A stretch of DNA of 64,000 nt, from the NCBI GenBank assembly GCA_913056185.1, contig CAJXLV010000009.1, forward strand, positions 19,967 to 83,966, given 5' to 3'. The stretch is from an uncultured Bacteroidota bacterium. Lineage in GTDB: Bacteria > Bacteroidota > Rhodothermia > Rhodothermales > Salinibacteraceae. The notes beneath the pieces were generated by a model. It was not told where the DNA came from, did not search any database, and worked only from the letters and a program-made list of their open reading frames with translations. Made by a program: the position numbers and the translations under genes. This document shows positions 1 through 64,000 of this stretch, one piece after another (the first letter of the stretch is position 1; every line of letters starts with the position of its first letter).

Positions 1-862
1 CTGGGCCAACTTCTACGCCCTCTTCGCGGTGGCCCTTACGCTTCTCTTCGCGTGGGAGAAGTGGCCCTACGTGCCCAGCCGAAAGATGCGCGACGCCGCC
101 GAGCGGGCCCGCACCACGGGCAAGCTGGACCACGAGGACGCCACGCCGCTCACCTCGCGCGAGCTGACGGAGATGGACATTCCGGAGGACTACCGCCCGA
201 GCCTCGTGGACTTTGTGGGGCCCATCGGGACGCTTCTGGCCGTGGCCATCCTGCCATACCTCTACACCTACTTCTATCTCGGCAACACGGAGGCCCCCAC
301 GCTGCTGATTGCGGAGGCGTTTGTGCTGGCCGTGCTGGCGGGCATGGGCATCGCGCTCTTTCGGGGCATGGACTTCTCGGCGGTGATGGACGGCTTTATC
401 GACGGCTGCAAAGGGGTGACCATCGGGGCCATTATCCTCGCGCTCGCCGTGTCGCTGAAGGAGGTGGCCGACGCCGTGGGCACTGCCGAGTACGTGGTGG
501 CGACCGTGGGCGCGTCCCTCTCGCCGACGATCCTGCCGGGGCTCCTGGTGGTGCTCTGTCTCGTCATCGCGTTTTCCACGGGCACCTCGTGGGGCACGTA
601 CGCGGTCGTCTTTCCGGTGGCCATGCCGCTGGCGTGGAGCGTTTCGCAGGACCCGCTCTTTATCACGCTCTGCTTCGGGGCCGTCATCGGCGGGGCGGTG
701 TACGGCGATCAGTGCTCGCCCATCTCGGATACGACCGTGCTTTCCTCGCTGGCCACGGGAGCGGACCTGATGGACCACGTGAACACGCAGCTCCCCCTCG
801 CGTCGGTGGCGGGCGGTGGCGCGATTCTTCTGTACACCGTGCTGGCCGCACTCCTCGTGTGA
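1..862 (+). CDS. NhaC-family Na+/H+ antiporter, C-terminal part
   Basis: The reading frame is open from the window edge (codons in phase with base 2), so the N-terminus lies outside; the first internal start is a GTG at 29 but is not the true start. The visible part has several hydrophobic segments and the motif GDQCSPISDTT (about 703-737), preceded by a FSTGTSWGTYAVVFP segment; both are typical of the NhaC/YqkI branch of antiporters. The family exchanges cytoplasmic Na+ for external H+ across the inner membrane, which fits a halophile. A 16-bp tandem repeat spans its stop codon (848-895). Family assignment is firm; the transported ion is inferred. Confidence 0.85.
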   Translation, partial: WANFYALFAVALTLLFAWEKWPYVPSRKMRDAAERARTTGKLDHEDATPLTSRELTEMDIPEDYRPSLVDFVGPIGTLLAVAILPYLYTYFYLGNTEAPTLLIAEAFVLAVLAGMGIALFRGMDFSAVMDGFIDGCKGVTIGAIILALAVSLKEVADAVGTAEYVVATVGASLSPTILPGLLVVLCLVIAFSTGTSWGTYAVVFPVAMPLAWSVSQDPLFITLCFGAVIGGAVYGDQCSPISDTTVLSSLATGADLMDHVNTQLPLASVAGGGAILLYTVLAALLV

Positions 863-895
863 AGCACTCCTGGCGGAAAGCACTCCTCGTGAGAG
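848..895. repeat. 16-bp tandem repeat, 3 copies, spanning a stop codon
   Basis: Three successive 16-bp units, each beginning GCACTCCT, lie at 848-863, 864-879 and 880-895. The first copy contains the antiporter stop codon (860-862). Copies 1 and 3 are closest; copy 2 differs at several bases. It looks like a local tandem duplication. Confidence 0.75.
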
Positions 896-950
896 GCCTC
901 GCTCGGGCGGCGCATGCCATGTGCGGCGCGGCGTGGGCGAGGGGGCTGGG

Positions 951-1547
951 CTACGCGGCGTCGGCCAGAAAGTCGTGGAGGGCGTCGAGCGCCCGGCGGC
1001 GATGGCTGATTTTGTTTTTGGCGTCCGCCGGCATCTCCGCAAACGTCTGGTCGTACCCTTCGGGCTGGAAGAGGGGGTCGTAGCCGAACCCCCCAGTGCC
1101 GCGTGGAGCGGTAGAAATGGTGCCACGGCAGATGCCCTCAAAGGTGCGGGCGGTGCCATCGGCCTCGATGAGCGCCACCACGGTGCGGAAGCGGGCGCGC
1201 CGGTCGTCCACGCCATCCATCTCGTTGAGCAGCCGCTGCTTGTTGTCTGCAGGCGTCGCGTCGGGACCGGCGAAGCGGGCGGTGTGTACGCCGGGGCCGC
1301 CACCAAGAGCAGCAACCTCCAGCCCTGTGTCATCGGCCAGAGTGGCCTGGCCCGTGTGGGCGTGAAGGGTGCGCGCTTTCTTCTGAGCATTGCCGGCCAG
1401 GGTGCCAGCGTCCTCTACCACCTCGGGCGGGGCGTCCAGGTCCGCGGCTGGAATGAGCTCAACGGAAAGGTCGGCCAGAAGGGCCCGCAGCTCGGCAACC
1501 TTGCCGGGGTTGCCGGTGGCCAAAATCAGGGGGGACGGAAGCGACAT
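951..1547 (-). CDS. rdgB: RdgB/HAM1 XTP/dITP diphosphatase
   Basis: 198 aa, normal for the family. It hydrolyses non-canonical purine nucleoside triphosphates (XTP, dITP, ITP) to monophosphates, keeping them out of DNA and RNA. Visible signatures are TGNPGK at residues 11-16, ADDTGLEV at 71-78, the GVHTARFAG segment at 86-94, GFGYDPLF at 153-160 and KNKISHR near the C-terminus. The gene is divergent from rpsU and convergent with the antiporter gene. The ATG start directly precedes the N-terminal strand expected for the family. Confidence 0.95.
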   Translation of the reverse strand: MSLPSPLILATGNPGKVAELRALLADLSVELIPAADLDAPPEVVEDAGTLAGNAQKKARTLHAHTGQATLADDTGLEVAALGGGPGVHTARFAGPDATPADNKQRLLNEMDGVDDRRARFRTVVALIEADGTARTFEGICRGTISTAPRGTGGFGYDPLFQPEGYDQTFAEMPADAKNKISHRRRALDALHDFLADAA

Positions 1548-1637
1548 GGAACCGGGGGCGGACGGAGGCGGGGGCAGAGAACGAGGGAATGCATCCGGAG
1601 AAACATGCCGTGTGCCTTCGCGTTTCGAAATATTCCC

Positions 1638-1666
1638 TTGTTCTATAGCCTCACTCTTTTTAACAA
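1638..1666 (+). promoter_or_regulatory. Candidate promoter of rpsU
   Basis: An AT-rich island in GC-rich surroundings. TTGTTC at 1638-1643 and TAACAA at 1661-1666 are separated by 17 bp, resembling -35 and -10 boxes, and end 24 bp before the rpsU start codon. Bacteroidota promoters can differ from this pattern, so this is tentative. Confidence 0.35.
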
Positions 1667-1690
1667 ACCGTTTTTACGGAGGGATCTATC

Positions 1691-1903
1691 TTGGCTGTTG
1701 GTGTCAAAGTCCGAAACAACGAAGACATTGATCGTGCACTCAAGCGCTTCCGGCGTCAGGTTAACCGCAGTCGCGTGCTGCGGGAGTACCGCCAAAACAT
1801 GACGTACATGAAGCCCTCAGAAGAGAAGCGCCTCGACGAGAAGCGTTCTCGTCGGCGTCGCCACCGCGAGCGCAAGCGGGGCGACAACCGGAAACGCCTG
1901 TAG
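1691..1903 (+). CDS. rpsU: 30S ribosomal protein S21
   Basis: 70 aa, the usual size for S21, strongly basic, with the conserved N-terminal KVRNNEDIDRALKRFRRQV region and an Arg/Lys-rich tail. It belongs to the platform of the 30S subunit and helps translation initiation. The start is TTG, chosen because it gives the canonical N-terminus and has GGAGGG a few bases upstream (from 1678). The gene stands alone and ends ahead of a perfect intrinsic terminator shared with the convergent 2-oxoglutarate dehydrogenase gene. Confidence 0.95.
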   Translation: MAVGVKVRNNEDIDRALKRFRRQVNRSRVLREYRQNMTYMKPSEEKRLDEKRSRRRRHRERKRGDNRKRL

Positions 1904-2047
1904 GGCACTGCACACGTTCTGCAGCCTGTGGTGCGGCTGGGGGGCAGCCGCACATGGCGCTCCCTTCGGGACGGGCCCCTCGCGGGGTCCGTCCCGTTTC
2001 TGCATCGGGAGAGCATTGAGGCGTCTGTAGTGCCCCTGCGGAGCCCT

Positions 2048-2083
2048 CGAAAAGCCCCGCCTACGACCGGGCGGGGCTTTTCG
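2048..2083. terminator. Bidirectional intrinsic terminator
   Basis: A perfect 14-bp inverted repeat, CGAAAAGCCCCGCC (2048-2061) and its complement (2070-2083), with an 8-nt loop. The A-run and T-run flanks let it act for rpsU on the plus strand and for the dehydrogenase gene on the minus strand. Confidence 0.9.
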
Positions 2084-2133
2084 GTCCAAGGCTTCTGTAT
2101 GAGGAGTCGGATGGGCAGGGGGGCGGCCAGGGC

Positions 2134-5100
2134 CTACGCGTCGAGAGCCTCGCCGACAAGCTGTTCCTGTTCGCGATCGTGCACCTTGGCCGAGCCGGTG
2201 GCCGGGCTCGCGCTGGCCGGGCGTCCCACGTACTCGATCCGCTGCTCGCAGGGGCCGTGCACGTCTTCGAGCAGGTCGTTGAGGCGGGGCTGGACGAAGG
2301 TCCAGGCGCCCATGTTCTGGGGCTCCTCCTGCACCCACACCGTCTCGTCGGCACTCGCGTACCGCTCCAGTTCGTCCTGCAGCTCCTCCTTGGGGAACGG
2401 GTAGAACTGCTCGAGGCGCGTGATGGCGATCGCACCGCGGCGGGGCTCGGTCTCCAGGGCCTTCAGCAGGTCGTAGTACACCTTGCCGCTGCACAGGATG
2501 TGCCGCGTGGTGTCGTTCGGGTTCGTCTCCGCGGGAATCACCGTCCGCACGCCGCCGTCCGTCAGCGCCTCGGGCGGGGAGACGCACTTCGGGTGTCGCA
2601 GCAGGCTCTTGGGGGTCATGACGATGAGTGGCTTTTTCACGTCGCGCTTCACCTGTCGGCGCAGGGCGTGGAAGTAGTTGGCCGGGGTGGAGAAATTGGC
2701 GACGATCATGTTTTGCTCGGCACAGAGCTGCAGGAACCGTTCCAGCCGGGCGGAGGAGTGCTCCGGCCCCTGGCCCTCGTAGGCGTGTGGCAGCAGGGCC
2801 ACGAGGCTGGAGGTTTGGCCCCATTTCTCCTCGGCCGCGCTCACGAACTGGTCCCACACCAGCTGTGCGCCGTTCCCAAAGTCGCCGAACTGTGCCTCCC
2901 AGCAGACGAGCGCCTCGGAGTCCATCACTGAGTAGCCGTACTCGAACCCGGCCACGGCGTACTCCGAGAGGAGGCTGTCGTAGATCAAAAAGCGCGCCTG
3001 ATCGTCCGAGAGGTTATTGAGCGGCGTGTATTCCTCGCCAGTCTCCTGATCGATGAGCACCGCGTGGCGCTGGCTGAAGGTGGCGCGGCGGGAGTCCTGT
3101 CCACTGAGGCGCACCCGCGTGCCTTCCTGGAGCAGCGCCCCGAACGCAAGCGCCTCCGCAAAGGCCCAGTCAATGCGCTCTTGCTGGTGAAACAGCTCGT
3201 CGCGCTTGCCAAAGAGGCGCTCCAGCTTGCGGTGCACGTGGAAGTCGTCGGGGAATTGCGTGAGTACCTCCACGACCCGCTCCAGGTGGGCGTGTTTGGC
3301 CGTGGTATCCACGGCGGGCAGTCGTCCGTCGCTCTTGCGCTGGGTGCGCTCGTCGAGGGCCTCATCGGCGTCTTTTTCCTCCAGGTCCTTCGTGCGGTCG
3401 AAGGCTTCCTGAAGGCGGCCTCGATAATCGTCCAGCAGCTGCTCGGCCTCGTCGGGCTCCACATCGCCGCGGCGCAGCAGCATTTCGGTGTAGAGCTTGC
3501 GGGGCGAGCGTTTCTCTTCGATCTTCTCGTAGAGCAGCGGCTGGGTGAAGGTCGGCTCATCGCCCTCGTTGTGGCCGTGGACGCGATAGCACAGCATGTC
3601 GATCACCACGTCCTTGTTGAAGCGCTGCCGGTACTCGTACGCCAGCCGCGCGATGCGGACGCACGCCTCGGGGTCGTCGCCGTTGACGTGGAAGATGGGC
3701 GCCTCGATGGCCTGCGCCAGGTCCGTCGCGTAGGTGGAGCTGCGGGCGTCGCCCGGGGGCGTGGTGAAGCCAATCTGGTTGTTGATGACCAGGTGGACGG
3801 TGCCGCCGGTGGTGTAGCCGCGCAGCTTGCTGAGGTTGAGCGTTTCGGCCACCACACCCTGCCCCGGGAAGGCTGCGTCGCCGTGCACCAGGAGCGGCAT
3901 CACGGCGTCGTGGTAGTCGTCCTCGTCGGCCTCCGGATGCTCGTCGCGCAGCAGGTTTTGCTTGGCGCGCGACATGCCCTCCACCACGGGGTTGACCGCC
4001 TCCAGGTGGCTGGGGTTGGAAGCGAGCGTAACGCCGATCGTGTTGCCGTTGGGGGAGGTCACGTCGCCTTTGGCGCCCAGGTGGTACTTCACGTCGCCCG
4101 AGCCCTGGGTGGTGTTCGGGTCGATGTTGCCCTCGAATTTGGAGAAGATCTCCTCGTAGGGCTTGCCGATGATGTTGGCCAGCACATTGAGGCGGCCGCG
4201 GTGGGCCATGCCCATCACTACGTCCTGCACCGCATCGTCGGCCGCGTCGGAGAGAAGCGTGTCGATGATGGGGATCATGGTCTCGGCCCCCTCCAACGAA
4301 AACCGCTTGTGACCGATGTACTTGGTGTGGAGGAACCGCTCGAAGGCCTCCGCCGCGTTGAGCGTTTCCATGATGCGGTGTCGCTCTTCCTGCGAGGGGG
4401 GCTCTGCGTCCCGCATTGGCTCGATCCGGTTCTGGATCCACTGCTTCTCCTCGGGATCGGAGATGTGCATGAAGGCCGTCCCGATCTTGTTGGTGTAGGC
4501 CTTCCGCAGGATCGACAGGATCTCGCGCAGCGGCAGCTTGTCCTCGCCGCCGAGGCCGCCGGTAATGAACTCGCGGTCGAGGTCCCACACCGTCAGGCCG
4601 TAGGTGGCGGGGTCGAGCTCGGAGTGATACTCCCACTGGTAGCCGAGCGGGTTGATATCGGCCTGGAGGTGGCCCCGCACGCGGTAGGCGCGAATGAGCT
4701 GGAGCACCGCCGCCTGCTTCTCCGTCATGTCCAGCGCGTCCTCCGGGGCGTGCTGGCCGAGCTGCGGCGTGGAGTCCTGCGCCATGCGGAACGGCTGGTG
4801 GGGGACGCCGAGGTCTGCAAAGAGGGTGCGGTAGTAGTCGTGCCGGCCCTGCAGGAGCTCCTCCATGTGGTTCAGGAACGCGCCGCTTGTAGCGCCCTGA
4901 ATCACGCGGTGGTCGTAGGTGGAGGTGACGGTCATCACGGGCGAGACGCCGGCCGTGCTGGCGACGGAGGAGGCGTAGCCGCGGTACTCCGGGGGGTAGC
5001 CGATGGCCCCGGCGCCCACGATCACCCCTTGGCCCGGCATCAGGCGGGCGACACTCATGGAGGTGCCGATCATGCCAGGGTTGGTCAGTGTGGCCGTGGT

Positions 5101-5862
5101 GCCCTGAAAGTCGGAGAGGTCCAGGTCGTTGTCCAGGGCGCGGCTGACGATGCTGTTGTACGTCCCGACAAACTCAGCGAAGTTGAGGCTGCCCGCGTCC
5201 TTGATGTTGGGCACGAGCAGAGTGCGCTCGCCACGCCGCTCCACGTCAATGGCGAGGCCGAGGTTAATCTGGTTGGGCTGGACGTGCTCCGGCGTGCCCT
5301 CTTCGTTGCGCCGGAAGGTGGTGTTCATGTCCGGGTATTTCTGGAGGGCCTGCACCATCGCGTAGGCGATGAGGTGCGTGTAGGACACCTTCTCGCCGCC
5401 CACCTGCTTCTGGTAGTCGTTGAGCAGGGTGCGATTCTCGTCCAGCAGCTTGACGGGGATGGTGCGGACGGAGGTGGCGGTGGGGATGCCCAGGCTGTCT
5501 TCCATGTTCTCCACCACCTTCGCAGACGCGCCGCGAAGGGGGGTGACGTGGGCCGTCTCCTCGTCAACCGCGGGGGCAGAGGCGGGGCGCAGGGGCTCGA
5601 CGACGCCATCGTCATGGGGGCGCTCTGAAGGCGTCGACCGTGCCTCCGGCGCCGTGTCGGTAGGCTCCTCGGGGAGCGTCGTGGCTTCCCCGTCGCCGGT
5701 GGTGGACGGTTCGGGCGAGGGCTGGGTGACGGGCACGAAGGAGGCATCGGGGTCGTAATCCGCGAAGAATTCCCGCCAGCTTTCACTAACGCTGTCCGGG
5801 TCCTGCTGGTACTGCTTGTACAGCTCTTCGATGTAGCCCGTGTTAAATCCGAGGCTGCTCAC
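2134..5862 (-). CDS. kgd: 2-oxoglutarate dehydrogenase E1 fused to an E2 catalytic core (KGD type)
   Basis: 1242 aa. Residues 1-40 form the E1 N-terminal helix domain that docks partners; 41-105 are an acidic, Pro/Thr-rich linker; about 110-345 resemble the acyltransferase core of E2, with DHRVIQG at 317-323 (catalytic His318); about 380 to the end are thiamine-diphosphate E1, with GMAHRGRLNVL and HGHNEGDEP. No lipoyl domain is present, so a separate lipoyl-bearing subunit is expected elsewhere. This order matches mycobacterial Kgd, where E1 and the E2 core share one chain (family knowledge). It oxidatively decarboxylates 2-oxoglutarate in the TCA cycle. The start is GTG (5862), giving the standard E1 N-terminus. 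The gene is divergent from the CHAT gene and ends at the shared terminator. Confidence 0.93.
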   Translation of the reverse strand: MSSLGFNTGYIEELYKQYQQDPDSVSESWREFFADYDPDASFVPVTQPSPEPSTTGDGEATTLPEEPTDTAPEARSTPSERPHDDGVVEPLRPASAPAVDEETAHVTPLRGASAKVVENMEDSLGIPTATSVRTIPVKLLDENRTLLNDYQKQVGGEKVSYTHLIAYAMVQALQKYPDMNTTFRRNEEGTPEHVQPNQINLGLAIDVERRGERTLLVPNIKDAGSLNFAEFVGTYNSIVSRALDNDLDLSDFQGTTATLTNPGMIGTSMSVARLMPGQGVIVGAGAIGYPPEYRGYASSVASTAGVSPVMTVTSTYDHRVIQGATSGAFLNHMEELLQGRHDYYRTLFADLGVPHQPFRMAQDSTPQLGQHAPEDALDMTEKQAAVLQLIRAYRVRGHLQADINPLGYQWEYHSELDPATYGLTVWDLDREFITGGLGGEDKLPLREILSILRKAYTNKIGTAFMHISDPEEKQWIQNRIEPMRDAEPPSQEERHRIMETLNAAEAFERFLHTKYIGHKRFSLEGAETMIPIIDTLLSDAADDAVQDVVMGMAHRGRLNVLANIIGKPYEEIFSKFEGNIDPNTTQGSGDVKYHLGAKGDVTSPNGNTIGVTLASNPSHLEAVNPVVEGMSRAKQNLLRDEHPEADEDDYHDAVMPLLVHGDAAFPGQGVVAETLNLSKLRGYTTGGTVHLVINNQIGFTTPPGDARSSTYATDLAQAIEAPIFHVNGDDPEACVRIARLAYEYRQRFNKDVVIDMLCYRVHGHNEGDEPTFTQPLLYEKIEEKRSPRKLYTEMLLRRGDVEPDEAEQLLDDYRGRLQEAFDRTKDLEEKDADEALDERTQRKSDGRLPAVDTTAKHAHLERVVEVLTQFPDDFHVHRKLERLFGKRDELFHQQERIDWAFAEALAFGALLQEGTRVRLSGQDSRRATFSQRHAVLIDQETGEEYTPLNNLSDDQARFLIYDSLLSEYAVAGFEYGYSVMDSEALVCWEAQFGDFGNGAQLVWDQFVSAAEEKWGQTSSLVALLPHAYEGQGPEHSSARLERFLQLCAEQNMIVANFSTPANYFHALRRQVKRDVKKPLIVMTPKSLLRHPKCVSPPEALTDGGVRTVIPAETNPNDTTRHILCSGKVYYDLLKALETEPRRGAIAITRLEQFYPFPKEELQDELERYASADETVWVQEEPQNMGAWTFVQPRLNDLLEDVHGPCEQRIEYVGRPASASPATGSAKVHDREQEQLVGEALDA

Positions 5863-6163
5863 GGTAGGACGAGAGTGGTTGATCCTGGAAAAGAGGGACG
5901 GAGATCCAAACGGACAAGAGTGTACGGGGCGTTCGTCAAGAGGGTTCGGGACGAGGGGCGTGCTCGTGGGTCTGTGTGCACGGAAGCGAGGAGGAAGTGC
6001 GGGGCACGGGGCTGAACCTCACCGAGGATGCGTGGTAGACATAGTGTTACGGCATTTTTGCAGCCTCCTGTGCACGGTCCTGTCACAGGCGGATGTGTTG
6101 CCACCGCTCTGCTGTGGCGAAATGCATACAGCCGAGAACGCTGTCCCCACCTGTTTGCTACCA
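5863..6163. other. Divergent intergenic region, no gene seen
   Basis: About 300 bp between the dehydrogenase and TPR-CHAT genes, which point away from each other. It must hold both promoters, but I could not pick out convincing boxes. An open frame runs through it upstream of the TPR-CHAT start without resembling a protein. Confidence 0.5.
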
Positions 6164-8902
6164 ATGTTGACGCGTATTCTTGCCGCGTTTCACGTGCTTA
6201 GGGCCTTGTGCTCCCTGCCTGTGTTCTCCCCCACGATGGCTGCCGGCGGTGTGCTTGTGGGGCTGGGGCTGTGTGCCGGCTTGGCGCCGCCGGTGCAGGC
6301 GCAAGAGCGGGCGCGGTTGTCGTCGTTCCCCACGGCGGAGACATGGGAGGCCAGGGCCGATTCGTTGCGCACCCGCCGGGAGGTGGACGCAGCCCTGCGG
6401 GCCTATCGCCGGGCGCGAGCCCTGTACCAGCGGGCGGGGGCGCTGGGGCGCGCGGCAGAAATGACGGGGGACATTGGGGTGATGCACTGGCTGCGCAACC
6501 GCTACGATGAGGCGCTTGCGGCGTTTCGGGCAGCCCGAAAACAGGCTGGCACGAGTGGGGACCGGGCGGAAGTGGCGGACAATCTGGTAAATATTGGACT
6601 GGTTTATAAAAACCAGGGCCGCTACGAGAAGGCCCTGCGGTGCTACCGGAAGGCCCTGGCGATTCATCGGGAGCGCGGCGACCGGGCGGGGGCTGCCGTC
6701 GTGCTAAACAATCTGGGGGAAATCTACCGTCGGCGCGGCCAGCCCCGGAAGGCCCGCTCTCCACTTCGGGCCTCCTTGCGCATCCACCGGGCACGTTCGG
6801 ATTCGTTGCGGATGGGCATCAATCTGGTAAACCTCAGCTTTGTGCAGATGGCGCAGGGACAGTATCCGCGAGCGCTGGAAAGCGGACGGGAGGCGCTGGC
6901 CATCAGCCGGGCTCTCGGCAACCGGTATGGGGAGGCAAATGCCCTCAATACGATCGGCAATGTGCAGCTGAGACGAAATCAGTATGAGGCGTCGCGTCGT
7001 TCCTATCGTCGCTCCCTCTCCCTGAACCGCCGCCTGGGGCGTCGGAGCGAGGTGGCACGGCTTCACAACAACATCGGGGTGCTGCTGGAGGTGCAGGACA
7101 GGCGCGGGGAGGCCCTCGTGCACTACCGGAGCGCACTCGCAATTAACCAGGACCTGGGCCACCGAAGCCGGATTGCACGCAACCTGTCGAAAATCGGGCA
7201 CATTCATTTTGCGGAGAATCGCCTCGCCGCGGCCGATTCCGCCCTGCGGGCGTCGGTTCGCCTCACCAGTGCCCTGGTGCGCTCGGCGGGGACGGGAGGG
7301 CGGCGCAACTACCTGTCGAAGACAATCAGCCGGTTCCACACGCTCGTTTCCACCCAGGTGCGCCGGGGGCGTCCCGATTCTGCCGTGCAGGTGCTTGAGC
7401 GGACCCGTGCGCTGATCCCATCGGGACGGCTGAGCGGGGCCGATTCCTCGGCCCGTTTCTTCTCCGACGCCCTGGTCCCTTCGACGGAGACGCTGCAGCG
7501 GACGCTCGCCCCCGACGAGGCGGTTGTCCAATACGCCAATGCGAGCACTGTGCGTCCCCTCGTGGCGGTCGTGATCCGTGCCGATACGGTCTACGCACAG
7601 GAAATCCCGCTTTCCCTGCTGAACCAGACGAATGAGGTCTTTGAGCGGGGCCTTTTGCGCATGGGGCGGCGCACGGCTCTGGGACGCTTGCAGGGAGGTG
7701 CCCTGCGCGAGACGCAACAGTCGGGCGGGGCGGCCCGCAAGCGCGACGACCGGCTGGCGGACCTGGTGCACTTGTACCGGCACGACTTGGCGGTTGCGTC
7801 TCCGTTCCAGGTGCTCTCCACGGCGCGCCGCCAGCGCCTCGGGAAGCATCTTTATGCCATGCTCCTGGAGCCCATTATGGAGGGGCTCGTGGGGGTGAAA
7901 GACCTGGTGATTGTGCCGGACGGGGTTCTTGGATACCTCCCGTTCGAAACGCTGCCGGACTGGGCGGGAACGCCGCTTGTCATGAAAATGCCGGTGCGCT
8001 ACGCTCAGTCGTTGCGAGCGCAGCGGCGTTTGCGCATTCGGGCTCGTGTGCGACCGACGGCAAAGGCGGGCCTGCTTGCTCTCGGGGACGTCACATACGG
8101 CGGGTCCGCCCCCCTGGCGCAGCGCCGTGAGCGCAGCAGCCAGCCCCCCGATGGGCCGCCGCGGGACTCGGCGTGGGCCATTGCGCTGGACGCTGAAGCG
8201 CGCCTCTACCGCCCCGGCCTGGTGGAGGCTGGGGCCCAGCAGATGGACTACGAGCAACTCGGGTATCGCCCCTCGCAGTGGACGGCCCTTCCGGGCACCC
8301 GCCGAGAGGTGCGCCGCCTTCGTGAGATTTCCGGCACGACGCACCTCTTGACGCGAGCGGCCGCCAGTGAGCGCACCCTGCGGCACTGGTCGCGCACCGG
8401 ACGCCTGAAAGACTTCCGGGTGTTGCACTTTGCCACGCATGGCCTCGTCTCGCCCGCCCGCCCCTCCCTTTCGGCCCTGGTCCTCTCGGAGGTCGGCTCT
8501 GAGGCATCGCCCGCGGAGGATTCCCTGCCCGGGCCGGCGCCCGACGGCTATCTGAATGCGCGCGAAATTGCGTCCATGGACTTAAACGCGGAGTTTGTCG
8601 CCTTGTCTTCCTGCCGGAGCGGACTGGGGCGGGCGTACCGGGGCAGCGGGGTGACGGGGCTCGCCCAATCGTTTTTGGAGGCCGGGGCGCGCTCCACGGC
8701 TGTTTCACTGTGGGCCGTGTACGATGCGGCCACGGGGCGCTTCATGGAGGCATTTTATCGCCGCGCCTGGGGCACCGATGCCTCGTGGGCGGAGGCCCTT
8801 ACCGAGACAAAGCGCGCCTTCGCGTCTGGCAAGTATGGGGAGCGGTTGCAAGACCCTCGGTTTTGGGCCCCCTTTGTGCACTACGGATGGGAGCGTCGAT
8901 AG
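6164..8902 (+). CDS. Exported TPR-CHAT protein
   Basis: About 912 aa from the ATG at 6164. The frame is open further upstream to 5840, but only this start gives an N-terminus with an Arg, a hydrophobic stretch and an AQA-like cleavage site before QERARL, i.e. a signal peptide. The N-terminal half holds about eight tetratricopeptide repeats with the G-x-Y-xx-A-L pattern. The C-terminal third is a CHAT domain (caspase-like, HetF-associated with TPRs) with the dyad visible as HFATHG (His759) and SSCRSG (Cys817). CHAT proteins are caspase-fold proteases, some acting in bacterial defence or cell death. Here the signal peptide suggests action outside the cytoplasm. Substrate and role are unknown, and the gene stands alone. 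Confidence 0.85.
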   Translation: MLTRILAAFHVLRALCSLPVFSPTMAAGGVLVGLGLCAGLAPPVQAQERARLSSFPTAETWEARADSLRTRREVDAALRAYRRARALYQRAGALGRAAEMTGDIGVMHWLRNRYDEALAAFRAARKQAGTSGDRAEVADNLVNIGLVYKNQGRYEKALRCYRKALAIHRERGDRAGAAVVLNNLGEIYRRRGQPRKARSPLRASLRIHRARSDSLRMGINLVNLSFVQMAQGQYPRALESGREALAISRALGNRYGEANALNTIGNVQLRRNQYEASRRSYRRSLSLNRRLGRRSEVARLHNNIGVLLEVQDRRGEALVHYRSALAINQDLGHRSRIARNLSKIGHIHFAENRLAAADSALRASVRLTSALVRSAGTGGRRNYLSKTISRFHTLVSTQVRRGRPDSAVQVLERTRALIPSGRLSGADSSARFFSDALVPSTETLQRTLAPDEAVVQYANASTVRPLVAVVIRADTVYAQEIPLSLLNQTNEVFERGLLRMGRRTALGRLQGGALRETQQSGGAARKRDDRLADLVHLYRHDLAVASPFQVLSTARRQRLGKHLYAMLLEPIMEGLVGVKDLVIVPDGVLGYLPFETLPDWAGTPLVMKMPVRYAQSLRAQRRLRIRARVRPTAKAGLLALGDVTYGGSAPLAQRRERSSQPPDGPPRDSAWAIALDAEARLYRPGLVEAGAQQMDYEQLGYRPSQWTALPGTRREVRRLREISGTTHLLTRAAASERTLRHWSRTGRLKDFRVLHFATHGLVSPARPSLSALVLSEVGSEASPAEDSLPGPAPDGYLNAREIASMDLNAEFVALSSCRSGLGRAYRGSGVTGLAQSFLEAGARSTAVSLWAVYDAATGRFMEAFYRRAWGTDASWAEALTETKRAFASGKYGERLQDPRFWAPFVHYGWERR

Positions 8903-8911
8903 CCCTTGTGG

Positions 8912-9916
8912 CTACAACCATCCCTCGGCCCGGTACCAGTCAATGGTGGCGGCGACGCCCGCATCCAGGGCAATCGACGGGGCGTACCCGAAGTCCTGGC
9001 GGGCCTTTTCGGAAGAGCAGGCGGTGCAGGCGTGTCGGATTTCGCGGGCCTTGTCGCGGTTGAGCGGCGGGTGCGTCCCGATGAGGCGGCCCCAGGCCTC
9101 CGACGCGGCCCCCACCAGGCCAAGGAGGGGCCCCGGGACGGGCACAGAGACCGCCCAGGTATTGAGCGCCGCGGTGGCGGCCTGCTTGACATCGCTCCAG
9201 GCATAAGGCTGCTCGCTGCCGAGAAAATACGTCTCGTTGGCTGCGTCCGGGTGGCGGCATGCATCGACCATGCCCGCTGCAAGGTCGCGGGCGTGAACGA
9301 GGCTTAGCGACCGGGCGGAGCTCCCCCCGACGATGGGGCAGACATGCCGCTGCACGGCCCGAAAAAAGTCCAGGATGTCGCGGTCGCGGGGCCCATATAC
9401 GGCCGGCGGACGAACGACGGTGATGGGCAGCGCCTCGGCGTACGATTCGGTCATCTGGTGCGAATCGGTCAGTGCCGTCTCCATTTGTGCCTTGCTGCGC
9501 CCGTACCGGCTCACAGGGCGCAGGGGGACGTCTTCCGTCGCCACGGTCTGCTCACAGCGTCCCACGGCCGCCAGGCTGCTGGTCACCAGCACGCGGCTCA
9601 GGTTCGGAGCGGCGTGCTTCACGGCGCCCAGCAGATTCAACGTGCCCTGCACGTTGGCCGCGTGGAACGCCTCTTCGGTGGGGGCACGGGTGCGCCCGGC
9701 CACGTGGTACACCTCGTCTACCCCATCGAGCGCCTCCCAAAGCGTCTCCACGTCCGACAGGTCGCCGCGCACGGGGGTTACGTCCAACCCCGACAGCCAC
9801 TTCGGGTCGGTGCGCACGAGGCACCGCACCTCTGCGGTGCCGCGGTCCAGAAGCGCCTCGACCACGTGGCTGCCCACAAAGCCGGTGCCGCCGGTCACAA
9901 ACGCGATGTTGGCCAT
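8912..9916 (-). CDS. NAD(P)-dependent epimerase/dehydratase (extended SDR)
   Basis: 334 aa. The start at 9916 was chosen because MANIAFVTGGTGFVGSH places the Rossmann glycine motif TGGTGFVG at residues 8-15; the upstream in-frame extension is Arg/Pro-rich and unlike the family. The active-site Tyr-x-x-x-Lys is visible as YGRSK. The overall pattern resembles dihydroflavonol-4-reductase or 3-beta-hydroxysteroid dehydrogenase-like SDRs, which reduce or epimerise sugar or isoprenoid/sterol-type substrates using NAD(P)H. The substrate cannot be told from sequence. It converges on the TPR-CHAT gene with only 9 bp between stop codons. Confidence 0.85.
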   Translation of the reverse strand: MANIAFVTGGTGFVGSHVVEALLDRGTAEVRCLVRTDPKWLSGLDVTPVRGDLSDVETLWEALDGVDEVYHVAGRTRAPTEEAFHAANVQGTLNLLGAVKHAAPNLSRVLVTSSLAAVGRCEQTVATEDVPLRPVSRYGRSKAQMETALTDSHQMTESYAEALPITVVRPPAVYGPRDRDILDFFRAVQRHVCPIVGGSSARSLSLVHARDLAAGMVDACRHPDAANETYFLGSEQPYAWSDVKQAATAALNTWAVSVPVPGPLLGLVGAASEAWGRLIGTHPPLNRDKAREIRHACTACSSEKARQDFGYAPSIALDAGVAATIDWYRAEGWL

Positions 9917-10201
9917 GCGAAATACAAAGGGTGGAATGAAATTGGGGCGTGCGGTGGGGGCGTACAGCCGCCTTCGTACGAGGGGGCGGCAAGGACAGGC
10001 CCTCCGGCGTGTGGAGGCCGGGCACAATCCGCCCCGCTCTGGAAGGCGATCGTGAGGGATATCGGGAGATCTCGGAAGAGAATTTGAGCCACGGCCCTAC
10101 GCATGTGTCCCCCGACGTTATATTTCCGGGATGAATGTGTCTGTACAGGTGTCGTTTTGAGGAAACAATATACACACTTACAGACCGACCCCTACAGGAA
10201 A

Positions 10202-10582
10202 ATGGCTACGAGCTATTCGTTCCGAGATTCGGAGGTGTACCAGCGTGCTCAGGTGCAGTCGCAACGCATTTGCGAGTGGTCGCGGCAGCTCCCAGAGGAG
10301 GAGCAGCCGAGCTTAGGCGCGCCCGTCCGGGAGGCTGCAGGGGCTGTGGCAGCACTGATTGCGGAGGCGTGGGGAGCGCGCCATTGCGAGCAGGCGTTCC
10401 AGGAGACGCTGGCAAAGGCCCATGCGAAGGCCAAAAAGACACAAGCTTTGCTCGACCGTGCGTGGATGCATTCGCACCTGGGCGACGAGCAGCACCGTCT
10501 CTTTGACGAGGCATGGGGGCGGATTTGCACCCTCCTGCGGCGGATTATGCGATGCACCCATAGCTTTTGCCACCTCAATTGA
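10202..10582 (+). CDS. Four-helix-bundle protein (23S rRNA-intervening-sequence family)
   Basis: 126 aa from the ATG at 10202, with AGGAAA just upstream; the longer frame from 10103 lacks similarity. The N-terminal SFRDSEVYQRA and the middle REAAGAVAALIAEAWGAR match the pattern of the S23/four-helix-bundle family (FRDLxVYQ... and ...IAEGxGR). The predicted structure is almost entirely helical. Some relatives are encoded inside 23S rRNA intervening sequences, but most, as here, are free-standing. The molecular function is unknown. The C-terminus carries His and Cys residues (CTHSFCHLN) not typical of the family. Confidence 0.7.
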   Translation: MATSYSFRDSEVYQRAQVQSQRICEWSRQLPEEEQPSLGAPVREAAGAVAALIAEAWGARHCEQAFQETLAKAHAKAKKTQALLDRAWMHSHLGDEQHRLFDEAWGRICTLLRRIMRCTHSFCHLN

Positions 10583-10882
10583 TGCCCGGCGGCCTCGGAG
10601 CGCTGAGGCGGGCGGCCTGGAGCGCAAGGCTCGTCTCATGCTTGACTTTTCCCCCGGCCAAAGCAGTCTCCCCCCACTTCTTTCCGGCGGTCAGGGCGCC
10701 GGGAGCTCCCTCCTCACGGAAAAGGCGTTCTGGTTCAAGGGGCTGGCTTCGGCCCTCCGCGTGCTTCGAGAGCAGAGGCGAGCCGAAGCCGTACGCGCTC
10801 TTCACACGCACCCTTCACACGTGTCCTCCGCAGACACTGGCCTCGAATGAGGCTCCCGTCAGCCCGTTTGCCAGGGAAGACA
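10583..10882. other. Convergent intergenic region with an inverted repeat
   Basis: 300 bp between convergent genes. GGCTTCGGC (10745-10753) and its perfect complement (10782-10790) could form a 9-bp stem with a 28-nt loop. There is no T-run, so it is not a clear intrinsic terminator. No ORF here resembles a gene. Confidence 0.4.
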
Positions 10883-11620
10883 TCAATCGGGGGAGGCGGA
10901 TGCGTCGGCGACGAACTTATAGCCAATCCCGTACACCGTCGTCAAGTAGATGGGCGACTCTGGACGGGGCTCGATTTTCTTGCGGAGGGAGGCCATGTGG
11001 CGGTCGATGGTGCGCGTCGTGATGGTGCCACTGATGCCCCAGACGTCGCGGAGCAGCTGTTCGCGGCTCACGGTACGGCCCCGGTGCCGAACGAGGTAGG
11101 CCAGGATGTCGAACTCCAGGTCGGTGAGGTCGACGTCCGCGTCAGGGGTTGCGACGGTTTCCGTGGGAAAGTGAATGGTACAGTCGCCAAAGGTGAAGGC
11201 ATCGTCCGGGGTGGGCAGGGCAGGAGCGCTTCGGGCAAGCACGGCACGCACCCGAGCCACGAGCTCGCGCGGGTCGAACGGCTTTGTCACGTAGTCATCG
11301 GCGCCCAGGTCGAATCCCCGAATTTTGGACGTATGCTCGTCCTTGACGGTGAGCAGGATGACGGGAGAGTCGACACCGCCCTGGCGGGCTTCACGCAGGA
11401 CCTCAAAGCCGGTTTTTTGAGGGAGCCGAAGGTCGAGCAGGACGAGGTCGTACGGGGGTAGGGTCGTCATTTCTTGGAGCGCGTCCGCCCCGCAGGCAGC
11501 GGGCTGTACCGCATAGCCCTCCTGAGCGAACAGGTCGACGAGGCTGTTGCGCACGTCGGGGTCGTCATCGGCGATGAGGAGGTCGGCCTTGGGGGAGGAA
11601 GAACCAGGGGGCGGAGGCAT
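10883..11620 (-). CDS. OmpR/PhoB-family response regulator
   Basis: 245 aa from the ATG at 11620. An upstream in-frame extension to 11746 is unlike the family. The receiver domain (about residues 13-125) shows the acidic pocket DDD at 18-20, phospho-acceptor Asp63 in LLDLRLPQ, and Lys113 in the VTKPF motif. A winged-helix trans_reg_C domain follows (about 145-238), ending with TTRTIDRHMASLRKKIE and VYGIGYKF. It binds DNA as a phosphorylated dimer. No histidine kinase gene is adjacent, so the partner kinase lies elsewhere. It follows argH on the same strand after about 150 bp and is probably a separate transcription unit. Confidence 0.93.
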   Translation of the reverse strand: MPPPPGSSSPKADLLIADDDPDVRNSLVDLFAQEGYAVQPAACGADALQEMTTLPPYDLVLLDLRLPQKTGFEVLREARQGGVDSPVILLTVKDEHTSKIRGFDLGADDYVTKPFDPRELVARVRAVLARSAPALPTPDDAFTFGDCTIHFPTETVATPDADVDLTDLEFDILAYLVRHRGRTVSREQLLRDVWGISGTITTRTIDRHMASLRKKIEPRPESPIYLTTVYGIGYKFVADASASPD

Positions 11621-11772
11621 ATCCGTGGAAGAAACCGTGTGGGGCCAACGGAGAGGAGGAAGAGCGACTCGGTTGCCCAACGCACCGCCGCAGAAGTGTT
11701 TGAGGAGACACCTGCTGCTGCGTGCCCTACTGCGTGCCGGGCGCAAGGTTCGCTCGCAGTGCGTCCGTTCCG

Positions 11773-13110
11773 CTACTTGTGCGCCGCCCCGTCGGGTGCC
11801 ATCCAGTCGCGGTGCGGGCGGAGCCGGGCACGGATGAGGTCGGGGCGTTCGTGTCCGGGGGTGCCGTCGGTGGCATAGGCATCGAGGAGGGCATCGGGGG
11901 AGGGCAGGGTGGGGGGCGAGGAGGCGGCGGCCTGCTGGTAGGCGGTACGGAAGGGGACGCCGTCGGCAACGCGGGTCAGTGCCTGCTGCGTGGCAAGCAG
12001 TGCGGGGGAGCAGGCGCGCCAGGTGGCGTCGGCCGAAAACTCCGTGCTCCGCACGACCGTTGTGAGGGCCGTAAGAACGTCCCCCGCGATTTGAACGCTG
12101 CGCATCACCGCGCCTTTGGTCAGCTGTAGGTCGCGGTGGTAGCCGCTGGGCAAGTTGGCGGGGCCAGTGCTCAGGTGCTGCATTTCAGCAGCGAGGCGGT
12201 GATGGTAAGCGCGGGCCAGTTCCAGGACGTCGGGGTTTTGTTTTTGTGGCATAATGCTGCTGCCCGTGCACGAGTCGTCCGGGAGTGTTACAAAGTCGAA
12301 CTCGGCGCTGGCAAACAGCACAAGGTCCGAGGCGAGCCGGTTGCAGGCAGCGCCGACCTGCGTGCAGGCGTGCGCGACAGCGAGCTCGTGCTTGCCGCGA
12401 CTCAGCTGGACGGCCGTGGCGTGGGTGTGCGCGGTGCGAAAACCGAGGCGATCAGCGATGGCGGCCCGGGGAAGATCGAGAACGGGCACGCCGTAGCCGG
12501 CGGCACTTCCGAGGGGGGAGACGTTGATGCGGCGGCGGGCCTGGTGGAGGGTGTCGAGGTCGTCGGCCAGGGTTTCGGCATAGCCCAGGGCCCAGAGGGC
12601 GACGGTGGAGGGCATGGCCCGCTGGAGGTGAGTATAGCCGGGCAGGGGCTGGCGCGGGTGCCGGTCGGCAAGGGCACAGAGGGCCTCGGCGAGGCGCGCG
12701 GTGCGGCGGCCCAGCATTGCGAGGGCATCGCGGAGGTAGAGGCGAAGCGCTGCGAGGACCTGGTCGTTGCGCGAGCGACCTGTATGCAGCTTGCGCCCGG
12801 CCGGGCCGGCCCTGGCGGTCACGAAGCGTTCGATGACCGTGTGGCTGTCTTCATCGTCGGGGGTTACAGTGCGCTCGCCGGCCTCGTAGGCGGCCAGGAG
12901 TGCATCCAGGGCCTCCTGAAGGGCATTCCATTCCTTCTCCGACAGGACCTCGATCTGCCGAAGCCCCCAGGCGTGTGCCCGGCTTGCCCGGATGTCGTAG
13001 GGCAGCAGTTGGCGGTCCCATTTGTAGTCGTCGCCCACCGTGAAGCGATGCGCCCAGTCGTCTGAGTCGGGGGCACTGCTGGAATCTGTATGCCAGAGGG
13101 GAGTACTCAT
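11773..13110 (-). CDS. argH: Argininosuccinate lyase
   Basis: 445 aa. It splits argininosuccinate into arginine and fumarate, the last step of arginine synthesis, and acts as a cytoplasmic tetramer. The superfamily signature GSSIMPQKQNPD is intact, as are the TGRSRNDQ and HTHLQ-like (YTHLQRAMP) segments that build the active site. It is the last gene of the minus-strand arginine operon, 48 bp behind argE'. The operon order argE'-argH at the 3' end is common in Bacteroidota (family knowledge). Confidence 0.96.
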   Translation of the reverse strand: MSTPLWHTDSSSAPDSDDWAHRFTVGDDYKWDRQLLPYDIRASRAHAWGLRQIEVLSEKEWNALQEALDALLAAYEAGERTVTPDDEDSHTVIERFVTARAGPAGRKLHTGRSRNDQVLAALRLYLRDALAMLGRRTARLAEALCALADRHPRQPLPGYTHLQRAMPSTVALWALGYAETLADDLDTLHQARRRINVSPLGSAAGYGVPVLDLPRAAIADRLGFRTAHTHATAVQLSRGKHELAVAHACTQVGAACNRLASDLVLFASAEFDFVTLPDDSCTGSSIMPQKQNPDVLELARAYHHRLAAEMQHLSTGPANLPSGYHRDLQLTKGAVMRSVQIAGDVLTALTTVVRSTEFSADATWRACSPALLATQQALTRVADGVPFRTAYQQAAASSPPTLPSPDALLDAYATDGTPGHERPDLIRARLRPHRDWMAPDGAAHK

Positions 13111-13157
13111 GAGGGGCGAGGATAAGAAAAGGGACAGCGAGCGGGGTGGAGGGACCG

Positions 13158-14222
13158 TCAGTGCGATCCAAAATAGCGCTGGAGGAGGGTCTGGTAGACG
13201 TCGACCGCGCAGCGGACCTCCGCAATTGAAATGCGCTCATCGGCCGTGTGGGAGCGGGGGCTCTGCCCCGGCCCCATCTTCACCGTGGGCACGTCGTTCA
13301 GGAACACCCAGTCGGAGGTGGTGGAGGAGCCGATGGCAGTGGGGCGCGGACAGGCGGCTCGGGCGGCGTGGGCGATGCGGGCATCCGGGGGCGTGGCGCA
13401 GGGAACGAGGCGGTCGCTGTGGACCGTCACGTCCGCGTCTACGGCCGCCTGGATGTGGGCTACGATTTCATCGTGGGAATAGGCGGGGGTGGTGCGCAGG
13501 TCCACCACGAAGACACAGTGGGCGGGCACCGTGTTGCGGGCACTTCCGCCCTCGATCGTGGTCACAGTTTTGGTGATTGGGCCGAGGTGCGGATCTTCGC
13601 GGTCGAAGGACACCGCGGCAAGCTGATGGAGAGCATCTGCGGCGGCGGAGATGGCGTTGCTCCCGAGGTGGGGCCGGGCAGCGTGGGCCGCCGTGCCGTG
13701 GGTGTGGATTTTAAGAATCAGCAGCCCCTTTTGGGCAACACACGGGCGAAGCGCTGTGGGCTCGCCCACGACCGCCGCAGAGAGAGGCGGAAGGTGGGGG
13801 CGCAAGTCTTGAAGGCCGTTTTTGGACCCGCCGCCTTCCTCATGCGTCGTGAGCCCCACGACAGCGCGTCCGCCATCGGGCACCCACCCGTCGGCCGCCA
13901 GGCGGAGCAGGGCCGTCGTCATGGCCGCGCCGCTCGCCTTTGCATCCACGCTCCCCCGTCCGTACAGCACCCCCTGCTTCGTAACCGGAGTAAAGGGGTC
14001 GTACGGATGAGATGCCGCAGGCGGCACCACATCCAAATGAGAATTTAGCAGCAGCGTATCCCTGCCGCTCCCGACGCCGAACGCGACGTTATCTTCGTGC
14101 CGCAGGACGTCCACCCCGGCAGAGCGGGCGCGGCGCTCAACGTAGTCGGCCACGTCTGTCTCCTTGCCCGTGAGGGACGGAAACCGAATGAGGGTTTTCA
14201 AGAGGTCGACAACGTCGGGCAT
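13158..14222 (-). CDS. argE: M20 deacylase of the acylated arginine pathway (ArgE'-type)
   Basis: 354 aa M20 metallopeptidase-fold enzyme. Metal-site segments are visible as NSHLDVVPP, GRGSVDAKA, THEEGGGS and a C-terminal SPRSHTADE. In this pathway the likely reaction is removal of the acyl group from N-acetyl- or N-succinyl-citrulline, not acetylornithine, because the neighbouring carbamoyltransferase is the ArgF' type that works on acylated ornithine. That role is inferred from context; ArgE, DapE and LysK relatives are hard to separate by sequence. It lies 55 bp after argB and 48 bp before argH on the same strand. Confidence 0.85.
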   Translation of the reverse strand: MPDVVDLLKTLIRFPSLTGKETDVADYVERRARSAGVDVLRHEDNVAFGVGSGRDTLLLNSHLDVVPPAASHPYDPFTPVTKQGVLYGRGSVDAKASGAAMTTALLRLAADGWVPDGGRAVVGLTTHEEGGGSKNGLQDLRPHLPPLSAAVVGEPTALRPCVAQKGLLILKIHTHGTAAHAARPHLGSNAISAAADALHQLAAVSFDREDPHLGPITKTVTTIEGGSARNTVPAHCVFVVDLRTTPAYSHDEIVAHIQAAVDADVTVHSDRLVPCATPPDARIAHAARAACPRPTAIGSSTTSDWVFLNDVPTVKMGPGQSPRSHTADERISIAEVRCAVDVYQTLLQRYFGSH

Positions 14223-14276
14223 GAGGGGCGGAGGGGCGAGACGAAGAGGGATGCGGAGAAGGCGTGGGGCGTGGGG

Positions 14277-15074
14277 TCAGCGGACAATCTCCGTGGCCCG
14301 TGCCCGCGTCACGAGGTCTGCCGCGCCGCAGATGTACACTTCGTCGACGGGGCCGCGGAGGGCGTCGAGTGCGGTTTCGACCTTCACCTGCATGCCGCCT
14401 GCGATCCAGCCGTCGCGGATGCCCTGTTCGGCGGTGCCTGCATCGCAGGTGGGCAGGCGGGTGGGGGCGGCCGAGGCGTCCCGGCGGACTGCCCCTGCCG
14501 CGGTAACGTACAGGAGCCGTCTGGCGGCGAGGGCGCGGGCCAGGGCGCAGGCCACGGTGTCCGCGTTGACGTTGTAGACGTGCCCTGCCTCGTCGATGCC
14601 GAGGGGCGCCACGATGGGCACCAGGGACTGCTGGAGTAGGCCATTCACAAGCGTCGGGCGCACCTGTTCGATGTCGCCGACCCATCCAAAATCAATCGTC
14701 GTGTCGTTCACGGTCCACGGCGGGCGTTTGGACACGCGGACCAGGCCGGTATCGGCTCCGGAGAGGCCCACGGCAGAGAGGTCGTGGCTCTGCGCGGCGG
14801 CCACAAGCTGTGTGTTGAGGGAGCCGGACAGCGTCCACTGGGCGATTTTTAGGTCCAGGTCGGTGGTGATCCGTCGTCCGTCGATTTGCTTCGGTGTGTG
14901 CCCGAGGCGCTGGGCGAGGGCGGTCATCTGCACCCCGCCGCCGTGGACGATCACGACGGAGGCCTCCTGGCAGAGGGCTTGCAGGGGGGGCCAGAGGGCC
15001 TCCAGCGCGTCCGCATCGTCCAGGAGCGATCCGCTGACCTTTACGACGGTTGGGGGGCGAGAGGCGTTGGGCAT
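14277..15074 (-). CDS. argB: Acetylglutamate kinase (or acylglutamate kinase)
   Basis: 265 aa from the ATG at 15074; a much longer frame to 15899 is a shadow overlapping argF'. Amino-acid-kinase fold: VKVSGSLL near the N-terminus, VIVHGGGVQM (nucleotide/substrate glycine loop), the GRRITTD segment and a C-terminal GGMQVKVETAL Lys motif. It phosphorylates the gamma-carboxylate of the N-acylated glutamate. The organism may use N-succinyl rather than N-acetyl intermediates, so acyl specificity is open. It sits 54 bp after argF' and 55 bp before argE' in the operon. Confidence 0.92.
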   Translation of the reverse strand: MPNASRPPTVVKVSGSLLDDADALEALWPPLQALCQEASVVIVHGGGVQMTALAQRLGHTPKQIDGRRITTDLDLKIAQWTLSGSLNTQLVAAAQSHDLSAVGLSGADTGLVRVSKRPPWTVNDTTIDFGWVGDIEQVRPTLVNGLLQQSLVPIVAPLGIDEAGHVYNVNADTVACALARALAARRLLYVTAAGAVRRDASAAPTRLPTCDAGTAEQGIRDGWIAGGMQVKVETALDALRGPVDEVYICGAADLVTRARATEIVR

Positions 15075-15127
15075 TGCAGAAAGGAGAGCGCTGGAGCAAT
15101 GAAGGGCGGGCAGAGGCGAGGCGATGC

Positions 15128-16183
15128 TCAATCGAGGCGCCATACGTATTCGAGGAGTGCCTTTTGGGCGTGGAGCCGGTACTCGGCCTGGTCGAGATGG
15201 GCAGCGTGAGGGCCGTCGAGCACCGCCCCGTCCACCACCACGTTGCGGCGTACGGGGAGGCAGTGCAGGAAGGCGGCCCTGTCGGTGTGAGCCATGTCCT
15301 CCGCAGTGATGCACCAATCGGCATGGGCAGCCCGGGCTTCCGATTCGCGAGAAGGAGCAGTGTACTGCATCGGGCCGCCCCATGACTTCGCGTACACCAC
15401 GTCCGCCCCGTCCAGGGCCGCGGCTTGGTCCGTCGTGGCGGTCACCGACCCGCCGTGCGCCTCGGCGGCAGAGCGGGCCGCGGCCCGCACGTCCGGATCG
15501 AGCGCATGCGTGTCGGGCCGCGCCACGGTGATGTCCAGTCCGCAGCGAGCTGCCATGCGAAGCGTCGTATTGGGAACGGCCATGGGAAGCGGCTTTGGAT
15601 GCGGGGCCCAGGACAGCACGAACTGGGTTCCCGACAGCGCGTCCCCACAGCGCTCCGTGAGCAGGGCGGCATCGGCAAGGCCCTGGCACGGGTGGGCCCA
15701 GGCCGATTCCAGATTGAGCACCGGAACAGTGGCGTAGTCGGCCACGGCCCGCATGAGCGTGTCCCGCTTGTCGGTGTCGTAGTGCGTGCCGGAGGCAAAA
15801 ACGCGGACACCCAGGGCATCGTGGTAGCGTGAGAGAACGCCGATGGCCTCCCTGGCATGTTCGGCCGCGGGTCCGTCCATCACGGCGCTCGGGTCCCACT
15901 CCAGCCCCCAGCCTTCATCGTCGGGCACGAGGGTGGTGTGGTGGGCGCCCAGGTGTGCCGCGGCCCCCTCCATGGAGGTGCGAGTGCGGAGCGAGGGATT
16001 CATGAAGATGAGGCCGATCGACTGCGTGGACGCTGCGCCCCGGCCGCGGTCGTCGTTGTGCCGGTGCGCCACAGCCGCGTGGCGGAGCCGGTTCCAGGAG
16101 GCGTCCGGCAGGGCATCAATCCGAAGCACGTGCCGCAGGGCGGAGGGTGGGGACGAGGGCGGGGAGGAGGATAGAGAAGGCAT
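15128..16183 (-). CDS. argF': N-acetyl/N-succinyl-ornithine carbamoyltransferase (ArgF' type)
   Basis: 351 aa. The carbamoyl-phosphate site appears as FMNPSLRTRTSME and HPCQGLAD; the C-terminal HCLPVRRN and the YAKSWGG segment match the acyl-ornithine branch and not ordinary ArgF. Family knowledge: the acetyl form of Xanthomonas has Glu92 in the active site, the succinyl form of Bacteroides has Pro at that place, and swapping this residue swaps specificity. In my from-memory alignment VMDGPAAEH has Ala there, which points away from strict acetyl-ornithine use. It lies 69 bp after argD and 54 bp before argB. Confidence 0.88.
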   Translation of the reverse strand: MPSLSSSPPSSPPSALRHVLRIDALPDASWNRLRHAAVAHRHNDDRGRGAASTQSIGLIFMNPSLRTRTSMEGAAAHLGAHHTTLVPDDEGWGLEWDPSAVMDGPAAEHAREAIGVLSRYHDALGVRVFASGTHYDTDKRDTLMRAVADYATVPVLNLESAWAHPCQGLADAALLTERCGDALSGTQFVLSWAPHPKPLPMAVPNTTLRMAARCGLDITVARPDTHALDPDVRAAARSAAEAHGGSVTATTDQAAALDGADVVYAKSWGGPMQYTAPSRESEARAAHADWCITAEDMAHTDRAAFLHCLPVRRNVVVDGAVLDGPHAAHLDQAEYRLHAQKALLEYVWRLD

Positions 16184-16251
16184 GGCACGGGGAATCGCAA
16201 GGGGCAGCGGGCGAACTGTAAGCTGTCGGGAATGGAGCCGGGCGGGCGAAC

Positions 16252-17424
16252 TCAGGACTCGTCGAGGGCCGCCCGGAGCGCATCGGCAAACGTGTCCACG
16301 TGCGCGTCCGAGACGATGAGGGGCGGCATCAGGCGCAGGACGTGGGGGTCGGAGGAGGTTCCGGCAAGCACGTTGTGGGACCGGAGCGCCTCGACGACAG
16401 GCGCGACGGGGCGGTCACACCGAAGCCCGATCAGGCACCCGCGCCCACGGACCGCCTCCACCAGCGGGCCCACGCGTGCCGCGAGGCGGGCATGAATCTG
16501 TTCGGCGCGCGACATCAGCTCGTCGTCGACCAGGGTGCGCAGGGTAGCCTCCACGGCGGCCATCGCCAGCATGCCGCCGCCAAACGTGGAGCCCTGGTCG
16601 CCCGTCTCCACTGTATCGGCAACCGCATCGTCTACGAGAACAGCACTGACCGGCACGCCGCCGCCCAGGCTTTTGGCAAGCGAGAGGAGGTCGGGGGTGG
16701 CGCCTAGGGACGTGCTCATCGAAAAAGTGCCCGTGCGCCCCACGCCGGTTTGCACCTCGTCGAATGCGAGGAGCGTTCCGTAGCGGTTGCACAGGGTGCG
16801 CAAGCCCTGTACGTAGCGGGGCGGCACCTCGCGCATGCCGGCAATGCTCTGAATCGGCTCCAGCAGCACAGCCGCGTACTCTTTCGTCGACAGCACCCGC
16901 TCGGCCGTCTCCAGATCGCCCACCGGCAGCCAGGTCGTATCCGGGAGCACCTCGGCGTACGGTGCGCGGTCGGTCGCGTCGTGCGTGGTGGCGAGACTGC
17001 CGAGCGTGCGGCCGTGCCATCCGCCCTTCAGGGCGGCGATGCCGGACCGCCCCGTGTACGTGCGGGCCAGCTTGAGCGCCGTTTCATTGGCCTCGGAGCC
17101 GGAGTTGGCGAAAAAGACGTGTCCCAGTCCTTCAGGCGCGAGGGTTGCAAGCCGCCGGGCCGCCTGCGCACGCACAGGGCTGTGCGCCACGTTGGAATAA
17201 AACAGAAGCGTTTCGGCCTGCGACTGCACAGCTTCGACGACGGCCGGGGGGCAGTGGCCGAGCAGCGACACGCAGTGTCCGCCGTAGAAATCGAGGTAGC
17301 GACGTCCCTCCGTGTCCCACACGTACGCCCCGCGTCCGCGGACCAGAGCCATCGGCAGCTTGTCGTAGGTTGGGAGCTCGAGGCGTTGCTCCAAGGAAAT
17401 GGGGTCGGTCGGGAGAGTCGACAT
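16252..17424 (-). CDS. argD: Acetylornithine aminotransferase family (class III, PLP)
   Basis: 390 aa. Class-III aminotransferase with FDEVQTGVGRTG (PLP-binding Asp) and SLAKSLGGGVPVSA (Schiff-base Lys), YGGHCVSLLGH and FFANSGSEANETAL segments. It converts N-acyl-glutamate semialdehyde to N-acyl-ornithine with glutamate as amino donor. It follows argC after only 15 bp and precedes argF', consistent with an operon. The acyl group accepted (acetyl or succinyl) cannot be read from the sequence. Confidence 0.95.
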   Translation of the reverse strand: MSTLPTDPISLEQRLELPTYDKLPMALVRGRGAYVWDTEGRRYLDFYGGHCVSLLGHCPPAVVEAVQSQAETLLFYSNVAHSPVRAQAARRLATLAPEGLGHVFFANSGSEANETALKLARTYTGRSGIAALKGGWHGRTLGSLATTHDATDRAPYAEVLPDTTWLPVGDLETAERVLSTKEYAAVLLEPIQSIAGMREVPPRYVQGLRTLCNRYGTLLAFDEVQTGVGRTGTFSMSTSLGATPDLLSLAKSLGGGVPVSAVLVDDAVADTVETGDQGSTFGGGMLAMAAVEATLRTLVDDELMSRAEQIHARLAARVGPLVEAVRGRGCLIGLRCDRPVAPVVEALRSHNVLAGTSSDPHVLRLMPPLIVSDAHVDTFADALRAALDES

Positions 17425-17438
17425 GGAGAGAGAGGGAG

Positions 17439-18494
17439 TTAAGCGAGGGAAGAAGCGGAGGGGGACACCGACAGCCCGGCTGTTTCGGGAACGCCAAGGG
17501 CGCGGTTGAGGGACTGGAGGGCCTGGCTTGCCGCCCCTTTGAGGAGGTTGTCGAGGGCAAAGCCAACGACCAGCGTATTTCCCTCTGTGGTCCAGCCCAG
17601 GTCACAGAAAGGAGTACGGACCGTCGGTTTGAGCGACGGCAGCCCGTCCCGCAGCCGCACGCAGGGCGCGTCCGCGTAGGCGTCTTCGTACCATTCGGCA
17701 AGGGTCGCCGCCGGGACGGGCATCGTCCATTCCACCTGCGCCGTCCCCCAGATGCCGCGGGTCCACGGCCCAGACGCGGGGACAAACTGGAGGGAGACGT
17801 GCGGCCCGAGCGTTTGACGGATCTCGGGCTCATGCTGGTGGGCCAGCACCTTGTAGGGCCGGACGTTGCCCGCCCGGTCGGGGAAGTGAGTGGTGGCAGA
17901 CGGGAGGGCACCGGATCCCGAAGCGCCCGTGAGGGCGGTCACGTGGGCGGTAAAGGGGACCTTTTGGTGTGCCAGTGGGGCGAGGGCAAGGGCAATGCCG
18001 GTGGCATAGCACCCCGGGTTTGCAATCAACGGCGTGTCCGGCAGCGCATCAGTCCACTCCGGAAGGCCGTACACCGCAGTGCGAAGCAGGGCCGGCGCTG
18101 GGTGCGTCACGTCATACCAGTCGGCGTAGAGGGCCGGGGTGCGGAGGCGGAAGTCGGCACTCAGGTCCACAATCGGCCCATCCAGTCCGTTTGCAAGGAG
18201 GTCCGGCACCGTCTTCATGCTCTGGCCGTGTTCGCCGGCCACCAGCAGCGCATCCAGCGCGTGGAGATCCGCCTCGTCCGGCGCAACGAAGCGCAGAGGG
18301 GCCTGCCCGGCGAGCGACGGATGCGCGGCGCTAAGGGGCTCGCCGGCAAACGTGCGGCTCGTGACGGTGTGAAGGGTCGCACGGGGATGCCTCGCCAGGA
18401 GGCGAAGGAGCTCGCCCCCTACGTAGCCGGCGCCGTGCAGAAGCCCGATGCGGGCGATAGGGGCAGATGAAGAATCGGCGGGTGCAGGGGGCAT
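17439..18494 (-). CDS. argC: N-acetyl-gamma-glutamyl-phosphate reductase
   Basis: 351 aa. N-terminal Rossmann motif GLLHGAGYVGGELLRLL, catalytic Cys in ANPGCYATG, and the C-terminal WTTEGNTLVVGFALDNLLKG region typical of ArgC. It reduces N-acyl-glutamyl-phosphate to the semialdehyde using NADPH. It sits between the P-loop protein gene (79 bp upstream) and argD (15 bp downstream). Length and motifs are normal. Confidence 0.95.
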   Translation of the reverse strand: MPPAPADSSSAPIARIGLLHGAGYVGGELLRLLARHPRATLHTVTSRTFAGEPLSAAHPSLAGQAPLRFVAPDEADLHALDALLVAGEHGQSMKTVPDLLANGLDGPIVDLSADFRLRTPALYADWYDVTHPAPALLRTAVYGLPEWTDALPDTPLIANPGCYATGIALALAPLAHQKVPFTAHVTALTGASGSGALPSATTHFPDRAGNVRPYKVLAHQHEPEIRQTLGPHVSLQFVPASGPWTRGIWGTAQVEWTMPVPAATLAEWYEDAYADAPCVRLRDGLPSLKPTVRTPFCDLGWTTEGNTLVVGFALDNLLKGAASQALQSLNRALGVPETAGLSVSPSASSLA

Positions 18495-18572
18495 GTAGGG
18501 GCAGTGCGTTGGTGAAGAGCAAACGGGGACAGTCCCGGGGGGCTTCAGGGAGCGGTGCAGGAGGGCGGCGCC

Positions 18573-19706
18573 TCAGTCTGCCGAGACAGTGAGGGCGTCG
18601 TCGGCGTCTGGCGGAGCCGTCTCGGGAGGCGGAGTCGCATCGTCCGGAACCGTAGACGCAGGCAGCGCCTCCAGCACCGCCGAGACGAGGTCCGTGCGTT
18701 CCTGGAGGGCGTTGTGGGCGGGGATGCCCAGCCGCTGGCGGATGTAGCGACGGCCGACGCCGCTATCCGTCACGGGCCCAGTGAGCGCCGTAATGGCAGC
18801 GCGGTACCGGCGCCGAAAGGTATGAGCGGCGGCCCAGGCCCCGGCCAGGTCGGTTGCGGCAACGACGTGCGCCTCGACAAACGACTGCAACTCCATGTCC
18901 GTGAGCAGGTCGTCCACGCCGTAGTAGCCCACAAATCCATCGCCCATTTCGGCCACGATCACGTCCAGCGTCGCGGTATCGTTGAGGTGCTGGATGATGC
19001 CCTTCGCCACGGGGGTGATGGCGTCTTCCACCGTACACGCAATGCCCACGTCGGTGAACGTAGAGACGGCAGAGGCTCCGTGTGCCTGCATCCGGCGAAC
19101 GTCGCGCAAGAGCGCGGCGCCGGTCAGCTTGGCCGCCCCCACCTGTAGGCCGACTTCCGTGAGCCCCTCCACGATCTGGCAGGCCGCCTTCGTCTTTCCC
19201 GTATCCATCGCCGTGCCACTGATCACCACAAGCGGAACGGAGGCGGAAAGGCGGTCGACCATTTCCAGGGCCTCCTCCTGGATGCGAGCGTGCAGCCATT
19301 GCCCCTCCCGCTCCACCATGGCCGCCCCGAGCACCTCCACCGGCAGCGCGGGGCCGAGGTCGGGGTGGGGGGCTGTGCAGCGCCCCATCAGGCCGCCCAT
19401 ATTGAGTACATGCAGGGTGTCGCCGGGGTCGATGTGGCGCGGAACCCGCCCGCTGTAGCCCTTGAGGGCTTGCCGTCCGCCCAGGGTGCCCACCAAGACG
19501 TCGCCCGCCTGGATGTGACGAAAAACGCCGTCGTCGCACTCGACCTCGTCGTACTGCGTTTTCTCATCCAGCGCCCGCACCACCACCAGGTAGCCGTGCT
19601 GGGCCACTACGTACGGAGAGAGAGGAACGGGCGAGCTCACCTCGCAATGGGCCGTGCTGGAGGCAATCTTGTCGACCGCACAGGTCTGTAGGGTGTCGTC
19701 GATCAT
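18573..19706 (-). CDS. P-loop NTPase of unknown function inside the arginine operon
   Basis: 377 aa from the ATG at 19706; the longer frame to 20258 overlaps argG and is a shadow. Residues about 35-115 look like a small beta-rich domain. A P-loop follows at 164-172 (GTAMDTGKT), of the type seen in BioD/CobQ-like and MobB-like NTPases, then VGAAKLTGAALLRD and IVAEMGDGFVG, possible switch segments. The C-terminus (about 345-377) is an acidic, Pro-rich tail. I do not recognise the family with certainty. It lies 65 bp behind argG and 79 bp ahead of argC, so it is probably co-transcribed with them. A role in arginine metabolism is suggested by position only. Confidence 0.75.
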   Translation of the reverse strand: MIDDTLQTCAVDKIASSTAHCEVSSPVPLSPYVVAQHGYLVVVRALDEKTQYDEVECDDGVFRHIQAGDVLVGTLGGRQALKGYSGRVPRHIDPGDTLHVLNMGGLMGRCTAPHPDLGPALPVEVLGAAMVEREGQWLHARIQEEALEMVDRLSASVPLVVISGTAMDTGKTKAACQIVEGLTEVGLQVGAAKLTGAALLRDVRRMQAHGASAVSTFTDVGIACTVEDAITPVAKGIIQHLNDTATLDVIVAEMGDGFVGYYGVDDLLTDMELQSFVEAHVVAATDLAGAWAAAHTFRRRYRAAITALTGPVTDSGVGRRYIRQRLGIPAHNALQERTDLVSAVLEALPASTVPDDATPPPETAPPDADDALTVSAD

Positions 19707-19770
19707 GGAAGGCAGCCAGGGGAAAAAGAGAGAAGCATGGGGAAGACGCACGTGCCGCGGGGGAGAGGCA

Positions 19771-20985
19771 TCAGCCCCTACCGCGTTTGGGGGCGGGGCC
19801 AGTTGCTTTTTGGGCCAGGAGCGAAGGGACTGCTGCAAGCCGGGTGTAGCCTGCGGCGTCGCGCCCATCCCACAGCGCGTTTTGCTCCCCGTAGGTGGCC
19901 GTATCGGCATCAAACAGAGAGTGGGGGCTGTCCACGCCCTGCACCTGCACCCGTCCCTTGTAGAGCTGGACAGAGACGGTGCCAGCGACGACCGACTGGC
20001 TGTGGTCCAGGAAGGCTTCGAGGTCTCGCATGGCTGGGTCGAAGTACTGCCCCTCGTGCAGCAGCCGTCCGTAGGCTGCCCCCAGCTGTTGCTTGTGCAC
20101 CTGTTGCCACTTCGAGAGCACCACCTTTTCCAGTTCGCGATGGGCCGTGATGAGAATATGGGCTGCGGGGGCCTCCACGCCGATCCGGCCCTTGATGCCC
20201 AGGATGGTGTCGCCCACGTGGATGTCGCGCCCAATGCCGTGGGCGGCCCCGCGGGCATTGAGGGCTTCCACGAGGGCGACGCCGGAGAGGGCTTCGTCGT
20301 CTACGGCAATCGGGAGGCCGTCCTCGAAGGTGAGGGTGAGGGAGGCGGGCGTCTCGGGCGCCTCGATGGGGGGCACCGTATCGGGGTACGCAGACGCCGG
20401 GAGCGGGTGGGTGGCCGTCAGGGTCTCAGCGCCACCGATGGTGGTGCCCCACAGCCCACGGTTGATCGAGTAGTCTGTGGTCGCCTCTGGCACCGCGATG
20501 CCACGGGCCTCCAGAAAGGCGGTGGACTCCTCGCGACAAAGGCCGAGCGAGCGGACGGGCGCAAGAATGTCCAGGTCCTCGTCCATCAGCCGCAGTGCCA
20601 CGTCGAACCGCACCTGGTCGTTGCCCGCCCCCGTGGACCCGTGTGCGACCCGGGACGCCCCCACGTCCTGCGCTACGCGCGCCACCGCCCGCGCCTGCAC
20701 GACTCGCTCCGGCCCCACGCACAGCGGATAGACCCCGCCGCGCAGGACGTTGCCCTTAATGAGGTACGAGAGATGATCCGCATAGAGCTCTGGCCGCCCC
20801 TCCACAAGATGGTGCGCCTCCGCCCCGAGGGCGTCCGCACGGTCCGCCACCGCCTCGCGGTCCGCCGTGGAGAGGCCGCCGGTGTCCACCGTCACAGTGT
20901 GGACGGACGTGTCGTAGGTTTCGCGCAGGTAGGGAACGCAAAAGGAGGTATCGAGTCCTCCGCTAAAGGCAAGAACAATGGGCAT
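19771..20985 (-). CDS. argG: Argininosuccinate synthase
   Basis: 404 aa from the ATG at 20985, where MPIVLAFSGGLDTS places the ATP-pyrophosphatase SGGLDTS motif near the N-terminus as in all ArgG. The frame stays open upstream to 21162 across a terminator hairpin; that extension is rejected. It joins citrulline and aspartate using ATP. AHGSTGAGNDQVRFD and GLWGTTIGG segments are present. It is the first structural gene of the arginine operon and is preceded by an arginine-rich leader ORF and an attenuator-like terminator. A 15-bp direct duplication (20991-21020) lies between terminator and start codon. Confidence 0.96.
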   Translation of the reverse strand: MPIVLAFSGGLDTSFCVPYLRETYDTSVHTVTVDTGGLSTADREAVADRADALGAEAHHLVEGRPELYADHLSYLIKGNVLRGGVYPLCVGPERVVQARAVARVAQDVGASRVAHGSTGAGNDQVRFDVALRLMDEDLDILAPVRSLGLCREESTAFLEARGIAVPEATTDYSINRGLWGTTIGGAETLTATHPLPASAYPDTVPPIEAPETPASLTLTFEDGLPIAVDDEALSGVALVEALNARGAAHGIGRDIHVGDTILGIKGRIGVEAPAAHILITAHRELEKVVLSKWQQVHKQQLGAAYGRLLHEGQYFDPAMRDLEAFLDHSQSVVAGTVSVQLYKGRVQVQGVDSPHSLFDADTATYGEQNALWDGRDAAGYTRLAAVPSLLAQKATGPAPKRGRG

Positions 20986-20990
20986 AGGAC

Positions 20991-21020
20991 GGGGGAAGCT
21001 GGGATGGGGGAAGCTGGGGG
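20991..21020. repeat. 15-bp tandem duplication before argG
   Basis: Two adjacent units beginning GGGGGAAGCTGGG at 20991-21005 and 21006-21020, differing only at the last two bases. They lie between the attenuator terminator and the argG start codon, in the position where a ribosome-binding site would be. Confidence 0.7.
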
Positions 21021-21027
21021 CAAACAC

Positions 21028-21062
21028 AAAAAAGGCGCTGGCTCGTGAGAACCAGCGCCTTT
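21028..21062 (-). terminator. Intrinsic terminator in the argG leader (attenuator)
   Basis: Read on the minus strand, a 14-nt arm AAAGGCGCTGGTTC (21062-21049), loop TCAC, and 3' arm GAGCCAGCGCCTTT (21044-21031) pair over their full length with one U-G wobble. A run of six T (21033-21028) follows. It lies about 43 bp before the argG ATG, with no larger minus-strand gene upstream that it could serve, so it is best read as an attenuator. Confidence 0.88.
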
Positions 21063-21103
21063 GGCAACAAGGCGGCAATGCCGCGTCAAATGGGAGGGGC
21101 GCC

Positions 21104-21214
21104 TTATGCATCCATCCCCCAGACGCTGGTTCGAACCGTGGACGTGTGCAGTCGTCGCACACGTCGGGCTCGACGTCGGGTCGTGGGGGCGATGTGAGAA
21201 AGGCGGCGTGTCAT
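21104..21214 (-). CDS. Arginine-rich leader peptide of the arg operon
   Basis: 36 codons, ATG at 21214-21212, TAA at 21106-21104. Ten residues are Arg: 3, 4, 13, 14, 15, 17, 18, 20, 21 and 28; the core is RRRARRVRR (13-21). Six of the ten Arg codons are CGA. The ORF ends 41 nt before the 5' arm of the intrinsic terminator that precedes argG. Codons 28-31 overlap GAACCAGCG (21132-21124), which can pair with CGCTGGTTC in that arm. Arg-codon clustering, position and alternative pairing match leader peptides of amino-acid operons regulated by ribosome stalling. No clear Shine-Dalgarno site is seen, as for many genes in this window. Translation is inferred. Confidence 0.8.
   Translation of the reverse strand: MTRRLSHIAPTTRRRARRVRRLHTSTVRTSVWGMDA
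21124..21132 (-). promoter_or_regulatory. Antiterminator segment
   Basis: Minus-strand GAACCAGCG (21132-21124) is the exact complement of CGCTGGTTC in the terminator 5' arm (21057-21049). Nine continuous pairs would block formation of the terminator. A ribosome stalled at the Arg cluster (codons 13-21) would leave it free; a ribosome at the stop codon would be close enough to mask much of it. Confidence 0.7.
21142..21164 (-). promoter_or_regulatory. Leader hairpin over the Arg codons
   Basis: ACGTGTGC and its perfect complement flank a 7-nt loop within the leader ORF, covering Arg codons 17-21. Its place matches the pause/protector hairpin of classic attenuators. Confidence 0.55.
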
Positions 21215-21343
21215 AACGGCTTCTACACTAAGAGGTGGATCTGGCTTTCGCAAGGTCCGGCCCGGCCCTCTTCGGTAAAGAAATTGTTAATCAAGAAATG
21301 AAGGCGGTGCGGCCGTGCCCGAACGGCGAAGACCGTGGCGGGT

Positions 21344-21754
21344 ATGAACACCGTCGTTCTCAAGTCCTTCTCCAATCTCTCAGAGATCCCCTGCACCGCC
21401 TGCATGGATGCGTCGCCGTTGTTCGATCCCGAATACTTCCCCGTTATTGCCGCCACGCTGATTGGGTTTGCCGGCCTGGCCGCGGCGTTGCTGGTGCCCA
21501 TCTGGCGGTTTTTGAACCGAGAGCAGGAGGTGGCGGAAGACTGGACGCCGGAGGCCGTCGAGAAGCGTCTCCGGGAGCTCCGCACCGAGGACGTTGATGG
21601 TGAGGCCGTCGACAACGAGGAGGCGCGCGCGAGCGCCCCGTCCTCCGATGCCCCGTCTGATGCCCCGTCCTCCGATGGCCCGTCCGATGCGGCGGCGGGG
21701 CAGGGCGCGGCGGGGCAGAGCACAGCGGAGACGTCTGCGTCCCCGTCCCACTGA
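21344..21754 (+). CDS. Small single-pass membrane protein, unknown function
   Basis: 136 aa from the ATG at 21344. A GTG at 21335 and an internal ATG at 21404 are alternative starts; the latter gives a short N-terminus directly before the membrane segment. One transmembrane helix (FPVIAATLIGFAGLAAALLV) is followed by a charged region with WTPEAVEKRLREL and a low-complexity tail of repeated Ser-Asp-Ala-Pro units. The topology suggests a cytoplasmic C-terminus. No family is recognised. It is divergent from the arginine operon leader and ends just before the ComEA-like gene, which runs the other way. Confidence 0.55.
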   Translation: MNTVVLKSFSNLSEIPCTACMDASPLFDPEYFPVIAATLIGFAGLAAALLVPIWRFLNREQEVAEDWTPEAVEKRLRELRTEDVDGEAVDNEEARASAPSSDAPSDAPSSDGPSDAAAGQGAAGQSTAETSASPSH

Positions 21755-21783
21755 CACCAACTCAGATTGGCGACACGTCTGGG

Positions 21784-22245
21784 CTATTCGGTCGTGGCCG
21801 TGTCGGTTGGGGTCGTGTCGGGCGGGGCCACCCGGACCAGTGGGCGGAGGTCCTCCAGCGTCTTGGGGCCAATGCCGCGCACGTGCGTTAGTTCGTCGAT
21901 GCTTCGAAAGGGGTGCTGCTGTGTGCGGTAGGTGCGAATCCGATCTGAGAGGGCGGGGCCAATGCCAGGAAGGGCTTGCAGGGCGGTCTCAGAAGCCCTG
22001 TTTACGTTGAGGGGCGCAGCGGCGGTGGGGGCTGTTTGGGGCGGGGAGGAGGCGGAGTCGGGGAGGGCGGACGCCGCCGCCCCGGATGGAGCCGCGAGCG
22101 AGTCGATTGCCAGGGGCGGTACCTGTTGCCGTTGCAGGTGCCGAACGGTGAGTCCCAACAAGAAAAGAAACGCGATTGTCAGCACCGCCAGGCTCTCGCG
22201 GCGCGTGATGGACAGGCGCTGTTGGAGCTCGTAGAGCCAGGGCAT
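21784..22245 (-). CDS. ComEA-like helix-hairpin-helix protein
   Basis: 153 aa from the ATG at 22245; the upstream extension is Arg-rich and unlike the family. One N-terminal transmembrane helix (LAVLTIAFLFLLGLTV), a Pro/Ala-rich linker, then two helix-hairpin-helix motifs: LNVNRASETALQALPGIGP and FRSIDELTHVRGIGPKTL. ComEA-type proteins bind DNA at the cell envelope during natural uptake; similar HhH proteins have other roles. The chromosome also carries dprA in this window (34.7 kb), which supports but does not prove competence. It is divergent from recO with about 130 bp between starts. Confidence 0.85.
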   Translation of the reverse strand: MPWLYELQQRLSITRRESLAVLTIAFLFLLGLTVRHLQRQQVPPLAIDSLAAPSGAAASALPDSASSPPQTAPTAAAPLNVNRASETALQALPGIGPALSDRIRTYRTQQHPFRSIDELTHVRGIGPKTLEDLRPLVRVAPPDTTPTDTATTE

Positions 22246-22375
22246 GGCGGCACGCGGAGGAAGGCACAATTCGACGGGCCGGATGTATGTACCAGACACA
22301 TTCAGCGCCGGAATATAACGTCGCTCTGCCCCCCACGCACCGTGTTCGGCCCCTCGTCGTTCTGCCTCTCCCCTC

Positions 22376-23143
22376 ATGGCCCAGCGCTCCATCATACGCA
22401 CCCGGGCGATTGTGCTGCGGAGTCTCAACTACGGCGAGACCAGTCAGATCGTGACACTCTTCACAGAGGAGAAGGGCAAGCTGGGGGTGATGGCGAAAGG
22501 CGCCCGCCGTCCCAAGAGCTCGTTCGGGGCCACGCTCCAGCCGATGGCGTATACACAAGTGGTGTTTTACCACAAGCCCACGCGAACGCTGCAGATCCTG
22601 AGCGAGAGCAGTCATGTCGAGTCGTTTCATCGACTCCGTGGCGGGTTGCGGCCCATCACGGTGGGACTACGCATTGTGGAACTGGTCGACGCGCTCATGG
22701 AGACGGAAGACGCGCAGCCCCGGGTGTTTGCGCTGTTGGTGCGGGCGATGCGCCGCCTCAATCGCCGTCAGCCGCGTGCCCACAATCTGTGGCCGTACGT
22801 GCAGTTGCAGTTGGCGCAGGGGCTGGGCGTGGCCCCCGCGGTGGAGCGGGCGCGGGTGGAGGCCGTGACGGGGGACGAGGGGCTGCTGTCGCTGGCCGAT
22901 GGGGGGGTGTATCCGCCTGGCGCCTCCGCGGAAAAGCCCCGTCGTGCCTCGCGCGCCGCCCTTCGCGCCTACGCAACCTTCGCGCGCGCCGACCTTGACA
23001 CCGTCATGCGCCTGGAAATGGCGCAGCCCGTACGCCGGGAAGTGGAAGCGCTCGTGCGCGACTTTCTTCGGTACCAGTTTGGCGACGCGTATCCGGACCG
23101 CAGCCGATCGGTCATCGCCCAGATCGAGGCGGCGGGGGGGTGA
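22376..23143 (+). CDS. recO: DNA repair protein RecO
   Basis: 255 aa. N-terminal OB-fold beginning IIRTRAIVLRSLNYGETSQIV and containing LFTEEKGKLGVMAKGARRPKS, followed by a helical domain. The zinc-finger cysteines of many RecO proteins are not evident here. RecO loads RecA with RecF and RecR onto SSB-coated single-stranded DNA and anneals strands. The next gene, starting 3 bp after its stop codon, is the remains of lexA, so recO and lexA were probably once co-transcribed. Confidence 0.92.
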   Translation: MAQRSIIRTRAIVLRSLNYGETSQIVTLFTEEKGKLGVMAKGARRPKSSFGATLQPMAYTQVVFYHKPTRTLQILSESSHVESFHRLRGGLRPITVGLRIVELVDALMETEDAQPRVFALLVRAMRRLNRRQPRAHNLWPYVQLQLAQGLGVAPAVERARVEAVTGDEGLLSLADGGVYPPGASAEKPRRASRAALRAYATFARADLDTVMRLEMAQPVRREVEALVRDFLRYQFGDAYPDRSRSVIAQIEAAGG

Positions 23144-23145
23144 CC

Positions 23146-23659
23146 TTGTCGCACGGCCTCGGTACCCTCAGCGCCAAGCAGCACGAGTTCCTCCAGTTCC
23201 TCATCGACCGGACGCGTGAAACGGGCGTCTGGCCGACGTCCCGGGAAATCATCGACCACTTTGGCTACGGCTCGCCTGAAGGGAATCATCTCGGCCGGGA
23301 CCTTACATGACGCGGTTGAGGCAGACCTGGGAACCATTCCCCTGGACAGGCTCTTTTCGGACCTCGATGAGATCTTTGTCATTCGTGTTTTGGGACAGCC
23401 GATGCGCGGGGCCGACATTCACGACGGCGACTACGTGCTTCTCATCGACGAGGTCATTTCGGAGGAGGGAATTGGGGCGATGCTCTACAACGGAGAAACG
23501 TCTCTGAAGCGCGTGTGCCACGATGAGGATGGCCTCCGACTGGAGCCCTGCAATCCGGAGTACGATGACATCCACATTCAGCCCGACGTACTCGAGGAGG
23601 TGACCATCCTCGGTCGGTACGGCGGCCACGTCAACGAAGACGGCATCTACAAGAAGGGG
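23146..23659 (+). pseudogene. lexA: lexA, decayed SOS repressor
   Basis: The N-terminal part reads in frame from a TTG at 23146 (LSAKQHEFLQFLIDRT, then WPTSREIIDHFGYGSP), clear LexA helix-turn-helix sequence, but stops at 23308-23310. The C-terminal peptidase part is in another frame from about 23270: GIISAGTLHDAVEADLGT, FVIRVLGQPMRGADIHDGDY, SLKRV, and ends near YKKG at 23659. The junction near 23275 omits the rest of the DNA-binding domain and the linker, about 35-45 residues judged against typical LexA. The catalytic Ser of the G-x-SM motif is Pro (CCG), whereas the catalytic Lys remains. A 14-bp tandem repeat follows. Both the frame break and the active-site loss indicate an inactive gene; a functional copy may exist elsewhere. 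Confidence 0.85.
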
Positions 23660-23664
23660 CATGG

Positions 23665-23700
23665 CGGCGGCCCCGTCGCGGCGGCCCCGTCGCGGCGGCG
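23665..23700. repeat. 14-bp tandem repeat after the lexA remnant
   Basis: CGGCGGCCCCGTCG occurs at 23665-23678 and 23679-23692, followed by a partial copy to 23700. It sits where the lexA stop codon would be expected; the frame now reads through it. Confidence 0.8.
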
Positions 23701-23792
23701 TAGGGGAGCAGAGATTCCCGCGCGCCGAAAGATGGCCCGCAGGGCAACGTGTACGCACCGTTTTGCATCTACACCACGAGTGAACCCGGTCT

Positions 23793-24419
23793 ATGAGCGA
23801 ACTGCCAAACTGGCGAGACAATCTTGGGCGCGACGGCGGCCACTGGGACGACGGCCGCTGGTACGACATTCACCTGGAGCGGAAGATGCCGCAGGCGATT
23901 CCCATGTTCGAGGAGCTGGCGATGGCGCTTCCGCCGTTGCCTCCTGGCGCTCGCGTGGGCGACCTGGCCTGTGGCACCGGCAATGCCGCCGCCACGGTGC
24001 TCGATGCCTATCCGCAGGTGGAGCTCGTCTTGATCGACGAAGACCCTGATCTGCTCTCCATCGCGCAGGAAAAGGTGGGGCAGTTTACACGCAGCGTGGA
24101 GCCGCTTCGCGTGTCGGTGCCCACCGACGGGGCGCCGCTGCCGGGCGGGCCGTACGACGCGGTGGTGGCCTCGCTGGCCCTCCATGCCATCGTGGGGCAC
24201 GAGGTAGACCGTGCCGAGGCGGAGTCGCGCTACGAATTGCTGTTTCAGAGCATCCTTGAGCCGCTTCGCCCCGGCGCGCACTGCCTGGTGGGCGACCACG
24301 TGGGCACGCTCGATCTCTACGCGCAACTGAAGGCGATGGAGCGCGCGGGGTTTGCGGAGGTGGACTGTGCCTGGCGGCAGGACGATTTCTTTGTGGCGGG
24401 CGGGCGCAAGCGGCCCTGA
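23793..24419 (+). CDS. Class I SAM-dependent methyltransferase
   Basis: 208 aa. The SAM-binding glycine motif appears as VGDLACGTGNAAATVL, with the acidic end of strand two as LVLIDEDP and a PYDAVVASLALH motif IV. The N-terminal WRDNLGRDGGHWDDGRWYD segment is not one I recognise. The methyl acceptor cannot be deduced. The gene follows the lexA remnant on the same strand and converges on the cryptochrome gene. Confidence 0.85.
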   Translation: MSELPNWRDNLGRDGGHWDDGRWYDIHLERKMPQAIPMFEELAMALPPLPPGARVGDLACGTGNAAATVLDAYPQVELVLIDEDPDLLSIAQEKVGQFTRSVEPLRVSVPTDGAPLPGGPYDAVVASLALHAIVGHEVDRAEAESRYELLFQSILEPLRPGAHCLVGDHVGTLDLYAQLKAMERAGFAEVDCAWRQDDFFVAGGRKRP

Positions 24420-24457
24420 GTGCACGCCGCGGGCGGGCGCCCGAAGCCATCCGGGGC

Positions 24458-25906
24458 TCAACGCTCGTTGCGGATGCGGGCGTAGGTCTTGTCGAGGTTT
24501 ACCACCGGCTTCGGGTAGTCCGCGCCCAGCACGCAGCCGTACTTCTTTTGCTCCTCGTGGCTCATCTTGTGCGGCTCGTGGACGTAGTGGTCGGGGACGT
24601 CCTGGAGCTCGGGCAACCAGTAGCGGACGTACTCGCCGTTCTCGTCGTAGCGCTGGGCCTGCTTTACGATGTTGAAGTAGCGGGCCCGCGGGTCGTTGCC
24701 CACGCGGGAGTTGTAAGCCCAGTTGCCCCAGTTGGAGGCCACGTCGTAGTCCACCAGTTGCGACTCGAAGTAGGCCGCGCCCATGCGCCAGTCCAGCTTT
24801 AGGCTCTGCGAAAGCATGCTGGCTACGTTCTGGCGGCCCCGATTGGACATGTAGCCGGTGCGGTTGAGTTCGCGCATGTTGGCGTCCACGAACGGAATGC
24901 CAGTGGTGCCGGTGGCCCACCGCTCGAACGACTCGTCGTGGTAGCTCCAGTCGATGTCGTTGCCGATGATGCCGCCCGGGTGGAAGAGTCGGTCGCCCGC
25001 CTTCCACGTCACGTAGGTGAAGAAGTCGCGCCAGATGAGCTCGAACTTCATCCAGTAGGTCGACTTGTTGTCAACCCGTCGCCGCTCGTAGCGCTCCACT
25101 TCTTCGTGGATCTGGCGGGGCGTAATGCAGCCGTGGGCGAGCCACGCACTGAACTTGGCGGAGTAGTTGGCGCCGAGCAGGCCGTTGCGGGTGGCCTTGT
25201 ACTTTTTGAGGCAGTCCTCCCGCCAGATGTACTCGTCGATGCGGTCGAGCCCCCGCGTCTCGCCGCCTTTGAAGGGCAGCACTGCCCGTTCGTCGACGGT
25301 TCCGTCCGCGTCGAAGCCGAGGTCGCCAAGCGTAGGAATCGAGCCGGCGTCCAGGTCGTCGGGGAGCGGGGAGACGGTGTCGGGGGCGTCGGTCGTCGGG
25401 CGCACGCGGCTTTTCTTTTCCACGCCCTTCCGGAAATTGGTGTAGACGTCCGGAATGTCGTCCGGGCCCTCGAAGGGAATGTCGTCGATGTGGTAGAGCG
25501 TCTTGCCCCAGAAAAAGCCGGGGAGGGCGTCGGTCTCGGCGAGTGCGTCTTTGACCGCGTCCTCCGTCTTGCGCTCCTCGGTCCCAATTTCCTGGAACAT
25601 GAGCACCTCATCGGCGCCCACCTGCCGCACGAGGTCGGGAAGCACAGCTTCCGGGCGGCCATTGCGCACCACCAGGTCGCTCCCGCGCTCCTGAAGGGAG
25701 CTGCGCAGGTCCTGCACGCTCTCGCGCAGGAAGCGGGCGCGGATGGCGCTCATCTTCGGCAGGTCAAACATTGTGGTGCCGACGTGGCGCGGGTCGAAGC
25801 AGTAGACCGGCACGGTGCGGTCGAAGTGGTCCACTGCGTAGCGGAGCGGCGCGTGGTCGCGGACGCGGAGGTCGTTACGGATCCAGACAAGGGCGGTTGA
25901 GGGCAC
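24458..25906 (-). CDS. DASH-type cryptochrome/photolyase
   Basis: 482 aa from a GTG at 25906, placing TALVWIRNDLRVRDHAPL at the N-terminus as in the family; an ATG at 25978 would add a Pro/Arg-rich stretch. The FAD-binding C-terminal domain shows GRQNVASMLSQSLKLDWRMG and DYDVASNWGNWAYNSRVGND, characteristic of Cry-DASH. These proteins bind FAD and an antenna cofactor and repair cyclobutane dimers in single-stranded DNA, or act in light sensing. A DUF2256 gene lies immediately upstream on the same strand, a pairing often seen with Cry-DASH. Exposure to strong light in brines makes such a repair role plausible. Confidence 0.92.
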   Translation of the reverse strand: MPSTALVWIRNDLRVRDHAPLRYAVDHFDRTVPVYCFDPRHVGTTMFDLPKMSAIRARFLRESVQDLRSSLQERGSDLVVRNGRPEAVLPDLVRQVGADEVLMFQEIGTEERKTEDAVKDALAETDALPGFFWGKTLYHIDDIPFEGPDDIPDVYTNFRKGVEKKSRVRPTTDAPDTVSPLPDDLDAGSIPTLGDLGFDADGTVDERAVLPFKGGETRGLDRIDEYIWREDCLKKYKATRNGLLGANYSAKFSAWLAHGCITPRQIHEEVERYERRRVDNKSTYWMKFELIWRDFFTYVTWKAGDRLFHPGGIIGNDIDWSYHDESFERWATGTTGIPFVDANMRELNRTGYMSNRGRQNVASMLSQSLKLDWRMGAAYFESQLVDYDVASNWGNWAYNSRVGNDPRARYFNIVKQAQRYDENGEYVRYWLPELQDVPDHYVHEPHKMSHEEQKKYGCVLGADYPKPVVNLDKTYARIRNER

Positions 25907-26023
25907 GGCGCTGGTGCGTTGGAAGGGGGGAGGGGGAAGGCGAAAGAGGGCACGAACGCGGGGACGCGTCGGACGCACAGAGGCGTCAGGGCTCGTGCTC
26001 CAACTCTTCCGTTCGTCCGGGCA

Positions 26024-26185
26024 CTACTCTTCCTTTGCCCAGGGGATGTGGTCGCGATTTTTATTGCGTCGGCAGCGCTCGCTGCAATATTTTACATTTT
26101 CCCAGTCGTCTTCCCATTTCTTTCGCCACTCAAACTCGCGGTTGCAGACCGGGCACGTCTTCGTCGGTAAGTTCTTGTGACTCAT
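26024..26185 (-). CDS. DUF2256 small zinc-ribbon-like protein
   Basis: 53 aa from the ATG at 26185. Four cysteines at 11, 14, 34 and 38 (CPVC, then YCSERC) suggest a zinc ribbon, and [20 protein letters not shown] matches the DUF2256 pattern. Function is unknown. It lies about 120 bp upstream of the Cry-DASH gene on the same strand and may be co-transcribed; this neighbourhood is common for DUF2256 (family knowledge). Confidence 0.88.
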
Positions 26186-26431
26186 GAGAGGACCGGAGGG
26201 AGGTGGGAGTGTGGATGATGCGCGCCTGCAAACGACAGGGGCACGTTCTCGTGCCGTTTCGGTGGGGGTTCTTACACGCTCGTCACGCACCCTGCCTTTG
26301 CACGGTTCTCACGTCAAACGGCCCGTTGGGGAGCGCGTGCGGCCCATCGTGGAGGAACAGACGCGGGAAGGGGGGCGTAGGGCCGTATGGTCATTTTAAA
26401 GACAGCAGCGGTCCTCCCGCTGCGCACCGCC

Positions 26432-26504
26432 GGGGCCATAGCTCAGTTGGTAGAGCGCTGGAATCGCACTCCAGAGGTCCTGGGTTCGAATCCCAGTGGC
26501 TCCA
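26432..26504 (+). tRNA. tRNA-Ala (anticodon CGC)
   Basis: A complete 73-nt cloverleaf: acceptor GGGGCCA paired with TGGCTCC, including the G3-U70 wobble that identifies alanine tRNA; D arm GCTCAGTTGGTAGAGC; anticodon stem CTGGA/TCCAG with loop ATCGCAC giving CGC (reads GCG); T arm CTGGG-TTCGAAT-CCCAG. CCA is not encoded. An intrinsic terminator follows. Confidence 0.97.
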
Positions 26505-26511
26505 CATCCTC

Positions 26512-26555
26512 CCCCCGCCTGCTCCGAGTACACTCGGGACTGCGCGGGGGTTTTT
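26512..26555 (+). terminator. Intrinsic terminator of tRNA-Ala
   Basis: CCCCCGC (26512-26518) pairs with GCGGGGG (26544-26550), with an inner CCGAG/CTCGG stem, followed by TTTTT. It starts 8 bp after the tRNA. Confidence 0.88.
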
Positions 26556-26662
26556 GTGTTGGGCCCTGCCCGGGTTGGGCCCTGTCCGGCTGCAACCAGG
26601 CTGCGCGGCAGAGCGCCGTGCCGCTTTCAGAAATGCACTTTCACGTCGTCACGGACCCGCCG

Positions 26663-27331
26663 TCACGGACGGCGCTTCACGAAGACAGGTGTCTCCTCCG
26701 GAATCGTCCAGAGGTAGAGGACGTCGCCATTCACGCGGGTGGTAGAGTCCGGGGCCCAGGCGTCCATGTCGAAGCTATGGGAGACCACGCGGGTGCCCGG
26801 CGCCAGTTGTTCGAAGAGCAGGGGCCGGAGCTTGATGTTGATCTCCGGGAAGAGGTACAGTGTGACGACCGTGGCCTCACTGAAATCGGCCTCGAAGAGG
26901 TCTTGCCGGCGGAACTCCACCCTGTCGCCCACGCCCGATACGGACGCGTTCGTGCGGGCGCGCCGGACGAGGTCGGGTTTGATCTCGATCCCGACGCCCC
27001 GGGCGCCGTACCGCTCGGCGGCCGTAATGGGAATGCGCCCGTCGCCGCTGCCCAGGTCGTACACCACGTCGTCGGCGGAGACGCCGGCCAGTTCCAGCAT
27101 GTGATTCACGGTGGACTGGGGCGTCACCACGAAGGGCACGTCCGCCTCCACGGTGGTGTCCGGGGCCTCGGGCGGCGCCTGAAGTTGGGCGGTGCTCTGT
27201 GAAGTGTCGGTCTGCGAGGGGGGCGGAGCCTCCTGCTCCTGTGCGCAGCCGGCGAGGGGAAGCGTCCCCGCAGCGAGCAGGGCGCCGACGAGGAGGCGAG
27301 CGGCGACGGTGTGGACGCGGGACAGGCGCAT
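26663..27331 (-). CDS. Exported lipoprotein with a SAM-methyltransferase fold
   Basis: 222 aa. The N-terminus is a lipoprotein signal: Arg residues, a hydrophobic core and lipobox LAGC with Cys29. A Gln/Thr/Pro-rich linker follows to about residue 60, then a Rossmann methyltransferase domain with VYDLGSGDGRIPITAA, GVGIEIKPDLV and VVTLYLFPEI. SAM is a cytoplasmic cofactor, so a periplasmic or surface-anchored methyltransferase fold is odd; it may bind another ligand, or the protein may not be exported as predicted. It lies 62 bp downstream of the RND permease gene on the same strand, possibly in one operon. Substrate unknown. Confidence 0.8.
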   Translation of the reverse strand: MRLSRVHTVAARLLVGALLAAGTLPLAGCAQEQEAPPPSQTDTSQSTAQLQAPPEAPDTTVEADVPFVVTPQSTVNHMLELAGVSADDVVYDLGSGDGRIPITAAERYGARGVGIEIKPDLVRRARTNASVSGVGDRVEFRRQDLFEADFSEATVVTLYLFPEINIKLRPLLFEQLAPGTRVVSHSFDMDAWAPDSTTRVNGDVLYLWTIPEETPVFVKRRP

Positions 27332-27392
27332 TGGACACGGGAGGTGAAGACGGGGAACGGGCCTCTCGGCCTGTGGAGCGCGATCGGCGCAG

Positions 27393-30300
27393 TTAGGCGC
27401 GGCGGGGACGGAGCGTGGAGTCGGGCAGCCACGACCAGTCCGGCAGCTGTTTGCGCAGGGCGCGGGCCGCGTACTCGAGGCTTACGTAGGCCGCCGGGAT
27501 GAGGACCAGGGTGACCAGGGTGGAGGCCAGCAGTCCGCCGATGACGACGCGGGCGAGGGCTGCCTGAATTTCGGCGCCGGCGCCGATGCCCAGCGCGAGG
27601 GGCACGAGGCCCAGCACTGTGGTGAGCGTGGTCATGAGAATGGGGCGCAGGCGCAGGCGCCCGGCCTCCGCCACCGCGGCCTTCAGGGCCATGTCGTGCT
27701 CGCGTCGCATGAGGTTGATGTAGTCGACCAGCACGATGGCGTTGTTCACCACGATCCCGATCAGCATCACCAGTCCCATCACGCTCTGGATGTTGACAGT
27801 GGTGCCGGTAAACACGAGCGTGGGGAGCACGCCAATGAGCACGAGCGGCACGCTGAACATGACGACCAGCGGGTCGAGGAAGCGCTCAAACTGGCCCGCC
27901 ATGACCATGTAGATGAGCACCAGCGCCATGATGATGGCAATGATGAAGTCGCGCTGGGCCTTTTGCTGCTCGCGGTACTCGCCGCCGAAGGCGATGGAGA
28001 AGCCCTCGGGAAGCGACAGGGTGGAGAGCTCGGCGCGCGCCCGCTCCACCACCTCGCCCAGCACGGCATCGCTGTTGAGCGTGGCCGAGATGTAGGTGAC
28101 GCGCTGGCCGTTGATGCGGCGGATTTCGGTGGGGCCGCGGCCCCGGTCTGTGCGCACCAGAGACGAGAGGGGCACCGACTGGCCCTCCGGCGTGCGGACG
28201 GAGACGTTGTCCAGGTCCTGCACCGAGAGCCGATCGTCCGGCCGCAGGCGCACCACAATGGGGAATTGCTCCCCGCCGTCGCGGTACGCCGCCGCCCGGC
28301 TTCCGCCCAGGTTTGTCTGCACGGCCTGCGCCACCTCCTGCACCGACAGCCCAAGCGAGGAAATCTTGCCGCGCAAAAAGCGGATGTTTTGCTCCGGGCG
28401 GCCCTCGCGCCGCTGGGACCGGACGCTGGCCACGCCGTCTACCGTCTCCAGCCGCCCCTGGATGCGGTTCGCAATCTTGCGGGCCTGTTCCAGGTCGTAC
28501 CCGCGGAGCTCCACCTGCAGGGCCTCGGTGCCGCCCCCAGTGCTAAAGATGCGCCGCAGAATCCAGAGGCCCGACTGCGCGCTCACCCGGATGTCGGCCC
28601 CTGGCACCTGGCCCAGCACGGCCGAGCGGATGCTATCGGCCAGCACAAAGGTGTTGATGGAGCGCTCCGAGGCGGAGGCGAGGCGAATTTCCACCTCCGC
28701 GCCCCAGGGCTGCACCTGCTTGGCAAAATTTTCCACGTCCCGGTCCGGCAGCTCCGCCTTCACGCGCTGCTCCAGCTCATCGAGGTACTCCATCACCACC
28801 GCAATGTTGGTGCCCTGCTCCATGTCCAGGTCCACGTCGATCTCGTTGGCGTCCGTCTGCGGGGCCAGCTCGATCGACACCATGGGCCAGAGGGCCAGCG
28901 TGCCGCCCAGCAGCAGGGCCGTGGCGCCGAACACGAGCCAGCGGCGCTCCAGGGCGCCCCGGATGAGGGACGAGTAGCGGTGCTCCAGGCGCGCAAAGGC
29001 GCGCTGGAACCAGGACTTTTCGGGCGGGGCGGCCTCCGCATCGTCCCCGCCTGCGCCGATGGTCAGGAAGCGGCTGCCCATCATGGGCACCAGCGTTAGC
29101 GCCACCAGGAGCGAGCAGACCAGCGCAAAGACCACCACCAGCGCCAGCGACTGAAAGAGCGCCGCCGTGGTGGTGCGCGCGAATGCCAGCGGCAGAAAGA
29201 TGACCGATGTGGTGAGCGTCGACGCCACGATGGCGCCCGCCACCTCGCGGGTGCCCAGGGAGGCCGCCTCCCGCAGCGATCGTCCATTCTCCTCCCGCTG
29301 CCGCACGATGTTCTCCAACACCACGATTGCGTTGTCCACAATGAGCCCCACGCCCAGCGCCAGCCCGCCGAACGTCATCTGGTTCAGCGTGAGGTCGTTG
29401 AAGTAGAGAAGCGCGAACGTGGCGATGATGGAAATCGGGATCGACAGCGCGATGATAAACGTCGTCGATCCGTTGCGGAGGAAGAGGTACAGCACCAGAA
29501 TGGCCAGGAGCGAGCCCCAGATGGCCGAGTTCTGAACGTTGTTGATCGACTTGCGGATAAACTCGCTCTGGTCGCTGACCACGGTGAGCGCCACGTCGGC
29601 CCGCGTCTTGTTGATGCGGTCCACCTCCGCGCGGATGCGCTCGGCCACCGACACGGTGTTGGCGCCGCTCTGCTTCTGAATCTGGAGGCGCACCACGGGG
29701 ATGCCGTTCAGCTCCGAGACGCGCTGCAGGTCCTCGTAGCCGTCCACCACCTCGGCCACGTCCTGCACCTGCACGGGCGCTCCGTCGACGGTGGCAACCA
29801 CCGTCTGCCGGATTTCGCGGAGCGACTGGTACTCGCCCTGGGTCCGCACGTAGAGGTCCTTCAGGCCCTCCTTCACGTTGCCGCCGGGCAGGGCGGCGTT
29901 GGCGCTGCCGATGGCCTGCTGCACCTGCGCGGCCGACATGTCGTAGGCCCGCAGGCGGTCGCGGTCCAGGTTGACACGGATTTGCCGGTAGATGCCGCCG
30001 CGAATGTTGAGGGTGCCCACGCCGGGGATCTGCTCGAAGCGGCGGCTCAGGTCCCGCTCCAGCAACCGCGTGAGCGACTCCAGGGTGCGGCTCGACTCCA
30101 CCGCGATGGAGACGATTTCCTGGCTGTTGGGGTCAAATTTCCAGATGCCGGGCGGCTCGGCCTCCACCGGCAGGTCGTCGCGGATGCGGTCGAGCGCAGC
30201 GCGCACGTCGTTGGCCGCCGCGTTGAGGTCGGTGCCCTGCGCAAACTCCAGATTGACGCGGCTGCCGCCCTCGTCGGAGTTGGAGGTGATGCGCTCCACG

Positions 30301-30527
30301 TTCGGCACACCGGAGACGGCGTTGGCAATGGGGTCGGTGATGATCTTTTCCATCTCCTCCGGCCCCACGTTGCCGTAGTTGGTGTAGACCGTCACGCGGG
30401 GGTATTCGATCTCCGGCAGAAGATCGACCGGGAGGTAGTAGAAGCTGACCGACCCCACGACGATGATGGCCAAAAACGTCATCGCGGTCGCGACGGGCCG
30501 GCGGATGGAGGTGTCGTACAGAGCCAT
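27393..30527 (-). CDS. RND efflux permease (HAE1/AcrB-like)
   Basis: 1044 aa, standard for the family. The N-terminal [22 protein letters not shown], two large periplasmic loops and about twelve transmembrane helices are visible. The fourth helix carries [13 protein letters not shown]; the Asp of the proton relay is present, but the second Asp found in AcrB is Asn here, as in many HAE1/HAE2 relatives. It drives drug or metabolite export in exchange for protons, with a periplasmic adaptor and an outer-membrane channel. The adaptor gene lies 43 bp upstream on the same strand; no TolC-like gene is in the window. Confidence 0.94.
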
Positions 30528-30570
30528 CGGGGAGAAACGGGCTGTGGCGGGGGCAGTGAGGGGGAGAGGG

Positions 30571-31989
30571 CTACCGGGCGGCCGTGGTGGGGCCGTTGAG
30601 GGGGAAGCCGTTGGAGGCGGAGCCGTCAGCGGCGGAGGACTGCGTGGTGTCGGCGCGGCTGGTGTCCGGGGCGGTTCCGAAGCGGCGCTCGGCCATGCGC
30701 TGTTGGCGCTCCAGGATGCGGCGGAGCAGGTCGGTGTCTTGCAGGCGCTGCAGGGCCAGGAGGCGCGACCACGGAAGGGGGCGCACGCGGGCGTCCACTC
30801 GTTCCTCGGCGCTGGTGCTCAGCAGGTTTTGCCCCACCGTTACCACCCAGTCGCCGGGCTCCACCCCGCGGACGCCCGCCAGCTGCTGCCCCTCGGCCAG
30901 AATTTCAACGTCGCGGAAGCGCGTGGGCGTGGGTTGGGTGAGCGGGGGCGGATCGGCGGGGTCGTACGAGTCGGGCGTCTCTACGGGCAGCTCGGTGCCC
31001 AGCGTGGGCGCCACAAAGACGCCGCGCGTGCCGGTGGATGGGTCTTCGTAGATGGCACTCAGGGGCACGAGCGTGGCCTTCTGGCTCTCGGCGTAGGCCA
31101 CGTCCACCTTCACAAACATGCCCGCCTTGAGAAGGCCGTCGGGGTTGGGCACGTCGATCTCGGCCTCGGCGCTGTAGCTTTCGCTGCTGATGAACGGAGA
31201 GAGCCGCGAGACCTCGGCGGTGACGACTGTGTCGCTGGGGGGGACGGCGATGCGGGCGGTCTGCCCCGGCTGAATGCGCCCGAGCATGCGATCGGTCACG
31301 CCGACCTCCACGCGCACCGAGTCGAGGGTGCCCATGGTGTAGAGCTGCGTGTTCGGGCCCACGCGCTGCCCCACTTGCACGTTGCGGTTGCCGACCTGGC
31401 CGCTGATGGGGGCGCGCACCACCGTACGCCGAAGGTCGGCCCGGCGCTCATCGAGCGTGGCCTGGGCCTGCGCCACCTGCGCTTCGGCTCGCTCCACCTG
31501 GGCCTCGGCCTGCGCCACCTGCGCGCGCAGCGTTTCGAGCCGCTGCTCGCTCTCAAAGTTCTGCTCGGCCAGGCGCTGGGTGCGCTTCAGCTGTGCCTGG
31601 AGCTCCTGCAAATTGGCACGAGCACTCTTGGCGTCGGCCTCGGAAATGCGGAGCGACGCCTCGGCCTGCCGCACCCGCTCGCGGTACTGGTCGTCCTGGA
31701 GGCGAACGAGCGGGGCGCCCTGCTGCACAAAGTCGCCGTTCTGGGCCAGCACCGCCTCCACCGGGGCCTGGATCTGGGGAGAAATGGCGACCTGGTTCTT
31801 GGCCTCCACCGTGCCGCTCATCTGCTCCTCCAGTGGCAGCGAGCCGTAGCGCGCCTGCACCGCCTCCACGGAGGGGGTCGACGCCTCTCCGCCGCGCCGA
31901 CCGCGGCGCTGCTCGCCCTCGCCGGACGAGCCGCCACAGGCGCTGAGCACAAGAAGGCTGGAGAGAACAACAGGAAAAAGCCGGGTCAT
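30571..31989 (-). CDS. RND efflux periplasmic adaptor lipoprotein
   Basis: 472 aa from the ATG at 31989; the longer frame to 32262 is rejected because the signal peptide begins here. Lipobox LSAC gives Cys18. The order is barrel-sandwich hybrid (QISPQIQAPVEAVL), a long coiled-coil hairpin rich in Gln/Ala/Glu (about residues 90-180), a second lipoyl-like half (APISGQVGNRNVQVGQRV) and beta-barrel regions. The C-terminus is longer than usual, with about 80 residues after the last conserved segment, Arg/Gln-rich. It bridges the RND pump and the outer-membrane channel and is encoded just upstream of the permease. Confidence 0.92.
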   Translation of the reverse strand: MTRLFPVVLSSLLVLSACGGSSGEGEQRRGRRGGEASTPSVEAVQARYGSLPLEEQMSGTVEAKNQVAISPQIQAPVEAVLAQNGDFVQQGAPLVRLQDDQYRERVRQAEASLRISEADAKSARANLQELQAQLKRTQRLAEQNFESEQRLETLRAQVAQAEAQVERAEAQVAQAQATLDERRADLRRTVVRAPISGQVGNRNVQVGQRVGPNTQLYTMGTLDSVRVEVGVTDRMLGRIQPGQTARIAVPPSDTVVTAEVSRLSPFISSESYSAEAEIDVPNPDGLLKAGMFVKVDVAYAESQKATLVPLSAIYEDPSTGTRGVFVAPTLGTELPVETPDSYDPADPPPLTQPTPTRFRDVEILAEGQQLAGVRGVEPGDWVVTVGQNLLSTSAEERVDARVRPLPWSRLLALQRLQDTDLLRRILERQQRMAERRFGTAPDTSRADTTQSSAADGSASNGFPLNGPTTAAR

Positions 31990-32361
31990 CGTGAGCGTGC
32001 AGGCAAGCCAAGTGAGAGAGGACTGCGCGAAACGATTCCGCCTGGACAAAGTGTCTCTGGGCTCCAGGCTTGGCAGCATTGTTGCGCTTTTGGGGCGGCC
32101 GTTCAATGCGGAAAGAGGGGGCGGGGAGCCCTTGTGCCCTGCTCCCCGCGCGACGGCCCCCTTGTCGATGAATCTCCTCGATACGTCTCCAACGACCCCT
32201 GCACCTCGCACAGGGCCACAAGTTTCTGGGGCAGCGATCAACTGCACGCAAAAGCGGTCCAATCACACCGTGCTGCCGCGGGGGCGCAGCCCCAACAGCA
32301 CGCACCATCTCGCGATGGACCGCCCTCGCCGCCGTCGCCGTTTTCTCCAACGCTTTGCCGG
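31990..32361. other. Divergent intergenic region with a hairpin
   Basis: About 370 bp between the RND adaptor (minus) and the IMPACT protein (plus). GCGGGGAGC (32121-32129) and its perfect complement (32141-32149) form a 9-bp stem with an 11-nt loop; no T-run follows. No gene is seen. Confidence 0.45.
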
Positions 32362-33036
32362 ATGGGCAACACTCCGAATAACACTTCTCCCGACACTTCC
32401 GAGGACACGTACCGAACCCTGAGGGTGTCGGCTCGGGCGGAGCAGCGGGTGGACGGGTCCCGGTTTTTGGCGGAGGCATTCCCGGTCGAGAGTCGCAGCG
32501 CGGTCGAGGCGCGCCTGGAGGCCGTGCAGGAGCGAGAGCCCAAGGCCACGCACCACTGCTCGGCCTACCGCCTGGGCCGCGACGGCGCAGACGTCCACTA
32601 CGACGACGATGGGGAGCCGAGTGGCACGGCGGGGCAGCCGATCCTTCGCCAGATTGACGCGCGCACCCTCACGAATACGCTCGTCGTGGTCGTCCGCTAC
32701 TTCGGGGGCACCAAGCTGGGGACGGGAGGCCTCATGCGGGCCTACGGCGATGCGGCCGCGGCCGCCCTGGATCACGCCACGCTCGTGGAGCGCACCGTGC
32801 GCACGCCGGTCCGGCTCCGCTTCGCCTACGACGACACGTCGCCCGCCCAGCGGGTCCTTCGGCGCTTCGACACGGAGGTGCAGGACAGCAACTATACGGA
32901 CGTAACGACCCTTACCGTGGGGGTGCGGCGGTCGGAGGTGGAGGCATTCGTCGACGCCTTCACGAATGCGCTCTCTGATCGGGGCGACGTGTTGCAGATC
33001 GGTAGCGAGAAGAAGCAGGACGGGGGGCAAGCGTAA
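32362..33036 (+). CDS. IMPACT/YigZ family protein
   Basis: 224 aa from the ATG at 32362; the frame is open far upstream but only this part resembles a protein. The N-terminal domain shows SRFLAEAFPV, THHCSAYRLG, DDDGEPSGTAGQPIL and VVVVRYFGGTKLGTGGL, the UPF0029/Impact_N signature; a C-terminal DUF1949-like domain follows. Bacterial relatives are associated with translation or stress responses but have no settled activity. It converges on rnhA. Confidence 0.93.
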   Translation: MGNTPNNTSPDTSEDTYRTLRVSARAEQRVDGSRFLAEAFPVESRSAVEARLEAVQEREPKATHHCSAYRLGRDGADVHYDDDGEPSGTAGQPILRQIDARTLTNTLVVVVRYFGGTKLGTGGLMRAYGDAAAAALDHATLVERTVRTPVRLRFAYDDTSPAQRVLRRFDTEVQDSNYTDVTTLTVGVRRSEVEAFVDAFTNALSDRGDVLQIGSEKKQDGGQA

Positions 33037-33090
33037 GGGACCGGGAGCGGCAGTCCCTTCCCGTCGTGCTCGCCCCCCATGCCCCGATGC

Positions 33091-33537
33091 TCACGTAAAC
33101 TGTTCCATGGCCGCCACGGCCAGCTCGTCTGCCACAATATTGAGGGCGTCGTCCGCGTGGCCGCGCACCCAGATCCAGTCCACCTGATGCCGATCGGCCT
33201 CTTCCAGGAGGGCCCTCCAGAGGTCCTGGTTCTTGACGTCGCTGTTCGAGGACGTTTGCCAGTTGTTGCTCTGCCAGCTGTCCAGCCAGCCTTCGTTGAA
33301 CGCCTTCGAGAGGTACTCGCTGTCGGTATGGAGCTGTACGCGGGCCGGGCCCTCCAGCGCGCGAAGCGCCTCCAGGGCCGCCGTGAGCTCCATGCGGTTG
33401 TTCGTAGTGTGCGGGTCGCCCCCTGTGATGCGTTCCGTTGCGTCGGGATCGTCCTCGGGAATGAGGAGGGCCGCCCAGCCGCCCGGGCCGGGGTTTCCGC
33501 TGCAAGCGCCGTCGGTATAAATGGTCACGTCCGTCAT
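33091..33537 (-). CDS. rnhA: Ribonuclease HI
   Basis: 148 aa from the ATG at 33537. The catalytic acids are visible: Asp9 (YTDGACSGNPG), Glu50 (NNRMEL), Asp72 (HTDSEYL) and Asp137, with His127 in VRGHAD. It cuts the RNA strand of RNA-DNA hybrids, removing primers and R-loops. It is divergent from obgE and convergent with the IMPACT gene. Confidence 0.96.
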   Translation of the reverse strand: MTDVTIYTDGACSGNPGPGGWAALLIPEDDPDATERITGGDPHTTNNRMELTAALEALRALEGPARVQLHTDSEYLSKAFNEGWLDSWQSNNWQTSSNSDVKNQDLWRALLEEADRHQVDWIWVRGHADDALNIVADELAVAAMEQFT

Positions 33538-33709
33538 GAGGGGCGAAGAGAAAAGAACAGAGATGCTGCCTTGCAACGTACAGGGCGGGGGCGGGCTCAT
33601 CCAGGCCATCGCCAAAAAAGCCCAGTGAAAACTTTGTGTCTGTACATGGCGTATAGAAATACGCATTTTGTAGACGCGTGTATTTTCTCCTCACGGTGCC
33701 CTGACCGCG

Positions 33710-34732
33710 ATGAAGTTTCTCGATCAAGTCGATCTCAAGGTCAGTAGTGGCGACGGGGGGAAGGGGATCGTCGCCTGGCGCCGCGAGAAATTTGTGCCGA
33801 AGGGAGGGCCTTCTGGCGGGGACGGCGGCGACGGGGGGTCGGTGTACGTGGAGGCCGACGAGAACCTCTACACGCTGATGGACCTGAGCCACAACAAACA
33901 CGTCTATGCCGGCGATGGGGAGCCGGGCGGGCGCCGCAAGCAGGCGGGCGCGGCGGGCGCGGACAAGGTCATTCGCGTGCCGCCGGGGACGGTCGTGAAA
34001 GACAAGCGCACGGGCCGCATCCTCGGGGAGGTGGTGGAGCCGGGCCAGCGAATGTGCGTGGCGGAGGGCGGAGAGGGCGGCCGCGGGAACGCCCAGTTCA
34101 AGTCGAGCACCAATCAGGCGCCCCGTCACGCCGAGCCCGGCGAGCCGGGGGAAGACCGCGAACTGGTCTTTGAGCTGAAACTGATCGCTGACGTGGGGCT
34201 TGTGGGCTTCCCCAACGCCGGGAAGAGTACACTCGTCTCGTCCGTCTCCGCGGCGGAGCCGGAGGTGGCCGACTATCCGTTCACCACCCTCACGCCGCAG
34301 CTCGGCATGGTGTACGTGAGCGAGTACGAGACCTTCGTGATGGCAGACATTCCGGGCATCATTGAGGATGCGCACCAGGGCAAGGGTCTGGGGCTGCAGT
34401 TTCTGCGCCACATCGAGCGCACGTCGGTATTGCTGTTCGTGATTCCGATTACGGCGCCGGACCTGGGCGAGGAGTACCGCCAGTTGATGCATGAGCTGGA
34501 GGCGCACGAGGCCGATTTGATGGACAAGCCGCGAGTCGTGGCCCTGTCCAAGATCGACATCCTGGCGCCCGATGAGCGAGAGCTCCTCCCCGACGTGGTG
34601 GCCGGCGAGTTTCCGGACGAGGTTCCACTCCTGCCCATCAGTGCGGTGGCGGGCCTTGGGCTCGACCGTCTCAAGTACATGCTCTACGACACGGTATCGG
34701 CTGCGCGTGGCGCGGCGTCCCTTAACGCGTGA
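33710..34732 (+). CDS. obgE: Obg-family GTPase
   Basis: 340 aa. The N-terminal glycine-rich Obg fold begins MKFLDQVDLKVSSGDGGKG, and GGDGGDGGSVY is visible; the G domain has GFPNAGKST (P-loop), the switch Thr-rich YPFTTLTPQLG, DIPGIIEDA (G3) and SKID (G4). The optional C-terminal OCT domain is absent. It acts on the 50S subunit in ribosome assembly and stress control. dprA starts 14 bp after its stop codon, so the two are probably co-transcribed. Confidence 0.96.
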   Translation: MKFLDQVDLKVSSGDGGKGIVAWRREKFVPKGGPSGGDGGDGGSVYVEADENLYTLMDLSHNKHVYAGDGEPGGRRKQAGAAGADKVIRVPPGTVVKDKRTGRILGEVVEPGQRMCVAEGGEGGRGNAQFKSSTNQAPRHAEPGEPGEDRELVFELKLIADVGLVGFPNAGKSTLVSSVSAAEPEVADYPFTTLTPQLGMVYVSEYETFVMADIPGIIEDAHQGKGLGLQFLRHIERTSVLLFVIPITAPDLGEEYRQLMHELEAHEADLMDKPRVVALSKIDILAPDERELLPDVVAGEFPDEVPLLPISAVAGLGLDRLKYMLYDTVSAARGAASLNA

Positions 34733-34745
34733 GTCTCTTTGACGC

Positions 34746-35939
34746 ATGCTCGCTCTGGCGCACGAGCCCCCCTGGCGCATGAGACTGCCCCTCCACGACG
34801 ACACGACGAACCATCGGGACCCGAGCGTCGAGCGGCGCGCCCTCCTTGGGCTGTCGCTCGTGGCGGGCGTGGGACCGCAGCGCCTGCGGGCGCTCCTGGC
34901 GGCCTTCGAGGTGCCCAGTGCGGTCTTTCGGGCCTCGCGCACCGCCCTCACGAAGGTGGACGGCGTGGGGCCCCAGACCGCCGAGGCCATTCTTGCGTTC
35001 GATGACCGGGCGGCGGTGGAGCAAGAGGTGGCACGGGCTGAAGAACTGGGCGCTACGCTCGTTCCGCCCTGGGACGACCGCTTCCCCGACCGCCTCCACG
35101 AGATTTACGACCCGCCGGCCTACCTGTGGATGCGGGGCACGCTCCCGTCTACCGACGCCCCCATGATTACGGTGGTGGGCACCCGCCGCTGTACCGACTA
35201 TGGCCGCGCGCAGGCCCATCATCTGAGTGCCGAGCTGGTGCGCCGTGGGTTCACGGTCGTGAGCGGCCTGGCGTACGGCGTCGACGCGGCTGCGCACAAG
35301 GGAGCGCTCGACGCCGGCGGGCGCACGCTCGCCGTGCTGGGGTCTGGCGTGGGGCGCATCTACCCACAGAAACACACCGGGCTGGCCCGCCGGATCGCCG
35401 AAAGTGGCGCCGTGCTCTCCGAGTATGGCCTGGATGCGGACCCCGATGCCCGCCACTTCCCGGAACGAAATCGGATTTTAAGCGGCCTTTCGTTTGGTAC
35501 GCTTGTGATTGAGTCCTTCGCGGAGGGCGGATCCCTCATCACGGCGCGCTTTGCGCTGGAGCAGAACCGGGAGGTGTTTGCCCTGCCGGGCCGCATCACG
35601 AAGGAGACCAGCCGGGGCACCAACCGCCTCATCCAGCGTGGACACGCCAAGCTGGTGATGGACGTCGATGATCTGCTGCAGGAGTTGCCGGAGTGGACGG
35701 TGGCAGATCCTGGGGCGGTGGATGCGGAGACGGTGGCGGCCAATTCGCCCCCTGCTGCCGAGGCGCTGTCCGGCGATGCCGAGACGCTGTACGAGGCGCT
35801 CACGGATACGCCCGTCCACGTCGATCAACTGTGTGAGAAGACCGGTCTCGAGCCGTCGTCGGCTCTTCCCACCCTGCTCGAGTTGGAGTTTGAAGGGCTC
35901 GTGCGCCAGCTGGCCGGCAAGCAGTTTCGCCGGTCGTGA
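34746..35939 (+). CDS. dprA: DNA processing protein DprA/Smf
   Basis: 397 aa; an ATG at 34779 is an equally plausible start because the first 11 codons contain a near-duplicate of the following bases (CTGGCGCAcGAG / CTGGCGCAtGAG). A helix-hairpin-helix-like N-terminus (VAGVGPQRLRALL, VDGVGPQTAEAIL) precedes the Rossmann-like DprA core with VVGTRRCTDYG, SGLAYGVDAAAHKGAL and GGSLITARFALEQNREVFALPG, and a C-terminal winged-helix-like domain. DprA loads RecA on incoming single strands in transformation. With the ComEA-like protein it hints at competence. Confidence 0.94.
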   Translation: MLALAHEPPWRMRLPLHDDTTNHRDPSVERRALLGLSLVAGVGPQRLRALLAAFEVPSAVFRASRTALTKVDGVGPQTAEAILAFDDRAAVEQEVARAEELGATLVPPWDDRFPDRLHEIYDPPAYLWMRGTLPSTDAPMITVVGTRRCTDYGRAQAHHLSAELVRRGFTVVSGLAYGVDAAAHKGALDAGGRTLAVLGSGVGRIYPQKHTGLARRIAESGAVLSEYGLDADPDARHFPERNRILSGLSFGTLVIESFAEGGSLITARFALEQNREVFALPGRITKETSRGTNRLIQRGHAKLVMDVDDLLQELPEWTVADPGAVDAETVAANSPPAAEALSGDAETLYEALTDTPVHVDQLCEKTGLEPSSALPTLLELEFEGLVRQLAGKQFRRS

Positions 35940-36149
35940 CGGTGGGGCGTAATGCATTGAAGAGGGATGCGTGAGGAGTGAGTGATGCGCCATGCGTCTG
36001 GGTCGCAGATCGCGTCGATGGGTGCCTCGATGTCGAGAACGGAATCGATCATGGCGGTGCCGGGGACAGTGGCGCCGTCATGGCTGGCGAACGCTGGCGG
36101 GCATGATGCGTGAACGCAGAAGTGCTTCCAGAACTGATTTTGTTTTTTT
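35940..36149. repeat. Intergenic region with degenerate ATGCGTGA motifs
   Basis: Short motifs of the type GATGCGTGA recur at 35967-35985 and near 36100-36113 between dprA and the aminotransferase gene. The same words occur as an inverted repeat after that gene (37313-37381). No gene is seen. Confidence 0.45.
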
Positions 36150-37322
36150 ATGACCCGCGCCGAGCTCCGCTCCCACTTTCCCCACACCAGGCACCAGACG
36201 TACCTCAACCACGCGGCGGTGAGCCCGATGAGCCGGCCGGTGCGCGAGGCCATCGACGCGTACGTGGGCGAACGGCACGGGGCCGATCCGGAGGCGCCCA
36301 TCGAAAACTTCGAGTCCTTCCTGCCCGTGATTCAAGACACGAAAGACCGGGTGGCGACGGTGCTGGGCACCGAATCGAGTCGCGTCGAGTTCGTCCCCAA
36401 CACCTCGGCCGGCCTCAACGTGCTGGCCCGCGGGCTCGACTGGGAGGCGGGCGACCGCATCGCCGTGCCCGACGGCGCGTTCCCGACCAACGTGTATCCG
36501 TTCTTGAACCTGGAGGCCGAGGGGGGCGAGGTCGATTTTGTGCCGACGACAGAAGGGGCGTACACCGTGGAGGACGTAGCCGATACCCTGCGGCCCGAGA
36601 CGCGGCTCCTCAGTGTCTCCTGGGTGCACTTCCTCTCGGGCTTCCGGGCCGACCTGGAGGCGCTCGGTACACTCTGCAACGAGCGGGACATCCTCTTCTG
36701 TGTGGACGCGATTCAGGGGCTCGGGGCGCTGCAGGTGGACGTGGAGGCGGCGGGCATCGACTTTTTGACCGCCGGCGGGCACAAGTGGCTGATGGCCGCG
36801 CAGGGCATCGGGGTGCTCTACTGCGACGAGGCGCTTCAGGACCACCTCCGGCCGCCCACCGGCTGGCTCCACGGGCCGGTCGATTGGGAGCACCTGGACG
36901 ACTACGAGCTCACGTTCCACGACGACGCGCGCCGCTTCCGCACCGGCACCCTCAACAGCGTGGGCGTGGCGGCCCTGCACGCGGCGCTCGGCCTGTACCT
37001 GGACGCGGGCCCGGAGTGGTGCGAGGCGCGTGTGCTGGATCTCTCTGCGACCCTCGCCGACGAACTGGCGGCTCGTGGCCTGCCCCGCTACGGCACCGAC
37101 GCCCCGGCCCACGCCAGCGGCATCGTCACCGTGGAGCCGGACGCGCCCGACGCGCTGTTCGACCACCTGAAGGAGCAGGGCATCACGGGTGCCCTCCGCA
37201 ACCGGAAGTTGCGCCTCGCGCCAACGTACTACAACGACGAATCCGACTTGGCCGCTGCTTTGGAGGCAGTGGATTCGTTTCGGGGAAGGAGGAGAGCGGA
37301 TCGTACAGGGATTGATGCGTGA
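36150..37322 (+). CDS. Class-V PLP aminotransferase/desulfurase-fold protein
   Basis: 390 aa. The PLP-dependent class-V fold is shown by YLNHAAVSPMS at the N-terminus, FVPNTSAGLN, VDAIQGLGALQVD (cofactor Asp) and GGHKWLMAAQG (Schiff-base Lys), and C-terminal FRTGTLNSVGVAAL. Related enzymes include cysteine desulfurases, kynureninase-like and isopenicillin-epimerase-like proteins. The Cys loop of SufS is not obvious, so a desulfurase role is uncertain. No pathway partner is adjacent. Its stop codon lies in a dyad repeat region. Confidence 0.85.
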   Translation: MTRAELRSHFPHTRHQTYLNHAAVSPMSRPVREAIDAYVGERHGADPEAPIENFESFLPVIQDTKDRVATVLGTESSRVEFVPNTSAGLNVLARGLDWEAGDRIAVPDGAFPTNVYPFLNLEAEGGEVDFVPTTEGAYTVEDVADTLRPETRLLSVSWVHFLSGFRADLEALGTLCNERDILFCVDAIQGLGALQVDVEAAGIDFLTAGGHKWLMAAQGIGVLYCDEALQDHLRPPTGWLHGPVDWEHLDDYELTFHDDARRFRTGTLNSVGVAALHAALGLYLDAGPEWCEARVLDLSATLADELAARGLPRYGTDAPAHASGIVTVEPDAPDALFDHLKEQGITGALRNRKLRLAPTYYNDESDLAAALEAVDSFRGRRRADRTGIDA

Positions 37323-37384
37323 TGCGTGAAGTGTGATGAGAGCCCCGGCCCATTCTCACGCATCACAGTTCACGCTTCACGTAC
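37313..37384. repeat. Imperfect inverted repeat, GCGTGA/TCACGC type
   Basis: TGATGCGTGAAGTGTGATGAG (left, overlapping the aminotransferase stop) faces CTCACGCATCACAGTTCACG (right). Short words in the two arms are complementary with shifts, so several pairings are possible. It lies just before the rluD start codon region. Confidence 0.55.
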
Positions 37385-37403
37385 AGCAGGAAAGAGGTAG
37401 ATT

Positions 37404-38531
37404 ATGGCCCCGACGCCGGATGCATTTGACCCTGCCGACTATGATGCGGACGTGGCGCGGCGGGAAAACGTCGTGGAACTCGTCGTGCCGGACACCGAGG
37501 CCGGCGGGCGGCGCATCGACAAGTACCTCACGCGCTTCTACCCCGAGGCCTCCCGCACCAAGATTCAGCGGGCAATCAAAAAGGGGCACCTCAAGGTAAA
37601 CGGGGAAGACGTCAAAAAGTCGTACCCGGTGGCGCCGGGGGACGAGATTGTGTTTCGGCTCATCCGCAAGCCGCCGATGCAGGCCGAGCCGGAGGACATT
37701 CCGCTCGACGTGGTGCACGAGGACGAAGACCTGCTCGTGGTGAACAAGCCGGCGGGCATGGTGGTGCACCCGGCGCCGGGCCACCGGTCGGGCACGCTGG
37801 TGCACGCCCTGCTGCACCACGTGGAGGGGCAGGCCGTGGCGGCCGACGACGATCCCGCTGCGGCCGACGACGAAGCCGTGGGCCTGTCGATGGTGAACGC
37901 CCTTCCTGATGCGCCCGACCACCCGGTGGTGCGCCCCGGCATTGTGCATCGGCTCGACAAGGGCACCTCCGGGCTCCTTGTGGTGGCCAAGCGCGACCGC
38001 GCACACCAATCGCTGGCGGAGCAGTTTAAAGCGCACACGGTGGACCGCCGGTACCGGGCGATCGTGTGGGGACGCTTTGCGTCGCCGCGGGGCACCATCG
38101 AGGGGGCCATCGGGCGCGATCCGCACCACCGGCAGCGCATGGCCGTGGTGGCAGAGGATCAGGGGAAGTGGGCCGTGACGCACTACGAGACGGTGGAAAC
38201 GCACGCCCACACCTCCGTCGTCGAGTTCGAGCTGGAGACCGGGCGCACCCACCAAATTCGGGTTCATGCCCGCTCGCAGGGGCACCCGCTTGTCGGAGAT
38301 CCGAAGTACGGAGGGCAGCGGGTCCGGTACGGCACGCAGAGCGACTCACGGCGAGCCGTCTTTGATCAGCTCTTCCAGGCGCTTCCTCACCCCGCGCTCC
38401 ACGCCTATCGGCTCGGCTTTACGCATCCCACGACCGGCGAGACGATGCGCTTCGACGCCGATCCGCCGGCGGCGTGGCAGGAGGGCCTGCGTCGGCTGCG
38501 GGCGGAGGAGGGGCGGGTGGAACGAGGCTGA
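37404..38531 (+). CDS. rluD: RluD-type 23S rRNA pseudouridine synthase
   Basis: 375 aa. An N-terminal S4 RNA-binding domain (about residues 36-95, with RTKIQRAIKKGHLKVNGE) precedes the catalytic domain with VVNKPAGMVVHPAPG, HRLDKGTSGLLVVAK (catalytic Asp185) and ETGRTHQIRVH. It converts uridines in 23S rRNA helix 69 to pseudouridine. Residues about 141-173 form an acidic insertion (AVAADDDPAAADDEA) between conserved motifs, longer than usual. An ATG at 37404 starts the S4-preceding acidic leader. Confidence 0.93.
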   Translation: MAPTPDAFDPADYDADVARRENVVELVVPDTEAGGRRIDKYLTRFYPEASRTKIQRAIKKGHLKVNGEDVKKSYPVAPGDEIVFRLIRKPPMQAEPEDIPLDVVHEDEDLLVVNKPAGMVVHPAPGHRSGTLVHALLHHVEGQAVAADDDPAAADDEAVGLSMVNALPDAPDHPVVRPGIVHRLDKGTSGLLVVAKRDRAHQSLAEQFKAHTVDRRYRAIVWGRFASPRGTIEGAIGRDPHHRQRMAVVAEDQGKWAVTHYETVETHAHTSVVEFELETGRTHQIRVHARSQGHPLVGDPKYGGQRVRYGTQSDSRRAVFDQLFQALPHPALHAYRLGFTHPTTGETMRFDADPPAAWQEGLRRLRAEEGRVERG

Positions 38532-38833
38532 CTGCTTTCCGCGGCATCGGGAAGGCCTGGACGGCTGCAGGTGTGGAATACAGGGCGAACGTTACAATTT
38601 CGAGTTTCCCGGGCTTTCAAGAACAGAAACAAAGGACGACGCCCCTAATACAGACTCACAGTGCATTGATGCATTACTCAAATCGATGACTCCCCAAAAG
38701 AAAACCGGGATCGCCCGGTGGAGGCACTCCCCTTCCGTACCCGTTTTAAGCAGGTCGTGTTAGAAAATCGGTCCGCTCCCCACCAATCGTTGAGCAGGCC
38801 GTGGGACGCCGTCGCACGGGAGGATTATACCCT
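38532..38833. other. Intergenic region before the HNH gene
   Basis: About 300 bp, less GC-rich than its surroundings. ACCGGG-ATCG-CCCGGT (38705-38720) is a perfect 6-bp hairpin with a 4-nt loop. The AT-rich part (38620-38700) is a likely promoter region for the HNH gene. No gene is seen. Confidence 0.45.
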
Positions 38834-39334
38834 ATGAACGGGAACGTCCTTGTGTTGAACCAAGACTACAGCGCGCTCACCGTCTGCAGCGTGGAGCGGG
38901 CCGTCATCCTCATGCATCTGCAAAAAGTGCATCTGGTAGAGGCGGCCGACGACCAGCACGTCCGATCGCCGAGTACCGAGATGCCCTGGCCCAGCATCGT
39001 GCGGCTGAAGCAGTACGCAAACGTGCCGTACAAGCGCGTGATGCTGTCGCGCAAGAACGTGCTGCGGCGCGACCGGAACACCTGCCAGTACTGTGGCGCA
39101 GAGTCCAACCTTACGATCGACCACGTCGTCCCCAAGTCGCGTGGAGGACGCGACACGTGGGAAAACCTGGTTGCCGCCTGTGTAACGTGCAACAACCAGA
39201 AAGGCGACGCCACGCCCGACGAGGCAGAGATGGAACTGGAGCGTGAGCCGTTTCGGCCCAGCTACGTCATGTTTCTTCGCGACTTTGCCGGTGAGATCAA
39301 GGACGACTGGCGGCCGTATCTTTTCCTGTCGTAA
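38834..39334 (+). CDS. HNH endonuclease family protein
   Basis: 166 aa from the ATG at 38834, with GGAGGA upstream. The N-terminal NVLVLNQDYSALTVCSVERAV segment is typical of a widespread chromosomal HNH family; the nuclease core is NTCQYCGAESNLTIDHVVPKSRGG with a second CVTC pair, giving two CxxC zinc sites, then NNQKGD. The family is usually a single-copy housekeeping-type gene of unknown role, not a mobile homing enzyme. No mobile element is nearby. Confidence 0.9.
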   Translation: MNGNVLVLNQDYSALTVCSVERAVILMHLQKVHLVEAADDQHVRSPSTEMPWPSIVRLKQYANVPYKRVMLSRKNVLRRDRNTCQYCGAESNLTIDHVVPKSRGGRDTWENLVAACVTCNNQKGDATPDEAEMELEREPFRPSYVMFLRDFAGEIKDDWRPYLFLS

Positions 39335-39489
39335 TTGGTCCACGTAACTGGTTCACGTCGGCGGGGCGTGCGAGGTGGGGGCAAGGGGCATTTGCAATCC
39401 CGATGAGCCCTGACCTTCACAACCTGCCCCGCGTACGTACGTCCCAAACCGCATATGTCTTTGCTTCCCCTCCCCAACGGCTCGCTCCG

Positions 39490-40017
39490 ATGACGCGCTG
39501 GATTGCCCGCACCGCCTGGCTACTCCCAATTCTTCTCGTGGGCCTCTCGCTGCACCAGACGAAGGTGGCCTACGACCTCCACGCTACAAAGCTTCAGGGC
39601 ACCGACGCGACTGCAACGGTGCAGGAGGTGCACGCCTCCAACCGCACGCAGGTCACGTACGACTACGTGAGCATCCAAGTCCCCATGCCCGATGGCTCTA
39701 CGCTCACGCGCGACCGGCTCTCGCTTCCGCACGGCATTGTCCCGGCCTTGAAGGGCCGCGAGACCCTCTCGGTGCGGGTGGCCCCGGAAAAAAGCCCTGC
39801 GGTGGTGGTCACGGAGGCCATTAACACCACGCCGGTGGTCGACACGCAGATGCGCATTGCCGGCATCAACGCCCTTATGAGCTTCGGCGCCGCACTGCTC
39901 TTTGGAATTGCCGTCTGGTTCTGGAACCGAAGCCTGCGCCGCGGCGGCGACCCGGCGGAGCGTGGGGTCACGGAGCCCGATCCCGATCATCCGGCCCGGA
40001 AAATTGTTCGGACGTAG
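39490..40017 (+). CDS. DUF3592-like membrane protein
   Basis: 175 aa from the ATG at 39490. One transmembrane helix near the N-terminus (TAWLLPILLVGLSL) and one near residues 120-145 (INALMSFGAALLFGIAVWFW) flank an extracytoplasmic beta-rich domain with ATATVQEVHASNRTQVTYDY, the usual DUF3592 arrangement. The function is unknown. It ends just before an intrinsic terminator and converges on the M56 peptidase gene. Confidence 0.65.
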   Translation: MTRWIARTAWLLPILLVGLSLHQTKVAYDLHATKLQGTDATATVQEVHASNRTQVTYDYVSIQVPMPDGSTLTRDRLSLPHGIVPALKGRETLSVRVAPEKSPAVVVTEAINTTPVVDTQMRIAGINALMSFGAALLFGIAVWFWNRSLRRGGDPAERGVTEPDPDHPARKIVRT

Positions 40018-40051
40018 AGACCTGCCGACATCTTTTCAGTCAAACGGAGAG

Positions 40052-40077
40052 AGCCCGATGGGCTGTTTGGGCTTTTT
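40052..40077 (+). terminator. Intrinsic terminator
   Basis: AGCCC (40052-40056) and GGGCT (40069-40073) form a short stem followed by TTTTT. It terminates the DUF3592-like gene; its T-run reaches the stop codon of the convergent M56 gene. Confidence 0.65.
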
Positions 40078-41750
40078 CACCACCGAATGTCCCGGCTCTT
40101 GGGGGATCCTTTTGCCATGTCGATCTTTCTGAGTTCCTGGATCACCTCGTTTTTGAGCCGCTGAGGAGCCTCACTATCTACCTTGATTGTGAGGGTTGAG
40201 TTTTCAGGGTCTGGCACCTCTCTCAGTATTTGCTCTGTAAGATGATCGAGTGAGGTGACGTCTCCGTTCAGCAAAATTTTTCCACTCGGACGGATTTTTA
40301 GAGTTGCCTTTTCTCTTCCATTCCTTTGTTCCACCCTGCTCGAGGTCTCTTCTCCTTCCGGCGTCCCGTCCGGAAGCCGAAAAGTGACAGGCACTGACAT
40401 TTGCACCTTCACGGGCTCGCCGTCCTGCCGGCCCGGGCTGAACGCCTGCTGCTTGACCGCTTCGAGGGCGGCCTCATTCAGCTGCTCGTGCACGCCCTTC
40501 GTGACTGTCGGGTTTGTCACAACTCCGTCGGTGTCGACAACGAACTGGACGATTACCCGTCCTTCGATCCCGGCCTCCTTCGCCACTTCAGGGTACTGGA
40601 TGGACTTCTGGAGGGCCTTCATGCCCCCAGAGAGTTTGGGCGGGTCCTCGGCGACCATGTATACCTCGCCGCCCTCACCGGTGGCTGAGGAAGAGGACTC
40701 CGCGGCGGTAGAAGCCTTCGGTGACGGGGAGGGCCCGACGCTATCGGCGCAGGCGACCACGCCGAGCGTGAGGCCGAGCCCGACCACCACGAGGGCGGTG
40801 CTCAAGGCGGCACGAGAGGTGAGGAGGGAGGGCATTGAAGAGCGCATGGCAGTGAGGCGATCGATGAGGGGGGAGGGCGATTCGGAGAGGGAGAGGGCGC
40901 CGAGACGAGGGGGTGCGGATCCGTCCGCAAAGGCCGCGAGGAGGCGGGCGTAGTCGCCCGCGGACGTCTCCCCATCGCTGAGGACCGCCGCGTCGCAGGC
41001 GCGCTCCCGCGCCCCGGCAATCTGCCGCCGGAGACGGCCCACGAGCGGGTGCGCAGCGAACAGGGCGGCGACGAACCGCTCGGCCAGGTGCGCGCAGTCG
41101 TCCCAGCGGCGGACGTGGACGAGTTCGTGGCGGAGGGTCATGCGGAGGTCCGTCGTGGCCTCCGTAAGTCGCTCCGGCACCAGAATCGTGGGGCGGAGGC
41201 CGCCGAGCGTCATGGGCACGGCCGCGCCTGAGGTAGAGCAGACCTGGACCGGGCGGCGCACGCCCAGCCGTTCTCGGAGGCGATTCAGCTCGGCCTCCAA
41301 AGACGGATTCATCGTCGCCTCTAGGCGCCGACGGACGCGCCCCACCGCTACGATCTGCAGCGCAAGGCGACCCAGTTGGAACAGCCCGATCCCCAACGCC
41401 CCGACGGTGAGCAGCCCCACCGCGTGCATCCACGTCCACGAGGGCGCGGACGCCGACACGGTCGTCGTCTCGATCACTGGCAGCACGACGACCGACTGCG
41501 CGGGAAGCATTGCGGAGCGGGTCGCATCGGGGAGCCTCTCGACGACACTCACCGCCGCGATGCCGATCGGCAGGGCGGCGAGGAGGACCTGCGCGAGCCG
41601 GTATTCGGCGTTCGGGTGCAGGCGGTCGGTTCGTTCCAGCAGGGCCCAGAAGGGAAGGGCGAGGACGGTCCACGCCAGAAGCGGACGCCACAACGGATCG
41701 ACCATTGCTCTACCGAGGCTGGAGAGGCCGTCAAGCACCAGTTGCATCAT
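40077..41750 (-). CDS. M56 (BlaR1-like) metallopeptidase fused to TonB-C and ExbD-like domains
   Basis: 557 aa. Residues 1-345 are a membrane peptidase of the M56 family with several transmembrane helices and the zinc motif HELVH at 208-212; a last helix (about 320-340) leads outside. About 365-455 form a TonB C-terminal domain (YPEVAKEAGIEGRVIVQFVVD, AFSPGRQDGEPVKVQMSVPVTF). About 470-550 resemble an ExbD periplasmic domain (ATLKIRPSGKILLNGDVTS). M56 proteins such as BlaR1 sense a signal and cleave a BlaI-type repressor; the repressor gene overlaps this one by 20 bp upstream. The signal is unknown; no beta-lactamase is adjacent. Confidence 0.88.
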   Translation of the reverse strand: MMQLVLDGLSSLGRAMVDPLWRPLLAWTVLALPFWALLERTDRLHPNAEYRLAQVLLAALPIGIAAVSVVERLPDATRSAMLPAQSVVVLPVIETTTVSASAPSWTWMHAVGLLTVGALGIGLFQLGRLALQIVAVGRVRRRLEATMNPSLEAELNRLRERLGVRRPVQVCSTSGAAVPMTLGGLRPTILVPERLTEATTDLRMTLRHELVHVRRWDDCAHLAERFVAALFAAHPLVGRLRRQIAGARERACDAAVLSDGETSAGDYARLLAAFADGSAPPRLGALSLSESPSPLIDRLTAMRSSMPSLLTSRAALSTALVVVGLGLTLGVVACADSVGPSPSPKASTAAESSSSATGEGGEVYMVAEDPPKLSGGMKALQKSIQYPEVAKEAGIEGRVIVQFVVDTDGVVTNPTVTKGVHEQLNEAALEAVKQQAFSPGRQDGEPVKVQMSVPVTFRLPDGTPEGEETSSRVEQRNGREKATLKIRPSGKILLNGDVTSLDHLTEQILREVPDPENSTLTIKVDSEAPQRLKNEVIQELRKIDMAKGSPKSRDIRW

Positions 41751-42144
41751 CGGTCTCGGAGTCCTGTTCGTCGAGGGCGTCGATGAGGGCCTTGATCTCT
41801 TCCCGCTCGTCGTCGCTCAGGTCCTCCCGCTGCACGAGCGTCTGCACCAGCGCCGAGGGCGATCCCTGAAAGACCTTCTCCATCAGGCGCTGCAACAGGC
41901 TGTGTTGTACAGCGTCTGGTTCTTCTGCGGGCTGGTACACGTACGACCGGCCCTCCTTGTGGTAGTCGAGGTAGCCCTTCTCGGCCAGGGTCTTGAGCAC
42001 CGTCATGACCGTGGTGTACGCCACGTCGCGGTCGTCCAGGATGCGCTCGCGTACGTCGGCCACGGTGGCCTCGCCGAGGTCCCACACGTGGTGGAGGACC
42101 TCCATTTCCGTTTCGCCGAGATGAGTCAGGGAGTTTCGTTGCAT
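41731..42144 (-). CDS. BlaI/MecI-family repressor
   Basis: 137 aa. A winged-helix DNA-binding domain (LTHLGETEMEVLHHVWDLGEATVADVRE, with the AYTTVMTVLKTLAEKG recognition helix) precedes an acidic dimerisation tail. BlaI-type repressors bind TACTA-N6-TAGTA-like dyads and are cleaved after signalling through an M56 protein. Its 3' end overlaps the M56 gene by 20 bp, so the two form one operon. A matching dyad lies 24 bp upstream of the start codon, indicating autoregulation. Confidence 0.93.
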   Translation of the reverse strand: MQRNSLTHLGETEMEVLHHVWDLGEATVADVRERILDDRDVAYTTVMTVLKTLAEKGYLDYHKEGRSYVYQPAEEPDAVQHSLLQRLMEKVFQGSPSALVQTLVQREDLSDDEREEIKALIDALDEQDSETDDATGA

Positions 42145-42168
42145 GGGGCATCGGCTGTTCTGAATCGA

Positions 42169-42184
42169 TACTATCTAAGTAGTA
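42169..42184. promoter_or_regulatory. BlaI-type operator
   Basis: TACTATCTAAGTAGTA is an inverted repeat TACTA-N6-TAGTA, the arrangement of the known BlaI/MecI operator core. It lies 24 bp upstream of the repressor ATG, in an AT-rich stretch that probably holds the promoter. Confidence 0.75.
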
Positions 42185-42248
42185 CTATAAAAGTCGTAGA
42201 AAGACAAGCCGATTTGTTTAAAATTCATCTTGCGGCTCCAACGGAGCG

Positions 42249-42962
42249 TTAAGACGGGGGGCGGGTCTCCGTATCCGGGGGAGGCTCGTGGTAAAGGGGG
42301 GCCACCCGCTCCGGATCGGTTCCGAGCATGTAGTGGCCCCACAGGTATAGATTGCGGAGCTGTTGGCGCAAGAGGCCGTGTCGACGAAAGCGCCGCGCAG
42401 AAGTGGTGACGGCCGTGTCCAGAAATCGAAAGCCGCCGTGGGCGTGGAGCCGAGCCGCCAGTTCCAGGTCCTCGAAAAGGGGCCACTCTGGAAATCCGCC
42501 GACGGCCTCAAACGCCGAGCGCTGCATGAACTGGCCGCGGTCGCCGAAGCAGAGGCGAACCCAGGGCCAGCGCGTGCACCAGGCGTAGAAGCGGAGCAGG
42601 GGCGTGGGGGCGTCGAACTGCAGGCGGAACGTGCCGGCGGTCGTCTCGGGGGCATCGAGGGCCCGGCGGATGAGCGACAATCCGTTGCGGGGCAAAAGCG
42701 TATCGGCGTGCAGGAAGAGGAAGATGTCGCCGCTTGCCGCTTCTGCGCCACGGTTCATCTGCGTGCCGCGCCCCTTCAGCGCCTGCAGCACGGCAGCGTC
42801 CCGGGAACGGGCCAGGGCCTGGGTCCCATCCCCCGAGCCCCCGTCCACGACGATGGTCTCAAGCGGCCCCTCCTGGGCTTGGAGGCGGCGGAGCGTGGCG
42901 CCGAGTGTGTCCGCCTCGTTCAGCGTGGGAATGATGACCGAGATGAGCGGGAGCGTCTTCAC
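42249..42962 (-). CDS. Family-2 glycosyltransferase, TIGR04283 type
   Basis: 237 aa from a GTG at 42962, placing LISVIIPTLNEADTL at the N-terminus; an upstream extension to 43076 lacks similarity. GT-A fold motifs: VVDGGSGDGT, LFLHADTLLP (metal-binding Asp-x-Asp variant) and a GGFPEWPLFEDLEL segment. The TIGR04283 subgroup has been linked to arsenosugar-like gene clusters in some bacteria; no such partner is here, so the acceptor is unknown. It converges on nothing within the operon and lies about 100 bp from the repressor start, on the same strand. Confidence 0.8.
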   Translation of the reverse strand: MKTLPLISVIIPTLNEADTLGATLRRLQAQEGPLETIVVDGGSGDGTQALARSRDAAVLQALKGRGTQMNRGAEAASGDIFLFLHADTLLPRNGLSLIRRALDAPETTAGTFRLQFDAPTPLLRFYAWCTRWPWVRLCFGDRGQFMQRSAFEAVGGFPEWPLFEDLELAARLHAHGGFRFLDTAVTTSARRFRRHGLLRQQLRNLYLWGHYMLGTDPERVAPLYHEPPPDTETRPPS

Positions 42963-43143
42963 GTCACGCAAGAAGGAATGAAACAGAGGGCTCTGCCGCG
43001 GGCATGTGGTGCGTACTGCGGGCGTGCGTTGTTCGTGCCCTCCATGTGCGATGTGCGCAACACGAGAGACACACACGAACCGCGGAGTCCCTGGTCGGAA
43101 CGTCGCGCGCGGCCTTTGGCCCCCGACCCGCTGTTAAGTCGCC

Positions 43144-44100
43144 TTACCAGACCATCTGTTTCATGCAGAACACCGAGCCCCCAGCCTTCATGAACTCGCT
43201 GGTGTCGATCTCCACGGGAACGAAGTCGTGCGCACGCAGGCGCTTGGTGGTTGTCTCGCAGCCTTCCTGAATAAGAACGTGGGTGCCGTCGGGGCAGTGG
43301 GCATTGCAGGCAAACTGGTGCCGCGCCTCGCGGTCGGGCACCTCGATGGGCGTGTCGAACAGCGTATCGATGAGGGCCCGGCCTGCGTCGTCGAACGCCT
43401 TTGGGGCCACGAGGGCGTGGTCGGCATCGAGCGGGCAGAGGCAGGTATCGAGGTGGTAGTAGTCGGGGTCCGTCAGGTGAAGCAGCAGGATCGGCACGTC
43501 CAGCAGGTCGCTGAGGGCGTCGTAGGCCTCCGGGCTCGTGCGGTAGCCGTACCCGCCCCACAGCAGTCGACGGCCGGGGTGCCACAGCGCATCGCCCATG
43601 CCCTCAAAGTCCGCGTCCAGGTCCTCGGGGAGCGACTTGACGGCGTACCCGCGATCTTCGAAGAAGCGAGCGTAGTGCGGCACCTCGCCCGCTCGTTCGG
43701 GACGGTGCATGCGGCTCAGCACCACCCCTCGGGTGTTGGTGCGGGGGGTGTAGAACGGGAGGGTCTGGTTCGCGCAGAACACCATGTCGGGAAGCCCGGG
43801 CCGACCGTCAACGAGGGCGGGCGCACAGTCAAGCGCGGTGTAGGCGGCGCGGAGGGCTTTCCACTGCTGCCAGGCCACCTCCCGGGTTACCGCTCCCACA
43901 TTGTCCGACATGTGGGGATTGATCACGTACTCGATGTCGAAGTGCGTGGGGGTGGTTAGGACCACCCGGTTCGGGCGGGGAAGGGGGGGAAGATCCTTCG
44001 GGGCAACGTCGAGATCGTCGGGGGATCGGCAAAGCATGGAGCGTGGGTCGATGGAGAGAGGACACGGGAAAAGATCGGAAAGAAACTGCGCGAAGTCCAC
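43144..44100 (-). CDS. DDAH/arginine-deiminase-family amidinohydrolase
   Basis: 318 aa; a start at 44037 (MLCRSPDD) is possible. The amidinotransferase-fold is shown by THFDIEYVINPHM, DMVFCANQTLP, a GDALWHPGRRLLWGGYGYRTS segment with the His of the catalytic triad region, and C-terminal GGSVFCMKQ with the probable nucleophile Cys312. Members hydrolyse methylated arginines, arginine or related guanidines. It could link to arginine turnover, but it is 22 kb from the arg operon and the substrate is not decided by sequence. Confidence 0.85.
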   Translation of the reverse strand: MDFAQFLSDLFPCPLSIDPRSMLCRSPDDLDVAPKDLPPLPRPNRVVLTTPTHFDIEYVINPHMSDNVGAVTREVAWQQWKALRAAYTALDCAPALVDGRPGLPDMVFCANQTLPFYTPRTNTRGVVLSRMHRPERAGEVPHYARFFEDRGYAVKSLPEDLDADFEGMGDALWHPGRRLLWGGYGYRTSPEAYDALSDLLDVPILLLHLTDPDYYHLDTCLCPLDADHALVAPKAFDDAGRALIDTLFDTPIEVPDREARHQFACNAHCPDGTHVLIQEGCETTTKRLRAHDFVPVEIDTSEFMKAGGSVFCMKQMVW

Positions 44101-44199
44101 GGCGTCTCCGAATCCTCACGGGCATGGAGGGCGGTCCCGCACGCACTCACGCTCCCGCGTCTTCCCCGTCCCGCCCCCGAGGGTGCACGACGAGCCCAC

Positions 44200-44238
44200 A
44201 CGACGAGATCATACGGCGACATCATACGACGAGATCAG
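44200..44238. repeat. 13-bp tandem repeat, 3 copies, spanning a stop codon
   Basis: ACGACGAGATCAT-like units at 44200-44212, 44213-44225 and 44226-44238. The last copy contains the stop codon of the minus-strand ABC permease gene (44235-44237). Confidence 0.75.
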
Positions 44239-45083
44239 AAGTCGCGCCGCGCAAACCAGTAGCCAGTGACCGTGTACGCGACGCCCCCGAACAGCAGCGA
44301 CGAGACGAGCGGGTACCAGGATGCGACCGCAGCGCCGCGCGCGAGGCTCGACACGATGCGCGTTACCTCCGTAAAGTTGGGCAGCGCGTGATACAGGCCC
44401 CAGAAGACGGGCTTCCCGACCGGGCCCAGCGTAGGCGCGATCTGATCGGCCGCGGCCAGCACCATCGACACGAAGATGAGGCCATACGACACGATGAGGC
44501 CCAGGGCCGTGCTTTCGGTCCACACACCCATGAGCGCAACGGCGCCGTACATGGCCGCGAACATGCCCACGACGATAAGGAGTGACAGCAGAAACTGGGG
44601 ATTCCACACGCCCGTTTTCAGCGACATGATGAGCCAGACGCCGCCCATCAGGTAGAGCGTGAGCGCGGCGACCGCGGCCCACACGCCGAGCACATGCCCG
44701 CACAGCGCCTGCACGCGGCCCATTGGCTTTGAGAGCACCAGCTCCACCCGCCCGTCGGATTGCAGATCGGGGAAGAGCGACGCCGAGGCGAAGAGGGCGA
44801 GCAGGATGCCAATCCAGTAGGCCGCGCCGGCCACGACGGATTCGACGGCCACCACCAGGCGGGTGAGGGTGAGGGGCGAGGCGCCGTCGTTCGCGTCGGC
44901 CTCCGGCATCGCGTCCTGCCCAAACAGGCGGATGCCGGCGAGCGAGCCCTCCACCACGTCCAGATTCAGCGCGAAGGTGACGGCCAGCAGCACCAGCGAG
45001 CTCACGATGAAGAGGCCCAGCACGATTTTGCGGGCCCAGAGCTCCCGAAAGGTCATGAGCACGAGGCCGAGAAGAGGACGCAT
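44235..45083 (-). CDS. ABC-2-type exporter permease
   Basis: 282 aa from the ATG at 45083; the upstream in-frame stretch is Pro/Arg-rich. About six transmembrane helices are visible, including the N-terminal LGLFIVSSLVLLAVTFAL and a C-terminal YPLVSSLLFGGVAYTVTGYWFA. DLQSDGRVELVLSKPMGR is typical of ABC permeases of this type. Its partner ATPase gene lies 236 bp upstream on the same strand. The exported substrate is unknown. A 13-bp tandem repeat spans its stop codon. Confidence 0.85.
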   Translation of the reverse strand: MRPLLGLVLMTFRELWARKIVLGLFIVSSLVLLAVTFALNLDVVEGSLAGIRLFGQDAMPEADANDGASPLTLTRLVVAVESVVAGAAYWIGILLALFASASLFPDLQSDGRVELVLSKPMGRVQALCGHVLGVWAAVAALTLYLMGGVWLIMSLKTGVWNPQFLLSLLIVVGMFAAMYGAVALMGVWTESTALGLIVSYGLIFVSMVLAAADQIAPTLGPVGKPVFWGLYHALPNFTEVTRIVSSLARGAAVASWYPLVSSLLFGGVAYTVTGYWFARRDF

Positions 45084-45166
45084 GTGTTTGCGGGCGGGTT
45101 TGGGGGGAGGAGGGCGTCGAACGGCGTGCACACGGCCATGCGTGGGGAGAGACGGCCCAGAAAAGG

Positions 45167-45241
45167 GGGGTTTGAGTTATGGCTCGCGTGGCGAGCAGTC
45201 TCGACGGACTGCAAATCGGTCATACGATCCGACTCAACCCC
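45167..45241. other. tRNA-like structured element
   Basis: An outer stem can form between GGGGTTTGAGT (45167-45177) and ACTCAACCCC (45232-45241) with one bulged T. Inside are a perfect hairpin GCTCGC-GTG-GCGAGC (45182-45196) and ACGGA-CTGCAAA-TCGGT (45204-45220), which resembles a Cys-tRNA anticodon arm with one mismatch. There is no T-loop TTCGA. It may be a decayed tRNA or an unrelated structured RNA. Confidence 0.35.
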
Positions 45242-45277
45242 AAAACAGCCCCAAGGCAAGGAGGCACGCCTCCCGCA

Positions 45278-45330
45278 TCGCGTCTCACGTTTCAGGCCTC
45301 ACGTTTCACGCATTACTTTCACGAATCGCG
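45278..45330. repeat. Intergenic TCACGTTTCA repeats
   Basis: CTCACGTTTCA occurs twice (45284-45294 and 45298-45308), followed by more TTTCACG words up to the end of the ABC ATPase gene. The style matches the dyad regions at 37.3 and 63.0 kb. Confidence 0.5.
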
Positions 45331-46275
45331 AGGCGCATCCACCACGTCAATGAAGTAGTCTTCGAGCGACTGGCGGAGCGGGGTGATCGATTCGATCTGC
45401 ACATCGGCCCCGCGCAGGCGGTCGAGCACAGCGTTGAGGGTGGCGCGGTCCTCGGCACGGACGCGGTACCGGGCCAGGTCGGGGGCAGGCGCGCTGCCGC
45501 TGGGGGCGGAGGAGAGGGGCAGGTCCGGTGCCTCGCGCAGCGCTGCAGGGAGGGGCGTGGCCACGAGGTCGTACACCCGCTCCACAGCCGTCAGCGTCTC
45601 CACGCGTCCCTGCCGCACCAGCGAACCGTCGCGCAGAATGGCGATTTGGGAGCACACCTTCTCCACCTCCGAGAGCAGGTGAGAGTTAAGAAAAATGGTC
45701 TTTCCCTCGTCTCGCAGCTCCACCACGATGTCGCGGATGGCCCGGCGTCCCACCGGGTCCACGCCGCCGGTCGGCTCATCGAGGAAGAGCAGATCGGGCT
45801 CGTTGAGCAGGGCCTGCGCCAGGCCGAGCCGCTGCAGCATGCCCTTGGAGAAGGTTTTGACCTTCGAGTCGCCGCGCCCGTCCAGGTCGAGCCGGTCGAG
45901 CAGGGCCGGAATGCGCTCGGCGCGTGCAGTGCGGGGCACATCCGCGAGGCGGCCGTAGGCGTGCAGGGTTTCGGTGGCGGTGAAGAAGCCCGGGAAGCGA
46001 TGATTCTCGGGGACAAAGCCGATGCGCTGCCGGGCCGCAGGCGTGCCGGCGGGCGCGCCAAAGAGGCGAGCAGTGCCGCCGGTGGGGTGCACCAGGCCGA
46101 GCAGGGTCTTTACGAGGGTGGTTTTGCCCGCGCCGTTGGGGCCAAGGAGCCCAAAGATGGCCCCTTCTTCCACCGTGAGCGACACCCCGTCGAGGGCCTG
46201 CACGCCGGACCGGCGCAGGAGCCCAGTCCGGTAGGTTTTCGAGAGCGACGAGACGGAGAGGGCGGGCGGAGCCAT
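45319..46275 (-). CDS. ABC exporter ATP-binding protein
   Basis: 318 aa. Walker A GLLGPNGAGKTT, Q-loop GFVPENHRFPGF, signature FSKGMLQRLGLAQAL, Walker B DLLFLDEPTGGVDP and the H-loop LNSHLLSEVE are all present. The C-terminal extension of about 90 residues is typical of ABC-2 exporters of the DrrA/NatA kind. It pairs with the permease encoded downstream. It lies 16 bp behind the MscS gene's stop and may be co-transcribed with it. Confidence 0.95.
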   Translation of the reverse strand: MAPPALSVSSLSKTYRTGLLRRSGVQALDGVSLTVEEGAIFGLLGPNGAGKTTLVKTLLGLVHPTGGTARLFGAPAGTPAARQRIGFVPENHRFPGFFTATETLHAYGRLADVPRTARAERIPALLDRLDLDGRGDSKVKTFSKGMLQRLGLAQALLNEPDLLFLDEPTGGVDPVGRRAIRDIVVELRDEGKTIFLNSHLLSEVEKVCSQIAILRDGSLVRQGRVETLTAVERVYDLVATPLPAALREAPDLPLSSAPSGSAPAPDLARYRVRAEDRATLNAVLDRLRGADVQIESITPLRQSLEDYFIDVVDAPRDS

Positions 46276-46290
46276 CGGTGGAGGGAGGGG

Positions 46291-47238
46291 TCAGTCGCGT
46301 CCGGGAGAGGAAGGCGGATCGGGAGCCGGGGTGCGAGGTGGGGGCGCGGTGCGCTCGATGATGTGCATGGTGCGCTGGGGAAACGGAATATCGATGCCGC
46401 GCTCATCGAATACGCGCTTCAGGCGGGTCCGCAGGGCCCGCTCGGCGGCGTACTGCTCGCCCGGCACCACGCGGACGGACACGCGGGCCGTGACCGACGA
46501 GTCTCCAAAGTCCATAAGCCCCTGCACCTGTGGAGAGTCGTCCAGTACAATCTCCTCGTGCTCCGCCACCCATTCAGTCGCGACCCGTTCCATGACGGGC
46601 AGGATGGCGTCCACGTCCTGTTCGTAGCTCAGCCCCACAGGCACCACCGCGCGGGCCCAGTCCACGCTCTTGTTGCCGAAGGTGCGCACCTCGCCGGCAG
46701 GAATCATCACCAGCTCGCCGTCGAACTTCCGCAGCTTGATGAGCCGCACCCCAATCTCCTCCACCGTGCCGGTGTGCCCGCCGATGGTCACGAGGTCGCC
46801 CACGTGGAGGAGGTCGTCGAAGAGGAGAAAGACCCCGCCGATCACATCCTTGACCAGCGTCTGCGCCCCAACGCCGATGGCCAGCCCCGCAACGCCCGCC
46901 GTGGCGAGCAGGGCCCCGATGTTGAGCCCTACCTCGCTGAGCACCATGATGCCCGCAACGCCCCACACCGCGTAGCCGGCAACGGACCGCAGCAGGGTGC
47001 CCAGCGTAACGGCCCGCTGGCGCTTCGGGTCGGCGGAGGGAAGGCCCTCCACGCTCGCGATCCAGCGTGCTGCTCCCCGCCGGACCAGGGCGAGCAGAAC
47101 GGCCGCGAGGCCGATGATGAGTGCGATGCGCACCGCCCCCACCAGCAGTGCCCGTGGGCTGACGGCGTCGACCCACGCCTGCGGGCCCCCGAGTTGCAGA
47201 AGCCCGAGTTGCAGAGCCGGGAAAGAGGCCACAGGCAT
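46291..47238 (-). CDS. MscS-family mechanosensitive channel
   Basis: 315 aa. Three or four N-terminal transmembrane helices, the pore-lining Gly/Ala-rich helix GVAGLAIGVGAQTLVKDVIGG, then the MscS beta domain GDLVTIGGHTGTVEEIGVRLIKLR and the mixed C-terminal domain ending in a Pro-rich tail. Such channels open on hypo-osmotic shock to release solutes, a sensible need for a halophile. It is about 40 bp downstream of pgk on the same strand. Confidence 0.93.
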   Translation of the reverse strand: MPVASFPALQLGLLQLGGPQAWVDAVSPRALLVGAVRIALIIGLAAVLLALVRRGAARWIASVEGLPSADPKRQRAVTLGTLLRSVAGYAVWGVAGIMVLSEVGLNIGALLATAGVAGLAIGVGAQTLVKDVIGGVFLLFDDLLHVGDLVTIGGHTGTVEEIGVRLIKLRKFDGELVMIPAGEVRTFGNKSVDWARAVVPVGLSYEQDVDAILPVMERVATEWVAEHEEIVLDDSPQVQGLMDFGDSSVTARVSVRVVPGEQYAAERALRTRLKRVFDERGIDIPFPQRTMHIIERTAPPPRTPAPDPPSSPGRD

Positions 47239-47276
47239 GGCAGTCGCGGGAATCGGTGGAAAGGAGCCCGCGGCGG

Positions 47277-48473
47277 CTACGCGTCCGTGAGGGCGTCGAT
47301 GCCGGGCAGAGGCGCGCCTTCCAGAAACGTGAGCAGGGCGCCGCCGCCGGTGGATACGTGGCTGATGCGGTCCGTGCAGCCGGACTGCCCGAGGGCCGAG
47401 ACCGAGTCGCCGCCACCGACCACCGAAAAGGCCCCGTCGTCGGTGGCCTCCGCCGTCGCCTCGGCAATGGCCATGGTCCCCTGCGCAAACTGTTCGAGTT
47501 CAAACACCCCCATCGGGCCGTTCCACACAATTGTGGCGGCGTCGAGGATGGCGGTGCGATACGTTTCGATGGTGGCCGGCCCGATGTCGAGCCCCATCTT
47601 CCCTTCAGGGATGTCTCCCTCCACCACAGAGGCGTCGGCCTCAGCGTCGGGCGCATCGGCCACCACGTGGTCGCTGGGGAGCAGGAGGGTGTCTTCCGCC
47701 TCTTCGTAGAGCGACTCCGCCGTTTCCAGCCGGTCCGCCTCGATGCGAGAGGCCCCCACCTCGTGCCCCAGCACCTGCAGGAAGGTGTAGCTCATGGCGC
47801 CCCCGATCAGCAAATGGTCGGCCGTCGTGGAAAGGGCACGAATCGTACCCAGCTTGTCGGACACCTTCGATCCTCCGAGAATAGCCACCATCGGGTGCTC
47901 CGGATGATCGCGCACCCGGGTGAGGGCCTCGATCTCCTTCTCCATCAAGCGCCCCATGGCAGCCGTCTCGACAAAGCGGGCGACTCCCGCCGTGGAGGCG
48001 TGAGCGCGGTGCGCGGCCCCGAACGCATCGTTGACGTACACATCAGCCAGAGAGGCGAGGGCCTTCGCAAACCCCTCCTCGTTGGATTTCTCGCCGGGAT
48101 CGAAGCGGGTATTTTCCAGCAGAATGATACTCCCGTCGCCCATGCCGTCGATTACGTCACCCACCGTGTCGCCGACCGTATTGCTCGAGAACCGAACGCG
48201 CTCATCGATGAGCGTTCCCAGGTGGTCGGCCACGCAGGCGAGGCTCAGGTCCGGATCGGGCTGTCCGCCGGGGCGGCCGAGGTGGCTGATGAGGATGGCC
48301 TTGCCGCCGTGATCGAGCACGTGCCGAAGGGTGGGGAGGGCAGCGCGGATGCGGGTATCGTCGGCCACGCACGGGCTGCCGTCCTCCGACGTATTGAGGG
48401 GCACGTTGAAGTCGACGCGGATCAAGACCCGCTTGCCACGGACATCGATATCGTCGAGGGTGAGCTTTTGCAT
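47277..48473 (-). CDS. pgk: Phosphoglycerate kinase
   Basis: 398 aa, full length. N-terminal VLIRVDFNVPL, SHLGRPGG and the substrate Arg region; C-terminal nucleotide domain with AILGGSKVSDK, NGPMGVFE and VVGGGDSVSAL. It makes ATP from 1,3-bisphosphoglycerate in glycolysis. It lies 81 bp after gap on the same strand, a common pairing for these consecutive steps. Confidence 0.97.
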   Translation of the reverse strand: MQKLTLDDIDVRGKRVLIRVDFNVPLNTSEDGSPCVADDTRIRAALPTLRHVLDHGGKAILISHLGRPGGQPDPDLSLACVADHLGTLIDERVRFSSNTVGDTVGDVIDGMGDGSIILLENTRFDPGEKSNEEGFAKALASLADVYVNDAFGAAHRAHASTAGVARFVETAAMGRLMEKEIEALTRVRDHPEHPMVAILGGSKVSDKLGTIRALSTTADHLLIGGAMSYTFLQVLGHEVGASRIEADRLETAESLYEEAEDTLLLPSDHVVADAPDAEADASVVEGDIPEGKMGLDIGPATIETYRTAILDAATIVWNGPMGVFELEQFAQGTMAIAEATAEATDDGAFSVVGGGDSVSALGQSGCTDRISHVSTGGGALLTFLEGAPLPGIDALTDA

Positions 48474-48554
48474 GGGGCGGAGGGACTTGAGCGACAGATC
48501 AAACGACCCGCCGTGGCCTGGCCGGAGTGGGCCGGGCCGCGGCGGAGAGACGCG

Positions 48555-49565
48555 CTACGCGGAATGCTCCACGAGGTGCTCCACGAGATCAACCGTGCGG
48601 TTCGCGTAGCCCCATTCGTTGTCGTACCAGCCCACAACCTTCACCATCGAGCCGGCCGTCTTGGACCAGGGGGCGTCGTAGATGACGGAGTGCGGGTCGT
48701 GGATAATATCGCGGGAAACGATTGGGGCGTCGCTGTACGCGAGAATGCCCGAGAGGTCGCCCTCGGCCGCCTCCCGGAAGGCCGCGTCGACGTCCTCCGC
48801 CGATACGTCTTGCTCGACCGTCGCCGTCAGGTCGGTAACCGAGCCGTCGGGGGTAGGCACGCGCATGGCCATGCCGTCCAGCTTGCCGTCGAGGTGCGGC
48901 AGCACGTCGCCCACCGCCTTGGCTGCGCCGGTCGTGGTTGGGATGATCGACTCAGCGGCCGTGCGGGCCCGCCGCAGGTCGCTGTGGGGGCCGTCCAGAA
49001 TGTTCTGGGACGAGGTGTAGGCGTGCACCGTGGTCATGAGGCCACTTTCGAGGCCAAAGGCATCGTCAAGCACCTTCACGAGCGGAGCCAGGCAGTTTGT
49101 GGTGCAGCTGGCGTTGGAGACCACCTCCTCGTCGCCGGTCAGAATATCGTCGTTGACGCCGAGCACCACCGTGGCGTCGACCTCACTCTTCGCCGGCGCA
49201 CTGATCACAACCGTGTCCGCCCCCGCCTCCAGGTGCTGAGCCGCCTTTTCGCGCGTTCGAAAAACGCCCGTCGACTCGATAACCACGTCCGTATCGTGCT
49301 CGCCCCAGGGCAGCTGGGTGGGGTCTTGTTCGCTGAAGACAGGAAAGCGCTCGCCGTCGATCACGAGCGCGTCGCCGTCCAGCTCCACCGTGCCCGGGTA
49401 CTGGCCGTGCACCGTGTCGTATTGAAAGAGGGTGGCGAGAGTCTCAGCGTCCGTCAGGTCGTTGACGCCCACAATGTCGACGTGGTCTGCATCGCGCTCG
49501 AGGAGCGCCCGAAAGCAGAGGCGCCCGATGCGCCCAAATCCATTGATTCCGAGCTTGATAGCCAT
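48555..49565 (-). CDS. gap: Glyceraldehyde-3-phosphate dehydrogenase
   Basis: 336 aa. The NAD-binding GINGFGRIGRLCFRAL is at the N-terminus, the catalytic Cys lies in SNASCTTNCLAPL, and HAYTSSQN and WYDNEWGYANR are present. It oxidises glyceraldehyde-3-phosphate to 1,3-bisphosphoglycerate, feeding the pgk product encoded downstream. The long intergenic region upstream (49.6-50.3 kb) should hold its promoter, perhaps near TATTTTATA on the minus strand at about 49718-49727. Confidence 0.97.
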   Translation of the reverse strand: MAIKLGINGFGRIGRLCFRALLERDADHVDIVGVNDLTDAETLATLFQYDTVHGQYPGTVELDGDALVIDGERFPVFSEQDPTQLPWGEHDTDVVIESTGVFRTREKAAQHLEAGADTVVISAPAKSEVDATVVLGVNDDILTGDEEVVSNASCTTNCLAPLVKVLDDAFGLESGLMTTVHAYTSSQNILDGPHSDLRRARTAAESIIPTTTGAAKAVGDVLPHLDGKLDGMAMRVPTPDGSVTDLTATVEQDVSAEDVDAAFREAAEGDLSGILAYSDAPIVSRDIIHDPHSVIYDAPWSKTAGSMVKVVGWYDNEWGYANRTVDLVEHLVEHSA

Positions 49566-50060
49566 AGGTCAGGAGAGGGGTCTGGGTTGGACAGTTGAAG
49601 CGAGCAGCTCCGCCGCGGTTTAGACTGAAAGCCGAGCACCGGGCAGAAACGCTGCGACGTGCAAAAGGTCCGCGTGCCAGGAGGCAGACACCGCGAGACA
49701 TGACACGTCCCTAAGGTATAAAATATCCGGCTGTCTCCTTAGTAAAGATCACATGCAAAAGCAGGGGCGGTGGCGAAGGACCTCTCCGGCAGGGAAACGA
49801 ACGATGGATCCCGCGTTGAATTGTATTCGCTACGTTACAGGATTGAGGATGCGCGAGGGAGCCGGAAAGGTCCCGCGCCTTTACTCGCGTGAAGTCTACT
49901 CGGGTAAAGTCGCTCCGCTCATTTGCCGGGACATGAACCTGTCGGGTCGGAGACTCCTTCGCAGTGAGAATGCGAGTTCGACACGAGTATTCTCTCTGTA
50001 ACACTTTTCGCTTCCGTGAGTGTATGTACCGTCATAATTGTCTTGTGAGGCACGCGGCCC

Positions 50061-50090
50061 TGCGGAGGCACACCCTGCGGAGGCACACCC
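50061..50090. repeat. 15-bp tandem repeat, 2 copies
   Basis: TGCGGAGGCACACCC occurs exactly twice, at 50061-50075 and 50076-50090. Confidence 0.9.
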
Positions 50091-50106
50091 TCCCGACCGT
50101 GCTTCC

Positions 50107-50166
50107 GACGCGTATGCTTCCGACGCGTATGCTTCCGACGCGTATGCTTCCGACGCGTATGCTTCG
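50107..50166. repeat. 15-bp tandem repeat, 4 copies
   Basis: GACGCGTATGCTTCC repeats at 50107, 50122, 50137 and 50152, the last copy ending in G. A degenerate 12-bp copy precedes (50095-50106). The period is 15 bp, the same as the neighbouring array. Each unit carries the palindrome ACGCGT. Confidence 0.95.
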
Positions 50167-50339
50167 GGGAGGGAGAAGCGAGGGCTTCTCCATACCAAAG
50201 CCTTCAGACAAAAGACAGGAAGTACAAAGGACAGGAAGTATCTCGGGCAGAATGAGCCGGAAGGTTCTTCTCCGTGTAGCTCCCTGAAGCACCGCGGTCT
50301 TTCGTCGTTTCTTTGCTCCGTTTTAATCTCGCCCTACAC

Positions 50340-51059
50340 ATGGCTGCCCTCAAAACGCCCGAAAAGAAGACCTCTCGCCGCCAAGAACTCCGGCAGAACA
50401 TTTTCGTCGACCTGTACGCCCGTGCACTTTTGTTTTACGAAGAGTACCGGAGCGTGGCGCAAGGGATCGGGGTTGGGCTGGTGGTGCTTCTGCTGGCGGT
50501 GCCGGGCTACCTCTACTATCAACAGCAGCAGCAAGAGGTGGCCAACGAGAAGCTGGGGCAAATTCTCCCGGTGTATGAGCAGCAAAACTACCAGCGCGCC
50601 CTGGAAGGCAGCGGGGAGCAGGCCGGGCTGGTGGCCATTGCGCGGGAGTACAGCGGCACGGAGGCGGGCAACCTGGCGGCGTTTTATGCGGGCAATGCGT
50701 TGTACCAGCAGGGGGAGTACGACCGGGCCCTTTCCTACTTCCAGCAATTTGAGAAGGCGCGTACCTTCATCGGGGCCAGCGCGTACGCGGCCCAGGCGGC
50801 AATTCAAGAGAACAAGGGCAATTTTGCGCGGGCCGGGGCGTTGTACGAACAGGCAGCGGACCAGTACGACAACAAGCTGACAGCCCCGCGCTACTTGCTA
50901 AGTGCCGGACAGGCCTACGAAGAGGCCGGGCAGTACGCCGACGCCATGACGCTGTACGAGCGCATCCAAGAAGATTATCCGGAGTCCAGCCAGGCCAGCG
51001 AGGCGGAGCGCTACCACGCCCGCGCAAAAGTACGGCAGGGCAGCGCTGCGGCCTCCTGA
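50340..51059 (+). CDS. Membrane-anchored TPR protein
   Basis: 239 aa from the ATG at 50340. A basic N-terminus (KTPEKKTSRRQELRQN) and one transmembrane helix (IGVGLVVLLLAVPGYLYY) lead to at least three TPR units with AAFYAGNALYQQGEYDRALSYF and LLSAGQAYEEAGQYADAMTLYE. The topology and repeat type resemble YfgM-like chaperone-associated proteins, but TPRs give no specific function. The sigma-54 regulator gene follows after about 60 bp on the same strand. Confidence 0.85.
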   Translation: MAALKTPEKKTSRRQELRQNIFVDLYARALLFYEEYRSVAQGIGVGLVVLLLAVPGYLYYQQQQQEVANEKLGQILPVYEQQNYQRALEGSGEQAGLVAIAREYSGTEAGNLAAFYAGNALYQQGEYDRALSYFQQFEKARTFIGASAYAAQAAIQENKGNFARAGALYEQAADQYDNKLTAPRYLLSAGQAYEEAGQYADAMTLYERIQEDYPESSQASEAERYHARAKVRQGSAAAS

Positions 51060-51121
51060 GCCCCGCGGCGCGCCTGCGTCCCTCGGCAACACGTTCTGCG
51101 GATGAGCCTTCCCTGTACGTC

Positions 51122-52501
51122 ATGCCTACGATTCTGGTGGTCGACGATGAGGCGAGCATTCGCCGGACGCTCCGCGAGATTCTGGAATACGAGGACTTTG
51201 CGGTCGAGGAAGCCGTCGATGGGCGAGAGGCCCTCACAGCCCTCCGCGAGAACGCGTACGACCTGGTGATCCTCGACGTAAAGATGCCGAAGATGGACGG
51301 CATGGAGGTGCTCGCAACCATTGCCGACGAAGGCTATGAAGTGCCGGTCCTCATGATTAGTGGCCACGGCACCATCGAGACAGCCGTAGAGTCGACGAAG
51401 CTGGGCGCGTTCGACTTCATCGAGAAGCCGCCCGACCTAAACCGGCTTCTGGTGACGGTGCGCAACGCGCTGGACCACGGCCAGCTTGCCGTCGAAAACC
51501 GTCGCATGCGACAGGCCATTACCGAGCAGAATGCGAGCGACCTGCCGCCCCTCATCGGCGAGAGTGATGCCATACAAGACATCAAAGAGACCATCGCGCG
51601 GGTGGCGCCGACGGAGGCGCGGGTGCTGGTGACCGGAGAGAACGGCACGGGGAAGGAGTTGGTGGCGAAGTGGATCCATCACACCTCCGCCCGGGCCGAA
51701 GAGCCGTTGGTCGAGGTCAACTGCGCCGCCATCCCGAGCGAACTCATTGAGAGCGAGCTGTTTGGGCACGAAAAGGGCGCCTTCACGGGAGCCACGCAGC
51801 AACGCATTGGCAAGTTTGAGCAGGCGCACGAGGGGACGCTGTTCCTCGACGAGATTGGCGACATGAGCCTCTCGGCGCAGGCGAAAGTGCTGCGGGTGCT
51901 CGAAGAAAGTGAGATTGAGCGCGTGGGCGGGGAGCATACGATCTCGGTGGACGTGCGGGTGATTGCGGCCACGAACAAAGACCTGATGGAGGAGATCGGG
52001 GACGGACACTTCCGCGAAGACCTGTACCACCGCATCGGGGTCATCCTCATTGACGTGCCGCCCCTGAGAGAACGCCGAGAGGATGTGCCGCTCTTGACGC
52101 GCCACATTGCCAAGCGAGTGGCCCAGCGCAACGGACTGCCGCCCAAAGACTTCACGGAGGAGGCCGTGCAGCGGCTAAAGGGGTACGAGTGGCGGGGCAA
52201 CGTGCGCGAGCTCCACAATGTGATTGAGCGCCTGCTCATTCTGGTGAAAGGCGATGCGATCGAGGCTGCCGATATCGACCAGTTTGTGCAGCCGGGCGCG
52301 GAAGGGGAGGGGCCTACGCAGGACCTCATCCGCGCCTACGATGACTTCAGCGACGCTCGCGATCAGTTCGAGAAGCATTTTATCCAGCACAAGCTGCACG
52401 AACACGACTGGAATGTGAGCCAAACGGCCGAAACCATCGGCATTCAACGGTCGCACCTGTACAACAAGCTCAACAAGTACGGGCTTGAACGTGGGGATTA
52501 G
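51122..52501 (+). CDS. NtrC-family sigma-54-dependent response regulator
   Basis: 459 aa. Receiver domain with DDE and phospho-acceptor Asp52 (VILDVKMPKMDG); AAA+ domain with Walker A GENGTGKE, the sigma-54 contact loop GAFTGA, and LFLDEIGDM; C-terminal Fis-type helix-turn-helix NVSQTAETIGIQRSHLYNKL. It activates sigma-54 promoters when phosphorylated. No kinase gene is next to it; the degenerate HisKA gene at 55.6 kb lacks the catalytic histidine. Confidence 0.95.
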   Translation: MPTILVVDDEASIRRTLREILEYEDFAVEEAVDGREALTALRENAYDLVILDVKMPKMDGMEVLATIADEGYEVPVLMISGHGTIETAVESTKLGAFDFIEKPPDLNRLLVTVRNALDHGQLAVENRRMRQAITEQNASDLPPLIGESDAIQDIKETIARVAPTEARVLVTGENGTGKELVAKWIHHTSARAEEPLVEVNCAAIPSELIESELFGHEKGAFTGATQQRIGKFEQAHEGTLFLDEIGDMSLSAQAKVLRVLEESEIERVGGEHTISVDVRVIAATNKDLMEEIGDGHFREDLYHRIGVILIDVPPLRERREDVPLLTRHIAKRVAQRNGLPPKDFTEEAVQRLKGYEWRGNVRELHNVIERLLILVKGDAIEAADIDQFVQPGAEGEGPTQDLIRAYDDFSDARDQFEKHFIQHKLHEHDWNVSQTAETIGIQRSHLYNKLNKYGLERGD

Positions 52502-52803
52502 AGTATTGAGGATGCGCGAAGGAACCGTACCTCCTCCGGCGTGAGCCGGGGGAGACGTCAAGTGTTGAAGAAGCGTACAGGAGCCGTTCCCCTCGGGCCC
52601 CGGCGGTAGCCGGAACACGCTTTTGGCCGAGGGAGACGTCAAGAGGGCCCGTATTGCGCACGGGCTTCCCAGAAGTGCGCTGATGCAGAATCAGATGCAG
52701 AATCACAAAATCCGTACGGCGAGCCCCGCAACGCTCCTCGTCGGTAGCTCTCTGCCCGACACAACCCCAGTGCTCATCGTTTGCTCCCAGCGTCTCCGAA
52801 CAC
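52502..52803. repeat. Intergenic region with duplicated modules
   Basis: About 300 bp. GGGAGACGTCAAG occurs at 52550-52562 and 52631-52643, each ending a GC-rich hairpin-forming segment; the first hairpin is CTCCTCCGGC-GTGA-GCCGGGGGAG (52531-52554). ATTGAGGATGCGCGA at 52505-52519 also occurs at 49842-49856. No gene is seen. Confidence 0.55.
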
Positions 52804-53550
52804 GTGGCTGCTCCGCTCCTTACGGTCGATGATCTTTTGAAGCAGTATGACGCGGGGGGCGACGAGCCGTTGACGGTGCTGCACGACCTTGCCCTCACCG
52901 TGGCGGAAGGGGAAATCGTAGCCATCGTCGGAGAGAGCGGAACCGGCAAGTCGACCCTGCTTCACATCCTCGGGGCTCTCGACCGCCCCACGGCCGGCAC
53001 CGTCCGCTTTGAAGGGACGGATCTTTTTGCCCAGAGCGATGAGGACCTCGCTGCGTTCCGCAATCGATCCATTGGGTTTGTCTTTCAGTTTCATCACCTC
53101 CTCCCGGAGTTCACGGCCCTCGAAAATGTGGCCATGCCGGCGCTCATTCAACACCGCTCCCTCGACGCAGTGACGCCGCGCGCCCGGTCGCTGCTGGAGC
53201 TACTGGGCCTGTCCGACCGAGAGGAGCATCGTCCCCGCATGCTCTCCGGCGGCGAAAAGCAGCGCGTGGCGATTGCCCGGGCCCTCATGAACGAGCCGGC
53301 CCTGGTGCTCATGGACGAGCCGACGGGCAACCTGGACGCACGAACCGCCGAGCCGCTGCACCGAGAGATCGAGCGCCTGAGTGGAGAGATGGAGCAGACC
53401 TTTGTGCTGGCTACGCACGACCCCTCCCTCGCCCGCATTGCAAACCGGGCGCTCCGCCTTGAGCGCGGCAGCCTTCATCCCCTCTCTGTGCCCGATGCCA
53501 TCTCCCCGGCCTCCGACCCGGACCCCGACGATACAGCGCCGGAGAGATGA
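52804..53550 (+). CDS. lolD: LolD-like ABC ATPase (lipoprotein release or MacB type)
   Basis: 248 aa from a GTG at 52804. Walker [17 protein letters not shown]-loop [17 protein letters not shown], signature [15 protein letters not shown] and Walker [12 protein letters not shown] match the LolD/MacB/FtsE branch, especially LolD by the [15 protein letters not shown] segment. LolD drives transfer of lipoproteins from the inner membrane with LolC/E partners, none of which is adjacent. The C-terminal 30 residues are an acidic, Pro-rich tail. Confidence 0.88.
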
Positions 53551-53940
53551 AACGAAAATGGTTGTTTGGGCGCATCCCTCGAACTCCCGATGGGAGGGGA
53601 CGTACAGCCGTTACAACACACGATGATCCCGGCGTCATCGTGCGACGGCTTGCGGCGCCACAGCTTCCGCGCTGCTGTCGCCCGGTGCACGAGCCGAGCG
53701 GGGCCCACCGACCTCGTTGCCATTCTTGCAGTCTCTTGCCCATCGGTCTGTGTTGGGGGAGGAAGAGCGAACGCTTCTGCGCCTGCTCCACTGGCCTCCA
53801 TGTTTCTGCGTCGGGAAGGGCGCGGCTTTATGCACACCTCATGCACGCCTCTCCCCCTGCTCCGCGCGGCTGAGGGCGCGGGGCTCGCTCCGGCCCTCCT
53901 ACGTGCTTCCTTTTCGCGACACCGATCCTTCCGCAGTCCC
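53551..53940. other. Intergenic region, no gene seen
   Basis: About 390 bp between the LolD-like gene and the LON-domain gene. A frame continuous with the LON-domain gene runs through it but has no family resemblance. No strong hairpin or repeat was noticed. Confidence 0.4.
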
Positions 53941-54582
53941 ATGAACTCCATCAGTTCGCTTCCGCTCTTTCCCCTGAGCCTTGTGCTCTATCCCGACGAG
54001 CAGCTCTCGCTTCACATTTTCGAGGAGCGCTACAGGGATCTCACGGCGTATTGCCTGGAGCACGACGTGGCCTTCGGGGTGGTCTGTGTCGACGATGACG
54101 AGTGGGCCGACGTGGGCACCACCGCGCGCATCGACCGCGTCGTGAAACGCTACGACGATGGCCGCTCCGACATTGTCGTACGGGGCGGCGAGCGGTTCCG
54201 CATCGAAACGGTCTACGACGATCAGGCTTCGTACTACACGGCTGATGTCTCGATCGTAGAGGACGAACCGACGGGGGTCGATCTCGAACTTAAAGAGCGC
54301 GTGATCACCCAGCACATGAAGCTGCTGGAGCTGGCGGGGCGCACGGTGCGGCCCGATCTGTACGAGGACGTCGACCGCCTTTCCTTTGTCCTTGCGCAAA
54401 ACGGGGCGTTGGACGGCGCGCAGAAACAGGAGCTCCTGGAGATCACCAGCGAGAGCGAACGCATCCAGTACCTGATCCAACATTTTGAGACCGTGATTCC
54501 CCGCATCAAGCAGAAGGAAGGGGTGCAGCGGCGCATCCGCTCGAACGGCCACTTTAAGGATTTTCCCCCGGAAGAGGTGTGA
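53941..54582 (+). CDS. LON peptidase N-terminal-domain protein
   Basis: 213 aa from the ATG at 53941; the frame is open upstream to 53566 but the domain starts here (SSLPLFPLSLVLYPDEQLSLHIFEERY). It has the substrate-binding domain of Lon without ATPase or protease domains, a common stand-alone family in bacteria. The function is unknown, possibly protein binding. It is followed after 134 bp by the metallo-hydrolase gene. Confidence 0.9.
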   Translation: MNSISSLPLFPLSLVLYPDEQLSLHIFEERYRDLTAYCLEHDVAFGVVCVDDDEWADVGTTARIDRVVKRYDDGRSDIVVRGGERFRIETVYDDQASYYTADVSIVEDEPTGVDLELKERVITQHMKLLELAGRTVRPDLYEDVDRLSFVLAQNGALDGAQKQELLEITSESERIQYLIQHFETVIPRIKQKEGVQRRIRSNGHFKDFPPEEV

Positions 54583-54716
54583 GTTCTCGCTGCACGGCTC
54601 TGTCCAGCAGGCCTCCGTCACGAAACGTCGTCAAAATGGACGGCGTGTGATTTTTTGGGGACTGAAGGCGATGTTAAACCCCATCTCTCGTACTCACATC
54701 GCTGCCCCCACGTCTC

Positions 54717-55574
54717 ATGCCTCGCATCGGCCCCTACAGCCTGTACACCATCGAAACGGGACAGTTTGGGCTCGATGGCGGGGCCATGTTCGGCATTGTC
54801 CCCAAGCCCCTTTGGTCCGATCGCATCGCGCCGGACGCCCAGAATCGCATCCCCCTCCACATGCGGTGCCTGCTGTTGAAGGGCAATGATCGGGTGATCC
54901 TGGTGGATGCGGGCATTGGAGATGTCTTTGCGGGCACCAAGTACCAGGACATTTACGCTGTGGACCACAGCGATGCCTCCCTTCATGAGTCGTTGCGAGC
55001 GTGTGGTGTGGCGCCCGCCGACGTGACGGATGTCATCCTGACCCACCTCCACTTCGATCACTGCGGGGGCGTCACGCAGCAGACGCGGGAGGGGCGCTCC
55101 CTTACCTTTCCGAACGCCACCCACCACGTGCAGCGCCAGCATTGGGCATGGGCCACCGACCCCACGCCCAAAGATCAGGGCTCCTTCCGGCACGAGACGT
55201 TTGCCCCGCTCAAGGCACAGGGGCGGCTGAATCTCGTGGAGGGGGGCGGGCCGCTCTTGCCCCACGTGCAGGTGGCGCTCGTCGATGGCCACACCGAAGC
55301 GCAGCAGATCGTAATGGTGCATGACGAAACGACCACCCTGGTCTACGTGGCGGATCTCCTCCCAACCCACCACCATGTGCGTCCGGCGTGGACGATGGCC
55401 TACGACGTCCGCCCGCTGCAGACGATTGACGAAAAAGCGACATTTCTGGAGCGTGCCGCAAACGCGGAATGGAAATTGTTCTTCGAGCACGATCCGGAGA
55501 TCGCTGTTGGCGATCCGAAGCGTACCGACCGCGGTGTTGAAATTGTGCGCGGCCGATCTCTCGACGATCTATAG
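54717..55574 (+). CDS. MBL-fold metallo-hydrolase
   Basis: 285 aa. The metal motif HxHxDH is clear (THLHFDHCGG), with VDGHTEAQQ and VYVADLLPTHHH as further metal-site segments. Members include lactonases, glyoxalase II and RNA nucleases; the ILVDAGIGD start of the fold and the length resemble quorum-lactonase-like enzymes (AttM/AiiA group), but substrate is not decidable. It follows the LON-domain gene on the same strand. Confidence 0.9.
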   Translation: MPRIGPYSLYTIETGQFGLDGGAMFGIVPKPLWSDRIAPDAQNRIPLHMRCLLLKGNDRVILVDAGIGDVFAGTKYQDIYAVDHSDASLHESLRACGVAPADVTDVILTHLHFDHCGGVTQQTREGRSLTFPNATHHVQRQHWAWATDPTPKDQGSFRHETFAPLKAQGRLNLVEGGGPLLPHVQVALVDGHTEAQQIVMVHDETTTLVYVADLLPTHHHVRPAWTMAYDVRPLQTIDEKATFLERAANAEWKLFFEHDPEIAVGDPKRTDRGVEIVRGRSLDDL

Positions 55575-55636
55575 CCTTCCCGCTTCGAGACTCCGGTCCG
55601 GATCATGCCTTTCCTTTCCTGTTCCCATTGCCCCCG

Positions 55637-55897
55637 ATGACTGCCTCCGAACGACCCGCCCCTTCATGCGTGAACGACACGGGGGACGATGTCTACGAAG
55701 ACTTCAACACCCCGCTCTGCGTCATCGCCGGCAATGCCCAGCTTCTCCAAGAGCTCAGTCGAGAGGCAGGGCTCGATGAGCAATTTGCCGCCTCGGCCCG
55801 CGACATCCAGGCTGCCTGCCGCCACTTGTCCGACCGGCTGCAGCACCTGTCACACCTCCGCGCCCGTACGGATGCGAGGGACCGCGAACGCCGGTGA
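55637..55897 (+). CDS. Degenerate HisKA (dimerisation-domain-only) protein
   Basis: 86 aa from the ATG at 55637. Residues 20-75 resemble the dimerisation/phospho-acceptor helix of histidine kinases: EDFNTPLCVIAGNAQLL corresponds to the kinase pattern H-D-F-N-N-L-L-T-V-I-x-G-N-A-x-L-L, but the phospho-accepting His is Glu21. There is no ATPase domain. It could bind a kinase or response regulator, or be a remnant. It lies 62 bp after the metallo-hydrolase gene. Confidence 0.6.
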   Translation: MTASERPAPSCVNDTGDDVYEDFNTPLCVIAGNAQLLQELSREAGLDEQFAASARDIQAACRHLSDRLQHLSHLRARTDARDRERR

Positions 55898-56305
55898 GCA
55901 AGAGCGGACCGCGGAGGAGGCCGGGCGCGCCCGGGCATGAAGTCCCCGAAAAGCAGACCCAGGCGGCGGGAACCCGGGACGCGGCATCGTCTTGAATGGA
56001 GAAGAATTTTTCCTGGAGGGAACGTTGGTCTGAACGTAACATTCGTTGGTCCCTGTGTGCTCAAACTGAGTCTTCACCGCGAAGCATTGCCTCATCCGCG
56101 CACTCCCCTCATCATCCCCCTGGGCCTGTTGATCGCAAAGCGCTACAGACACCGCATGGCCATTGCGACGACAATGGCCCTCGGCGCCACGTACCTTCAA
56201 CTGCACTCCGGCACTGCGGGACGATAGATCCTGTGGCACTGCCGGGCCCGCCGTTTCGGCGCCGCGCCGACTCACTGTTCTGTACGCCGATTCTTCCCCC
56301 CGCCC
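55898..56305. other. Intergenic region before porV, no gene seen
   Basis: About 400 bp. Small frames here (for example 55937-56227) have no recognisable motifs. No clear repeat or terminator was seen. Confidence 0.4.
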
Positions 56306-57466
56306 ATGCCTACCCCTCTCTTCCCTCGCGCCCCGCATCGCCTCCTGTCCGTCCTTGGCGTGCTGCTGTGTGCCGCCCTGCTGGCAGGGCCCGCACAGGC
56401 ACAGGTTGCCCAATCCTCTGCTCTCTTCTTGCGCATTGAGCCGGATAGCCGGTCGGCCGGAATGGGGAATGCCGGCGTGGCCCTGGCCGACAACGCCAAC
56501 GCCATGTTCTGGAACCCGTCGGGACTTGCGTTCCAGGACAAGACGCAGGTGGGCCTCACGCACGCCAACTGGCTTCCCGAGTTCAACGCCAACCTGTTCT
56601 ACGAATACCTGGTGGGCACGTACCACGTCGACGGCGTGGGCACCTTCGGGGGCAATGTTCAATTCCTGAACCTCGGGGAAATTGAGGTGCGAAACGGCGA
56701 CAACGTGGTGCTCGATGTGGTGAGCTCCTACCAGCTCGCCGTCGCGACGTCGTACGGTCGCAAAATTGGGGAGCGGCTGGGCGTGGGCACCTCGGTGCGC
56801 TTCATCTACTCGAAGCTGGCGGCGGCGCCTGGGGAGGGCGGCGGCGATGGAAAAGCCTCAACCCTCGCCACGGATCTCTCCGCGCTGTACCGCTCCGCTC
56901 CATTTTCGCTTGCCGGCACGGAGGCAACCTTCTCCGCCGGTCTCAACATTGCCAACTTGGGCGGCACGCTCGACTTCAACGACCAGACCCGCGCGACCGA
57001 CCCCATCCCGGCCAGCTTCCGCATTGGGCCGGCCCTCACGGTCGACTTTGACGAGTACAACTCGCTGACGCTCGCCACGGACTTTAACAAGTCGCTGGTG
57101 AGCGTGGACCAAGAGGTGACTCCCGATGGGGACACCGTTCGCGTGGGCAACAATGGGTTTCAGGCGCTCTTCGACTCGTGGGGCTCGGCCCGCGGGCAGG
57201 TGGTGGAGGGGGAGGCGCAATCGTTGAGCCTGCTGCAGCAGTTCACGGTGGGGACGGGGCTGGAGTACTGGTACAGCGACCTCTTCGCCCTCCGCACCGG
57301 CTACTACTACGAGCATCCCGACAACGGGGACCGTCAGTTTCTGACGTTCGGGGCCGGGCTTCGCTACAACATCGTTGGGGTCGACATCTCGTACCTTTAC
57401 ACGTCCGAGGACGATAGCCCGCTGGCCAACACACTTCGGTTCTCGTTGCTGTTTCAGTTTCAATAA
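56306..57466 (+). CDS. porV: PorV/PorQ-family outer-membrane beta-barrel protein
   Basis: 386 aa. Signal peptide with cleavage after AQA (about residue 33), then SSALFLRIEPDSRSAGMGNAGVALADNANAMFWNPSGLA, the characteristic start of PorV-type proteins, and alternating beta strands ending in an aromatic residue (FRFSLLFQFQ-like terminal LLFQFQ). PorV is part of the type IX secretion system attachment complex in Bacteroidota; the family also includes other outer-membrane barrels (UPF0164). No other T9SS gene is in the window, so the T9SS role is inferred. Confidence 0.82.
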   Translation: MPTPLFPRAPHRLLSVLGVLLCAALLAGPAQAQVAQSSALFLRIEPDSRSAGMGNAGVALADNANAMFWNPSGLAFQDKTQVGLTHANWLPEFNANLFYEYLVGTYHVDGVGTFGGNVQFLNLGEIEVRNGDNVVLDVVSSYQLAVATSYGRKIGERLGVGTSVRFIYSKLAAAPGEGGGDGKASTLATDLSALYRSAPFSLAGTEATFSAGLNIANLGGTLDFNDQTRATDPIPASFRIGPALTVDFDEYNSLTLATDFNKSLVSVDQEVTPDGDTVRVGNNGFQALFDSWGSARGQVVEGEAQSLSLLQQFTVGTGLEYWYSDLFALRTGYYYEHPDNGDRQFLTFGAGLRYNIVGVDISYLYTSEDDSPLANTLRFSLLFQFQ

Positions 57467-57626
57467 TGTTGCGGGGCATCCCGAGGGCCGTCGGGACGTG
57501 CCCGGCAGCTGCCTCGCTCCCCCTCCCGGTGTCCCGGTGCAAGTCCACCGGGCGACACGGGGACGGTAGCGGTGTTGGAAGGGCTTCCGAGTCCGGTTGG
57601 ATCACTCCCGTCGCAGTGGTACATTG

Positions 57627-57668
57627 GTGATACAGTGAATGTGATACAGCGAACGTGATACATTGAAT
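57627..57668. repeat. 14-bp tandem repeat, 3 copies, upstream of the TetR gene
   Basis: GTGATACAGTGAAT, GTGATACAGCGAAC and GTGATACATTGAAT follow each other at 57627, 57641 and 57655. A related GTACATTG precedes and GTGCATGCATTG follows. It lies about 130 bp upstream of the TetR start and could be a cluster of binding sites. Confidence 0.85.
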
Positions 57669-57798
57669 GTGCATGCATTGACCCAGTGACGCCCTGCCCT
57701 CTGCCGCGCCCGTCCTCCCCGAGGCGCTCGGGCGGGTAGGAGCGGCTGGGCCGCGTGCCCTGCGGACTGTCGCCTTCCGTTGACGCCCTGTGTCCCTG

Positions 57799-58425
57799 AT
57801 GACTGCTTCCTCCAACGGCTCGGATCCCGAGAATCTGCGCCGACGCATTCTCGACACCGCCCGTCACCTACTCGTGCAGGAGGGGTACCAGAACCTCTCA
57901 ATGCGCAGGATCGCTGATGCCATTGGCTACAGCGCGACCAGCATCTACTTGTATTTTGATAGCAAAGACGCCCTGCTACACACCCTCATCCACGAGGGCA
58001 TGATGCGCCTGCACGACCGGCTGGAGGCGGCCGCGGCGCAGCACCCCGATCGGCCTGAGGCACGCCTGCAAGCCCTTTGCCGCGCCTTTGTGCAGTTCGG
58101 CCTCCACAACCCCGAGTACTACGAAATCATGTTCCAGCTCCGCCCGGAGCGCATGGAGCGCTACCCGCCCGACAAGTACCGGCAGGCCCGTAAAAACCTG
58201 GACGCCTTCGCGGCGGCGCTGAAGGCGGGGGCTGCGGAGGGCGCCTTTGTCGTGACCGATCCTCGCGTGGCGGCCAGCACCGTATGGGCCTCTTTACACG
58301 GCACCGTTTCGTTGCTCCTGGCCGACCGTGTAGATGCCCGCATCGCACCAGATACCTTCATCGACACGGCCATTCGCCAGGTCATGCAGGGCTTCCGGCA
58401 CACGCCCGCTCCCTCCGCGCCGTAA
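57799..58425 (+). CDS. TetR/AcrR-family regulator, probably of fatty-acid degradation
   Basis: 208 aa from the ATG at 57799 (a GTG at 57790 is in frame). The N-terminal helix-turn-helix is clear: RRRILDTARHLLVQEGYQNLSMRRIADAIGYSATSIYLYF. The C-terminal helical domain (TetR_C, PDKYRQARKNLDAFAAALKAG) would bind a ligand. The acyl-CoA ligase, FadN and thiolase genes follow on the same strand, so acyl-CoA is a likely effector, as for FadR-type TetR proteins. A 19-bp tandem repeat spans its stop codon. Confidence 0.88.
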   Translation: MTASSNGSDPENLRRRILDTARHLLVQEGYQNLSMRRIADAIGYSATSIYLYFDSKDALLHTLIHEGMMRLHDRLEAAAAQHPDRPEARLQALCRAFVQFGLHNPEYYEIMFQLRPERMERYPPDKYRQARKNLDAFAAALKAGAAEGAFVVTDPRVAASTVWASLHGTVSLLLADRVDARIAPDTFIDTAIRQVMQGFRHTPAPSAP

Positions 58426-58457
58426 AGCCCCCTCCGCGCCGTAAAGCTCCCTCCGCC
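58411..58457. repeat. 19-bp tandem repeat spanning the TetR stop codon
   Basis: CCCTCCGCGCCGTAAAGCC (58411-58429) and a copy differing at one base (58430-58448) are followed by a partial third copy. The first contains the TAA stop codon (58423-58425). Confidence 0.85.
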
Positions 58458-58502
58458 CGCTGGCCGGCGTCCCGCTCTGTTTCACCGACGTCCCCGTGTC
58501 CC

Positions 58503-60428
58503 ATGCCCCACTCCATCCACACGGCTCCCCCGGACGCGGGCCCTTGCGTTCGGGGACGAACCTTGCCCGGCCTGCTCTACGACGCCGCCGAGGCGTACGA
58601 AAATCCCCGCGCCCTGAACCAACCGACCAATCTGTCTTCGGACCAGGAATGGCGCTCCCTGTCGCTCGATCGCTTTCGCGTGCAGGCCGAAGAAACAGCG
58701 CTGGGCCTTCGCGATCTGGGCCTGGACCGCGGGGCGAAGGTGGCCCTGCTCATGGAAAGCGACGTCCATTTCTGCGTGGTGGACATGGGGTGTCTGATTG
58801 CGGGCCTCATCGATGTGCCGCTTTACCTCTCCAGTGCGCAGGACCAGATGCAGTACGTGATGGAGCACGCCGAGGCCGAAGCGCTCGTCGTGTCGAACCC
58901 GAAGCGTCTGGCACAGGCCGCTGAAATCCTTCCGGCCCTGTCCCGCATCGATACGGTGGTGCTCTGCGATCCAGGGCCTTCCGCTGCCTCCTCCCCCAAG
59001 CTCCCGGACGGCGTCTCCCTGCGGACCCTGGAGGACGTGCAGGCCCGCGGCCGCGCCGCGGTCGACAATTCCGCCGCCGCCATCGCCGACCTCCGCGCAC
59101 AGATCGAGGCAGACGACCTGGCCACCATCATTTACACGAGTGGGACCACCGGGCGCCCCAAGGGCGTGATGCTCTCGCACGAAAACATCTCCTCAAACGC
59201 CATCACGGCGGTCGGGGAAATCGATGATTTTGAGACGGGGCCAGACGGGGAAGTGGTCATCTCATTTCTGCCCCTTACCCACGTCTTTGCCCGCATGCTG
59301 CAGTACGCCTACATGATGCGGGGCGTCAGTGTGTACTTCGTCCATCCGGATGATCTGGTGGAGGCGTTCCCGGAGGTGCGCCCCACTGTGTTTGCCTCCG
59401 TGCCTCGCGTGCTGGAAAAGGTCTACGCGGGCATCAAGAAAAAAATTATGGGGATGCGCGGGCTGCAAAAGGCCATCGGAGAGTGGGGGCTGGAGGTGGC
59501 AAAGGCGTACGACCTGACGACGCCCTCCTCCTGGCTGTACGCTGCACAACACGCCCTCGCAGATCCGCTGGTCTTTCGCAAGTGGCGGGCCGCACTCGGG
59601 GGGCGCATCAAGTACATCGTGGTGGGCGGTGCGGCGCTGCAGCCCGACCTGACCAACATCCTTGCCGCCGCGGGCATTACGGCCCTGCAGGGCTACGGCC
59701 TCACCGAAACGAGCCCGGTGATCACGTACACGCGCCCCTGGCGCAACAAGCCCGGCACGGTGGGTGAGCCCCTGCCGGGGGTGGAGGTCGGCCTCGCGGA
59801 CGACGGGGAAATCCTCACGCGCGGCCCCCACGTGATGCAGGGGTACTACAAACAGCCCGAGAAGACCAACGCGGTGCTTACCGACGATGGGTGGTTCCAT
59901 ACCGGAGACATCGGCGAATTCGATGAGGACGGATTCCTCAAAATCACCGATCGCAAGAAAGCTCTCTTTAAGCTCTCGACGGGCAAGTACGTGATTCCGC
60001 AGCCCATCGAAAACCGCATGGGCGGCGATCCGCTCGTCGATAATGCTGTCGTGGTGGGGCGCGATCGCAAGTTCTGCGCGGCTCTTGTGTTTCCCAGCAT
60101 CGACCAAATGCGTGCTCAGGCTGCGGCACATGGAATGGACGCGGACCGGCCCGTTGCGGATCTCCTTGCTGAGCCTGAGATTATAGCTACGTACCGCAAC
60201 ATTGCACGCGCGGCCAACGAAGGGATGGATGCCTGGTCTACTGTCAAGCGCGTTGCGCTACTCCCCGACGAACTAACCGTAGAGTCGGACCTCCTGACGC
60301 CAACCCTCAAAATCCGCCGTCCGAGGGTCCACGAGGCGTACGCCGATGAGATTGAGGCGCTCTATCGCCCGGAGGCGGACTTCCCGGGGCCGCGCACCGC
60401 ACGCGGGGCCGTGCTGGCGGCCGTGTGA
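58503..60428 (+). CDS. fadD: Long-chain acyl-CoA ligase (AMP-forming)
   Basis: 641 aa from the ATG at 58503. Adenylate-forming signatures: TIIYTSGTTGRPKGVMLSH, GGAALQPDLTNIL, LQGYGLTETSPVITY, DDGWFHTGDIGEFDEDGFL and the final KITDRKKALFKLSTGKY. The length and linker match the long-chain (FadD15/FAA-like) group. It activates free fatty acids to acyl-CoA for beta-oxidation. It lies 78 bp after the TetR gene and 123 bp before the FadN-type gene. Confidence 0.93.
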   Translation: MPHSIHTAPPDAGPCVRGRTLPGLLYDAAEAYENPRALNQPTNLSSDQEWRSLSLDRFRVQAEETALGLRDLGLDRGAKVALLMESDVHFCVVDMGCLIAGLIDVPLYLSSAQDQMQYVMEHAEAEALVVSNPKRLAQAAEILPALSRIDTVVLCDPGPSAASSPKLPDGVSLRTLEDVQARGRAAVDNSAAAIADLRAQIEADDLATIIYTSGTTGRPKGVMLSHENISSNAITAVGEIDDFETGPDGEVVISFLPLTHVFARMLQYAYMMRGVSVYFVHPDDLVEAFPEVRPTVFASVPRVLEKVYAGIKKKIMGMRGLQKAIGEWGLEVAKAYDLTTPSSWLYAAQHALADPLVFRKWRAALGGRIKYIVVGGAALQPDLTNILAAAGITALQGYGLTETSPVITYTRPWRNKPGTVGEPLPGVEVGLADDGEILTRGPHVMQGYYKQPEKTNAVLTDDGWFHTGDIGEFDEDGFLKITDRKKALFKLSTGKYVIPQPIENRMGGDPLVDNAVVVGRDRKFCAALVFPSIDQMRAQAAAHGMDADRPVADLLAEPEIIATYRNIARAANEGMDAWSTVKRVALLPDELTVESDLLTPTLKIRRPRVHEAYADEIEALYRPEADFPGPRTARGAVLAAV

Positions 60429-60551
60429 CGGCGCCTTGCTGCTTTGCCTCCCCACGGCCCGTCCCGCTCTGGAAGCGGTCCCGGTCAGTTCTGATGGTTA
60501 ACACCGTTAATTTTCCCACATATCGACCTCTCACCCACATCTTCCACTGCT

Positions 60552-62963
<2,412 letters not shown>

Positions 62964-63089
62964 GCGTTGCGCGTTGGCGCGTTTGACGTTGGACGTTCCG
63001 CATCTGCACATCCTCAATCAACGTTCAACGTGCCAACGTTCTAACGTCCACCGCCCGCTACTCAACCTGCCAACTATCAACTTGGACCC
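62964..63089. repeat. Intergenic ACGTT-type inverted repeats
   Basis: GCGTTGGCGCGTTTGACGTT on the left and AACGTTCAACGTGCCAACGT on the right carry complementary short words of the GTTGAAC type around 63000. This dyad-like filler resembles the other word-repeat regions of the window. Confidence 0.6.
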
Positions 63090-64000
63090 ATGGAAGCAAC
63101 CAACGACGCGTACATCGTCAGCAGCGTCCGCACGCCCGTCGGCAAGGCGCAGAAGGGCACGCTCGCCAACTACCGCCCGGAGGACCTCGGGGCCGAGGCC
63201 GTGAGGGGCGCGATGGATCGAGTCGACGGCCTGGAGCCGGACATGATCGACGACGTGCTGATGGGCTGTGCGTTTCCAGAGGGCCCACAGGGGATGAACT
63301 TGGGCCGTCTGGTGGCGCAAAAGGCCGGGCTGCCCGACCACGTCCCCGGCGCCACCATCAACCGCTTCTGCTCCTCGGGCCTGCAGACGATTGCGCAGGC
63401 CACCCAGCGCATCGTCACCGGCACGGCTGACACCATCGTGGCGGGGGGCGCCGAATCGATGAGCCAGGTGCCCATGAGCGGCTACTTCTTCCAGCCCGAC
63501 CCCGAGCTCACGGACGACGACATCGGCACGTACGTGTCGATGGGCATCACCGCCGAGAACGTGGCGGAGGAATACAACGTGAGTCGCGAGGACCAGGACC
63601 GCTTTGCCCTCCGCTCCCACGAGCGGGCCGTGGACGCCATCGACAGTGGCCGCTTTGACGATGAACTCGTGCCGCTGACCATCGAAGAGACCCACTACCA
63701 GTCGGTCAACGGCCACGCGGGCGAGCAGACGGAGGTGGCAACCGAACTGACGGTCGACGAGGGGCCGCGCCGCGACACGAATCTAGAGGTACTTTCGCAG
63801 CTCCCCGCCGCCTTCCAGAAAGGCGGCACTGTGACGCCGGGCAACTCGTCGCAGCGGTCCGACGGCGGCGCGGCGACGGTCGTGATGAGCGGCACCCGCG
63901 TCGAAGAACTCGGTGTGGACCCGCTGGGGGCGCTCCGCGGCTTCGCCGTGGCGGGCGTCGATCCGGAGCTGATGGGCATCGGCCCGGCGGGGGCGATCCC
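63090..64000 (+). CDS. fadA: Acetyl-CoA acyltransferase (thiolase), N-terminal part
   Basis: 303 codons, cut by the window end. ATG at 63090. Thiolase signatures: YIVSSVRTPVGKAQKGTL at the N-terminus, the acyl-accepting Cys in NRFCSSGLQTI, and VAGGAESMSQVPM. The later Gly-His and Cys motifs lie outside. It cleaves 3-ketoacyl-CoA to acetyl-CoA and a shorter acyl-CoA, the last step of the cycle, and completes the cluster begun by the TetR regulator. Confidence 0.95.
   Translation, partial: MEATNDAYIVSSVRTPVGKAQKGTLANYRPEDLGAEAVRGAMDRVDGLEPDMIDDVLMGCAFPEGPQGMNLGRLVAQKAGLPDHVPGATINRFCSSGLQTIAQATQRIVTGTADTIVAGGAESMSQVPMSGYFFQPDPELTDDDIGTYVSMGITAENVAEEYNVSREDQDRFALRSHERAVDAIDSGRFDDELVPLTIEETHYQSVNGHAGEQTEVATELTVDEGPRRDTNLEVLSQLPAAFQKGGTVTPGNSSQRSDGGAATVVMSGTRVEELGVDPLGALRGFAVAGVDPELMGIGPAGAI

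What the first reader, a model, noticed from the sequence alone, without database searches (positions are those of the whole stretch)
21028..21214. Arginine leader-peptide attenuator in front of the argG operon
Seen: on the minus strand a 36-codon ORF (21214-21104) has ten Arg residues, with seven in the nine-residue stretch RRRARRVRR. Forty-one nt after its stop codon begins a 14-bp intrinsic terminator with six T, about 43 bp before the argG ATG. A segment inside the ORF, GAACCAGCG (21132-21124), is exactly complementary to CGCTGGTTC in the terminator 5' arm, and a perfect 8-bp hairpin covers Arg codons 17-21. Established knowledge: his, trp and similar operons use this architecture, in which a ribosome stalled at scarce-charged codons frees an antiterminator. 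Inference: low Arg-tRNA would let transcription into argG and the seven genes downstream. Most described bacterial arginine operons are controlled by ArgR, so a ribosome-mediated attenuator here appears unusual.
Basis: partly seen in the sequence, partly recalled or inferred. Interest (0 to 1): 0.93.

Follow-up and report, generated by a model that had tools for sequence, protein, structure and literature searches.

The report
Arginine-codon attenuator of the arg operon
In front of the arginine-synthesis genes of a Salinibacter-like bacterium lies a short reading frame packed with arginine codons followed by a predicted transcription terminator, likely a switch that lets the genes be read when arginine runs short; the same layout recurs in 65 of 87 corresponding regions across the order, where the hallmark domain of the usual arginine repressor turned up in only one of 103 genomes.

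Summary
Observation confirmed; interpretation well supported. The 36-codon minus-strand ORF (21214-21104; 10 Arg, RRRARRVRR), a 14-bp predicted terminator with six T (21062-21028) and the complementary segment GAACCAGCG (21132-21124) are all present. Of 87 argG upstream regions in the order, 65 (13 of 14 families) have an Arg-run leader plus terminator, against 2 of 87 on the reverse strand and 0 of 435 shuffles; all 16 genomes of one family fail the test. The leader segment coevolves with the terminator arm it pairs with: over 28 genus representatives own pairs are more stable than swapped pairs (z -6.6, 0 of 20,000 permutations), and the signal lies inside the ORF, just after the Arg codons. 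The ArgR C-terminal domain is in 1 of 103 genomes of the order, beside argG, and that locus has no leader. The promoter sits so close to the leader AUG that the transcript is probably nearly leaderless. Arg-run leaders also precede arg operons elsewhere in the phylum (19 of 36 loci pass a shuffle test). The kind is known (trp/his-type attenuation); an arginine version standing in for ArgR was not found in the papers searched. Transcription, translation and arginine response are untested.

The parts
21104..21214 (-). leader peptide ORF, 36 codons plus stop, 10 Arg
   Evidence: Arg-run leaders plus terminator in 65 of 87 argG upstream regions of the order
21152..21178 (-). Arg codon cluster, codons 13-21 (CGA CGT CGA GCC CGA CGT GTG CGA CGA)
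   Evidence: Arg codons listed; proposed stall site (inferred)
21141..21165 (-). hairpin overlapping Arg codons 17-21 (10 bp with one G-U), candidate pause/protector hairpin
   Evidence: predicted fold; its conservation was not tested
21121..21132 (-). antiterminator 5' segment GAACCAGCGTCT inside the leader ORF
   Evidence: 12-bp duplex with the terminator 5' arm, -22.8 kcal/mol; coevolves with the arm across genera
21049..21062 (-). terminator 5' arm AAAGGCGCTGGTTC (also 3' partner of the antiterminator)
21031..21044 (-). terminator 3' arm GAGCCAGCGCCTTT
   Evidence: hairpin pattern found nowhere else in this genome at up to 2 mismatches
21028..21033 (-). six-T tract of the predicted intrinsic terminator
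21225..21253 (-). predicted promoter TTGCGA-N17-TAGTGT, 10 nt before the leader ATG; predicted start within a few nt of the AUG
   Evidence: -10 to start codon distance of 4-12 nt in 48 of 65 loci; no start site mapped
19771..20985 (-). argG, argininosuccinate synthase, first gene of the presumed operon
   Evidence: Pfam PF00764/PF20979
11773..19679 (-). seven further genes in the same direction: DUF1611-like protein, argC, argD, carbamoyltransferase, argB, M20 peptidase (argE-like), argH
   Evidence: Pfam domains for six of them (gene names inferred from domain and order); DUF1611-like by homologues, whose lengths suggest a start some codons before 19679; co-transcription inferred

Best explanation
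The leader ORF with its Arg codon cluster, the complementary segment just after that cluster and the predicted terminator in front of argG likely work together as a ribosome-mediated transcription attenuator that would couple the arg operon to the charging of arginine tRNA. Shown by sequence: the leader ORF, the terminator-like hairpin, and a segment that can pair with the terminator's 5' arm; leader and hairpin recur in 65 of 87 regions of the order, and the two sides of the antiterminator coevolve. Inferred: transcription starts at or within a few nucleotides of the leader AUG; a ribosome follows RNA polymerase closely; when charged Arg-tRNA is scarce it stalls at codons 13-21 and leaves 21132-21121 free to pair with the terminator 5' arm (21062-21049), so the terminator cannot form and polymerase enters argG and the seven genes downstream; when Arg-tRNA is plentiful the ribosome runs to the stop codon, covers that segment, and the terminator ends transcription. 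In this order the device probably stands in place of the ArgR repressor.
For: Anatomy. Conservation: 65 of 87 argG upstream regions in the order pass the leader-plus-terminator test, from 28 genera and 13 families; the same test gives 2 of 87 on the reverse strand and 0 of 435 dinucleotide shuffles. Two more loci (L018, L061) have a leader and a bulged terminator by eye. Arg runs: 60 of 65 are reached by at most 5 of 100 shuffles. Coevolution: own leader-arm pairs beat swapped pairs, 28 genus representatives, z -6.6, 0 of 20,000; 13 family representatives, z -4.6, 0 of 20,000; the part inside the ORF alone z -7.2; four control regions z -2.05, +0.77, -0.91, -1.45. Geometry in the window: with Arg13, Arg17 or Arg21 in the A site the 12-bp antiterminator is the best fold once the 5' arm is out; with the ribosome at the stop codon only the terminator forms. 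Usual regulator missing: ArgR N-domain 0 of 1 in this genome; ArgR C-domain in 1 of 103 genomes of the order, this genome not among them, and the one that has it (G073, locus L082) lacks the leader. In the genus the terminator sequence occurs once in 8 of 13 genomes, the same 8 in which argG was found. Rfam: nothing at the leader reaches a gathering score.
Against: No transcript, ribosome profile or expression data. Antiterminator strength varies: 34 of 65 loci are reached by at most 10 of 200 shuffles, 31 are not, and some (L022, L025, L078) are worse than most shuffles. A three-state folding test over all loci was weak: 42 of 65 behave as expected but so do 85 of 195 shuffled controls; and in the ribosome-free leader the 5' arm is predicted to pair upstream in 42 of 65 loci, so a protector hairpin that restores termination without translation is not general. 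One control region (upstream of the leader) also gave z -2.05. Leaders show no strong third-position bias (differences 124/168/178 at positions 1/2/3 in 31 same-genus pairs) and few synonymous changes at kept Arg codons (13 of 197), so translation is argued from Arg retention, not from a clean coding signature. Sixteen of 16 genomes of family f15 and six others fail the strict test. One genome with a leader, G037 (L022), has five partial matches to the ArgR N-domain that pass Pfam's cut-off (33 bits, 45 of 70 positions), though no C-domain match was reported for it.
Confidence: 0.92

Rival explanations
1. The leader encodes an arrest peptide that senses free arginine through the nascent chain (as recalled for the fungal arginine attenuator peptide), so stalling would depend on peptide sequence and on high, not low, arginine.
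For: The Arg-rich stretch is strongly basic and could slow the ribosome by itself; an Arg-codon leader that acts on translation is known (S. aureus rbfL).
Against: Outside the Arg run the peptides differ widely between genera, and within genera 204 of 767 non-Arg codon pairs are replaced. A stall at the Arg run frees the antiterminator in the window's folds, which fits low-arginine induction.
Confidence: 0.04
2. The hairpin is a plain terminator or an RNA element with another ligand, and the Arg-rich ORF is a by-product of GC-rich palindromic DNA such as CGACGTCG.
For: CGA and CGT codons are far commoner in the leaders than in argG, which might reflect RNA structure. Same-genus comparison shows little codon-position bias.
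Against: Arg runs recur in different peptide contexts (LRRRRRF in L020, RRLRRRP in L043, RRLPTRRIRR in L050) and in loci outside the order; the region that coevolves with the terminator arm lies inside the ORF after the Arg codons and not after the stop codon. Nothing in Rfam reaches a gathering score here.
Confidence: 0.03
3. The operon is controlled mainly by a protein regulator at the promoter (not ArgR), with the attenuator a minor trim.
For: Several f5 loci carry a regulator-like reading frame directly upstream, and two of them (L019, L039) have it without a leader (its type was judged by eye, no family search).
Against: No such reading frame was seen directly upstream of argG in the window; ArgR domains were not found in this genome.
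Confidence: 0.1

Closest known systems
trp, his, leu, ilv, thr and phe operon attenuators of Proteobacteria (trp/his-type ribosome-mediated transcription attenuation; architecture recalled)
   Same: Short leader ORF with a run of codons for the end product, antiterminator sharing the terminator's 5' arm, intrinsic terminator before the first gene.
   Different: Arginine codons and the arg operon; predicted near-leaderless transcript; different phylum. [quoted passage not shown]
Sinorhizobium meliloti trpL attenuator
   Same: The leader RNA starts with the ATG of the leader ORF and may act as a leaderless mRNA (PMC7298713, passages).
   Different: Tryptophan; Alphaproteobacteria.
Staphylococcus aureus rbfL
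   Same: Leader peptide whose Arg codons sense arginine limitation (PMC13009471, passages).
   Different: Acts on translation of rbf by covering its ribosome binding site; two Arg codons; not an arginine-synthesis gene; starvation lowers expression.
Salmonella orf34-speF leader
   Same: Consecutive Arg codons in an upstream ORF read arginine supply (PMC6386406, abstract and outline).
   Different: Controls putrescine synthesis through Rho, ribosome access and RNase G, not an intrinsic terminator of an arg operon.
Pseudomonas aeruginosa carA leader
   Same: Leader peptide and proposed attenuation before a gene shared by arginine and pyrimidine synthesis (PMC4997734, passages).
   Different: There arginine is said to act at the transcriptional level and the attenuation is assigned to pyrimidines.
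Leader peptide attenuation reported in Flavobacterium psychrophilum
   Same: Leader peptides upstream of amino-acid operons in a flavobacterium (PMC9723704, passages).
   Different: The passages name no arginine case; the supplementary tables could not be read here, so overlap with the flavobacterial Arg leaders cannot be ruled out.

Membership tests
ribosome-mediated (trp/his-type) transcription attenuator | short leader ORF with clustered codons for the regulated amino acid | tested here: met
   10 Arg in 36 codons; 65 of 87 loci in the order, null 2 of 87 and 0 of 435
ribosome-mediated (trp/his-type) transcription attenuator | intrinsic terminator between leader ORF and first structural gene | tested here: met
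   14-bp hairpin and six T, 21062-21028; by sequence only, termination not measured
ribosome-mediated (trp/his-type) transcription attenuator | antiterminator mutually exclusive with the terminator, placed after the regulatory codons | tested here: met
   12 bp with the 5' arm; coevolution z -6.6, in-ORF part z -7.2; single-locus strength significant in 34 of 65
ribosome-mediated (trp/his-type) transcription attenuator | stall at the codons exposes, and ribosome at the stop covers, the antiterminator segment | tested here: inconclusive
   Clear in the window; across loci 42 of 65 against 85 of 195 shuffled controls
ribosome-mediated (trp/his-type) transcription attenuator | pause or protector hairpin over the regulatory codons | tested here: inconclusive
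   10-bp hairpin over codons 17-21 in the window; conservation not tested; ribosome-free arm still pairs upstream in 42 of 65 loci
ribosome-mediated (trp/his-type) transcription attenuator | leader peptide is translated | not testable with these tools
   No ribosome profiling; Arg kept at 197 of 234 Arg-bearing codon pairs within genera
ribosome-mediated (trp/his-type) transcription attenuator | operon expression rises on starvation for the amino acid | not testable with these tools
   No expression data
ArgR/AhrC-controlled arg operon | ArgR encoded in the genome | tested here: not met
   PF01316 0 of 1; PF02863 no match in G000 in a search of 103 genomes; the genome is 93.91% complete, so a missed gene is possible
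T-box (tRNA-sensing leader) | T-box covariance model match | tested here: not met
   Only a tRNA elsewhere in the window at gathering score; at the leader, four sub-threshold matches up to E 5, none a T-box

The most novel reading that the evidence does not exclude
Arginine leader peptides are the ancestral control of arginine synthesis in the Bacteroidota/Rhodothermota/Balneolota assemblage: where ArgR is absent, the arg operon is typically headed by an Arg-codon leader, read out through an intrinsic terminator in the Rhodothermales and through a terminator-less structure in Balneolales, Flavobacteriia and Sphingobacteriia, and ArgR and the leader have replaced each other at the same locus.
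Probability: 0.55. Interest if true: 0.82.

Novelty: new variant of a known kind. Interest (0 to 1): 0.74.

Why it matters
Arginine synthesis is a textbook case of repressor control (ArgR; recalled). Here most families of a bacterial order in which ArgR is almost absent appear to run their arginine operon by reading Arg-tRNA supply through a ribosome, for an amino acid that the 2005 survey read here does not list under attenuators. It suggests how ArgR-less Bacteroidota may control arginine synthesis, gives a natural case of one regulator in place of another at one locus (G073 against its relatives), and offers a clean system, with a near-leaderless leader and CGA-rich Arg runs, for testing attenuation outside Proteobacteria.

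Tried and rejected
Considered and set aside: chance ORF (null rates); T-box or known Rfam leader (the best sub-threshold match was H19_3, 26.4 bits against a gathering score of 46); terminator of an upstream gene (the likeliest neighbour, 21335-21754, reads the other way; a minus-strand ORF 21223-21723 overlaps it, and which of the two is real was not tested beyond the lack of a Pfam match for the former); a second copy of the hairpin elsewhere in the genome (besides the site itself only a 3-mismatch hit on another contig); arrest peptide. The multi-locus folding test was too weak to use as evidence because shuffled controls pass it about two thirds as often as real loci. The DUF1611-like gene gave no Pfam match at E 0.001 and was followed only by one homologue search (120 of 368 hits listed). 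Rows left out: G026 and G044 (argG start missing) were not among the 87 regions; of 40 phylum loci fetched entered the shuffle count (L107 has ArgR; in L109, L112, L120 the first gene's start was not found); of 80 named loci, 25 were looked at. L104 (f34) has an Arg-run leader and a terminator, but two overlapping frames are Arg-rich there, so it is not leaned on.

Full report
What is there. On the minus strand a 36-codon ORF (21214-21104) reads MTRRLSHIAPTTRRRARRVRRLHTSTVRTSVWGMDA. A 14-bp hairpin with a TCAC loop and six T follows 41 nt later (21062-21028), 42 nt before the argG ATG at 20985. GAACCAGCGTCT at 21132-21121, inside the ORF and 19 nt after the last codon of the Arg cluster, forms a 12-bp duplex with the terminator's 5' arm (-22.8 kcal/mol, reached by 2 of 200 shuffles). 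Downstream in the same direction lie argG, a DUF1611-like gene, and genes with the domains of argC, argD, a carbamoyltransferase, argB, an M20 peptidase and argH. Close named homologues of the second gene are from Salinibacter (about 77% identity), so the genome is taken to be a Salinibacter relative; the order is taken to be the Rhodothermales because a locus titled Rhodothermales bacterium (L130) carries the same leader peptide as L024 of the order.

Conservation in the order. argG was found in 46 of 60 genomes and in 86 of 103 genomes of the order, own genome included in both. I read the upstream region for 87 argG starts. A fixed test (ORF of 12-60 codons with at least 4 Arg in 12 residues, ending 8-60 nt before a terminator-like hairpin that ends within 160 nt of argG) is met in 65 of 87. 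The same test is met in 2 of 87 reverse complements and 0 of 435 dinucleotide shuffles of the 420 nt before argG. Two further loci, L018 and L061, have a leader and a bulged terminator by eye. The other 20 are all 16 regions of family f15; L019 and L039 of one f5 genus, in which another reading frame sits directly before argG; L081, where argG seems to follow another gene closely (by eye); and L082 (see ArgR).

Antiterminator coevolution. If the leader segment really pairs with the terminator arm, each genome's segment should fit its own arm better than other genomes' arms. Over 28 genus representatives the summed duplex energy is -505 kcal/mol against -414 (sd 14) for permuted partners, 0 of 20,000 permutations as low. 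Every permutation uses each segment and each arm once, so overall pairing strength of a segment or an arm cancels. The part inside the ORF after the Arg cluster carries the signal (z -7.2); the part after the stop codon goes the other way (z +3.3), and four control regions give -2.05, +0.77, -0.91 and -1.45. Examples: GAACCAGCG with CGCTGGTTC (window), GGAACCGGCGC with GCGCCGGTTCC (L013), GGTGGA with TCCACC (L017), ACGGATC with GATCCGT (L057), GGACGGGA with TCCTGTCC, one G-U (L079). Single-locus strength varies: 34 of 65 at or below 10 of 200 shuffles, 13 at none, 31 above 10.

Switch geometry. In the window, with Arg13, Arg17 or Arg21 in the A site and polymerase just past the 5' arm, the antiterminator is the minimum-energy fold; with the ribosome at the stop codon it cannot form and the terminator does. 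Applied to all loci this test is weak: 42 of 65 real and 85 of 195 shuffled cases pass, mean arm pairing 0.78 against 0.56; and the ribosome-free arm is predicted to pair upstream in 42 of 65 loci. I do not lean on it.

Leader start. The best TTGACA/TATAAT-like promoter in the 90 nt before the chosen leader start beats 95% of its own mononucleotide shuffles in 51 of 65 loci; its -10 element lies 4-13 nt before the start codon in 38 of 65, against 13% of shuffles. Taking the 5'-most in-frame start after the promoter, the distance is 4-12 nt in 48 of 65 (no shuffle control). The exceptions include the tested loci of family f14 and most of f13. The leader mRNA is therefore predicted to be leaderless or nearly so in most loci, as described for S. 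meliloti trpL.

Codons. Leaders use CGA for 217 of 490 Arg codons; argG of the 28 loci where the gene was in hand uses it for 33 of 642, and the window's own eight genes for 4 of 201. This may raise sensitivity to tRNA charging, or may serve RNA structure (CGACGTCG is palindromic); the data do not separate these.

Peptide or codons. In 31 same-genus pairs of equal-length leaders, Arg is kept in 197 of 234 Arg-bearing codon pairs, other residues in 563 of 767. Codon positions differ 124/168/178 times, so there is no strong coding signature beyond the Arg run. That fits a codon-counting leader better than an arrest peptide.

ArgR. The N-terminal domain was not found in this genome and matched in 1 of 60 genomes, G037, as five partial matches of 45 of 70 positions at 33 bits, over Pfam's cut-off; G037 does have a leader (L022). 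The C-terminal domain is in 1 of 103 genomes of the order, G073, about 30 nt before its argG, and that locus, L082, has no leader. In a phylum sample 47 of 118 genomes have the N-domain; comparing coordinates, it lies within about 1.1 kb of argG in 43 of the 47.

Beyond the order. Two f16 loci (L088, L089) have a leader and a terminator before argG; two f17 loci (L090, L091) and L092 have short RRR leaders and terminators before a carbamoyltransferase-like gene that precedes argG; of these five only L088 passes the Arg-run shuffle test. Ten Balneola-like loci (L093-L099, L114, L117, L122) have leaders, seven of them ending in RRR at the stop codon, before an acetyltransferase-argG pair, without a T-run terminator after the leader but with an inverted repeat, seen by eye in several, between the leader and the region before the first gene; all ten pass the shuffle test. 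Of 36 phylum loci, 19 have an Arg run reached by at most 10 of 200 shuffles and 17 do not. Among 25 named loci looked at (3 of them Rhodothermales), 14 have an ORF with at least 4 Arg in 12 residues, among them Balneola sp. EhC07, Gracilimonas mengyeensis, Sphingobacterium multivorum and Croceivirga lutea (heuristic gene starts, no shuffle control).

Novelty. In ten searches of the open-access library (several listings were capped) and passages, abstract or outline of eight papers, I found no arginine transcription attenuator of an arg operon. A 2010 survey says that leader peptide systems had been shown only in Proteobacteria and Actinobacteria, and adds a histidine case in Firmicutes (PMC2965389, passages). 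A 2005 survey found none for arginine in Actinobacteria (PMC1262725, passages). Leader peptides before amino-acid operons of F. psychrophilum are mentioned without naming arginine (PMC9723704, passages). A 2021 search for structured RNAs describes cysteine-codon leaders and a carA motif in Proteobacteria (PMC8632094, passages). Subscription papers and supplements were not seen.

Noticed in passing
window 18573-19679: Second gene of the arg operon is a DUF1611-like protein (one listed homologue carries PF07755, another is named DUF1611 domain-containing); no argA/argJ-type domain was seen among the eight genes scanned, so it might supply the N-acylglutamate step (inferred).
   Followed up: partly
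L093-L099, L114, L117, L122: Balneola-like loci have short leaders, seven of ten ending in RRR-stop, before an acetyltransferase-argG pair, no T-run terminator after them, and in several an inverted repeat between leader and the region before the first gene that seems to change on both sides (for example ACATTGTTCG/CGAACAATGT in L094). Readout unknown.
   Followed up: partly
L115, L119, L127: These phylum loci have leaders with RRP near the stop followed by a similar GAAC/GGTTC hairpin without a T run (by eye).
   Followed up: no
L036, L038, L041, L042, L048, L049, L054, L058-L060, L063-L065, L067, L074, L083: All 16 regions of family f15 fail the leader test; a few keep a GGCGCTGATT-type hairpin before argG (L038, L065).
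   Followed up: partly
L082 (genome G073): The one genome of the order with the ArgR C-terminal domain has it directly before a divergent argG (48% identity) and no leader: a natural exchange of regulators, possibly by gene transfer.
   Followed up: partly
L019, L039 and several f5 loci (L044, L053, L057, L068, L085): A small regulator-like reading frame (for example GRPRVYYALTPKGRRAL) lies directly upstream; in L019 and L039 it is there without a leader, in the other f5 loci it precedes the leader.
   Followed up: no
L024, L026, L034, L035, L037: A second hairpin followed by a T-rich stretch lies over the Arg codons inside the leader ORF (weaker in L037), a candidate pause hairpin.
   Followed up: no
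genome G037: Five equally scoring places match the ArgR DNA-binding domain in part (33 bits, 127-codon frame); probably a repeated mobile-element protein, not ArgR.
   Followed up: no
genomes G001, G005, G011, G012 of the same genus: Neither argG nor the terminator sequence was found, suggesting loss of the arg operon together with its leader (G002 too, but that genome is 62% complete).
   Followed up: partly
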